Of a DNA stretch of 33,251 nucleotides, positions 1 through 33,251 are shown piece by piece. Position 1 is the first letter of the stretch. Each line of letters opens with the position of its first letter. The stretch lies in IMG/VR virus record IMGVR_UViG_3300034159_000061, positions 1 through 33,251 of that record. One strand, written 5' to 3'. The position numbers were made by a program, and so were the translations under genes. This stretch comes from a virus. Under the pieces are notes generated by a model, which saw only the letters and a program-made list of their open reading frames with translations, was not told the origin of the DNA and did not search any database.

Positions 1-2
1 AC

Positions 3-458
3 ATGGACGACGAAACGCGCAGTGAATACGCTAGCGGCGTTGTCCTTCAATTGCCCTCGCGTGGCGGCAAGCCCGTCTTCGTCGCGGCCGTGTTCGATCC
101 GTATAGCGATGAAGCGGCGTTCGTGGCGTTCTATGACGGCCGCACAGACGACAAGGTGACCGCTGCGGTTTGGGCTGATCAGATTGCCGAAACCTATGCT
201 GACAGCGAACGCGACTATCGGCGCACCGCAAGCGCTCGCATCCGCTTTGACGAACTAGCCGAAGACGTGGCGAGGCATCGTCGCGCGTGCCTCACGCTAA
301 TCGGCGATATCAAGCGCCATGGCGCGGCATTCGGCGCGGCAATCTGCGAAGCGCTGCGCGAGCGTATTGAAGGCCACGTCAACGCCATTCGCGAAGCCCG
401 TGAGAAACGCGGCGAACTCGCCAGCGAGCACGGCTCGCATCCCGCTTGGCTCGACTAA
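3..458 (+). CDS. Hypothetical accessory protein, possibly 5'-truncated
   Basis: The frame is open from an ATG at the third base of the window, so the true start could lie upstream; as read the protein has 151 residues. The first half is a mixed segment with a YDGRTDDKVTAA stretch. The second half (about residues 55-140) is charged and heptad-like, suggesting a coiled coil. I recognise no catalytic motif. Proteins of this layout (small N-terminal fold plus charged helical tail) sit beside ArdA on many alphaproteobacterial mobile elements, which is from memory and not a search. It is followed 48 bases later by ardA on the same strand. Function unknown. Confidence 0.7.
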   Translation: MDDETRSEYASGVVLQLPSRGGKPVFVAAVFDPYSDEAAFVAFYDGRTDDKVTAAVWADQIAETYADSERDYRRTASARIRFDELAEDVARHRRACLTLIGDIKRHGAAFGAAICEALRERIEGHVNAIREAREKRGELASEHGSHPAWLD

Positions 459-506
459 GCGCCCCCGCAATTCAATTCGTTCGCTCCACACTAAGGAACT
501 AACACA

Positions 507-1064
507 ATGCGTTTTTATGCCGCTTGCCTCGCATCCTACAATGCCGGTGTTTTGCATGGCGCTTGGATTGAAGCGTCGGACGATGTCGCCGAAATGCAGT
601 TGGAAGTTAACGCCATGCTGCGCGCGTCGCGTTTCCCGAATGTGACTGTCAAACATCCCGTAACAGGCGAGTCCGTCCCGTCCGCCGAAGAGTGGGCAAT
701 CCACGACTCCGAAGATTTGGGCAAAGTTTCCGAGTATGCGGGACTCGAGGCCATTGCTGAACGCGTCAAGCTTGCGGCGGTCGCGGACGATATCGGCATT
801 CCGCTTAGCGTCGTCTTGGAAGTGAAAGACGACAACGTGTCTAACGATGTCGAGTCCTTCATTCGCGATAACTACCGGGGCCAATACGACTCGTGGTCCG
901 ACTTCGCGGAGAAGTTCACAGATGAAACGGACGGCCTAAGCGGCGTTCCTGATCATCTGAAAGCATATATCGACTTTGAACGCATGGGTAGCGATTGGCG
1001 GATCAGCGGCGATTTTCATTACGTTGAGCGCGACGGCTCCCTTTTCGTGTTCTGGAGTCACTAA
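507..1064 (+). CDS. ardA: Antirestriction protein ArdA
   Basis: The 185-residue product matches the ArdA family along its whole length. It starts with a YAACLASYNAGVLHGAWI-like segment (residues 4-21), has the EEWAIHDSED block at 61-70, the SEYAGLEAIAE helix at 75-85, YDSWSDFAEKF at 127-137 and an AYIDFERM...GDFHYVE ending. ArdA proteins are acidic mimics of B-form DNA that bind and inhibit type I restriction enzymes, protecting incoming mobile DNA. Length is close to the family's usual 160-190 residues. The ATG at 507 follows an AAGGAACTA ribosome site. It begins a series of tiny same-strand genes with very short gaps or ATGA overlaps. Identification is strong; inhibition of the local restriction systems is inferred. 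Confidence 0.93.
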   Translation: MRFYAACLASYNAGVLHGAWIEASDDVAEMQLEVNAMLRASRFPNVTVKHPVTGESVPSAEEWAIHDSEDLGKVSEYAGLEAIAERVKLAAVADDIGIPLSVVLEVKDDNVSNDVESFIRDNYRGQYDSWSDFAEKFTDETDGLSGVPDHLKAYIDFERMGSDWRISGDFHYVERDGSLFVFWSH

Positions 1065-1065
1065 C

Positions 1066-1398
1066 ATGCGCCGCAAGTACACACCGCGCCGTCAGTCCGC
1101 CCGTTGGCTCGACTCCGATTGCCCGAAAGGCGTTCTGGCAATCCTAGACGCTGGCAAAACCATTAATGACCGTTGGACGGTCATTTATGCGGAGCCGGTT
1201 GTTAGCGGCGACTATCACGAAACAATTCTCGGATATCGCGGCATGTGCAGCAGGCCGTTTAGTCCGTGCGGCGTCGGCATGTATGGCGAGTTTAGCGCCT
1301 ATGACGCGGCGCGGCTCCGATATCGCCAACGGTCCGCGAAGTGGTCCGACCTTCCGGAAGATTGTAAGCGGTGCGTCCGCCAAGATTTGGAGTCCTAA
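1066..1398 (+). CDS. Small hypothetical protein downstream of ardA
   Basis: A 110-residue protein. I chose the ATG at 1066, one base after the ardA stop, instead of an upstream in-frame ATG at 976 that would run through ardA. It starts basic (RRKYTPRRQSARW) and contains a short beta-rich core (NDRWTVIYAEPVVSG, then ETILGYRGM), ending with a Cys-containing helix (EDCKRCVRQDL). No known motif is visible. The tight coupling to ardA suggests co-expression early after entry of the element. Confidence 0.75.
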   Translation: MRRKYTPRRQSARWLDSDCPKGVLAILDAGKTINDRWTVIYAEPVVSGDYHETILGYRGMCSRPFSPCGVGMYGEFSAYDAARLRYRQRSAKWSDLPEDCKRCVRQDLES

Positions 1399-1401
1399 GC
1401 C

Positions 1402-1716
1402 ATGCAGATCAACCCGACTCCCGCTGTCTCTTGCAAGTATGGCGCACCAATGGGGCGGCGTTCGGATGTTCTTTCCGGACTGATCATTTCAGAGACGGAT
1501 TCCCGCTTCACGCTGCGGCGCATTCGCCTTGATAACGGCGGTTATGATAGCGGCGGCGCGTATTGGGGGCACGGCCAGCCGTTGTTTTATTGGGCCGTGA
1601 CTATCACGGAAGATGACACCACGGACGAATACAGCGGCTTCCTGCGCGCGCGTGACCGTGACGTTGCAAAGGCGTCAATCCGTGAGTTGCATCCGCTCGC
1701 CCGCTTCTATCGCTAA
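1402..1716 (+). CDS. Small hypothetical protein
   Basis: A 104-residue protein starting three bases after the previous stop, with GGAG about ten bases upstream of the ATG. It reads as a mostly beta protein: SCKYGAPMGRRSD, then FTLRRIRLDNGGYDSGGAYWG, then LFYWAVTITEDD, and a helical end with FLRARDRDVAKASIRELHP. The GGYDSGGAYWG segment looks like a conserved loop. It is a type of short protein seen repeatedly in alphaproteobacterial accessory islands, but I cannot name the family. Confidence 0.75.
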   Translation: MQINPTPAVSCKYGAPMGRRSDVLSGLIISETDSRFTLRRIRLDNGGYDSGGAYWGHGQPLFYWAVTITEDDTTDEYSGFLRARDRDVAKASIRELHPLARFYR

Positions 1717-1732
1717 TCGAGAGGGGTTGACC

Positions 1733-1969
1733 GTGTCCGACAGAGTCCAAGTTGAAACCGTTCACGACCAATTCGGCGGCGCATGGGAATCCCCGATGGC
1801 GTGGCTGCATCGTCAGTTTAAGCATGAATGGTGCGCCGAATGCGGGCGCGACCATCGCCACCATGCCGCTATCCCCGTCTTGGGCAATTGGTTTGCTCAA
1901 TGTGAGCGTGAGCCTGTCTTTGATGCGCGCGGCGAGCTTGTTTGTAACCCGGAAGGCTATGACGCATGA
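1733..1969 (+). CDS. Small putative zinc-binding protein
   Basis: I place the start at the GTG at 1733, preceded by GAGAGGGG. The longer in-frame alternative from 1613 would overlap the previous gene by about 100 bases. The 78-residue product has WCAECGRDHRHH near residues 34-45 and later single Cys residues (FAQCE, ELVCN), so metal binding through Cys and His is plausible. It overlaps the next gene by ATGA. Function unknown. Confidence 0.65.
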   Translation: MSDRVQVETVHDQFGGAWESPMAWLHRQFKHEWCAECGRDHRHHAAIPVLGNWFAQCEREPVFDARGELVCNPEGYDA

Positions 1970-2211
1970 AACTTGAACCCGTAGAAGGCACCGCGCCGAG
2001 TCATTGGGCGCCCTATCTGATCAACGGTGATGCGTCGGGAATGGAGCTAGACGATATCCGCCAAGCGGACGCGTTTGTCCGTTGGCTAGGCGCAATGCCC
2101 GTTAGCTGCGAAGACGCGGGATTTATGCGGACGCATGACGCGATGCGCGTTTGCGGAACGCTTGCGGCGGACTGTCAAACTTACGTTGCACTAATCAAAG
2201 TTGAGGGTTGA
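1966..2211 (+). CDS. Small hypothetical protein
   Basis: An 81-residue protein whose ATG overlaps the preceding TGA, so it is probably translationally coupled. The segment SHWAPYLINGDASGMELDD at about residues 12-30 is the most distinctive part and resembles small conserved plasmid and phage proteins with an HWA..LINGD block. The second half has two Cys residues and a short helix. No enzymatic motif is visible. Confidence 0.72.
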   Translation: MKLEPVEGTAPSHWAPYLINGDASGMELDDIRQADAFVRWLGAMPVSCEDAGFMRTHDAMRVCGTLAADCQTYVALIKVEG

Positions 2212-2214
2212 TCG

Positions 2215-2529
2215 ATGGATATCAAGACGATTTCCGATTTTCGCGCGGCCGTCCGTAATGGTCCGTTTGCCTGGCCCGGTGGATATCCCCTCTATTGGGT
2301 TATGGCAGACGGTGGCGCTTGCGCGTTCAACGTCGCGAAGACGGAACGTCGCAATATGCTTTGGGCGCTAGTTAATGATTGCGCCGATCCGTCATGGCAA
2401 CCCGTTGCACTGGTAATCAACTACGAAGACTCGAAACTGGTCTGCGATCACACGGGCGAACGGATCGAGTCCGCCTATGCGGAGCCGGGCGGCGTTTACT
2501 CCGATCCCGATACGGAGTCGGAATCATGA
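2215..2529 (+). CDS. Small hypothetical protein
   Basis: A 104-residue protein starting three bases after the previous stop. It opens with a helix (IKTISDFRAAVRNGPFAWPGGYP), continues into a beta segment (PLYWVMADGGACAFNVAK), and has a CDHTGERIESAYAE motif near the end. CDHTGxRIxxAY is a recurrent tail in small proteins of these ArdA-associated clusters, as far as I remember. It overlaps the next gene by ATGA. Confidence 0.74.
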   Translation: MDIKTISDFRAAVRNGPFAWPGGYPLYWVMADGGACAFNVAKTERRNMLWALVNDCADPSWQPVALVINYEDSKLVCDHTGERIESAYAEPGGVYSDPDTESES

Positions 2530-2741
2530 GTCAGTTTGTTTGCGATACTTGCACCTATCCATCGCTCAAGGCTGATCACTGCGACAGCCCCGCGTGTCTA
2601 GCAAACCCGACGCTATCGGAGCCGCACAAAGCCAGATTGCGGGCGGCTGAAGACAAGTTGCGGGCTGAAGCGCAGGAACGCGCAGAGCGATTGCAGCGGC
2701 GCGCGAGGATGCGCGCGCAGGGCTTCACAACCGCATTTTAA
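2526..2741 (+). CDS. Small Cys-containing hypothetical protein
   Basis: A 71-residue protein beginning at the ATG that overlaps the preceding TGA; a longer in-frame start at 2379 would lie inside the previous gene. The N-terminus has CDTCTYPSLKADHCDSPAC, four Cys plus a His that could hold one zinc ion. The rest is a strongly charged helix rich in Arg, Glu and Ala, probably a coiled coil. It may bind nucleic acid or protein; this is only suggested by composition. Confidence 0.7.
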   Translation: MSQFVCDTCTYPSLKADHCDSPACLANPTLSEPHKARLRAAEDKLRAEAQERAERLQRRARMRAQGFTTAF

Positions 2742-2750
2742 CAGGACGAA

Positions 2751-2786
2751 ACCGGCTGCTAGGCCGGTCTAGCGGTGTCGCCGCTA
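2751..2786 (+). other. Two adjacent hairpins between small genes
   Basis: In the 85-base gap before the next gene, ACCGGC and GCCGGT form a 6-bp stem with a 6-base loop at 2751-2768. One base later TAGCGG and CCGCTA form a second 6-bp stem with a 5-base loop at 2770-2786. There is no T-run after either, so this is not a classical terminator; it could stabilise or process the mRNA. Confidence 0.45.
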
Positions 2787-2826
2787 CTGACGAGTCCAAG
2801 TCAGGCATTCCAGCCAAGGGGGGCGC

Positions 2827-3024
2827 ATGCGCCTTACTCTGATCTGCGCGGCGCTATGCCTCGCGTCCGCCGCGCATGCAAGCGGCGACCCGTACCAGTG
2901 GCCCGCGTATCAGGACACGGAGTCAATCGTGACGCTCGCCCCTATGGGGGCGTGGATCGATGACAGCACGCCCGATGCGCCGCGCGTCGTGGTGGCGTGT
3001 CCGCCTGCGGAGGATTCCGAATGA
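2827..3024 (+). CDS. Small predicted secreted protein
   Basis: A 65-residue protein with an evident signal peptide: MRLTLICAALCLASAAHA, with an AHA signal peptidase I site at about residue 18. The mature peptide is only about 46 residues, starts GDPYQWPAYQD and holds one Cys. The start follows an AAGGGGGGCGC stretch. A ten-residue periplasmic core plus acidic tail does not match a family I know. It overlaps the next gene by ATGA. Confidence 0.68.
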   Translation: MRLTLICAALCLASAAHASGDPYQWPAYQDTESIVTLAPMGAWIDDSTPDAPRVVVACPPAEDSE

Positions 3025-3434
3025 GCTACCGTGACCACTTCCCCGACTTCCCAGCGTCCGACATGCCCGGCATTTTGCCGGGCTTTGTCGACTCGTCTTG
3101 GCGGAACGACATTTGCCCCAGCTTCACAAGCGAGGCGCTGGGGTTGATCCTATGGGTTGACTACGCGACGCCAGCGGACCGCGAGTTTCCCGACTGGCCG
3201 CGCTACCGCGTCACTACAGCGTCGAATGAGGCGATACGCGACCTTATGGCCTCCGATGACTTCGCGGCCGTTGTGGCGTTCGTTTCCGAGCATATCGCCA
3301 CGCTTCCCGCCGCGCGGCTCAATGACTGGTACGAGTCCGCCGTTGGATATCGCCTGCGGGCGGATTGCCCTGATATGCCCGACGCTGATTTGCGGCACCT
3401 TTGCCACTCCTATCTGCGGGCCGCGTTGGAATAG
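3021..3434 (+). CDS. Hypothetical protein ending the ardA cluster
   Basis: A 137-residue protein from the ATG at 3021, which overlaps the preceding TGA. It begins MSYRDHFPDFPASDM, has an aromatic and acidic first half, and a helical second half (NEAIRDLMASDDFAAVVAFVSEHI, then LRADCPDMPDADLRHLCHSYLRAAL). No motif is recognised. It is the last gene before a strong hairpin, so the cluster likely ends here. Confidence 0.75.
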   Translation: MSYRDHFPDFPASDMPGILPGFVDSSWRNDICPSFTSEALGLILWVDYATPADREFPDWPRYRVTTASNEAIRDLMASDDFAAVVAFVSEHIATLPAARLNDWYESAVGYRLRADCPDMPDADLRHLCHSYLRAALE

Positions 3435-3440
3435 CGCATA

Positions 3441-3479
3441 GCAGAGGCGGCCGCAGCGATCCTGCGGCCGTTTCTCTGC
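3441..3479 (+). terminator. Terminator-like hairpin after the ardA cluster
   Basis: CGGCCGCAG (3448-3456) pairs perfectly with CTGCGGCCG (3462-3470) around a 5-base loop. Beyond it GCAGAG (3441-3446) can pair with CTCTGC (3474-3479), giving a long interrupted stem. The T-rich tail is short (GTTTCTCT). It lies 7 bases after the last stop codon of the rightward cluster. Confidence 0.6.
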
Positions 3480-4037
3480 GCGCTGGGGCGCTACACAACC
3501 AATTGACAGGATCTGCGAACGGCCAGCGCGGTTGAGTCCGCGTCCCTGGTCGCTGGCCTGCGGCACTACGAATCGTCTTTGCGCGGCGCGATGGCGCGCG
3601 AGTCATGGTCGGCGCGGCTTTGCCACGCTGAAAACGGGCAACTGCGCGCCGAAATGGGCGCGACAGGTTGTCGCAGTGTGTGCGGTATCGGAATGGTGAA
3701 TTGAGGGGGGGGCGGTAGCGGGATGAGGAAATGGAGCCGCATAGGCTAGGAAGGCGTAGGAAGGCCGCAGGGGCGCGTCTGGAATGGCGTCGCCGGTGTG
3801 GCGGCGATCTGCGGGGCCGCGCTGGGAAGCCGTTTCTAGGCGATGGCGGGGCCGTCTGGCTGCGACGCGGGAAGCGTAGATTTGCCTTCGGTTTGGTCGC
3901 ATTCTACGGGGTGAGCCGTACCGAAATACCATTGGTAACGAGTGGCGCGGGTATTCTGACAAAACGGGTTCGAGGGGGCTCCCCCACTCAGGAAGAAACG
4001 TAGCCTAAAAATTTTTTTCCCCCGAGAAATTTTATCG
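3480..4037. other. Stretch without a confident gene
   Basis: About 560 bases in which no frame gives a protein I can defend. It contains a G-run (3704-3713), the related direct repeats TAGGAAGGCGTAGGAAGGC (about 3747-3766), a GGGGG-CT-CCCCC snapback near 3974 and an A/T run (AAAAATTTTTTTCCCCC) near 4008. A 37-codon frame from 3591 to 3704 is too short to call. Open frames on both strands here have compositions typical of chance frames in GC-rich DNA. A regulatory or packaging role is possible but not shown. Confidence 0.5.
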
Positions 4038-4289
4038 TCATCGGTGGACCTCTCGGTCCACGCCACAAGTCAGTAACTCCCATCGCTTCAGCCGACAGTA
4101 CGAGCGAACCCGCTCGATGCGCCAACCTCGCATGTAGCGAATGATCGGAGCAATGCTGCCGGTCACAACGCCCCCAACGACATCCGCCCCAGCGCAGAAG
4201 TGCGGCGCGCTGATCCGCAGCAAGCCAGTGTCGAGTTCCGTGGTTCGGTCGGGCATCGATCGCGTCCGGAGAGTGCGGCACTCCTTCAT
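4038..4289 (-). CDS. Small conserved phage protein
   Basis: An 83-residue protein, or 72 residues if it starts at the internal ATG at 4256. The segment from about residue 24 on (LLRISAPHFCAGADVVGG, then GSIAPIIRYMRGW, then ERVRSYCRLKRWEL) resembles a widespread short phage protein with a 'APHF.AG ... APIl.ym.GW ... VR.YC..kGW' pattern that I recall from temperate phages. Its role is not known to me. It sits downstream of the morphogenesis-like gene on the same strand. A longer overlapping frame (3988-4461) on the same strand is less convincing. Confidence 0.6.
   Translation of the reverse strand: MKECRTLRTRSMPDRTTELDTGLLRISAPHFCAGADVVGGVVTGSIAPIIRYMRGWRIERVRSYCRLKRWELLTCGVDREVHR
4044..4061. 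repeat. 7-bp inverted repeat
   Basis: GTGGACC, a TCTC loop and GGTCCAC form a perfect short palindrome at the 3' end of the small phage gene, next to a T/C run. It could fold as a hairpin or be a protein-binding site. Confidence 0.45.
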
Positions 4290-4427
4290 CGAAGAAGTCG
4301 AGGCTGCGCTGTTCGTTGGGTACTACATCGGAAAGGGCTGCACGGGCAAATCCGTGACTGACGAGCGCGCCGGCCACGACGCATACCACGACGGCCAACG
4401 AGCGAGAGCGAAGGGGGTAGGGAGGGG

Positions 4428-4475
4428 GTGGTGTCATTTTTCTGGCAATCCGTGGAGTCATTTTTCTGGCAATTT
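4428..4475. repeat. 24-bp tandem duplication
   Basis: Two copies of a 24-base unit (4428-4451 and 4452-4475) share GTCATTTTTCTGGCAAT and differ at only three positions. It lies just after the stop of the morphogenesis-like gene. On the minus strand each unit contains GCCAGAAAAATGAC, so the duplication creates two in-frame ATGs of a possible short membrane-peptide frame (MTPRIARKMTPPPP...). Confidence 0.75.
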
Positions 4476-4483
4476 CCGGGGAG

Positions 4484-5125
4484 TTATTTCGAGGCGAATG
4501 CCACGGCGCGCAGGAAGTGCCCCTCGAACCTGGCCTTCACGACGCCGACCACCGTGGCCTCGAACGCCCAAGTCTTCGGAACGTCCACTTCGTTCTGAAG
4601 CACGGCGAGCGTTTTCAGTGGGGTCCGCTTCTTTGTGGTGCGCTTCACGATGAGGATACGGCCGTCCTTCGATTTGATCTGGAAGGTCTTCTTCTTCTGC
4701 GTGTCCATGCGCGACAACTGCCGACGCACCACGGTATGCGTCGGCGCACTGCCGATCGACCCGTAGGGCTTGATTAGAATGCCGCCGGTGGCAAGACGGC
4801 CGCCGCTATCGCGCTTGGCGCGAATCGACAGCGCTTTCGCTGGATGCTTCTGGACGCCGGCACCGATGACATGGCGCTCCATGTACTTGTCGATGCTACC
4901 AACCTGCGCATTCAGGTTCCCGCCGTTGGCGGGTTTGATACGGATACCCTGCACCACCCAATTGCGCCGCAGAACGAACAGGCCGGGCACCTCAGCCTTG
5001 AGGGCGACCTGCGAATCCTTGGCCGTGAAGGTGAGGGCCTTTGCTACGGCGGTGTTGACAGTGCGATCTCGCAGCTTGTCGAGCTGCGCCATCTGCGAGT
5101 CGTCGAGGGTGATATTCAGCCTCAC
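4484..5125 (-). CDS. Probable phage virion morphogenesis (tail/neck) protein
   Basis: I start this at the GTG at 5125, which overlaps the TGA of the upstream nuclease gene as GTGA; the open frame runs further to 5470 but only as a shadow of that gene. The 213-residue product has the pattern of small phage minor-tail or neck proteins as I recall them: an N-terminal helical part (AVAKALTFTAKDSQVALKAE, residues about 25-44), then an LRRNWVVQGIRIKPA core followed by NLNAQVGS. The rest is basic (TQKKKTF, KRTTKKRTPLK). It is assigned to virion assembly by resemblance only. It is isolated from other structural genes here, which is odd. Confidence 0.6.
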   Translation of the reverse strand: MRLNITLDDSQMAQLDKLRDRTVNTAVAKALTFTAKDSQVALKAEVPGLFVLRRNWVVQGIRIKPANGGNLNAQVGSIDKYMERHVIGAGVQKHPAKALSIRAKRDSGGRLATGGILIKPYGSIGSAPTHTVVRRQLSRMDTQKKKTFQIKSKDGRILIVKRTTKKRTPLKTLAVLQNEVDVPKTWAFEATVVGVVKARFEGHFLRAVAFASK

Positions 5126-5502
5126 GACAAATGCGCCCTGACTTCGGCCTCGACCAGATCGGCGAGTTCTTCCGGCGTTGCGGCCTTGAGGGTCAGGACG
5201 ATGAAGCCGAGCTTCGCGAGTAGGGCGTGGCGTTCGCGCTGATCCTTGCTCCGACTGCCCTTCGGCGTCTTTAGCTCGAAACTGAGCAAGAGGCCGAAGG
5301 GCAGATACACGCGGATGTCGGGCTCGCCGGCAGTGAGGCCCGTGACCTTGGCCTCCATTTGCTGGCGCCGATTGCGCTTGGCGCGGTTCATGTCGCCGGC
5401 GCAGGCGATGGGGAGACCTTCGTCTTCCATCTTGTGCAGCCGAGCGATCACGGCCGCCTGATAGCGCCACTCGGGGATGTTGTCGACGATCCGCGTTTCC
5501 AT
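5122..5502 (-). CDS. VRR-NUC domain nuclease
   Basis: A 126-residue stand-alone VRR-NUC protein of the PD-(D/E)XK superfamily. Visible catalytic motif: PD at 61-62, then the strand ending FELK with E76 and K78, then Q88 in the helix and a LAKLGFIVLTL strand at 95-105. Phage VRR-NUC proteins are thought to act on branched or damaged DNA, related to the FAN1 nuclease domain. The residues before the motif are basic (NRAKRNRRQQ). It overlaps the morphogenesis-like gene by four bases and lies 52 bases after the upstream gene. Fold assignment is strong; the substrate is unknown. Confidence 0.85.
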   Translation of the reverse strand: METRIVDNIPEWRYQAAVIARLHKMEDEGLPIACAGDMNRAKRNRRQQMEAKVTGLTAGEPDIRVYLPFGLLLSFELKTPKGSRSKDQRERHALLAKLGFIVLTLKAATPEELADLVEAEVRAHLS

Positions 5503-5554
5503 CTGATGATGGTCGCTCGGATCGACGCTCGCGAAGAGCCTGATCCGGTAACCG

Positions 5555-6460
5555 TCAGTTCGGGAAGCTGATAGCGCTCGGGGGCAGCTTCAACGGCTCG
5601 GCGACGTGGATCAGTCGACCGCTCGGCGTGATGTTCGGCTCACCGAGTGAGGCGTCGAAGAACCGCGTGCCCATCGGTCCTTTCCCGGACCTGCGGCATT
5701 CCCGGACATGGATCATCCCTATGCTTTCCAGCGTGTCGGTGATCTCGCCAAGCTCTTCACGCGTGATCTTGCCTGCGAAGCGCGACCTGATCTCGTAGGC
5801 GCCGATCCCGTCGTGTCCGGCCGCTTGGATGTAGAGCCAGACCCTTTCGTTGGTTCCGAGGTTGTTCGCCATCCGCTTCGCCGGGGCTTCGATCACCGGC
5901 AAGGCCGCGCCGTCGATCGCCAGCCACGGTTGGGATTTGACGATCAGCGGCATCGCTGACGGGTAGAGCAGCCACAGTGCTTCGCGGATGTCGGCCAGCG
6001 GCACGCTGGGAGGCCCGTCAGTCGCTTTCCGGCATCTGGCCGTGACGTTGCCGGCCTCGATCGCTACCGCACTGTCGATCTCCGCAATGGCCTCGCCGAC
6101 ACCGGGGACCATCCAATGCTCGTCAGGTCTCGACCTGCGGAGATGCAGGATGCGGAGCATCAGCGGAGCCAGGTCGGCCACCAACGCAGGCAGGCCAGGT
6201 CGGGCACCGTCCGGCTCCACAACCGCCTCAGCCTTCGGCCGACCACGCCCTTGATGCTTCCCGATCGGGAAGACGCGGACGTGGCCGCGCCGTTCGGACA
6301 TCCAGATCAGCTTCTTCCGATGAAGGGTCCTGACGATCGCCGCCGCGTCGCTGGGGTGGCACAGCAGCATCTCGCCGAAGGCTGTCAGGCTCACGCCTTC
6401 CTCGGGCAGGCTGATGGTCGAAGCCTTGCGCTCCATCAGCCGCATCTCGAGTCGTTTCAT
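5555..6460 (-). CDS. Protein with winged-helix-like segments, possible replication protein
   Basis: A 301-residue protein whose ATG at 6460 has AAGG ten bases upstream. The N-terminal 75 residues (SLTAFGEMLLCHPSDAAAIV then RTLHRKKLIWMSERRG) and a later part (VWLYIQAAGHDGIGAYEI then GEITDTLESIGMIHVRECR) both look like winged-helix DNA-binding folds. A long middle part is helical and carries no motif I know. Its gene starts next to an AT-rich segment with inverted repeats, a layout often seen for phage initiator genes and their origins; initiator function is only inferred. It may instead be a transcription factor. Confidence 0.72.
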   Translation of the reverse strand: MKRLEMRLMERKASTISLPEEGVSLTAFGEMLLCHPSDAAAIVRTLHRKKLIWMSERRGHVRVFPIGKHQGRGRPKAEAVVEPDGARPGLPALVADLAPLMLRILHLRRSRPDEHWMVPGVGEAIAEIDSAVAIEAGNVTARCRKATDGPPSVPLADIREALWLLYPSAMPLIVKSQPWLAIDGAALPVIEAPAKRMANNLGTNERVWLYIQAAGHDGIGAYEIRSRFAGKITREELGEITDTLESIGMIHVRECRRSGKGPMGTRFFDASLGEPNITPSGRLIHVAEPLKLPPSAISFPN

Positions 6461-6928
6461 CCGTCGCCATCCTTATTAGGGTGAAGCCTGATCCGTCGTT
6501 CTGAGGGGGGTTATGGGGGTTTTCGCCCTATACAGATGGTAACCCCTTTTACGTCATTCTTTCTATATAGATATATATATTAGGGTATAGAGTTAGTATA
6601 TAACTGAAACCCCTTTAACCCCCTCCGAGCCCTGCGGTTAGCGAGGTTAGAGGCCGGTTAACCGGGGCCGGTTTTCGGCCCAACCCAATACCCAAACATC
6701 TCATTTCCAGAGCGGAAAATCACACGAACGCTCGGCCGGCGTCAACCATCCGTTGACCGTCCGCCGTAGATCGTCCGTCAATATCCCTCACAAAGAAGTT
6801 GCGCTCTCCGTCATCCGTTGATATCCGTTGAGCCAAGACGGCTTGCAGAGATTCGCCGGCCGGGTCGGGAGACCACCACCACCGTCAGTCGAAACAGCGC
6901 CCTTTCGGGCGAACGGGAGAGCTTTGCC
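6461..6928. other. Divergent intergenic region, AT-rich with repeats
   Basis: No gene. The segment separates a leftward from a rightward operon. It holds an AT-rich block (about 6552-6606), a 16-base inverted repeat with two mismatches around it (6507-6522 and 6607-6622), a direct repeat AACCCCTTTTA / AACCCCTTTAA (6541, 6608), the 12-bp palindrome CCGGTTAACCGG (6654-6665) and seven TCCGT half-sites counting 6460-6828. Promoters for both operons must lie here, but I cannot fix their -35/-10 boxes. Confidence 0.6.
6748..6831. promoter_or_regulatory. Cluster of repressor-like half-sites
   Basis: ATCCGTTGAC at 6748-6757, TCCGTCAATATCC at 6774, and the run TCCGTCATCCGTTGATATCC from 6807 repeat the TCCGT/ATCCGTTGA core of the two sites flanking the repressor gene. 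Five TCCGT copies lie within 80 bases, all in the same orientation, upstream of the winged-helix gene at 6929. A binding role for the repressor is inferred. Confidence 0.55.
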
Positions 6929-7312
6929 ATGTACCCACAAACGCCGGGATCGAAGGGCGGTGGCGCGTCCAAGGACGCGGCCAAGAGGATGTCCGGGCGG
7001 GTCGCGATGCTGCGCGACAATGTCACCAACCTGATGCTGAAGGGCTACTGGCTGACGGCCGACGAGATCGCGACCCTGCTTCGCGAGAACGTCTTGGCGA
7101 TCCGCCCGCGTGTCTCCGAACTCGTCAAGGCGAACGTCTTGGTCAAGACGGCCGACCGCCGCCGGAACATGAGCGGCATGTCGGCTCACGTCCTTCGCCA
7201 CCGCCTGGCCGTGACGCCCGTCGAGCTTCCGAAGGTCGAGCCCGTCACCAAGCGCAAGGCGACGGCGGTCCATCACGATCAGAACGCGCTGTTCTCGGGG
7301 GTCAGCCAATGA
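6929..7312 (+). CDS. Winged-helix DNA-binding phage protein
   Basis: I start at the ATG at 6929, which has GGGAGA ten bases upstream, and not at the TTG at 6818 that would run through the repeat cluster. The 127-residue product has a winged helix at about residues 25-85: LKGYWLTADEIATLLRENVLAIRPRVSELVKANVLV in overlapping pieces, then a wing TADRRRNMSGMSAHV. This 'RPRVSEL...RR.N.SG..A.V' pattern is typical of small phage regulators or replication-associated proteins. The tail is basic. It is first in the rightward operon and overlaps the next gene by ATGA. Confidence 0.72.
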   Translation: MYPQTPGSKGGGASKDAAKRMSGRVAMLRDNVTNLMLKGYWLTADEIATLLRENVLAIRPRVSELVKANVLVKTADRRRNMSGMSAHVLRHRLAVTPVELPKVEPVTKRKATAVHHDQNALFSGVSQ

Positions 7313-7575
7313 CCGCCGTCTCATACCACGAAGGCATGTTGGTCCGCCGCGCGCTCGGTCTCGAACGCTCAAGCAAGGTCTGCCGCAACCGCGTCGCCGT
7401 CCATGCCAACGGCACCGACATCCAGATCGCAGAACGCCTCGCCCAAGCCGGCGCGATGATCCGCAACCCGCGCGCCGACTACGGCTCGATGCGCGTGTTC
7501 TGCGTCACCCCGACCGGGGCCGCTGCGGTCGGCAAGAAGCTTCCGCCCTCATTCTCCGCACCCGACTTCGACTAA
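7309..7575 (+). CDS. Small hypothetical phage protein
   Basis: An 88-residue protein coupled to the preceding gene by ATGA. It is basic in the first half (RRALGLERSSKVCRNR) and contains IAERLAQAGAMIRNPRADYG and FCVTPTGAAAVGK, where the last part resembles the C-terminal strand of a winged-helix (a 'VTPTG...' wing). It may be a small DNA-binding partner of the preceding winged-helix protein; this is a guess from order and composition. Confidence 0.65.
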   Translation: MTAVSYHEGMLVRRALGLERSSKVCRNRVAVHANGTDIQIAERLAQAGAMIRNPRADYGSMRVFCVTPTGAAAVGKKLPPSFSAPDFD

Positions 7576-7601
7576 TCCGCACTCTCAGGAAAGAACTCAC
7601 C

Positions 7602-8321
7602 ATGTTCCGCATGTACTTCGGCATCGCAATGGCCGGCGTCGCCACCAACAACGTGATCGATGCCTCGATCCACGGCCTCTATTGGGTCGCCGGCATCTTC
7701 GCCGTGCTCGGGCTCATCGTCGGCATCCCGGCGTGGTTCGACCTGCGCCGCCTCTTCAAGGCTGACGCCAACCTGAAGGAAACCGAGCAGGACGTTGACC
7801 GGCTGCTCGCGCAAGCCGCCGAGCATGCGACCGACGCTGCGAACTATCTCCACTCCCTTATCACGGTCCGCGAACTTCTGCACGACAACGCGGCGGGCGT
7901 CGCCATCGAGTTCATTGACGACACCCTGAGCACCGAGCAGCCGGCCGAAGTCGCGGTGCGTGACTGCATCAACTGGCTGACCGCGATCCTGCACAACGCC
8001 AACAAGCATTGGTGGCGCGACCCGATCACTGGCGAGAAGCTGACCGACAACGCGCTCATTGTGCCGACCAAGCTCATGCTGATCGTTAGTGAGGTTTCGG
8101 AAGCGATGGAAGCGCATCGCAAGAACCTTCCCGACGACAAGCTGCCCGAGTTCGACGGCCTCACGGTTGAGCTTGGCGACGCCCTGATCCGCATCTTCGA
8201 TCTGGCCGGCGCGTTGCGGCTTCGTCTCGGTGACGCCTCCGCTGCGAAGGTCACGTACAACACCAAGCGCCTGGATCACACCGACGCCGGTCGCACCGCT
8301 GCTCACGGGAAGGCGTACTGA
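7602..8321 (+). CDS. Membrane-anchored MazG-like NTP pyrophosphohydrolase
   Basis: A 239-residue protein with an N-terminal membrane segment (about 26-46, GLYWVAGIFAVLGLIVGIP), a charged helical linker (50-130) and a MazG-like domain (150-239). In that domain SEVSEAME at 163-170 and ELGDALIRI at 190-198 give the E..E / E..D pairs that bind Mg2+ in this all-helical family; the ending YNTKRLDHT...HGKAY is common in phage members. The family hydrolyses (d)NTPs to monophosphate and pyrophosphate. A membrane anchor is unusual. The start has AGGAAAG upstream. Enzyme class is well supported, substrate is not. Confidence 0.78.
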   Translation: MFRMYFGIAMAGVATNNVIDASIHGLYWVAGIFAVLGLIVGIPAWFDLRRLFKADANLKETEQDVDRLLAQAAEHATDAANYLHSLITVRELLHDNAAGVAIEFIDDTLSTEQPAEVAVRDCINWLTAILHNANKHWWRDPITGEKLTDNALIVPTKLMLIVSEVSEAMEAHRKNLPDDKLPEFDGLTVELGDALIRIFDLAGALRLRLGDASAAKVTYNTKRLDHTDAGRTAAHGKAY

Positions 8322-8323
8322 TT

Positions 8324-8707
8324 ATGGGGTGCCTGATCAGCATTGAGGAAGAGATCGAAGCGATCCGCTTTGTGGATTTCCCTACGCGGCCGAAGAAGGT
8401 TGAGAAGGTTGTCCGTATCGACCGTACCGTCATGGCGCGCATCGACGCGACAACCGTAGCCACCAACCGCGTCAACAAGAACTTCGCGTATATGCCCGGC
8501 AACTCCATGGACGACGTTGTCCATGGCCTGTTCTCACTCGGGATGATCTCGAAAGCTGCGATGGACTCTCACATCTCATATGCGCGTGAGTGTCAAAAAG
8601 TTAGTGACGAAAAATTCGCCGCGACCAACCTGCGCAAGAGCGCGAAGTTGTTGGGCATTTCGTTGACCAACGCGCAGATCGCCAAAATCGAGAAGGCCGA
8701 GTCATGA
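8324..8707 (+). CDS. Hypothetical phage protein
   Basis: A 127-residue protein starting two bases after the MazG-like stop. The first part (EEEIEAIRFVDFPTRPKKVEKVVRIDR) is beta-like and basic; the second is helical (DDVVHGLFSLGMISKAAMDSHI then NLRKSAKLLGISLTNAQIAKIEKAE). No motif recognised. It overlaps the next gene by ATGA. Confidence 0.65.
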   Translation: MGCLISIEEEIEAIRFVDFPTRPKKVEKVVRIDRTVMARIDATTVATNRVNKNFAYMPGNSMDDVVHGLFSLGMISKAAMDSHISYARECQKVSDEKFAATNLRKSAKLLGISLTNAQIAKIEKAES

Positions 8708-8943
8708 CCCACGACCTTCTCCCCAAGGCGCAAGCCCTCGTTGATCGCAAGTACGTCGCTCGCGCTGACGAGCGGCAGAAGTCGATGGGCCTCGCATACG
8801 TCGAGGCCGAGCGCCAGGACTTGGCGAAAGAGATTGCGATGTTCGCCACCGATCACGCTGCCACGCTCGAAGCCCAACTCGCTGACGCCAACAGGCGTCT
8901 CAATGCCCTGCGCTGCGCCATCCGTATCGGAGACGGCCAATGA
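8704..8943 (+). CDS. Small coiled-coil hypothetical protein
   Basis: A 79-residue, almost entirely helical protein with heptad-like spacing over RQKSMGLAYVEAERQDLAKE and HAATLEAQLADANRRLNALR. It is coupled to both neighbours by ATGA overlaps. No function can be read from it. Confidence 0.65.
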   Translation: MTHDLLPKAQALVDRKYVARADERQKSMGLAYVEAERQDLAKEIAMFATDHAATLEAQLADANRRLNALRCAIRIGDGQ

Positions 8944-9116
8944 GCACGGATCAGAGCAAGCCGCCCATCAGCGCAGTCGACGCGATCACGTTCGCTGTCG
9001 AGAAGATCGACGACCACTACGACCGACTCGATTTTCTCCGGATGTGGCTGCATCGCGAGTGGGAAGAGATGCGTGAATGGTGGCCGGAAGTATTTGTCGG
9101 CGAGGTGGTCAAATGA
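8940..9116 (+). CDS. 58-residue hypothetical protein
   Basis: A short gene whose ATG overlaps the preceding TGA and whose own TGA overlaps the next ATG, fitting the chain of coupled genes. The peptide begins MSTDQSKPPISAVDAITFAV and ends in an acidic, Trp-rich helix (HREWEEMREWWPEVFVGEVVK). The coupling on both sides is the main argument that it is real. Confidence 0.62.
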   Translation: MSTDQSKPPISAVDAITFAVEKIDDHYDRLDFLRMWLHREWEEMREWWPEVFVGEVVK

Positions 9117-9292
9117 CCATTGAAGAGTTCGAGGCAGACCGTCGCGCGTTTCTTCAGAGCCTCAAGGATAAGGGGGCGATCTTCGACTTCTTTGTGACCG
9201 TCGAAGGCGACGCGGTCATCTGCTCGATCGAACCTCTCCCGCCGATCGCCAAAATCACTTTCAACCATCCCTCCCTTGGAGAGAATCTGTGA
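9113..9292 (+). CDS. 59-residue hypothetical protein
   Basis: A short acidic protein starting at the ATG at 9113 inside the preceding stop; an in-frame alternative at 9077 would overlap more. MTIEEFEADRRAFLQSLKDK is a helix, followed by two strands (FDFFVTVEGDAVICSIEP). Its stop overlaps a GTG start (GTGA). Function unknown. Confidence 0.6.
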   Translation: MTIEEFEADRRAFLQSLKDKGAIFDFFVTVEGDAVICSIEPLPPIAKITFNHPSLGENL

Positions 9293-9537
9293 CCACTCTC
9301 GTCCGCCTTCAGATCAGCCAAGCGGCGTTTCGCGAGATCGAATGCGCGCTGGGCGCCGCCGGTTATAGCCATGTCTTCATGATGGGCGGTGCCATCAACA
9401 TGAACGGAATTGCCATCGAGCGCGATCCGGTCCGCGCCCTTCCGCCCGGCATTGTCGAGATCGACGCCAAGGACATCACCCGCGAACGCATCCGCGAAAT
9501 CTATCAGATCGATCAGGTGGGTGGTGATGGCTCTTAA
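9289..9537 (+). CDS. Small hypothetical phage protein
   Basis: An 82-residue protein starting with GTG, overlapped with the previous TGA. It has an alternating helix-strand pattern (ISQAAFREIECALGAAGYSH, MNGIAIERDP) and an acidic C-terminus. The segment 'GAINMNGIAIERDP' looks like a conserved turn of a small alpha/beta fold. No motif is known to me. Confidence 0.62.
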   Translation: MTTLVRLQISQAAFREIECALGAAGYSHVFMMGGAINMNGIAIERDPVRALPPGIVEIDAKDITRERIREIYQIDQVGGDGS

Positions 9538-10084
9538 GCTTGCGCCGGGCGTAGTAGTCGCCTCGATGGCGGCCATCTACCCGGACCGATCGACGTTCTA
9601 CCGCGATCTCGAAGCGTGTCGGCGCGCGGACTCGCCGCAGGCCACACGGGACTTCGCGGACTCGCTGATCCGTAGACAGGCGAGGATCGAGTTGCAGTAC
9701 GCCTGCAAGGTCGGCTCGACTCCGGCGGATGACAGGGACTTCTGGCTCAAACGCTGTGAAGAGCAGCTTTGGCGTGAGGCCACCACACTCGGCCTGATCT
9801 TCACCGAGTTCACCCACTTCCAAGTCAAGTTCGAAACCAAGAGGACCACCACAATGAAGCTTGAGAATTTCAACCGCGCCAAGGCGCTTGTTTCCGACCG
9901 TGAGTATCTGATGACGCTCGCCCGCAACATGAACTTGCACTCGCGGCGTCGCATGGTGTTCGGGGATCACGACATTCGGCCCGACATCGTCGAGAAGTTG
10001 CTGCCGGACATGAAGCAGGTCGTCGATCAGCAGATCGCCGTCGTCGATCAGAAGCTCGCCGAGATCGGGGTCACCGTCGAATGA
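9527..10084 (+). CDS. Hypothetical phage protein, possibly two fused genes
   Basis: A 185-residue frame from the ATG at 9527, overlapping the previous gene by 11 bases. Residues 1-105 form a helical unit with YPDRSTFYRDLEAC and FWLKRCEEQLWREA. At 9854 an internal ATG with AAGAGGA upstream starts a second unit (MKLENFNRAKALVSDREYL...) that looks like an independent protein of 76 residues with its own start signal. Either one fused protein, or an internal start gives a second product. No function recognised. It overlaps the next gene by ATGA. Confidence 0.62.
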   Translation: MALKLAPGVVVASMAAIYPDRSTFYRDLEACRRADSPQATRDFADSLIRRQARIELQYACKVGSTPADDRDFWLKRCEEQLWREATTLGLIFTEFTHFQVKFETKRTTTMKLENFNRAKALVSDREYLMTLARNMNLHSRRRMVFGDHDIRPDIVEKLLPDMKQVVDQQIAVVDQKLAEIGVTVE

Positions 10085-10293
10085 CGATGGCCCGGATCCT
10101 CACCAATGTCGACGTGCGGATTTCTCCGCGCGTCAACGCCGCCGGGATGTTCTTCACCGAACTACACCACACCTGGACCGAGGACGGTTCGCCGCGATTT
10201 GCTTTGTCCCGTGTCGCATACGCGATCCCCGATACCAAGCACAGCAAGGCCGCGCAGATCGAGGCGTTCAAGCGCCGGCAAGCGAGGCACTGA
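10081..10293 (+). CDS. Small hypothetical phage protein
   Basis: A 70-residue basic protein coupled by ATGA to the preceding frame. A beta-like core (ILTNVDVRISPRVNAAGMFF then HHTWTEDGSPRFALSRVAY) is followed by a basic helix (HSKAAQIEAFKRRQARH). Its last base is shared with the next start codon (TGATG). Function unknown. Confidence 0.62.
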   Translation: MTMARILTNVDVRISPRVNAAGMFFTELHHTWTEDGSPRFALSRVAYAIPDTKHSKAAQIEAFKRRQARH

Positions 10294-10514
10294 TGGCGTG
10301 GCGATACTGTCCGAAGTGCGGTCGGGGAATGGATGCCCCGACCATCAGCGAAGTCCTCAAGGGCGTGCAGCGGTGCAGCGAGCGGTGGACCGTCGAAGCA
10401 ACCAAGCCGTGCGACTATCAGTACGAAGTCGAGGAATTTGAAAGAGACCAAGCCATCGACGACTTCATTGAGCGCGTCGAACGGATCGAGGCGCGTTTGG
10501 GGATATCCAAATGA
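10293..10514 (+). CDS. Small zinc-ribbon-like protein
   Basis: A 73-residue protein with CPKCGRG at residues 6-12 and two later Cys (QRCSE, KPCDYQ), fitting a four-Cys zinc site. The C-terminal 25 residues are an acidic helix (DDFIERVERIEARLG). The start shares a base with the previous stop and the end overlaps the next gene by ATGA. Confidence 0.62.
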   Translation: MAWRYCPKCGRGMDAPTISEVLKGVQRCSERWTVEATKPCDYQYEVEEFERDQAIDDFIERVERIEARLGISK

Positions 10515-10855
10515 GCACACGCAAAGAGCGCATCCGAGCGAAAGTGATGGCTCGCGTCGAGATCGTCGAAGGGCCTCTCGATACACCGTGCCACTTGTGG
10601 ACCGGACCAACATCGGGGAGCACGGGGAGGGGGAAGGACTATCCGAGAATGTGTCTCGATGGTGGGACGATGGCCGTCCATATCGTGATGTTTGTTCTCG
10701 AACATGGTCCGATCCCACCGCGCAAGCAACTCGACCACCGATGCCGCACGCGGCGTTGCGTGAACGCTGACCACCTCGATCTGGTGACGCACAAGGAAAA
10801 CCAGCGTCGCCGAGCACAGAGCAGCCGCTTCGAGTGTGAAGTAATAGCGGCCTAA
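10511..10855 (+). CDS. HNH endonuclease (homing-type)
   Basis: A 114-residue HNH protein of the His-Me finger superfamily. The N-terminal part has CHLWTG (27-32) and YPRMCLDG, then VHIVMFVLEHGPIPP (56-70), and the catalytic ββα unit LDHRCRTRRCVNADHL (74-89) with H76, N85 and H88; C78 and C83 probably hold a structural zinc. This is the HNH_3 type common as free-standing phage endonucleases. It is the last tiny gene of the coupled series and could act in DNA packaging or as a selfish nuclease. Only the class is certain. Confidence 0.85.
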   Translation: MSTRKERIRAKVMARVEIVEGPLDTPCHLWTGPTSGSTGRGKDYPRMCLDGGTMAVHIVMFVLEHGPIPPRKQLDHRCRTRRCVNADHLDLVTHKENQRRRAQSSRFECEVIAA

Positions 10856-10869
10856 CCAAGGGAATTGAC

Positions 10870-11304
10870 ATGAAGCGTATCTTTAGCGCGGTCGCACTGG
10901 CGGCTGTGATCGGTGGTGCCATGCCCGCGTATGGCGCTGATATCCATGCTGCCGTCAACGCCGCTGCCGACGCGCACGGCGTGCCTCGCCACATTGCCCA
11001 TGCCGTGGTGACGGTCGAGAGTGGCTATCGTTGCAACCTGCGCGGCAGTGCTGGTGAGCGCGGGATCATGCAGGTCAAGCCGGCCACCGCGCGCAGCGTT
11101 GGCGTTACCGGGAATCTGTTCGACTGCAACACCGGCCTGCGCGCCGGTATGCTCTATCTGCGCATCGCGATCGCACGCGGCGGTGCTGGCTGCGCTGGCG
11201 TCAGCCTCTATCAGCGCGGAGTTTTCGGTCGCGCCGTCTGTACCACCTATGGTCGGAAGGTGATGGCGGCTGCTCATAGCGCGAGCTACACGCGCGGGCG
11301 GTGA
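10870..11304 (+). CDS. Secreted lytic transglycosylase (SLT domain)
   Basis: A 144-residue protein with a signal peptide (MKRIFSAVALAAVIGGAMPA, cleavage near residue 23) and a small SLT fold. The catalytic Glu is E50 in VVTVESGY, followed by RGSAGERGIMQVKPATA (58-74), the GLMQ-type segment of family 1 transglycosylases, and YLRIAIAR with a late YxRG-like segment. It cleaves the glycan strands of peptidoglycan in the periplasm. It could be part of the lysis or entry machinery or a VirB1-like enzyme. No holin is visible beside it. The ATG follows AAGGGAATTGAC. Confidence 0.83.
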   Translation: MKRIFSAVALAAVIGGAMPAYGADIHAAVNAAADAHGVPRHIAHAVVTVESGYRCNLRGSAGERGIMQVKPATARSVGVTGNLFDCNTGLRAGMLYLRIAIARGGAGCAGVSLYQRGVFGRAVCTTYGRKVMAAAHSASYTRGR

Positions 11305-11439
11305 TCGCATGGTCAATAGATGCGTAAGCTATATGTTAAAGATGTCTGAAGTGATTTGAATCATTGTTGAACATTTCTGTAGAAGTGTAAGTAAACAAAT
11401 GGTTCCGTCATCAGATGGGCTTATCGACGGGAAGAGGAA

Positions 11440-11766
11440 GTGACTGTGACGATCAGAGACCAAGCCTTAACGCTCGCCGTGGCGTTGAGTAATGAAGAAG
11501 AAACGACGCTGGGGCCGACCGACAGCGCTCTTTGTGCGGACGCTTTGCGCTACTATGCAAAATCGCAGTTACGCAACGAGGCCGCGCGGCGCTTTGCCGT
11601 CCCCTCGGCCATCGTTGGGCTCGCCATCATCGGCTTCGGGGCCATGTATAGCGCCGCAGCGGGTAGTAATGCAAAGGGGGATCGTCTCGCCGCGCAGAGA
11701 ACACCGGCCTGCAACTCAGGCGTGCTATCACCGACGACGATCAGTGCGCAGGTGACCTGCTACTGA
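11440..11766 (+). CDS. Small membrane protein
   Basis: A 108-residue protein beginning at a GTG with GAAGAGGAA upstream. It has an acidic N-terminal helix, and one membrane segment (about 55-75, AVPSAIVGLAIIGFGAMYSA), then a polar tail with two Cys. It is separated from the transglycosylase by 135 bases of lower-GC DNA, so it may have its own promoter. As a last gene before a terminator beside a lysis enzyme it might be a holin-like or superinfection protein, but nothing in its sequence settles this. Confidence 0.55.
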   Translation: MTVTIRDQALTLAVALSNEEETTLGPTDSALCADALRYYAKSQLRNEAARRFAVPSAIVGLAIIGFGAMYSAAAGSNAKGDRLAAQRTPACNSGVLSPTTISAQVTCY

Positions 11767-11792
11767 CATGGAAATATGCACCGCAAACAGAG

Positions 11793-11820
11793 AACCCGCC
11801 TAACGGCGGGTTTTTTTATT
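11793..11820 (+). terminator. Rho-independent terminator
   Basis: AACCCGCC, loop TAAC, GGCGGGTT, followed by a T-run (TTTTTATT). It ends the rightward operon and sits between two convergent operons. Confidence 0.9.
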
Positions 11821-11846
11821 TGATCTGCGCTGGTGGCGGACGCTGT

Positions 11847-14336
11847 TCACCTGGCGTACCAGCGCGCACCGGGCCGGCCACCGCTCGGCCCGGCGGCGAC
11901 CCGCATCTCGATTTGCTTCGACTCCTGAAGCTGCTTCGTGATTGCGTCGAGGCGCGCCAGATCGAAGAGGCCGTTGATCTGTTGCTTCAGCCGAGTGAAG
12001 CTGAGGCCAGCGCTGCCGGCTTCCTTGATCAAGCGGCGGACCATCAGGTATTCAGCCTGCTTCTCGGTCGACGCCAGCCGGTCGCGGACCTCGACAATGC
12101 AGTGGCGGGTCGAGAGTTCGGTCAAGGCCGTCGCCCATTCGATGAGTTCGAGGGTCAGGACCGGACGCTCGGGATTGACGCCGATGGCGACGATGTGAGC
12201 GAGCCGCAGCGCAATCTCCATCGATCGGGTCCACAGCGACGCGAGTTCGGGCACGCATTTCGCGCCGCGAGCCTTGAACGCGTTTCGATGCCGGCGGAAG
12301 GCGTCTTCCGCGCCAGGCCCCCACGCGGCTTCGTGCGGCTTCACGCGGGTCGCTGATGAGTCAGGGATGTTCCCCCGGCCGATGGTGACGATCGCCCGGC
12401 ACCATTCCTTGATGCGGTCCGGCGGCTCACGGGGGGCAGTGGGGACCACGTCCTCGACGGGCTCGCCGGTGATCGTCAGGCACAGCCAACGCGGCAGGAA
12501 GCCGTCCGCGATGCCCTTACCGGACATCGACGGCCAGAAATCATGCGGGGTCGAAGCCCCGTAGACCGACAGGCAAGGGTTCTGAATCTTGGATGCCGCT
12601 TCGGCCGCCGACGCCTCGCCGCTGTACTCGCCGTTCGACGACGTGAACAGCTTCATGAGCATGGTTCGCATGCCGGATTGATGCGTCCCCGCGCGGCGGT
12701 CCATGATCTTCGCGATGAAGCCTCCGAACTCATCCATGAGCGAGACGCACGCCGGGGTGTTCTCGATGGTCTTTCGGATCGCAGATTCGGACAGGTAGCC
12801 TTCGGGGCCGATGTAGCGGCTCAACCCGGCTTCGTGCGCCAAGGTCTGGATGCACTTTCGGGCGTGGTCCTTTCCGTAGCCGGACGGCGCCAACGCGACG
12901 ACGTAGAGGTTGGTCCGCAGATCGGTCGGACCGGAATGATGACGGCCGGCGAGGGTGCCAACGAACGTGAGAGCGGGGCCGAGCGCCAGCGGTCGCGACG
13001 GCGAGCTTGACGATCCGACGATCCAATCCATGATCTCACCAACGAGACCGGGCGGGTGACACAGAGCCTCCAATTCGGCCATGGAGGGCGCGGTCTCTTC
13101 CGCTTCGGCATCCAATGGCTCGTCATCGACCGGCTCACCAGCGGGCTCCGCAGGGGCCGCAGCGGGCACCGGCGCGACGTAGCCCGGAAGCAGGTTGTTG
13201 CGCTTCGGAGCCACCGGCGGAGACCAGTTGGTGGCCTCGATCTCGACGCGGTTGGTTGCCACATCGCTCGTAGCTGTCAAGGATTCCTTGACAGCTGCCG
13301 GGGCGGTCGATCGTGTGGGCTCAACCTGGCCGGCGAGCCTCGCTTGCGTCTTGGGGCCGTTCACAAGCGGGATGGATACGCTGAAATTGTATCCAAGGTG
13401 CTCGCCGAGCCACTGCACCGCAGCGTCGCGCTCGGCGTCGCTGATCTCAAGAGCCTTCATGACCACGTTGAGTGCGGTGAAACGTTCCCCGGTGCCGAAG
13501 TCTTCGATGCCACCGGGCGAGATCGACAGGTTCGCGCTGCGCCGGCTGATCGGCCGTCCCGATCCGGAGCCACGCCACGGCGCGACCGCGCGATAGACGC
13601 GGCCCATGAAGCGCCCCTTGGGGAGCGCGAGCTTCGGCGCCCATGCGGCGATGTTCGCCAGCGCATCTTCGTTCAAGCGCCGGAAGAAGTCCGTCGTCTG
13701 AGACGGCGACGCGTCCTGACCGTCGCCAACCGGCGTGATCTCGGCACGCTCATGATCCGGGTCGTAGCCGAACGCCTTCAGAACCTCGCCGATCTGCTCT
13801 CCGATGTCGTCAGGCAATTCGGGCAGATCGCCGAGCGCCAGATCCATCAGCGTTTCGTCGGACCACCAATAGTAGGGCTCGCCAGTGTCAGGATGGACTG
13901 ATGGCGGCAATACCGTCTGCTTGCCTTCGGCGAGCAGATCGGCGAGGCCGACGCGGTCCGGGGTCCGGAAGTTGCGCGACCTGATCTTCTCGGTGTCGCC
14001 GCGATAGAAGAGCGAGATGCCCTTGCGGCCCTTCTTCTGCGCAGGCGACGCCGGCAGGATTTCGAGTAGCGGCCCGACGATCTCTTCCTGGTCGATGTCG
14101 ACGCAGATCAGCCCCATGCCGAGCGCAACGCCGACGCCAGCACCCGGCCACTTTGCCCATTGGGTGACCTGGAACGTCGTCGGTCGTTTCAGGCAGAACT
14201 CATTCCATCCCTTGAACATGCGCCAGTCATCGCCAACCATCATGCCGGGCTTCTTGTCGTTCGGCATGATCGGGATCGGCGCGTAGCCGCGCGCGAGCAG
14301 CGCGTGGCCGACCTGAGAGAAAGGCGATTCAATCAT
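11847..14336 (-). CDS. Primase-helicase (Prim-Pol N-terminus, DUF3987-like C-terminus)
   Basis: I start at the ATG at 14336 (GAGGACC upstream, 12 bases after the upstream stop); the frame runs to 14432 only as overlap. The 829-residue protein has a primase/polymerase-type N-terminal domain (residues 1-200) with the acidic VDID at 79-82 and KKGRKGISLFYRG, then a Pro/Ala/Glu linker (about 380-420), then an ATPase domain with Walker A APSGYGKD (483-490) and Walker B SLMDEFGG (532-539). It would prime and unwind phage DNA. It ends the leftward operon. Domain calls are from motifs; oligomer and origin are unknown. Confidence 0.85.
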   Translation of the reverse strand: MIESPFSQVGHALLARGYAPIPIMPNDKKPGMMVGDDWRMFKGWNEFCLKRPTTFQVTQWAKWPGAGVGVALGMGLICVDIDQEEIVGPLLEILPASPAQKKGRKGISLFYRGDTEKIRSRNFRTPDRVGLADLLAEGKQTVLPPSVHPDTGEPYYWWSDETLMDLALGDLPELPDDIGEQIGEVLKAFGYDPDHERAEITPVGDGQDASPSQTTDFFRRLNEDALANIAAWAPKLALPKGRFMGRVYRAVAPWRGSGSGRPISRRSANLSISPGGIEDFGTGERFTALNVVMKALEISDAERDAAVQWLGEHLGYNFSVSIPLVNGPKTQARLAGQVEPTRSTAPAAVKESLTATSDVATNRVEIEATNWSPPVAPKRNNLLPGYVAPVPAAAPAEPAGEPVDDEPLDAEAEETAPSMAELEALCHPPGLVGEIMDWIVGSSSSPSRPLALGPALTFVGTLAGRHHSGPTDLRTNLYVVALAPSGYGKDHARKCIQTLAHEAGLSRYIGPEGYLSESAIRKTIENTPACVSLMDEFGGFIAKIMDRRAGTHQSGMRTMLMKLFTSSNGEYSGEASAAEAASKIQNPCLSVYGASTPHDFWPSMSGKGIADGFLPRWLCLTITGEPVEDVVPTAPREPPDRIKEWCRAIVTIGRGNIPDSSATRVKPHEAAWGPGAEDAFRRHRNAFKARGAKCVPELASLWTRSMEIALRLAHIVAIGVNPERPVLTLELIEWATALTELSTRHCIVEVRDRLASTEKQAEYLMVRRLIKEAGSAGLSFTRLKQQINGLFDLARLDAITKQLQESKQIEMRVAAGPSGGRPGARWYAR

Positions 14337-14347
14337 CTGCTCGGTCC

Positions 14348-14701
14348 TCAAAACGGCGCGGCGTAGTCGAGCAGCTTTGCGCGCATTTTGTCGCCATAGC
14401 CGTTGAGCACGATCGTCAGGAACTTCATCCACTCGGCTTCATCGAGCGTGGACAGATCGAACTTGTTGATGCTCTCGAGGTACGCACCGGCCTCGCCGCC
14501 AGCCTCGGACAGCGAGGATCGTTCGAACTCTGACAGGCGTTTCGGGAGCATGTGAAAAGCAACTCTTCCAAGAGGGATACATTCAGGATTGTCGCAGAGC
14601 CAGAGCACAGGCTTGCCCTGCGCCGGGGCATACCCGATTCCCTGTGCTTGCCGCTGACAAACGCCACAGCACACGGGCTCGATGTCGAATTTACGAGCCA
14701 T
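14348..14701 (-). CDS. DUF6511-type zinc-binding protein
   Basis: A 117-residue protein with a probable Cys4 site (C11/C12, C15, C36, C41: CCGVCQRQA and WLCDNPEC). The second half has the pattern AGAYLESINKFDLSTLDEAEW followed by a helix and GYGDKMRAKLLDYAAPF, which I associate with the DUF6511 family of phage proteins. It overlaps the HicA-like gene by 11 bases and is followed after 12 bases by the primase-helicase. A helper role in replication is likely by position. Confidence 0.72.
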   Translation of the reverse strand: MARKFDIEPVCCGVCQRQAQGIGYAPAQGKPVLWLCDNPECIPLGRVAFHMLPKRLSEFERSSLSEAGGEAGAYLESINKFDLSTLDEAEWMKFLTIVLNGYGDKMRAKLLDYAAPF

Positions 14702-14951
14702 GATAGTTGCGGCCTCCCAGCCGTTGGCGAATAAGCCGCTTGATCTGGCCGACCGCGTTCTCCGCGCTGCGGCGGTCGCCCGCCGACGAAGGAAAGAAGT
14801 ATTTGACCTTCGATCCCTGTTTCAGGTCGACTTCAAGATAGGGGTGCTTCCCCCCTTGTATGGGCTCGAATGAGTATCCCTGCGCCACGAGATACGCGGT
14901 CACCTTTTGATACGTCTCGTTGCGCCGCATCGATTTGTGGAAGCTCTTCAT
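14691..14951 (-). CDS. HicA-like small RNA-binding-fold protein
   Basis: An 86-residue protein with the fold signs of HicA-type proteins: YLVAQGYSFEPIQGGKHPYLEV (20-41 in pieces) with the conserved G-K-H, then a basic strand KVKYFFPSS and a final helix (ENAVGQIKRLIRQRL). HicA toxins cleave mRNA using a His in the G.HxxF region. No HicB antitoxin is adjacent, so a plain nucleic-acid-binding role is equally likely. The start has AGGAG upstream, 9 bases after the helicase stop. Confidence 0.65.
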   Translation of the reverse strand: MKSFHKSMRRNETYQKVTAYLVAQGYSFEPIQGGKHPYLEVDLKQGSKVKYFFPSSAGDRRSAENAVGQIKRLIRQRLGGRNYHGS

Positions 14952-14960
14952 GTGGCGCTC

Positions 14961-16862
14961 CTAGAACGGAATATCGTCATCGAGATCGGAGGGCTTAAAC
15001 TGCGACCACGACGGCGCGGCTTTAGCTCTCCAAGGCTTCTCGTTCGCGAGTTGGGTGACAGTGGCGCGGCGAATGCCCGGCATCTGCGGGAGAGGCGACA
15101 CGACCATCTCGGTCGGCTTCTCCCACGGCTTCAGCTTCTTGGCCTCTTCAGCCCGGCGCGCTGCGACCATAGCGTCATGCTTCGCCAGGACGAACTCGCG
15201 CGACGGCTCCACGTAGCCGAGCGGGTTGACCGTCTCGTCAACCTCGCCGAGCTTTCGGCCGATGATCTCCCAATGCTTGCCGTTCGCCTTGATCATGATC
15301 TCGGCGGTCTGCTTCAGCGTCGTCAGCTTTGCCATGGTGTCAGCGATCGAGAACGGCGCGTCTTCGCCACCGCCGTGCTGCTTCCACCACTTCTCGAACT
15401 TCACCCGAGCGAAGCCCTGATGCTCGGGGCAAATCCATTCCTTGTGAACGACGAAGCCGCACAGATACTCCACGCGGACGCTTGGGGTGCCGCCGGCTTT
15501 GTCGTGGCGATAGAAGGTGCGGCGCTTGACGGGCACCCATGACGGCTTCGAGGACGAGAGGATCGGCACCGCGTCGGCGGTCTTGGCGATCTTCTTCTCG
15601 ACATCGCGCTCGAATTTGAAACCGCAGTCGGGGCATTCCATCAGGCCAGCGAAGATCAGCGATTTGCACTGCGGGCATTCCTTCACCGGCGCGTCGCCTT
15701 CACCCTTGCCGGGCTTCCGCACCTTCACGCGATCAACGGGGCCGTGCCGGCGGACGTTGCCGGCGAAGTCGAGCACGAGGCAATCGGACTTGCCGTTGCG
15801 GATGGACTCCTCGATATCCTTGCCCATGCAGCGCGTCCCGCGTCCGACCATCTGCACGTAAAGCGCGGTGGATTCGGTCGGCCGAAGCATGGCGAGCAGA
15901 TCGATACGCGGCGCGTTGAAGCCAGTGGTGAGCACGTTGGCGTTGGTGAGCGCCGTGATCTTTCCGGCCTTGTAGTCCGCGATGATGCGGCGGCGCTCGA
16001 CTTTATCCGTCTCGTTAGTAATCGCCTCAGCGGTGTAGCCCATCCGCCGGATTTCATCGCGGACGTGGATGGAGTGCTCGACGCCGGCACAGAAGATCAG
16101 CCAAGACTTTCGCGGCTTCTCGTTGCTGGTAGCAAACGAGATGATCTCCTGGACCGCAGCCTCCGTGATCGGGTGCTTGTCCACCGCGCGCTGAAGCTGA
16201 GTCGGAGTGAAGTCCCCGCCGGCCCGACCGACACCCTTCACGTCAAGCTGCGTCTCGGTGGCCTTCGATACAAGCGGACAGAGGAACCCAAGATCGATCA
16301 GTTCCTTGATCGTGATCTCGTAAATGATATCGTCGAAGAGCGCGTCGTCGCCTTCCGTGAGCATGCCGGAATCGAGCCGGTACGGCGTGGCCGTGAGGCC
16401 AAGGATCAGCATATCGGGATTGATCTCGCGCAACGCTGCGATGAATTTCCCATACATCGTCTGCGCATCCGGCGGCACCGTATGCGCTTCGTCGATGATC
16501 AGCACATCGACGCGCCCAATACGGTCCGTGCGCCGGAACATCGAAGCGATGCCGCCGAAGATGATCTGTGATCCGGCATCGCGCCGGCCGATCGAAGCTG
16601 AATAGATGCCGGCCGGTGCCCAAGGCCAGAAGCCCATAAGCTCGGCGTAGTTCTGCTCGATCAACTCCTTGACGTGCGTCGCCATGACGATGCGCGTCGT
16701 TGGCTCGGCCTCGATGAACTCTTGGCACAGCGTGCCGAGCACCAACGACTTTCCGCCGCCGGTCGGGAGTACAATCAGTGGATTGCCCTTGGGTTTCCGC
16801 TCCCAATAGGCGTAGGGCGCGTCGCAGGCTTTGCGCTGATATTCGCGAAGGACGTGGCTCAC
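14961..16862 (-). CDS. SF2 DEAH helicase with zinc site and SSB-like tail
   Basis: A 633-residue superfamily 2 helicase. Visible motifs: PTGGGKS (33-39), DEAH (124-127), TATP (157-160), TTGFNAP (312-318) and QMVGRGTR (337-344). A Cys4 zinc site follows (CPQC at 396-399, CPDC at 410-413). The protein ends DLDDDIPF, the same sequence type as the acidic C-terminal tip of bacterial SSB. It starts with GTG, overlapping the upstream stop as GTGA. It probably remodels DNA at forks or recombination intermediates; related to the RES/UvrB-like phage helicases. Confidence 0.9.
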   Translation of the reverse strand: MSHVLREYQRKACDAPYAYWERKPKGNPLIVLPTGGGKSLVLGTLCQEFIEAEPTTRIVMATHVKELIEQNYAELMGFWPWAPAGIYSASIGRRDAGSQIIFGGIASMFRRTDRIGRVDVLIIDEAHTVPPDAQTMYGKFIAALREINPDMLILGLTATPYRLDSGMLTEGDDALFDDIIYEITIKELIDLGFLCPLVSKATETQLDVKGVGRAGGDFTPTQLQRAVDKHPITEAAVQEIISFATSNEKPRKSWLIFCAGVEHSIHVRDEIRRMGYTAEAITNETDKVERRRIIADYKAGKITALTNANVLTTGFNAPRIDLLAMLRPTESTALYVQMVGRGTRCMGKDIEESIRNGKSDCLVLDFAGNVRRHGPVDRVKVRKPGKGEGDAPVKECPQCKSLIFAGLMECPDCGFKFERDVEKKIAKTADAVPILSSSKPSWVPVKRRTFYRHDKAGGTPSVRVEYLCGFVVHKEWICPEHQGFARVKFEKWWKQHGGGEDAPFSIADTMAKLTTLKQTAEIMIKANGKHWEIIGRKLGEVDETVNPLGYVEPSREFVLAKHDAMVAARRAEEAKKLKPWEKPTEMVVSPLPQMPGIRRATVTQLANEKPWRAKAAPSWSQFKPSDLDDDIPF

Positions 16863-17230
16863 TGCATCTTCACCGTGACCGAGGAAACGTGGTCGCGGCC
16901 ACGTTCAAGGACTGCCATCAGCGCCGTGGAATACTGCAAGTAATCAGCACCGGCGGAAATGTCGGAGTTAGTGCTGTGAACCTGCGGATCGTACTGAACG
17001 AGCTTCGCGAGCCCGAGATCGAGCAGCAACTGATCCAGGCCGAACTCGCTGACGCCGCGCCGCGAGACGATGACGGTCAGAAGAGCCGCAGCTTCGTTCG
17101 AGATGATCGTGTAGCCGGCGCGCTCAAGCGCGCGCTCGATATCGACGGCCTTCTGACCCGGCGACGCTTGCTCGCCCTCCGCTGCAAGGACGTGGTTGCG
17201 CAGAACGGTGAGGGGGTCACTATGCGGCAT
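16859..17230 (-). CDS. Hypothetical protein between methyltransferase and helicase
   Basis: A 123-residue protein. I start at the ATG at 17230, with GGAG seven bases upstream, inside the end of the methyltransferase gene (11-base overlap). A longer frame to 17542 is a shadow. It is helical: VLRNHVLAAEGEQASPGQKA, then ERALERAGYTIISNEAAALL, ending in a helix with RGRDHVSSVTVKMQ. No motif is recognised. The tight coupling on both sides suggests it belongs to the replication module. Confidence 0.68.
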   Translation of the reverse strand: MPHSDPLTVLRNHVLAAEGEQASPGQKAVDIERALERAGYTIISNEAAALLTVIVSRRGVSEFGLDQLLLDLGLAKLVQYDPQVHSTNSDISAGADYLQYSTALMAVLERGRDHVSSVTVKMQ

Positions 17231-17867
17231 CGAAATCTCCAAAGAGTGAGTTGTCGTTGTGAGCGAAGGCGCGCGCCGGGTAGCCGGGGATGTGGATGAG
17301 GTTCGGGGTGCCGCCGGTCTTGCCGACTTCGTTGCCCCACTGATGCCAGCCAGGTCGTGCGTGACGCGCGAACAGTTCGAGGTAAGGGCCGGCAAACAGC
17401 TTCTCGATGCGCTCGTAGACGACCGGCGGCTTCTCGGAATGGAGGGTGCGCGGCGCGAGAACGACCTTGTCCTCGTAGTCGAGTTCGAGGACCAACCGCT
17501 GCACGCCCTTCGACATGCGCTTGACGTTGCCGCGCGTGCCAAGCAAGCAAATCTCAGGGTTGGCGCGCGTCCAATAACCCATACCCATGTGCGGGCGCAG
17601 GCCCCGTCCGACCTTCACGTAGTTGAAACCGACCGTCTTGAACGTGAAGTCCCATGCCGACAAAACCTCGAAGGCTTTATCGAGCAGTGGGTCGCATCCC
17701 CAAAGAAGGCACGCGCTATCATCGGCGGCCAGATCGGCGACCGGCATCGCCTTGATCTGGTCGAGCGTCATGCAGTCGTAGTGCTGCTCGGGCGAGCGAT
17801 CCTTGCCTTCCTCCGAATAAGTCTCGAAGGTCCAAGCCGGGTCCGCATAGATGAGCGGAAATCTCAC
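17220..17867 (-). CDS. MT-A70 family adenine methyltransferase
   Basis: A 215-residue protein of the MT-A70 class. It begins IYADPAWTFE, with the catalytic D-P-A-W (9-12) in place of the usual DPPW, then HYDCMTLDQIKAMPV, CLLWGCDPLL, a FNYVKVGRG segment, and GYWTRANPEICLLGTRG, ending with PELFARHARPGWHQWGNEV-like text (LELFARHARPGW then WGNEV). This class transfers a methyl group from S-adenosylmethionine to N6 of adenine. It starts with GTG after GGAGATTTTCCA and overlaps the GcrA-like gene by GTGA. DNA as substrate is likely in a phage operon. Confidence 0.9.
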   Translation of the reverse strand: MRFPLIYADPAWTFETYSEEGKDRSPEQHYDCMTLDQIKAMPVADLAADDSACLLWGCDPLLDKAFEVLSAWDFTFKTVGFNYVKVGRGLRPHMGMGYWTRANPEICLLGTRGNVKRMSKGVQRLVLELDYEDKVVLAPRTLHSEKPPVVYERIEKLFAGPYLELFARHARPGWHQWGNEVGKTGGTPNLIHIPGYPARAFAHNDNSLFGDFDAA

Positions 17868-18124
17868 TGGAAAATCTCCGTCAGGTCGGGTTCGTGATCG
17901 GTGTCGATGGATGAGGCGGCCGTATCGGCATCTCGCCGAACGCGGAGTTCGCCGGTGTGCTTCGCTTGAAAGACGATGCGGGCGTGAGGTGCGCAGTACG
18001 ACAGGCCGGGGAGCGCCTTGCAGCCGCAGATCGGCGCGTGCATGCCCGCCCCGTCATTCGGGAAGTACCTGCACTGACCGGGGGTGGCGTTCATGATGGT
18101 GGTGACTGAAGGATGGTCAGACAT
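17864..18124 (-). CDS. GcrA-like C-terminal domain protein
   Basis: I start at the ATG at 18124, where GGAG lies nine bases upstream; it overlaps the upstream nuclease stop by eight bases. The 86-residue product contains GQCRYFPND (16-24), ICGC (32-35), LSYCAPHARIVFQ (41-53). This matches the C-terminal part of the GcrA cell-cycle regulator, with C18, C33, C44 and H47, which in Caulobacter contacts sigma-70. The N-terminal helix-turn-helix of GcrA is absent. It lies directly before the adenine methyltransferase. It may adjust host polymerase at methylated sites; only the domain match is seen. Confidence 0.7.
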   Translation of the reverse strand: MSDHPSVTTIMNATPGQCRYFPNDGAGMHAPICGCKALPGLSYCAPHARIVFQAKHTGELRVRRDADTAASSIDTDHEPDLTEIFQ

Positions 18125-19241
18125 CCTGCGAAGCTCCATTCTCGTAGTGCTCGGTGAGCCGGAAGAACTCGACGGCGCTGATCTCTTCGACCAGACAGGA
18201 GCCGCCACCGCCTTCGCGGGGATCGGGGTCGTCAGTCATGGTCGTGAAGAGCGACCCGCTTTCGGGGTGATGCCAGTAGCGAAGCGTCGGCTTCGATCCG
18301 TCGCGCCACGCGCGGCCATCGTTGAGCGTGTAGAGAACCCATTCTTCCTCATCGCTGGCGTCGATCAGTTCACCGGGCACAAGCGAGGGAATGAAGAGGT
18401 GCGCCGGGCACCCGGCCTTCTGTTCGGCGAGCGACAACGGCTTGTTCCAGCGCGCGCACGACCATGCGGCGTCGCCGAACATTTCTGGCGTCGAATGAAT
18501 GCACGTCCGGCAGGAAATGCGAGCCCAAGTCATCTTGTCATGGCAAGTAGTAAGGTGCTTGCACATATACTTGCACTTGAACGCCATCTTGTGATTGGGG
18601 TCCTGATGCAACTTGGGCGGAGGGGTCGCGGCGCGGATGATCCGCTCGGCGCGCTGAAGCAGCCGGATTGCCTCGACGTGATCCGTCTCGATGCGCTCGC
18701 TGTAGACCTCGCCGGTGTTCTTGTTCCGGCAAATGTAAAGGCCGCGCTCGAAACCGAAGAGGTGGCAGTACGTGTTCAACTGCACCCAATGAGCGTAGTA
18801 ACCGTTCCGCACAGACCGCAGCTTCACCACTTCCTTGAAGTATTTGTCGCCCATCGACTTGCACTCGACGACGTGCCAGGTCTTCGCCGCCTCGGGCAGG
18901 CCGAGCACTTTGCCGTCCATCTTGCCGCGCACATGGCCGGAAACCGCACCGGCCCGGTACTGACGGCCACGGTGATCGACTTCATCAACCTCGCAGCCGA
19001 TCATCTTCAGCGCGTTGAGCAGTCGAGTCTCTTCGATGTCGCCGGTCTCGAACGTGATGGCCTTCAGGCCAGTGATCTCTTCCTGCGGCGAGGCCCAGCG
19101 AAACTCGTACCAAAGCGCACGCTCGCACTCTTCGCCGAGGATCGAGATCGAGATGCCCATGGAGTCGAACGACTTCCGCGACTTCGCGTATGCCTCATAG
19201 ATCGCTTCGGTTGTGAGATCGCGCTTCGGAAGGGGAGCCAT
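18117..19241 (-). CDS. Cys-rich PD-(D/E)XK exonuclease-like protein
   Basis: I start at the ATG at 19241 (AGAGG upstream); the frame runs on to 20144 only as a shadow of two genes. The 374-residue product has GKMDGK (106-111) with D109, and VVECKSM (124-130) with E126 and K128, the core of RecB/Cas4-like nucleases. A Cys at 39 and a cluster at 223, 227, 233, 244, 247, 262 could hold an Fe-S cluster or zinc, as in Cas4 and AddB. Beside Sak4 and SSB it probably is the exonuclease that makes single-stranded ends for recombination. Confidence 0.78.
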   Translation of the reverse strand: MAPLPKRDLTTEAIYEAYAKSRKSFDSMGISISILGEECERALWYEFRWASPQEEITGLKAITFETGDIEETRLLNALKMIGCEVDEVDHRGRQYRAGAVSGHVRGKMDGKVLGLPEAAKTWHVVECKSMGDKYFKEVVKLRSVRNGYYAHWVQLNTYCHLFGFERGLYICRNKNTGEVYSERIETDHVEAIRLLQRAERIIRAATPPPKLHQDPNHKMAFKCKYMCKHLTTCHDKMTWARISCRTCIHSTPEMFGDAAWSCARWNKPLSLAEQKAGCPAHLFIPSLVPGELIDASDEEEWVLYTLNDGRAWRDGSKPTLRYWHHPESGSLFTTMTDDPDPREGGGGSCLVEEISAVEFFRLTEHYENGASQDV

Positions 19242-19310
19242 TTTGACAAGCCTCTGGCGTTCGCGCCGAAGGGCACGTTGCGCATGCTGAAATGTGAGGG
19301 GGAAGGAAGG

Positions 19311-19332
19311 CGCTGGGGCCGAAGCCCCAGCG
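19311..19332 (-). other. Strong UUCG hairpin inside the leftward operon
   Basis: On the minus strand CGCTGGGGC, loop TTCG, GCCCCAGCG forms a perfect 9-bp stem with the very stable C(UUCG)G loop. It lies in the gap between the SSB-like gene (ends 19346) and the nuclease gene (starts 19241). It is followed by CCTTCCTTCCCCC, not a true T-run, so partial termination or mRNA stabilisation is more likely than a full stop. Confidence 0.7.
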
Positions 19333-19345
19333 GTGGTGCAGGCTG

Positions 19346-19942
19346 TTACTTCTTCCAGGGCATCGAGCGAGTGCCCGAGGCGGCGGCGGTGGTGGCAGCG
19401 GCGCCCGCGTTGTGCGTCTGGCGCGCGGTCGAAGGCGTGTTGTTGTTGGCGGCGCTGGTCGGGGCGGCCTTGTTGTCGTTCGCGGGCGCTTCCGATCCGG
19501 GCGGCAGTTCGTGCTGATTGCCGGCGTGGATGTAGCGCTTGATCACGTTCTTCTCGCGGGTCTTGCCCTTCGATTCGTAGGTCTCGATTTCGAGGTCGGC
19601 CATGAAGGGCTGATACAGGAACTGATCGGTATCGGTCGTGGTCGCCGGATCGAGGCCGCACGCCAGCGTGAGGGCTTTGAGTTGCGCCTGACCGATGTTG
19701 CGGGCCTGCGCCGAGTCGTGACTGACGTTGATCGACAGGAACTTGATCTTCGAGCCCTGAGCCGGACCCTCTTCGAGGACTTCGACCTCGAACTCGAACA
19801 GATCGCCGGTGTTCTTGGAGTTGCGCTTCACCTCGCCTTCGGTGATCTGAAGCAGGTAGCGTCCGCGCGGGTTGACGGTGAATCCGCCGCCCTCCGCGTT
19901 GGACTCGTCGACATCGGCGAGGTTCACATTCAATTGTGCCAC
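19346..19942 (-). CDS. DUF669 phage ssDNA-binding protein
   Basis: A 198-residue DUF669-type protein. Residues 1-125 hold the conserved part: GRYLLQITEGEVKRNSKNTGD, FEFEVEVLEEGP, SINVSHDSAQARNIGQAQLK with the N-x-x-[ST]-x-x-A-x-x-IG pattern, and LEIETYESKGKTREKN. The C-terminal 60 residues are a low-complexity Ala/Thr/Asn tail ending MPWKK. These proteins work as phage SSBs next to recombinases and nucleases. The lack of an acidic tip is notable because the helicase in the same operon carries one. Confidence 0.83.
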   Translation of the reverse strand: MAQLNVNLADVDESNAEGGGFTVNPRGRYLLQITEGEVKRNSKNTGDLFEFEVEVLEEGPAQGSKIKFLSINVSHDSAQARNIGQAQLKALTLACGLDPATTTDTDQFLYQPFMADLEIETYESKGKTREKNVIKRYIHAGNQHELPPGSEAPANDNKAAPTSAANNNTPSTARQTHNAGAAATTAAASGTRSMPWKK

Positions 19943-19980
19943 TGGTTTCTCCTAGATGGCGTTGCAGGGTGGTGGTTGGA

Positions 19981-20772
19981 TCAGGCCGCGTTTGCTTCTG
20001 CGCTGACAGGCGGAGGCGGCAGGTACTTGGCGAGAGCCGAGTAGCCCTCACCCTTGCGGAACTGGATTTCATGCGGCATGCCGAAGCGGTTGCCAGCGAT
20101 GAAGCCGCCGCGCTCTTCGAGGAACATCCAGCGCGTCCCGCCACCTTCGGCGTGCCGAAGTTCCTTGTTGAACCCGGCGTCGACCTTCTTGATCGAAGCC
20201 TTGAAGTTGAGGAACGCGATCACGTCGCTGTTCGCTTCGAGGATGTCGGCCGCGTCCTTGTGCATGTTGATGCGGTAGCGCGAGTAGGGGTCGGTCGTCG
20301 GCGAGTCGAAGCGGCTGATGTCGCAGTGGCCGAGTTGGATGATCCCCATGTTGCGCTCGCGGCGCAGGGTCATGATGCCGTCGATGTATTCGAGGAAGAT
20401 CGAGGCGGCGACCTTGTAGCCCTTGCCGTAGCCGGGGTCTTCGATGTTCTTCCAGCCGTTGCGCACGCAGGCTTCGGTGCGGATCAGGTTTTCGAGGCCC
20501 GTGGTGGAGTCGATGATGGCGAACGCGTAGTCGTGATCTTCGTTGACGAGCGCGCCGATCGCCTCGCACAGTTCACCGTAGCTGCGGACTTCCAGCGTAT
20601 CGGCCACAACACCGGCCGGCACGCTTTCGCCCTCTGCGGTCTGGATGAAGATCGGGCGCGGAAATTCTGCCGCAAGGGACGACTTACCGATCTTCGGCAC
20701 GCCGTAGATCGTGAACACCGGCTGCAAATCCGCAGCGGTCTTCTTCTTCATGCTCTTCAGACTGATCGCCAT
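19981..20772 (-). CDS. Sak4-like RecA-fold ATPase (AAA_24)
   Basis: I start at the ATG at 20772 (GGGGAG upstream). The 263-residue protein has Walker A GVPKIGKSS (24-32), Walker B AFAIIDST (83-90), and a LGHCDISRFDSP segment after an ILQ-like strand, matching AAA_24 nucleotide-binding proteins that include the Sak4 single-strand annealing proteins. Such proteins promote homologous recombination together with an SSB, which is exactly its downstream neighbour. The C-terminus ends in a proline-rich loop (YLPPPPVSAEANAA). Confidence 0.85.
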   Translation of the reverse strand: MAISLKSMKKKTAADLQPVFTIYGVPKIGKSSLAAEFPRPIFIQTAEGESVPAGVVADTLEVRSYGELCEAIGALVNEDHDYAFAIIDSTTGLENLIRTEACVRNGWKNIEDPGYGKGYKVAASIFLEYIDGIMTLRRERNMGIIQLGHCDISRFDSPTTDPYSRYRINMHKDAADILEANSDVIAFLNFKASIKKVDAGFNKELRHAEGGGTRWMFLEERGGFIAGNRFGMPHEIQFRKGEGYSALAKYLPPPPVSAEANAA

Positions 20773-20783
20773 TATGGCTCCCC

Positions 20784-21158
20784 TTAGTGCTCGACGGGGG
20801 TGTCGAGCTTCAACGTCTTCGCCCACACCAACCGATCAACGAGGCGGTAGCCCGTGTTGTTGATGGTCTCGATGGTGACGGATTGGTTTTCGGTTTTCTT
20901 CCGGATGCGGGACATGAAGACGTTGACCGAATGCGCAGGGCGGTCTTGGTCGCCGTAGAGGATGACCACCGCCATCTGCTTCGTGACGATCTCGTTGCGT
21001 ACCAGCGCGAGGAACAGCGAGCGCTCCTTCGGAGTCAGGCGCCAGTCCGGCGGAAGCGTGCCCGTCATCGACATCGATCTGCGAAGATTGCCGATGGTCT
21101 CTTTCAGAGACGCGATCTGGCCGATCAGGGCTTCGTGCGTTTCGACTGTCGGGGTCAT
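20784..21158 (-). CDS. CtrA/OmpR-type winged-helix regulator without receiver
   Basis: A 124-residue protein with an N-terminal coiled coil (about 5-30, LIGQIASLKETIGNLRRS) and an OmpR/PhoB-type winged helix (38-110): RLTPKERSLFLALVRNE, VILYGDQDRPAHSVNVF, MSRIRKK, IETINNTGYRLV. The pattern is close to the DNA-binding part of CtrA (LTGKEY...LYGG.DEP...VF..KLRKK...ET..GRGY). There is no phosphorylatable receiver domain. It is the first gene of the leftward operon, so it may control that operon or later genes. Confidence 0.8.
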   Translation of the reverse strand: MTPTVETHEALIGQIASLKETIGNLRRSMSMTGTLPPDWRLTPKERSLFLALVRNEIVTKQMAVVILYGDQDRPAHSVNVFMSRIRKKTENQSVTIETINNTGYRLVDRLVWAKTLKLDTPVEH

Positions 21159-21171
21159 CCGTTACCGTCTC

Positions 21172-21268
21172 TTGACATCCGTCGCCGATCCGGTTTTATG
21201 CCGAATCAGTTGTGATGTTTTGTTGATGCCGTTGAACTTTATCTAACGGCGGCGGCGAAGGATGTCAA
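21172..21268. repeat. 16-base inverted repeat in the early leader
   Basis: TTGACATCCGTCGCCG (21172-21187) and CGGCGAAGGATGTCAA (21253-21268) are inverted copies with one mismatch, 65 bases apart. Each arm starts with a perfect -35 hexamer pointing inward, so two face-to-face promoters or paired operators are possible. Confidence 0.7.
21240..21268 (-). promoter_or_regulatory. Candidate leftward early promoter
   Basis: On the minus strand TTGACA (21268-21263), 17 bases, then TAGATA (21245-21240). It would make a transcript with about an 80-base leader before the CtrA-like gene. The -35 lies inside the 21-base operator sequence. A GANTC site (21203-21207) lies in the leader. Confidence 0.65.
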
Positions 21269-21283
21269 CGGATAGCGACGGAT
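21262..21283. promoter_or_regulatory. Operator sequence, left copy
   Basis: The 21 bases 21262-21282 are the exact reverse complement of 22114-22134 on the other side of the repressor gene. The half-site ACGGA occurs twice (AACGGATAGCGACGGAT). It overlaps the -35 of the leftward promoter, as expected for a repressor site. Confidence 0.75.
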
Positions 21284-21424
21284 AAAATCGCGAGCACAAC
21301 ACCTAGCAGTTCGGAGAGGGGTGCTAAGTGGGGAATATCGGCCGGAATTGATCTTCGGCTTGGGTCGCTACTGGTGCGGTAGTGGCAAATGGTGTTGATT
21401 AGAGTGCGTTGGGGAGATCGATAG

Positions 21425-22102
21425 ATGAAGAAGGCAATTTCAGCTAAGAGAACGCATCCGGCCATTGACACAATCAAGGCGCGTGTCGAAGAGCGGGTGA
21501 AAGCTGCCAACGTGTCGAGGAACGAAGCCTCCCGACGTGCCGGCCTCGGTCTGAGCTACGTGAACGACCTGATGTCCGACAGGTCGAGAGACCCGAGCCG
21601 TGAGTCGCTTGCGAAGCTTGGCGCCGTTCTGGATACCGACGCGGCGTATTTCTTCGGCGAGCAGGAAACCCCACGAATCACAAGGAAAACCGAATCGGAG
21701 GGGCGTCCCGCCGAGGTGGTGCACGGAACATCCTATCCACTCTATCAGATCGGCCTGACCGACCCGGATGGGTTTTTCGCGCTCAACGATTCGGCCAAGA
21801 GTATGATGCCGTCCCCCCTCAACAATGCCCGCGACGTATATTGCGTGTCCGTCCCCGATGATACGATGGCCCCTCGCTACCGGACCGGCGAGGCGGTGAT
21901 GGTCAATCCGAAGATGCCGGTGAAGCACGGCGGATTTGCGCTTATTCGTCAGTCGGACGACCGCGTCGCTATTCGTGAGGTCGTGTCCATATCGGTCGAC
22001 AAGATCACCGTTCGGTGCATCGGCGATCAGTCCATAGTTGAAATGCCCCGTGGCAGCGTCAAATCGCTCGAACGGATCATCGGAAGCTGGGAACTGGTCT
22101 AA
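21425..22102 (+). CDS. CI-like phage repressor (HTH + S24-like domain)
   Basis: A 225-residue protein with an XRE-type helix-turn-helix (about 25-75, NVSRNEASRRAGLGLSYVNDL) and a LexA/CI-like C-terminal domain (about 100-225). In the latter, PDDTMAPRYRTGE (144-156) stands where self-cleaving members have a Ser-Met pair, so the catalytic Ser position is T147; the usual catalytic Lys is replaced by R184 in VAIREV. It should bind as a dimer to sites flanking its own gene and repress both early operons. Loss of the dyad would make it non-cleavable; that is inference. Confidence 0.87.
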   Translation: MKKAISAKRTHPAIDTIKARVEERVKAANVSRNEASRRAGLGLSYVNDLMSDRSRDPSRESLAKLGAVLDTDAAYFFGEQETPRITRKTESEGRPAEVVHGTSYPLYQIGLTDPDGFFALNDSAKSMMPSPLNNARDVYCVSVPDDTMAPRYRTGEAVMVNPKMPVKHGGFALIRQSDDRVAIREVVSISVDKITVRCIGDQSIVEMPRGSVKSLERIIGSWELV

Positions 22103-22113
22103 CGCTGCTTTTG

Positions 22114-22142
22114 TCCGTCGCTATCCGTTGACATAACGGATA
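22114..22142. promoter_or_regulatory. Operator and candidate rightward early promoter
   Basis: TATCCGTT (22122-22129), 5-base spacer, AACGGATA (22135-22142) is a perfect palindrome; with the upstream TCCGT at 22114 it makes three half-sites. TTGACA (22128-22133) inside it can serve as a -35 for the rightward operon; the best -10 with 16-17 spacing (TATTGG at 22150) is poor. Confidence 0.72.
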
Positions 22143-22185
22143 GACGTGTTATTGGTCCGTTGCTGCTCGGGAGAGGCAACGGACC

Positions 22186-22572
22186 ATGCAATCCATCAAG
22201 CTTGTTATTCTGGAGTCGCCCTTCGCGGGCGATGTCGAAGCCAACCTCGCCTATGCGAGACGGGCCGCGAAGGACTGCTCGACGCGCAACGAGAGCGTCG
22301 CTGCTTCGCACCTTCTCTTCACTCAATTCCTTGACGATAACGTTCCGGCCGAGCGCGAAATGGGGATCGCGCTCGGCCTCGCGTGGCAGCGCGTCGCCGA
22401 CTACTCGGTCTTCTACACGGACCGAGGATGGTCGCGCGGAATGTTGCACGCGCTCGAAAGCGCGCTCGAAGAGCGGCGGCCGTACCTCGTTCGCGCGCTC
22501 GACGGTCCGGTTAAACTGCCGGACCCTACCGTTGACCCGGTCTACCGCCGCTTCAGCAAGGCGCGGTCATGA
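22186..22572 (+). CDS. DUF7768-type nucleoside deoxyribosyltransferase-like protein
   Basis: A 128-residue protein. LVILESPFAGDVEANLAYAR (6-25), AAKDCSTRNESVAASHLLF (27-45), VPAEREMGIALGLAW and DYSVFYTDRGWSRGM match the small Rossmann-like family (DUF7768, related to nucleoside 2-deoxyribosyltransferases) common in phages. The reaction is not proven for this group; handling of nucleotide pools or NAD-like molecules is possible. First gene of the rightward early operon, with GAGAGG upstream of its ATG. Confidence 0.75.
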   Translation: MQSIKLVILESPFAGDVEANLAYARRAAKDCSTRNESVAASHLLFTQFLDDNVPAEREMGIALGLAWQRVADYSVFYTDRGWSRGMLHALESALEERRPYLVRALDGPVKLPDPTVDPVYRRFSKARS

Positions 22573-22841
22573 GCGCACTCTACACCGAAAACGACGAAGC
22601 CCTCAACATGGTGCTCAAGGCGCTACGAGGCGCGGATATCGACTGCGCCCGCTTTCGCATCTCGATGATCGACACTGACTTCGCACGCGAGATCGAGGCG
22701 CTGATCCGCGCCTACGAGGTCAGGGATGCGATCGAGCGGATCGAGCGATACCTGGCCCCCAAATACCCGAGTGTCACCGCGTGCGCCTCGCATGTCGGCT
22801 CACCGAATCATTTCTCACAACTCGATAGGAGTCTTCTGTGA
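22569..22841 (+). CDS. Small hypothetical protein before the clamp gene
   Basis: A 90-residue, mostly helical acidic protein overlapping the previous gene by ATGA and the next by GTGA. It contains NMVLKALRGADIDCARFRIS and a charged helix EIEALIRAYEVRDAIERIER. No motif known. Confidence 0.66.
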   Translation: MSALYTENDEALNMVLKALRGADIDCARFRISMIDTDFAREIEALIRAYEVRDAIERIERYLAPKYPSVTACASHVGSPNHFSQLDRSLL

Positions 22842-24004
22842 AGCTGACCATCAACCGCGACCGCCTGGCCGACATCGTCACCCGTGGCGTGTCGAGCGCG
22901 CCGAAGAACTCGCCCTCGGTGATCGCCAACAACGCGCGGATCACCGTGCGGGACGGCAAACTGTCCATCGCGTCGACTGACTTCGAGATGATGGTCGAGG
23001 CGTCCGGCGAATGCGCGATGGAGCGTGGCGGTGTGACCACCGTGGATGCTGCCAAGCTGAAGATGACGGTCGATCGACTGCCGAAGGGTGTCGAGGTGTC
23101 GTTGACGTATGACGACGCCAAGCACGACCTGATCATGAAGGCGGGGCGCTCCCGCGTGACGTTCCCGACGCTCGCCGCCGAAGACTGGCCTGCGCGCGCC
23201 ATGAATATGGACGGTGCGGAGTTCAAGCTGTCCGGCGCCGATCTCGCTCGCCTGTTCGGCCATACCGCGCAGGCTCTCTCGCCGGCCCCCGGTTCGCCGA
23301 TGGCCGGCGTGTTCCTCCATGTCCGAGAGACCGGGCAGGCCCCGCAGCTTGCCGCTGTCGGCACCACGGGGATGATCCTGATCCTTGCTTCGATCGCGGT
23401 GCCGAGCGGCGCCGAGAACATGCCGGGCAAGACGGGGCAACCGGCCGGTGTCATCCTCAGCGCCGAGACCGTCAATTCCGTGCTGCGCCTCTTCCGCGCT
23501 GCCGAAGAGGTCGATGTCGTTGTCAACGAAAGCTCGATCCTCTTCCGAACCAGCGACATCCATTTCTGCTCTGCCATGTTGGTCGGCACCTATCCCAACT
23601 ATCAGCCCTTGGTGAGTTCGCCGTCAGAGAACCGCGTTCTCGTCGACCGCGCGCTCTGCATCAACACGGTATCGCTGCTCGAACCCTTCGCGTCGAAGGA
23701 ACTTGGTCACCGCCTGCAATGCGCCGGCTCCGATGAGGGGTTCGTGGTCGCGGTCGGCAGTCAGACCGGCGGCGGCGTGGATGTCGTCGAGGCGGAGATC
23801 GACGGCGAGATCGAAGCGTTCGGCGTGAACGGGCAGTTCATGAAGACGATGCTCAATTCGTTCAAGACCGAGACCGTCGCGCTGCACCCCGACGCCCGAC
23901 AGCGCCGCGTGATGTTCAAGTCGGATGGCGAGCCCGACCTGATCGGCGTCATCGCCATGATGAACATCACCACCGACCTGGCCGAAGGCCCGAAGCATGA
24001 GTAA
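22838..24004 (+). CDS. dnaN: Phage-encoded DNA polymerase III beta subunit (sliding clamp)
   Basis: A 388-residue protein of clamp length, starting with GTG that overlaps the previous stop. The three repeats are visible: the first starts MKLTINRDRLADIVTRGVSSAP and includes ARITVRDGKLSIASTDFEMM; the second has MAGVFLHV and VGTTGMILILAS; the third runs from LVDRALCINTV to the end. The clamp encircles DNA and tethers polymerases. The peptide-binding pocket residues cannot be judged by eye. No phage polymerase lies in the window, so it may capture the host polymerase. Overlaps the next gene by eight bases. Confidence 0.88.
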   Translation: MKLTINRDRLADIVTRGVSSAPKNSPSVIANNARITVRDGKLSIASTDFEMMVEASGECAMERGGVTTVDAAKLKMTVDRLPKGVEVSLTYDDAKHDLIMKAGRSRVTFPTLAAEDWPARAMNMDGAEFKLSGADLARLFGHTAQALSPAPGSPMAGVFLHVRETGQAPQLAAVGTTGMILILASIAVPSGAENMPGKTGQPAGVILSAETVNSVLRLFRAAEEVDVVVNESSILFRTSDIHFCSAMLVGTYPNYQPLVSSPSENRVLVDRALCINTVSLLEPFASKELGHRLQCAGSDEGFVVAVGSQTGGGVDVVEAEIDGEIEAFGVNGQFMKTMLNSFKTETVALHPDARQRRVMFKSDGEPDLIGVIAMMNITTDLAEGPKHE

Positions 24005-24491
24005 CCGCCATCGGGCGAGGGCGGCTCGGCGCACGGTGACCATGCCGGAACGCGTCGGGCCGCATGTGAAGTTGGTCTTCGCAGAAATGGCCCGACTCCA
24101 GTTCACGTATGACGAAGTGGAAGAGGGGTCCGGCGTTCGCCGGGCTTCAATGAAAGCGTGGCGGCGAAAGAACCGGCCTGGTCTCGAGTCGCTCGAAGCC
24201 GTGCTCGGATTTCTCGGGTGGGACTTCGTCGCGGTGCCCCGCGCGAAGATGCTACCCGATGAAGTCCGTGCCGAGCTTCAGCCGATCGCCGACAAGCTCG
24301 GTCTCACGATGCCGCAAACGGTCCTTGCGCTGATCGAGATTGTGACCGGCATCCACGAACGCTTTCCGTTCCTACGCGATCCGACCGCCGTCAAGCCGGT
24401 TCGATTCCGGGGGAATCGTAAGCAGAAGATCGTCATTCATCCGGATCAATACGCACTCTTGCAGGATGTACCAACCCATGTCGCGCACTGA
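23997..24491 (+). CDS. XRE-like DNA-binding protein
   Basis: A 164-residue protein with a basic start (MSNRHRARAARRTVTMPERV) and an HTH-like part at about 20-85 (LQFTYDEVEEGSGVRRASMKAW, then LESLEAVLGFLGWDFVAVPR), a pattern of lambda-repressor-like domains. The second half is helical and basic at the end (RFRGNRKQKIVIHP). It overlaps the clamp gene by eight bases and may regulate the operon or serve with the clamp. Confidence 0.7.
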   Translation: MSNRHRARAARRTVTMPERVGPHVKLVFAEMARLQFTYDEVEEGSGVRRASMKAWRRKNRPGLESLEAVLGFLGWDFVAVPRAKMLPDEVRAELQPIADKLGLTMPQTVLALIEIVTGIHERFPFLRDPTAVKPVRFRGNRKQKIVIHPDQYALLQDVPTHVAH

Positions 24492-24681
24492 CGACCCGAC
24501 CACCAATCAGATGATCGAGGCTGCGATCTCGCGCGGGGCAAAGCCGACCGAAGATTCGGTTGCGCAGGCGCTGCTCGACGCTCGGTTCCGGCACTTCGAG
24601 ATCACCATGCGGCTTGACGCCGTGATTGCGGGCGTCCGTGGCATCCGCCGCACCTTCGAAACCGTGCGGGACTTGGACTGA
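24478..24681 (+). CDS. Small hypothetical protein
   Basis: A 67-residue protein from the ATG at 24478 (an ATG at 24466 is an alternative), overlapping the previous gene by 14 bases. It is helical: DPTTNQMIEAAISRGA, VAQALLDARFRHFEITMRLD. Its last base is shared with the next start (TGATG). Function unknown. Confidence 0.6.
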   Translation: MSRTDDPTTNQMIEAAISRGAKPTEDSVAQALLDARFRHFEITMRLDAVIAGVRGIRRTFETVRDLD

Positions 24682-24920
24682 TGCCGAGAAGGTCCATTCA
24701 AGGGAGTTGTCACGGCTGCCGATTTGCGAAGTGGGATCGAACGGCCAGCGGGCGACTGCATCCGAGCGGTGCGGGTCGATGCACATATGTCATGCCCCGC
24801 ATTACGTTGCCGGCGGCGTACTACTTCAGTGGTGATCGCGATCAGCCAACCGTGGGCGGTGGCTTCATCGAGCGTCGCCAGGGCCACACGAACTGCCCGA
24901 CTTGGGAGCTTCAGGAATGA
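24681..24920 (+). CDS. Small zinc-binding phage protein
   Basis: A 79-residue protein with CHGCRFAKWD (10-19), GRC (32-34) and CPTW near the end, i.e. a Cys4 site. The pattern C..C.fa.wd.t..G...P...GrC ... CptW is one I associate with conserved small phage proteins. Binding of nucleic acid or protein is inferred. It is coupled to the next gene by ATGA. Confidence 0.68.
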   Translation: MPRRSIQGSCHGCRFAKWDRTASGRLHPSGAGRCTYVMPRITLPAAYYFSGDRDQPTVGGGFIERRQGHTNCPTWELQE

Positions 24921-25378
24921 GCTGGGATCAACGCTGGATGTCGCTTGCGCAGCACGTCGCGCAATGGAGCAAGGATCGCAGCCGGAAGATCGGTTGCGTG
25001 ATCGTCGATGACCGGCAGGTCTTGGTGTCGCTCGGATGGAACGGCTTCCCGCGCGGGATCAACGACGACATCGGATACCGGCACGCGAAGCCCGGTAAGT
25101 ACCTTTGGACCGAGCACGCAGAGCGGAACGCGATCTTCAACGCCGCTGCGAAGGGCGTGAGTACGTTCGGCTGCACGATCTATCTGCCGTGGTTTCCGTG
25201 CCCCGATTGCGCGCGGGGCATCATTCAGGCGGGCATCACCGATGTCGTCGGCGTGAAGTCCGATCCCAGCGATCCGCAGTGGGGCGACATGATGGAATTG
25301 TCGCGCCTCATGCTGCTCGAAGCCGGCGTCAAGGTGCGGTTCATTGATTGGCTCGAAGCACCGAAGGCGGCATCGTGA
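24917..25378 (+). CDS. dCMP-deaminase-like cytidine deaminase
   Basis: A 153-residue protein from the ATG at 24917. The zinc-dependent deaminase motif is complete: HAERN (67-71) with H67 and E69, and PCPDC (94-98) with C95 and C98. QWSKDRSRKIGCVIV and GWNGFPRGIND match the dCMP deaminase group (ComEB-like), which makes dUMP from dCMP for thymidine synthesis. In phages it supports DNA replication or base modification. It ends in GTGA coupled to the methyltransferase. Confidence 0.87.
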   Translation: MSWDQRWMSLAQHVAQWSKDRSRKIGCVIVDDRQVLVSLGWNGFPRGINDDIGYRHAKPGKYLWTEHAERNAIFNAAAKGVSTFGCTIYLPWFPCPDCARGIIQAGITDVVGVKSDPSDPQWGDMMELSRLMLLEAGVKVRFIDWLEAPKAAS

Positions 25379-26625
25379 ATGTGGCTGTACGTCCCCTCAA
25401 CCTCATCTCCCTCTGTACCGGCGGCGGCGGGCTCGACCTCGGAATCGAGTTGGCAGTGCCAAGCGCTCGAAGCGTCGTGTGTGTCGAGAGGGAAGCACAC
25501 GCCGTCGCGAACCTGGTCGCAGCGATGCAACAGGGCCTCTTACATGAGGCTGCTATTTGGAGCGATGTCACCACCTTCAACGGCCGCCCGTGGCGTGGTC
25601 TTGTGGATGGAGTTATTGGCGGCATCCCGTGCCAGCCTCACTCCGTCGCCGGTCTCAGACTCGCCGAGGACGACGAGCGAGACCTTTGGTCGGCCGCGCG
25701 GCGGATCATCGTCCAATCGCGTCCGTGGTTCTTCTTCATCGAGAACGTCGGCGGCTTCGTCACGTCAGGCGGCCTCGAACGACTTTGGCGAGAGGTTCGT
25801 CGCCTTGGTTACGAGCCTGAGATCGGACTTTTCACTGCGTCAGAGGTTGGCGCGAGCCACCGTCGCGAACGCTGCTTTGTCCTCTGCGTGGCCGACACCG
25901 AAGATCATCAATGGCGGCGCGAACTCGCAGCGGGAAGCGCGGGGAGCCGGCGGACCGGATTTGCAAGAGATGATCAAGATGTGGCCGACGCCGGCAGCGC
26001 GCGACTGGAAGGGCGCGAACGGCGAAGCGCACTTGGAGAACGGCACGGGCCGGCTGCACCTGGATCAATTACCGAACTTCGTCGAGCACCTTTGGTACAC
26101 GCCGAGCGTGCCGAACGGCGGTCGGGCGTTGAACGACAACACGTCGGCGACCGGGATGCAGCCGGACGGCACGAAGAGGCAAGTCGGTTTGGAGAATCAG
26201 GTTCGTCGCTGGCACGGCAATCCGCAGGCCGTGAACGAGAACGAGCCGCAGCAATGGCCGACTCCGACCTCGCTGTCATTCTCGGAGAGCCATCAGCCGG
26301 GCAACTCACGCGGCTACAATATCACGATGGACTTGGCCTCTTCGCTCCGGGACCGTCTGACCTCACCGGATGGCATCGAGCACTTGAAATTGCGCCGCAC
26401 CTTGAACCCGCAATTTGTAGAATGGTTGATGGGCTGGCCGCTCGGTTGGACCTCTCTGGCCCTCATGCCGCTCGCATTGAGAGACTTCGCATGCTCGGCA
26501 ACGGCGTTGTCCCACTGGAAGCAGCATATGCGTTTCGCACTCTCGCAACTCGATTGTCCCGCCGATCCGCCCGTGCAACACAGCTTGTTCGGATGATGGC
26601 AGAAGGAGGACTAAATGGGCACTGA
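25375..26625 (+). CDS. DNA cytosine-C5 methyltransferase
   Basis: A 416-residue protein starting with GTG overlapped with the previous TGA. Motif I LCTGGGGLDLGIE (13-25), IV GGIPCQP with catalytic C86, VI FIENVGG (121-127), VIII HRRERCFVL (162-170) and X LRMLGNGVVPLEAAYAF (371-387) are all present, so the enzyme looks complete. The stretch between VIII and X (about 175-330) is low-complexity, rich in Arg/Ala/Gly/Glu, which is unusual for a target-recognition domain. A second conserved frame overlaps that part. It would methylate phage DNA against restriction. Confidence 0.88.
   Translation: MNVAVRPLNLISLCTGGGGLDLGIELAVPSARSVVCVEREAHAVANLVAAMQQGLLHEAAIWSDVTTFNGRPWRGLVDGVIGGIPCQPHSVAGLRLAEDDERDLWSAARRIIVQSRPWFFFIENVGGFVTSGGLERLWREVRRLGYEPEIGLFTASEVGASHRRERCFVLCVADTEDHQWRRELAAGSAGSRRTGFARDDQDVADAGSARLEGRERRSALGERHGPAAPGSITELRRAPLVHAERAERRSGVERQHVGDRDAAGRHEEASRFGESGSSLARQSAGRERERAAAMADSDLAVILGEPSAGQLTRLQYHDGLGLFAPGPSDLTGWHRALEIAPHLEPAICRMVDGLAARLDLSGPHAARIERLRMLGNGVVPLEAAYAFRTLATRLSRRSARATQLVRMMAEGGLNGH
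25970..26596 (+). CDS. Overlapping-frame 'WPTP' protein inside the methyltransferase gene
   Basis: In the +1 frame relative to the methyltransferase, a 208-residue reading frame starts at ATG 25970. It contains MWPTPAARDWKGANG (4-18), a second QQWPTPTSLS (95-103), NPQFVEWLMGWPLGW (146-160) and CSATALSHWKQHM (175-187). I recall exactly this set from phage proteins encoded at this place near methyltransferases. A TTG start at 25877 would add another WPTP copy. The shadow explanation is unlikely because these motifs are non-random in GC-rich DNA. Function unknown; translation from an own start or by frameshift is open. Confidence 0.6.
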   Translation: MIKMWPTPAARDWKGANGEAHLENGTGRLHLDQLPNFVEHLWYTPSVPNGGRALNDNTSATGMQPDGTKRQVGLENQVRRWHGNPQAVNENEPQQWPTPTSLSFSESHQPGNSRGYNITMDLASSLRDRLTSPDGIEHLKLRRTLNPQFVEWLMGWPLGWTSLALMPLALRDFACSATALSHWKQHMRFALSQLDCPADPPVQHSLFG

Positions 26626-27058
26626 TATTAACATCCGCGCCGAGCGCAAAATCGATGGAGTGTGGACTGTTGTCGAGGTCTCCGCCTTCGACTGTCGGTC
26701 CTACGGGGTGTTTGGCTTCCTCGCCAATGTTCGGAACTACTCACGCATCCCGCCGATCGCCGAACTACGCGGTCTGCCAAACGACTGTTCGGTGGCAGCT
26801 AGCGATTGGCTGGAAGACTGTCATTCCACGTCGTGGCTTTCGATTGCCGAGTTGCTTGCGTTTGACTATGACCAGACGTTCGAGGATCGCCGGACTAGCA
26901 AGACGATAGGCAACGTGACGATCGGGAACCATACTGCCGAGCCCGGCGGCGGTAAGAAAATGACGATCCGCGAGTTCTTGGGTGAGCGGTTTTTCGAGGA
27001 TTTGGGTCGCCTTCAGCAGAGTGGTGCCGAGCGCATCGTATTTGGATTCGACTCATGA
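26615..27058 (+). CDS. Conserved phage protein of unknown function
   Basis: A 147-residue protein with AGGAGG seven bases before the ATG. It starts MGTDINIRAERKIDG, then has GVFGFLANVRNYSRIPPI and ELRGLP, LEDCHSTSWLSIAELLAFDYD, and a C-terminal FGFDS. This layout is one I have seen in phage proteins with a 'R.Y..FgfLAgVRN ... RGLP' block. A role is not known. It ends ATGA with a 12-codon frame. Confidence 0.74.
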   Translation: MGTDINIRAERKIDGVWTVVEVSAFDCRSYGVFGFLANVRNYSRIPPIAELRGLPNDCSVAASDWLEDCHSTSWLSIAELLAFDYDQTFEDRRTSKTIGNVTIGNHTAEPGGGKKMTIREFLGERFFEDLGRLQQSGAERIVFGFDS

Positions 27059-27090
27059 ACCAGATACTCGAACGGCAGAAGGAAGGGTAG
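27055..27090 (+). CDS. 11-codon coupled mini-frame
   Basis: ATGA-coupled after the previous gene: MNQILERQKEG then TAG, followed after three bases by the GTG start of the next gene. It may serve only to carry ribosomes across to that gene. AGAAGGAAGGG inside it is the ribosome site of the next start. Confidence 0.35.
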   Translation: MNQILERQKEG

Positions 27091-27093
27091 GCG

Positions 27094-27384
27094 GTGAGCC
27101 ACCTTGACCGACAACTGACAAGTCTGGCGGGGCGCGATACGCCCCCCATGATCGAACGCGTCGAGCGCGCGCTGCTTGTGCTCGCCTACCTAGTCGAGAT
27201 CGACGGTGACGTGCATTTGCCGATGTACGAAGTCTTTGAGTCGAAGCTTGACGAACTGCGGAGCAAAGCGGATGTTCGCCAGCGCGCGAGGAACCGTTTG
27301 CACTCATTCATGGGTCACAACGACAACACCGCCATCACCGACCGCGCACCAAGGCCGCTGGCGGCTTTAGGGCGATCTGCTTAA
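27094..27384 (+). CDS. Small hypothetical protein at the end of the rightward operon
   Basis: A 96-residue protein starting with GTG after GGAAGGG. It has a long helical part (MIERVERALLVLAYLVEIDG, FESKLDELRSKADVRQRARNRL). Its last 50 bases overlap the 3' end of the convergent integrase gene. No motif is visible. Confidence 0.62.
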   Translation: MSHLDRQLTSLAGRDTPPMIERVERALLVLAYLVEIDGDVHLPMYEVFESKLDELRSKADVRQRARNRLHSFMGHNDNTAITDRAPRPLAALGRSA

Positions 27385-28660
27385 GGTACTTCTGCTTCAG
27401 GTCGAGTGAAGGCCCCTTGCCATATTTCGGTTTCTTCGAGTCGTGGCCCATCAGACTATCGATCAAGCTATCCTGCGCCTCGATCGCAACGAGACGATCC
27501 TTGAAGCTGTGCCGTAGCGAATAGACGGTGTGGTCCTTCGTTGGTCGCAGACCGTTCTCTTGCAAGAATTTGTTCGCCACCGCCGAGAACCCTGACGAGT
27601 TGTCGTGGTATCGCTTGAAGCCGGAACGCATCTTCTTTAGAGCCGGCAGCGCGCAGCCGACCAGTGGAATCTCGCGGTCGCTGTGCTCGGTCTTCATCCG
27701 CCGCCCGTCTGGCATCACCCGAACGTAAGGGATCGGCGCGTCGAGGAAGATTGTGCTCGCGTTGAGGTTTAGAATCTCGGATGGGCGCAAGCCCGTGTCG
27801 GCGATGATATAGATCACCATTCGGGCCTCTTCGTTGAGCCCGTCGAGCGCCCCGTTCGCCAGAATGTGATTCTGGATGAAGTCGGTGTCATAGGGCGTCG
27901 GGTCTTTCTCCGTCTCGCCCTTCAGCCGCAGGCCATGGAAGAAATCGGGGAGCCCGAGCCGGCGAATGATGCTCAGTTCCTTGAGCATGCCGCTCAACTG
28001 GCCGATCTGCTTGTTTGCTGTCTTGGCCGCGATCCCCTCGTTGATCACGCGGCCCCGCCAATGCTCCCGGAAGGTGAGGGCGTCGTCGTGCGTGATCTCG
28101 GTGATTGGCTTGTCACGGCCGATCACTTCAAGGAACGCTTCAACGGCGCGCGTCCGCCCGTTCGTCCAAATGCGAAGCTGGTCTTCGGACAGGTCGAGCG
28201 TGTCTTCCGCGATCTCGGATCGATATTCGGGGAAGATTTGGGAGATCAGCGGGACTTGCCGCTTGGCGGTGCCTAGCAGGGCCGCACGCGCGATTGGATC
28301 GTTGACCGCGCCGTTCTGCCCCAAGGCTTCGACGCGCGCCAGTTGGGCCTCGAATGGCTGTTGTAGGAGCATCGCGTTGTCGATGTAGTCGAAGCCCAGC
28401 GACCGCGCCCGCTGCCGGGCGGCGGTGTAGCTGGTCAGTTCCTCCCGTGGCCTGCCGCTGGCGAGGCCGCGCCAAAACGCTTCGAGTTCCTTGTTGAGGC
28501 GATCGGCGACGACACCGGCGCGCCGGCCGAGTCGATCCTCTGCGATCCTGATCTTGGTCGAATGCCGGATGACCTTGCGAGGGTCGAGCGCGGCGTATTC
28601 AGTTGGCACGCGGCGTTGGAAGTGCCATGTGCCGTTGCGGCGCGTGAGGAAGTCGGACAT
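27335..28660 (-). CDS. Tyrosine-type site-specific integrase
   Basis: A 441-residue protein from the ATG at 28660; an upstream ATG at 28729 would add 23 residues. The N-terminus (FLTRRNGTWHFQRRVPTEYA) is the DUF6538-type arm-binding segment. The catalytic part has DTGLRPSEILNL (first Arg), YSLRHSF (second Arg; the first His of HxxR reads Tyr), LMGH and KYGKG with the probable nucleophile Tyr. It should integrate and excise the phage between tRNA-derived attachment sites. It points into the prophage, 120 bases from the proposed attachment site. Confidence 0.9.
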   Translation of the reverse strand: MSDFLTRRNGTWHFQRRVPTEYAALDPRKVIRHSTKIRIAEDRLGRRAGVVADRLNKELEAFWRGLASGRPREELTSYTAARQRARSLGFDYIDNAMLLQQPFEAQLARVEALGQNGAVNDPIARAALLGTAKRQVPLISQIFPEYRSEIAEDTLDLSEDQLRIWTNGRTRAVEAFLEVIGRDKPITEITHDDALTFREHWRGRVINEGIAAKTANKQIGQLSGMLKELSIIRRLGLPDFFHGLRLKGETEKDPTPYDTDFIQNHILANGALDGLNEEARMVIYIIADTGLRPSEILNLNASTIFLDAPIPYVRVMPDGRRMKTEHSDREIPLVGCALPALKKMRSGFKRYHDNSSGFSAVANKFLQENGLRPTKDHTVYSLRHSFKDRLVAIEAQDSLIDSLMGHDSKKPKYGKGPSLDLKQKYLKQIALKPPAALVRGR

Positions 28661-29000
28661 TGGAAACCCGCCAACGATGTAGGACGTTTTGTAGGACGTT
28701 TCCTTGCATCGCGGATGTTGGAAAAGCAAGCAAAATCAAAGAAATTGCTGCAAATTGCGGGTCGCGCGCGCTCCACGCGGAGCCCTTCACCCGCTCCAGT
28801 CCCAAGATCTTCCAGTCCCAAGACCTTCGTCGGCCTTCTGACCAGACCGGTCCGACTGCAAAGTTCGGTTTTGGACCGTTCCGAACAATCGGATGCGGGG
28901 CTCCGCTGCCAGAGAGCCCGTCACGCGCGTTGGCCGGATCGCTATCCCTGTCGTATGGCTGTCCCTCTCGTTCGTCCTGCGCCCGAGCCTCGACGCGAAC
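28661..29000. other. Integrase-side intergenic region with the attachment site
   Basis: No gene. It holds the direct repeat GTAGGACGTTT twice in a row (28679-28703 area), a small palindrome GCTCCACGCGGAGC (28770-28783), the tRNA remnant and, just right of it, the imperfect tandem GTCCCAAGATCTTCCA / GTCCCAAGACCTTCG. Everything to the right of about 28800 I take as host DNA. Confidence 0.6.
28783..28798 (+). other. Putative attR: 3' end of tRNA-Gly
   Basis: CCCTTCACCCGCTCCA equals the T-stem 3' half (CCCTT), acceptor 3' half (CACCCGC), discriminator T and CCA of alphaproteobacterial tRNA-Gly genes. The preceding bases do not continue the T-loop (TTCGATT would be expected), so it is only a fragment. 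Lying behind an integrase gene it fits the crossover core left by integration. Confidence 0.72.
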
Positions 29001-29981
29001 CTATGGGTCGGGGCCGACGTGCGTATCCTTATCCGTTCGTCCCGTCTGTCGCGGCGTGAGGCCGAAACGTTTTCGATAGCAGGTCGAAAAGTAGGACTGG
29101 CTGGTGAAGCCGCATTCGTAGGCGATCTGGCCGAGATTGACGTGGTTCGTCGCCCCTTGTCGCGAGATCAGTTGGTGAGCGCGCTGCAGCCTCAGTTCGA
29201 GCAGGCGTTGGCCGAACGAGGTGCCGTGAAAGTGGAAGATCTTGTGCAGGTAGCGCAGCGAGATCTTGTGCTCGCGCGCGGCCTGATCGGGCGAGAGGTC
29301 GCGATCCTGCAGATTGCGCTGCAAATAGCTTTCGAGCCGGTTGTAGAGCGAGGACGCGAGCGTCTGCCGGATGAACGAGCGATCTTGCGGTGACTCCCGC
29401 AAGTCCAGCATCAGACAGATCAGGTCGATCACCGACTGCTGCAGCCTGTCGGCGTGGTCGCCCGGCGGCAGATTGAGGAGTTGCATGCCGAGCGTCGCCA
29501 CAACCGGGACGAGTTGAGCGTTCGCAATATTCATCGACGCGCACAGGCCGTCGATGCCTTTGACACGATCGACCAGCAGGCTGCGGTCGATCTTGATGGT
29601 GATGTTTTCCGAACCGTCCGGCACGTCGACGACGTAATTTTCAGCAGAGTTGAGGAGAAACACGGCTCCCGGCATTGCCATGCCTGTACGACCACGTTGC
29701 TCGAACTCCAGTCCCTTCCGGGTCGGAAACAGAAAGACGAAGTCTTCCGATCCGTCGATCTTCGCCGATTCCTTGCGTCGGATCACACGCTGTGCATCGG
29801 CCTTGAAGTTCGACAGTCCCATGGATTTGAATTGAACATCGGTCAGCTCGCCGACTACGCGATCGTCGTGGCGAGCCTGAATATCGAGGCGATAATACAC
29901 TTCCGCCATGGCTTGACGCCATGCGGCGATGCTCTCCGATCCGGACAATGCGCCGGTCGAATAGTAATTCTTCCGAGTCAT
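29001..29981 (-). CDS. AraC-family transcriptional regulator
   Basis: A 326-residue protein; I prefer the ATG at 29981 (MTRKNYYSTGALSGSE) over the frame start at 30032. The N-terminal part (to about 200) is the AraC-binding-like domain of NitR/FeaR-type regulators, with EDFVFLFPTRKGLEFEQRGR. The C-terminal part has the two helix-turn-helices of AraC: QAAREHKISLRYLHKIFH and GQIAYECGFTSQSYFSTCYR, then KRFGLTPRQ. It is divergent from the transporter operon and probably activates it in response to an organic ligand. Host gene. Confidence 0.88.
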   Translation of the reverse strand: MTRKNYYSTGALSGSESIAAWRQAMAEVYYRLDIQARHDDRVVGELTDVQFKSMGLSNFKADAQRVIRRKESAKIDGSEDFVFLFPTRKGLEFEQRGRTGMAMPGAVFLLNSAENYVVDVPDGSENITIKIDRSLLVDRVKGIDGLCASMNIANAQLVPVVATLGMQLLNLPPGDHADRLQQSVIDLICLMLDLRESPQDRSFIRQTLASSLYNRLESYLQRNLQDRDLSPDQAAREHKISLRYLHKIFHFHGTSFGQRLLELRLQRAHQLISRQGATNHVNLGQIAYECGFTSQSYFSTCYRKRFGLTPRQTGRTDKDTHVGPDP

Positions 29982-30078
29982 CGCGACGACCTCGACTGAG
30001 CAGATCTCCCGAAACAATTTCAACAAACGCAAGAAGTGTGCCGTGCCGTCAGCGATCGCGAGGAGCTGTGTCGGTTAG

Positions 30079-30115
30079 CAGTGCACTAGGATTGTAGAGA
30101 CAGTGCTTCCCAGTG
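30079..30115. promoter_or_regulatory. CAGTG direct repeats, possible AraC-type site
   Basis: CAGTGC at 30079 and 30101 (22 bases apart) and CAGTG at 30111 (10 further) lie on one helix face, in the divergent gap upstream of the transporter operon. AraC-type proteins bind direct repeats spaced by about two turns. Confidence 0.45.
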
Positions 30116-30201
30116 AAAGACCAAATTTTGATCAGTTACCTAGGATGGCGCGCGTTTCGAAACAGCAGCGTCCAGGGGGATGCTCATCAGGGAGAGGTCT
30201 C

Positions 30202-31497
30202 ATGGTCAGCAAGGTCTCACGTCGAAAACTGCTTCGCCTTGCGTCAGCCGGCACGGCAGCCGCTGCATTTCCGGCTCCTTTCGTGTCCGGCATCACGCGT
30301 GCAGCGTCGGCTGATCCGATCCTGATCGGGGTGCCGACCGCCCAGACGGCACAGGCCGGCGTCGCCGACCATCAGGACTATCTCAACGGAACGACGCTTG
30401 CGCTGGAGGAAATCAACGCGGCCGGCGGTGTGCTCGGCCGCCAGGTCAAACCGGTCGTGGTCGATATCGACCCGCTGTCGCCGGAAAGCGGACAGGTTGC
30501 AATCAACAAGCTGATCGACGCCAAGGTGCACGCGATGTCCTGCGCCTTCGTGTTTACGCCGATCCCGGTGGCGGACGTGTCGGCGCGCTACAAGGCGCCG
30601 TTCCTGTGGGGACTGACGCAGCGCAACATGACCGACCTGGTCGCAAAAGAGCCCGACAAATACGCGCACGTCTTCCAGACCGATCCGTCCGAAGTGCACT
30701 ACGGGCACACGTTTCCGGTGTTCCTGAAGGCGATGAAGGATCAGGGCGTCTGGAAGCCGCTGAACAACGGCGTGCATATCGTGCAGGAGCAGATCGCCTA
30801 CAACCAGACCATCTCGAAGGCGCTGCAGGCGGCGCTGCCGAAGAGCGAATTCAAGCTCGCCGGCATCACCGACATCCAATATCCGGTTCAGGATTGGGGT
30901 TCGGTCATCCAGGAGATCAAGAAGATCGGCGCAGGCGCCGTGATGATCGATCACTGGGTCGCCGCCGAATACGCGGCCTTCGTCAAGCAGTACAGCGCCG
31001 ATCCGTTGAAGGGGGCGCTGGTTTATCTGCAATACGGCCCGTCCCAGCCGGAGTTTCTCGAATTGTCCGGTCCGGCCGCCGAGGGCTTCGTCTGGAGCAC
31101 CGTGCTCGGTGTCTATGCCGACGAAAAGGGCAAGGCGTTCCGCGCCAAATACAAGAAGCGTTTCCCGGGCATCATGGGGCTTTGCTACACCGGCAACGGC
31201 TACGACACGACGTATTATCTCAAAGCGGCGTGGGAAGCGGTCGGCGATCCGTCGAATTTCAAGGGCGTCAGCGACTGGATCCGCAAGAATTCCTATCGCG
31301 GTGTCTGCGGCTTCATGAGCATGGACAACCCCTATCAGGAGTGCGCGCACTATCCCGACACGGGGGATGCGATCGGCGCCGCTGACCTCGAAAAGGGCAT
31401 GGCCCAGCTGTTCTTCCAGGTTCAGAACAACGAGCACAAGATCATCTATCCGGACGTGCTCGTCGAGAACAAGCTGCAGAAGGCGCCGTGGTGGTGA
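30202..31497 (+). CDS. Tat-exported branched-chain-type ABC substrate-binding protein
   Basis: A 431-residue protein starting at ATG 30202 (GGGAGAGG upstream); in-frame codons from 30103 would precede the signal. The signal is of Tat type: SRRKLLRLASAG, then a hydrophobic stretch and ASA. The mature part is a Peripla_BP_6 / LIV-binding fold: ILIGVPTAQTAQAGVADHQD, TLALEEINAAGGVLGRQVKP, then VHAMSCAFVFTPIPVADVSA. Order with two ATPases and a permease makes it the receptor of a high-affinity importer. The substrate is unknown; amides, aromatics or amino acids are options. Confidence 0.9.
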   Translation: MVSKVSRRKLLRLASAGTAAAAFPAPFVSGITRAASADPILIGVPTAQTAQAGVADHQDYLNGTTLALEEINAAGGVLGRQVKPVVVDIDPLSPESGQVAINKLIDAKVHAMSCAFVFTPIPVADVSARYKAPFLWGLTQRNMTDLVAKEPDKYAHVFQTDPSEVHYGHTFPVFLKAMKDQGVWKPLNNGVHIVQEQIAYNQTISKALQAALPKSEFKLAGITDIQYPVQDWGSVIQEIKKIGAGAVMIDHWVAAEYAAFVKQYSADPLKGALVYLQYGPSQPEFLELSGPAAEGFVWSTVLGVYADEKGKAFRAKYKKRFPGIMGLCYTGNGYDTTYYLKAAWEAVGDPSNFKGVSDWIRKNSYRGVCGFMSMDNPYQECAHYPDTGDAIGAADLEKGMAQLFFQVQNNEHKIIYPDVLVENKLQKAPWW

Positions 31498-31507
31498 CGC
31501 CGGGTCT

Positions 31508-32251
31508 ATGACGATGGCCGCATCCGCGATCTTCTCCTGCGATCAGATCGGGCTCGATCTCGGCGGGCGCTCGATCCTTCGCGGCATTTCGCTCGACGTG
31601 AAGCCGGGCGAAGTGATGGGGATCATCGGGCCCAACGGCGCCGGCAAGACCAGCCTGTTCGAAGTGCTGTCGGGGCGGATCTCTCCCAAGAGTGGCAAGG
31701 TCAACTATGACGGCCGTGACATCACCGCGCTCCCGCTGCATCGGCGGGCGCGTCTCGGCATCGGCCGCACCTATCAGACGCCGATCGTGCCGGAAGACAT
31801 GACCGTCGCGCAGGTTCTCAAAGCTGCACGGCAGGCCTATCGGCCGTATCTGACGCCGGACGATTCCGAGTGGGGAGCGGGTCTGGTCGGCTTTCGCGTC
31901 CCGGGCGCGATGATGGCGGACCGGCTCGACACGCTGAACCGCCGCAAGCTCTTGATCGCCTGCCTCTTGATGCGGCGCCCTTCGGTGCTGCTGATGGACG
32001 AGCCGGCCGCCGGTCTGATCAACTCCGAGATCGACGAGCTCGACGACATCATGCGGGTGCTGGCCAAGGAGCTGAATATCGCGATCGTTCTGATCGAGCA
32101 TCGGATGGAGCTGTTGGATACGATCGCCGATCGCGTGCTGGTGATGGATGCCGGCGAGACGATCGCCGAAGGGTCGCTGTCCGAGATCCTTCTCAATCCG
32201 CGCGTCAAGGCTGCGTATTTCGAATCCGACGCCGGCGGGGGGCTGCATTGA
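31508..32251 (+). CDS. LivG-type ABC ATPase with degenerate signature
   Basis: A 247-residue ATPase of the LivG class. Walker A GPNGAGKT (41-48), Q-loop at YQTPIVPEDM (89-98), Walker B LLMDEPAAGL (161-170) and the switch His in IEHRM are intact. The signature (LSxGQ in the family) reads TLNRRKL (142-148), without its Gly. Its usual position is before the second ATPase, and both are needed for the dimer. Lies 10 bases after the receptor gene. The change suggests an asymmetric ATP site. Confidence 0.85.
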   Translation: MTMAASAIFSCDQIGLDLGGRSILRGISLDVKPGEVMGIIGPNGAGKTSLFEVLSGRISPKSGKVNYDGRDITALPLHRRARLGIGRTYQTPIVPEDMTVAQVLKAARQAYRPYLTPDDSEWGAGLVGFRVPGAMMADRLDTLNRRKLLIACLLMRRPSVLLMDEPAAGLINSEIDELDDIMRVLAKELNIAIVLIEHRMELLDTIADRVLVMDAGETIAEGSLSEILLNPRVKAAYFESDAGGGLH

Positions 32252-32994
32252 TGAGCATGCCCGAGCCTGGTGCAGCGCGTCCCGCGGTTCTCGACGTCAA
32301 AGGGTTGTCCGCCGGCTGGGGGCCGATGCGCGTGATCCACGACCTCGATCTCACCGTCTTCGCCGGCGAGCGGATCGGACTTGTCGGGCTCAACGGACAC
32401 GGCAAGTCTACCCTGTTTCAGGCAATCGCGGGACTGACAGGCTGGCAGCGCGGCTCGATCAAGCTCAACGGCTACGAGGTCGGCCGCACCCGCAGCCAGG
32501 GGCCGGGTCGCTACACCCATCTGATCGTGCGTCGCGGCCTCGCGCTGATCCCGCAGGGCGACGAGATCTTTCACGGGCTGACGGTCGAGGAGCATCTCGA
32601 CAGCGGCGCCTTCACCAAGCGCGCCTGGGCCGAGCGCGGCATCCGCAAAAAGAGAATTCTGCAGATCTTTCCGCCACTGGAGAAGCTGATGAAGACGCCC
32701 GTGGGGCGTCTCTCCGGCGGCGAGCGGCGGATGGTGTCGATCGGCCGCGGCCTGATGTCCGACGCCGAATTGTTCCTGGTCGACGAACCGTCGCTCGGTC
32801 TCGCGCCGAAGATCGGACGATCCGTCGTCGCCGCGCTGATGGCGGTCGAGCTCGGCGGCTCGGCGATGGTGATCGCCGAACAGAACGTCGCGTTGCTCGA
32901 AGGCAGCGTCGATCGAATCATCGGCATGCATGCCGGCAAACTGAAGGGCGAGGCGTCCGCGTCGAAGTCCATGTCGACGGAGCGCGCCGGATGA
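32251..32994 (+). CDS. LivF-type ABC ATPase
   Basis: A 247-residue ATPase starting at the ATG that shares one base with the previous stop (TGATG). Walker A GLNGHGKST (46-54), signature LSGGE (154-158), Walker B LFLVDEPSLGLAP (174-186) and an IAEQN switch region are all typical of LivF. The His in the Walker A loop (NGHGKS) is a mild variant. It pairs with the preceding ATPase to drive the importer at the inner membrane. Confidence 0.9.
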   Translation: MSMPEPGAARPAVLDVKGLSAGWGPMRVIHDLDLTVFAGERIGLVGLNGHGKSTLFQAIAGLTGWQRGSIKLNGYEVGRTRSQGPGRYTHLIVRRGLALIPQGDEIFHGLTVEEHLDSGAFTKRAWAERGIRKKRILQIFPPLEKLMKTPVGRLSGGERRMVSIGRGLMSDAELFLVDEPSLGLAPKIGRSVVAALMAVELGGSAMVIAEQNVALLEGSVDRIIGMHAGKLKGEASASKSMSTERAG

Positions 32995-33251
32995 ATTGGG
33001 GTTTTATCGTCACCAATGCGATCACGCTCGCCTGTATCTACGGCACGCTCGCGATCGGCATTTCCGTCACCTGGTCGAGCCTCGGCCTCGTCAACATGGC
33101 CTATGGCTTCATCTTCGCACTGTCCGGCTACGGCGCGTGGATGGCGAGCGTCTATATCAGCCCGTTTCCGGCCGTGGTGCTGATCGCAGGCATCCTGACC
33201 GGCGCGATCGGCGGGTTGATCGTCTGCCTGCTCGCGTTCATTCCGATCCAC
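32991..33251 (+). CDS. LivH-type ABC permease (3' end beyond window)
   Basis: The first 87 codons of a permease, ATGA-coupled to the LivF-like gene and open to the window end. Three membrane segments are visible: near 5-30 (NAITLACIYGTLAIGISVTW), 33-53 (GLVNMAYGFIFALSGYGAW) and 58-85. The second has the 'VNMAYG' block that corresponds to VNFAHG in LivH. It forms the membrane channel with a LivM partner presumably downstream. Confidence 0.87.
   Translation, partial: MNWGFIVTNAITLACIYGTLAIGISVTWSSLGLVNMAYGFIFALSGYGAWMASVYISPFPAVVLIAGILTGAIGGLIVCLLAFIPIH

Follow-up and report, generated by a model that had tools for sequence, protein, structure and literature searches.

Why would a temperate phage carry, within a single early operon, parts that resemble the CtrA, GcrA and adenine methylation components of its host? 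The question is raised by a 33,251-nucleotide stretch of viral DNA (the window; positions 1 to 33,251 of IMG/VR record IMGVR_UViG_3300034159_000061), whose source is a temperate Bradyrhizobium phage with early-type phage genes and an integrase at 27335-28729. An ABC transporter gene lies past the integrase, at 31870-32994, and the DNA beyond the integrase is probably host flank. A first-pass annotation had placed a GcrA-type domain, a CtrA-type domain and an MT-A70 methyltransferase together in one early operon, and Pfam and PHROG searches confirmed all three. This minus-strand operon runs from position 21158 downward in the order CtrA-like gene, Sak4, DUF669, Cas4, GcrA-like gene (SID), MT-A70, small gene and RadD-like gene. 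The features of the region are as follows:

14961-16862, minus strand: RadD-like helicase, the large gene that follows in the operon (268.6 bits against NCBIfam NF053632, less than its equivalog cut-off of 720)
16859-17230, minus strand: small protein with no assigned function and no Pfam or PHROG family match
17220-17867, minus strand: MT-A70 family adenine methyltransferase (Pfam, 86.5 bits along the full model; PHROG_359, 1.6e-72)
17864-18124, minus strand: stand-alone sigma-interacting domain (SID), the C-terminal domain of GcrA, 86 aa (Pfam GcrA, 28.8 bits; hhalign; AF2 model with Foldseek)
18117-19241, minus strand: Cas4-domain exonuclease (PHROG_1990, E 2.6e-90)
19346-19942, minus strand: DUF669, single-stranded-DNA-binding-like protein (Pfam, 48.1 bits; PHROG_2300 and PHROG_6015)
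19981-20772, minus strand: Sak4-like recombinase (AAA_24; Pfam, 112.9 bits; PHROG_124)
20784-21158, minus strand: CtrA/OmpR-type winged helix, 124 aa (Trans_reg_C, 40.1 bits)
21203-21207, either strand: GANTC site (GAATC/GATTC) inside the conserved block CTGATTCGGCnTAAAnCCGGA
21240-21283, minus strand: promoter of the leftward operon, TTGACA (21268-21263), 17-bp spacing, TAGATA (21245-21240), kept in most of 15 aligned relatives
21425-22102, plus strand: divergent XRE/S24-type repressor, cI-like (Pfam Peptidase_S24 and HTH_3; PHROG_4)
22113-22130, plus strand: tandem ATCCGTYG operator over the -35 element of the rightward early operon, present also in relatives
22838-24004, plus strand: DnaN-like sliding clamp of the rightward early operon (TIGR00663, 113.9 bits, under the equivalog cut-off; Pfam DNA_pol3_beta, 67.6 bits)

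The remainder of the leftward operon is devoted to replication and recombination (Sak4, SSB-like, Cas4, RadD-like and PrimPol), and the rightward early operon comprises a DUF7768 gene, DnaN, a dCMP deaminase and an m5C methyltransferase. The small gene at 16859-17230 is patchy and was found in only some relatives. Short gene overlaps are frequent throughout the leftward operon.

In GcrA, the SID binds domain 2 of sigma70 and the N-terminal domain binds methylated DNA (PMC7403470). The match of the window protein to the Pfam GcrA profile (cut-off, 26.9 bits) covers just profile positions 98 to 150, the C-terminal domain, and the N-terminal helix-turn-helix (HTH), which in GcrA binds GANTC DNA bearing N6-methyladenine, is absent both from the 86-aa gene and from the family alignment; we therefore call the protein an isolated SID and not GcrA, and its earlier description as a GcrA C-terminal domain without an HTH was correct. 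Its most probable start codon is the ATG at 18124, which gives 86 residues and an 8-bp overlap with the Cas4 gene. Comparison by hhalign of 14 SID family members with seven Bradyrhizobium GcrA paralogs gave a probability of 95.2 (E 2.8e-8, 55 columns), against 0.1 for a control with an unrelated alignment. A template-free AF2 model from the 14 sequences was of moderate confidence (mean pLDDT, 67.4; best 10-residue blocks, 86-88), and when it was searched against 350,542 PDB chains with Foldseek the top three were 5yix_B, 7ye2_G and 7ye1_G. The first of these, the GcrA SID with sigma70 domain 2, was matched with a probability of 0.97 and a TM score by target of 0.76, at an E-value of only 0.14; a second structural comparison gave a Z score of 5.6 across 47/48 residues. 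The predicted structure, which the first-pass annotation had proposed to compare with the sigma-binding domain of GcrA, thereby appears to share its fold. An earlier AF2 model, from 6 sequences, had given no useful match in the PDB.

The SID carries a C-x14-C-x10-C-x2-H motif whose ligand spacing is the same as that in host GcrA, which is also its nearest cellular match. In two relatives (L075 and L076), the last His of the motif is replaced by Cys, a change that would be a typical metal-ligand swap and is what might be expected of a metal site. Outside this site the family alignment is poorly conserved, and the SID is the fastest changing of the three proteins, with 30 to 38% identity to the window copy, compared with 63 to 77% for the CtrA-like protein and 67 to 91% for MT-A70. 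An antagonist might show such quick divergence; alternatively, it may reflect relaxed constraint outside the metal site. The DLTE tail of the SID had been considered as a protein-binding motif, a proposal that is weakened because its codons contain the Shine-Dalgarno sequence (GGAG) of the MT-A70 gene.

The CtrA-like protein exceeds the Trans_reg_C cut-off of 26.2 bits and has an OmpR-type winged-helix DNA-binding domain; Pfam detected no receiver domain with a phospho-acceptor Asp in its 124 residues, only the C-terminal domain, in agreement with the winged helix without a receiver that had been described from the sequence. Its N terminus is coiled-coil-like, as judged by eye, and its tail, VDRLVWAKTLKLD, is invariant in the family alignment. 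In each of four Bradyrhizobium genomes with this prophage, the best match outside the prophage was the host master regulator CtrA (37.5% identity over 66 residues). In a tree built from the winged helices of several phages and a single host genome, CtrA grouped with nearly all of the phage proteins (SH-aLRT, 95; bootstrap, 56), and NCBIfam scoring placed PhoP above CtrA. We regard descent of this protein from CtrA as likely, though not proven. CtrA-type TTAA-N7-TTAA sites were not enriched within the window.

The catalytic motif of the MT-A70 protein, of the DPPW type, is DPAW and is invariant across the phage family. As had been reported, the gene overlaps the GcrA-like gene: its GTG start codon shares 4 bp (GTGA) with the SID stop codon, and a 4-bp RTGA overlap was found in all 12 family junctions examined. 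Overlaps this short recur along the operon and by themselves are no proof that the two genes act as a pair. An NDNSLF-like tail ends the enzyme in the family of the window phage; it is only suggestive of a sliding-clamp motif, and most of the distant MT-A70 proteins terminate at WGNEV. Phages infecting a wide range of hosts without GcrA commonly carry MT-A70 genes (340 INPHARED records), which counts against the sigma70-competition reading set out below.

Near relatives of the window were found in Bradyrhizobium genomes and among viral contigs. An isolated SID was found in 5 of 196 sampled Bradyrhizobium genomes, 4 of which had previously been identified as prophage carriers. All relatives containing the region preserve the order CtrA-like, Sak4, DUF669, Cas4, SID, MT-A70, and SID and MT-A70 are adjacent in every one of them; because this order is kept and because Foldseek ranks GcrA SID chains first, chance is an unlikely explanation. 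Most relatives have an intact CtrA-like gene, but three records show it lost or scrambled: in L076 it is deleted, with apparently only a C-terminal remnant, and in L034 and L035 it is frame-scrambled within the DNA-binding core.

Tandem ATCCGTYG repeats with a 10-bp period lie over the -35 element of the leftward promoter, and an alignment of 15 relatives across 21159-21424 showed a second, inverted set near the start codon of the CtrA-like gene. A tandem operator is also present at 6748-6830, and the window as a whole contains 14 copies of ATCCGTYG, compared with 4.5 expected. The geometry of 10-bp direct repeats had made the CtrA-like protein a candidate reader of these operators. In one relative (L027), the operators are altered (ATCCA) together with the recognition helix of the repressor (SYVFDV for SYVNDL), and the recognition helix of the CtrA-like protein is unchanged; because of this joint change, a single event, the XRE/S24 repressor may be the likelier reader, and the evidence from L027 disfavors the CtrA-like protein in that role. 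The GANTC site that had been pointed out in the operon leader at 21203 is indeed present, and in the same alignment all relatives but L019, which lacks it, have it 50 or 51 bp ahead of the CtrA-like gene (-50/-51; 14 of 15), inside the longer conserved block. It lies outside the core promoter, approximately 35 bp downstream of the -10 element. Avoidance of GANTC was rejected as a phage trait because host DNA is equally poor in it: the observed/expected ratio was 0.33 to 0.53 in the phages and 0.43 in the host.

The survey of co-occurrence that had been suggested for these gene types found them together in both related and unrelated phages. A search for viral gcrA genes yielded 80 loci, and 50 records were scanned at full length for MT-A70 and OmpR-type winged helices. 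MT-A70 was present in 11 of the 50, representing about five lineages, and in all 11 it lay no more than 3 kb from gcrA; counted by lineage, it was within 2.3 kb in 5 of 5 (Fisher P = 7e-4 against random placement; early genes cluster, which makes this null lenient, and short overlaps are also common in such operons). An OmpR-type winged helix was present in 6 of the 50 records and within 1.2 kb of gcrA in 5 of the 6 (Fisher P = 6e-4 against the same lenient null, on five records, a pair of closely related 108-kb elements being counted once).

Several of these loci resemble the window closely. The distant phage L117, reached by the MT-A70 search, encodes an MT-A70 protein that is 47% identical and a full-length gcrA gene that overlaps it by 4 bp; the same 4-bp arrangement of full gcrA and MT-A70 is shared by the unrelated phages L117, L165 and L166. 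In L166 the CtrA-like gene, full gcrA and MT-A70 are consecutive, and both junctions are 4-bp overlaps. The ~108-kb elements L150 and L155 carry gcrA, a LexA-type HTH gene (assigned by eye), a winged helix whose N terminus is coiled-coil-like, and MT-A70. In L182, L190 and L204, gcrA is followed by an NPPY/NPPW methylase-like gene, which in L182 it overlaps by 4 bp. Phage methyltransferases with tested GANTC specificity have motifs of the NPPW/F/Y class (PMC5537653); the methylase identity of the L182 and L190 proteins is a statement at the level of motifs, since a Pfam search of the two returned no recognized family. Because like genes cluster in unrelated viruses, these data suggest that the methylation-driven host cell cycle is a target to which viruses have turned repeatedly.

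How might such parts work in the Bradyrhizobium phage? We read the leftward operon as an early regulatory and replication set with detached CtrA, GcrA and methylation parts, in which the free SID is a competitor of host GcrA for sigma70 binding, and we assign this reading a probability of roughly 0.4. The docking site of the SID would be the one that full-length GcrA uses, domain 2 of the host sigma70; having no HTH to read methylated DNA, the SID could not itself bring polymerase to methylated promoters, and for that reason its most likely effect would be to occupy the site, uncouple host GcrA from polymerase and weaken GcrA-dependent host transcription. The phage would meanwhile transcribe from its own promoters with consensus -35 elements, which are expected to be GcrA independent. 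MT-A70, produced at the same time, would place adenine marks on phage DNA, host DNA or both, and the CtrA-like protein, free of phospho-control, would act as a constitutive DNA-binding regulator. The core of the device would be the SID and MT-A70 pair, with the CtrA-like gene, which is lost in some relatives, as an accessory. Bradyrhizobium hosts have two or three full-length GcrA paralogs per genome, which are available competitors for the SID. The proposal that the phage takes over, or ties itself to, the methylation-driven cell cycle of its host is plausible: the structural match and the co-occurrence speak for it, and against it speak the lack of TTAA-N7-TTAA enrichment, a GANTC depletion equal to that of the host, and a leader GANTC that is part of a longer conserved block and absent from L019.

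Other readings must be weighed against competition for sigma70. The SID could instead be a positive sigma70 cofactor that, with DNA-bound MT-A70 or the CtrA-like protein standing in for the missing HTH, recruits or activates polymerase at phage promoters, much as GcrA does at methylated host promoters. The invariant 4-bp coupling of SID to MT-A70 and the recurrent pairs of full gcrA and MT-A70 would fit a writer joined to a polymerase contact, and GcrA itself activates transcription (PMC7403470); because other phages keep an HTH-bearing GcrA beside a methyltransferase, activation rather than antagonism may have been the ancestral role. We nevertheless find this role somewhat less likely than competition for the present protein, which has no HTH, in an operon where short overlaps are common all along its length and in a phage whose two early promoters are near consensus and should need no cofactor. 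A bolder version, in which alphaproteobacterial phages have repeatedly built a portable CtrA/GcrA/methyltransferase circuit in one coupled operon and the Bradyrhizobium SID, by now a free adaptor, holds the co-produced methyltransferase on RNA polymerase and so directs its marks to promoters that polymerase occupies, seems to us rather improbable.

It is also conceivable, though in our judgment unlikely, that there is no cell cycle device at all and that this is a replication and recombination operon with an orphan methyltransferase for restriction avoidance, a Cro-like winged helix and a small metal-binding protein of GcrA ancestry that has drifted away from sigma70 binding. The other genes of the operon are of just this kind, MT-A70 is frequent in phages, the SID is weakly conserved outside its metal site, and part of its conserved C terminus (DLTE) overlaps the Shine-Dalgarno sequence of the next gene; however, the structural search matched the SID fold specifically, and restriction avoidance leaves the linkage of gcrA, methyltransferase and winged helix in unrelated phages unexplained. 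A chance match as the source of the similarity to GcrA or CtrA is very improbable. The domains are short, the NCBIfam equivalog cut-offs for GcrA and CtrA were far from reached, and in a six-frame control the Pfam GcrA model also scored in an unrelated archaeon, yet Pfam, hhalign and the template-free model with Foldseek agree independently, the ligand spacing is conserved, and host GcrA and CtrA are the best cellular matches.

The suggestion that the system was possibly undescribed needs to be divided. We found no paper in the open-access full-text literature that treats GcrA together with MT-A70, and no description there of an isolated phage SID or of the trio of CtrA-like protein, GcrA and MT-A70, so that the isolated SID and the linked gene set appear to be undescribed in that literature; phage GcrA, phage CtrA and GANTC-specific or CcrM-mimicking phage methyltransferases, in contrast, were already known singly. 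What is added here is their linkage, in this phage family and in unrelated phages, and a GcrA part that in the window has only the polymerase-binding domain left. Should the SID bind sigma70, it would be a natural inhibitor or adaptor, encoded by a small gene, with which to dissect the GcrA/CcrM circuit in rhizobia, and it would offer a concrete test of whether phages rewrite methylation-driven cell cycle transcription.

GcrA homologs are encoded by an Agrobacterium phage (PMC6630229) and by phiCbK-like Caulobacter phages (PMC3556154). The phiCbK protein gp222 is likewise a phage protein of the GcrA family, for which an effect on the host's replicative state was proposed, but it is a homolog of host GcrA in a large lytic phage, with no adjacent adenine methyltransferase reported (PMC3556154), whereas the window phage is temperate and encodes the SID alone, adjoining MT-A70. 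Compared with Caulobacter GcrA (SID of 5YIX, 7YE1 and 7YE2), the window protein shares the SID fold and the Cys/Cys/Cys/His pattern, with 47 of 48 residues aligned, and lacks the N-terminal methyl-DNA-binding domain and the linker. The adenine methyltransferases PhiLM21_p027, Phi2LM21_p21 and Phi3LM21_p21 of Sinorhizobium and Paracoccus phages are also encoded near replication genes and were proposed to mimic CcrM; they have NPPW/F/Y motifs and a tested GANTC specificity (PMC5537653), whereas the enzyme of the window is an MT-A70 protein with a DPAW motif.

Host CtrA has been implicated in the control of several alphaproteobacterial phages (PMC9437464, PMC10589892), and the window resembles these cases in tying phage gene control to the CtrA circuit; there, however, host CtrA acts on the phage, whereas the window phage encodes its own CtrA-type domain and is not enriched in CtrA sites. 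The Roseobacter phages RDJL Phi1 and Phi2, with proteins annotated as CtrA, and Paracoccus phage vB_PmaS-R3 likewise encode a receiver-less CtrA/OmpR-type winged helix, with no GcrA or MT-A70 annotated alongside. These proteins keep the CtrA hallmark IIDVFxC..xxWGxGY, whereas the window protein, at 37.5% identity to host CtrA, is more divergent. The R3 protein has been termed "CzcR-like," yet it bears this CtrA hallmark.

In two related prophages (L034 and L035), the DNA-binding core of the receiver-less CtrA-like winged-helix gene is frame-scrambled, and in a third relative of the window phage (L076) the gene has been deleted, leaving an apparent C-terminal remnant; the stand-alone GcrA sigma-interacting domain (SID) and the MT-A70 adenine methyltransferase are retained in all three. 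Four Bradyrhizobium host genomes each encode two to three full-length GcrA paralogs, and three of the four carry an additional match to the N-terminal part only of the GcrA family.

The longest GANTC gap in the window, 2.65 kb at 16373-19025, spans the MT-A70 and SID genes and most of cas4; it is not clearly common to relatives. Three viral records outside the window family (L182, L190, and L204) have a full-length gcrA followed by an NPPY/NPPW methylase-like gene, possibly encoding a GANTC-type enzyme; Pfam did not recognize the two such proteins tested (L182 and L190).

The phage family itself encodes a divergent DnaN-like sliding clamp (22838-24004 in the window). Its MT-A70 proteins have a C-terminal extension ending in NDNSLF(G), and the MT-A70 of L117, a distant phage, has QVDLF close to its C terminus; both resemble clamp-binding motifs.

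In relatives, the -35 elements of both divergent early promoters are covered by ATCCGTYG copies repeated in tandem every 10 bp. In the window, these repeats lie at three places:

21256-21283, tandem ATCCGTYG repeats
22113-22130, tandem ATCCGTYG repeats
6748-6830, tandem ATCCGTYG repeats, upstream of a gene with its start at 6460

At 22154-22189, a conserved inverted repeat, GGTCCGTTGC...GCAACGGACC, lies ahead of the DUF7768 start codon; its loop contains the ribosome-binding sequence GGGAGAGG, an arrangement that suggests translational control.
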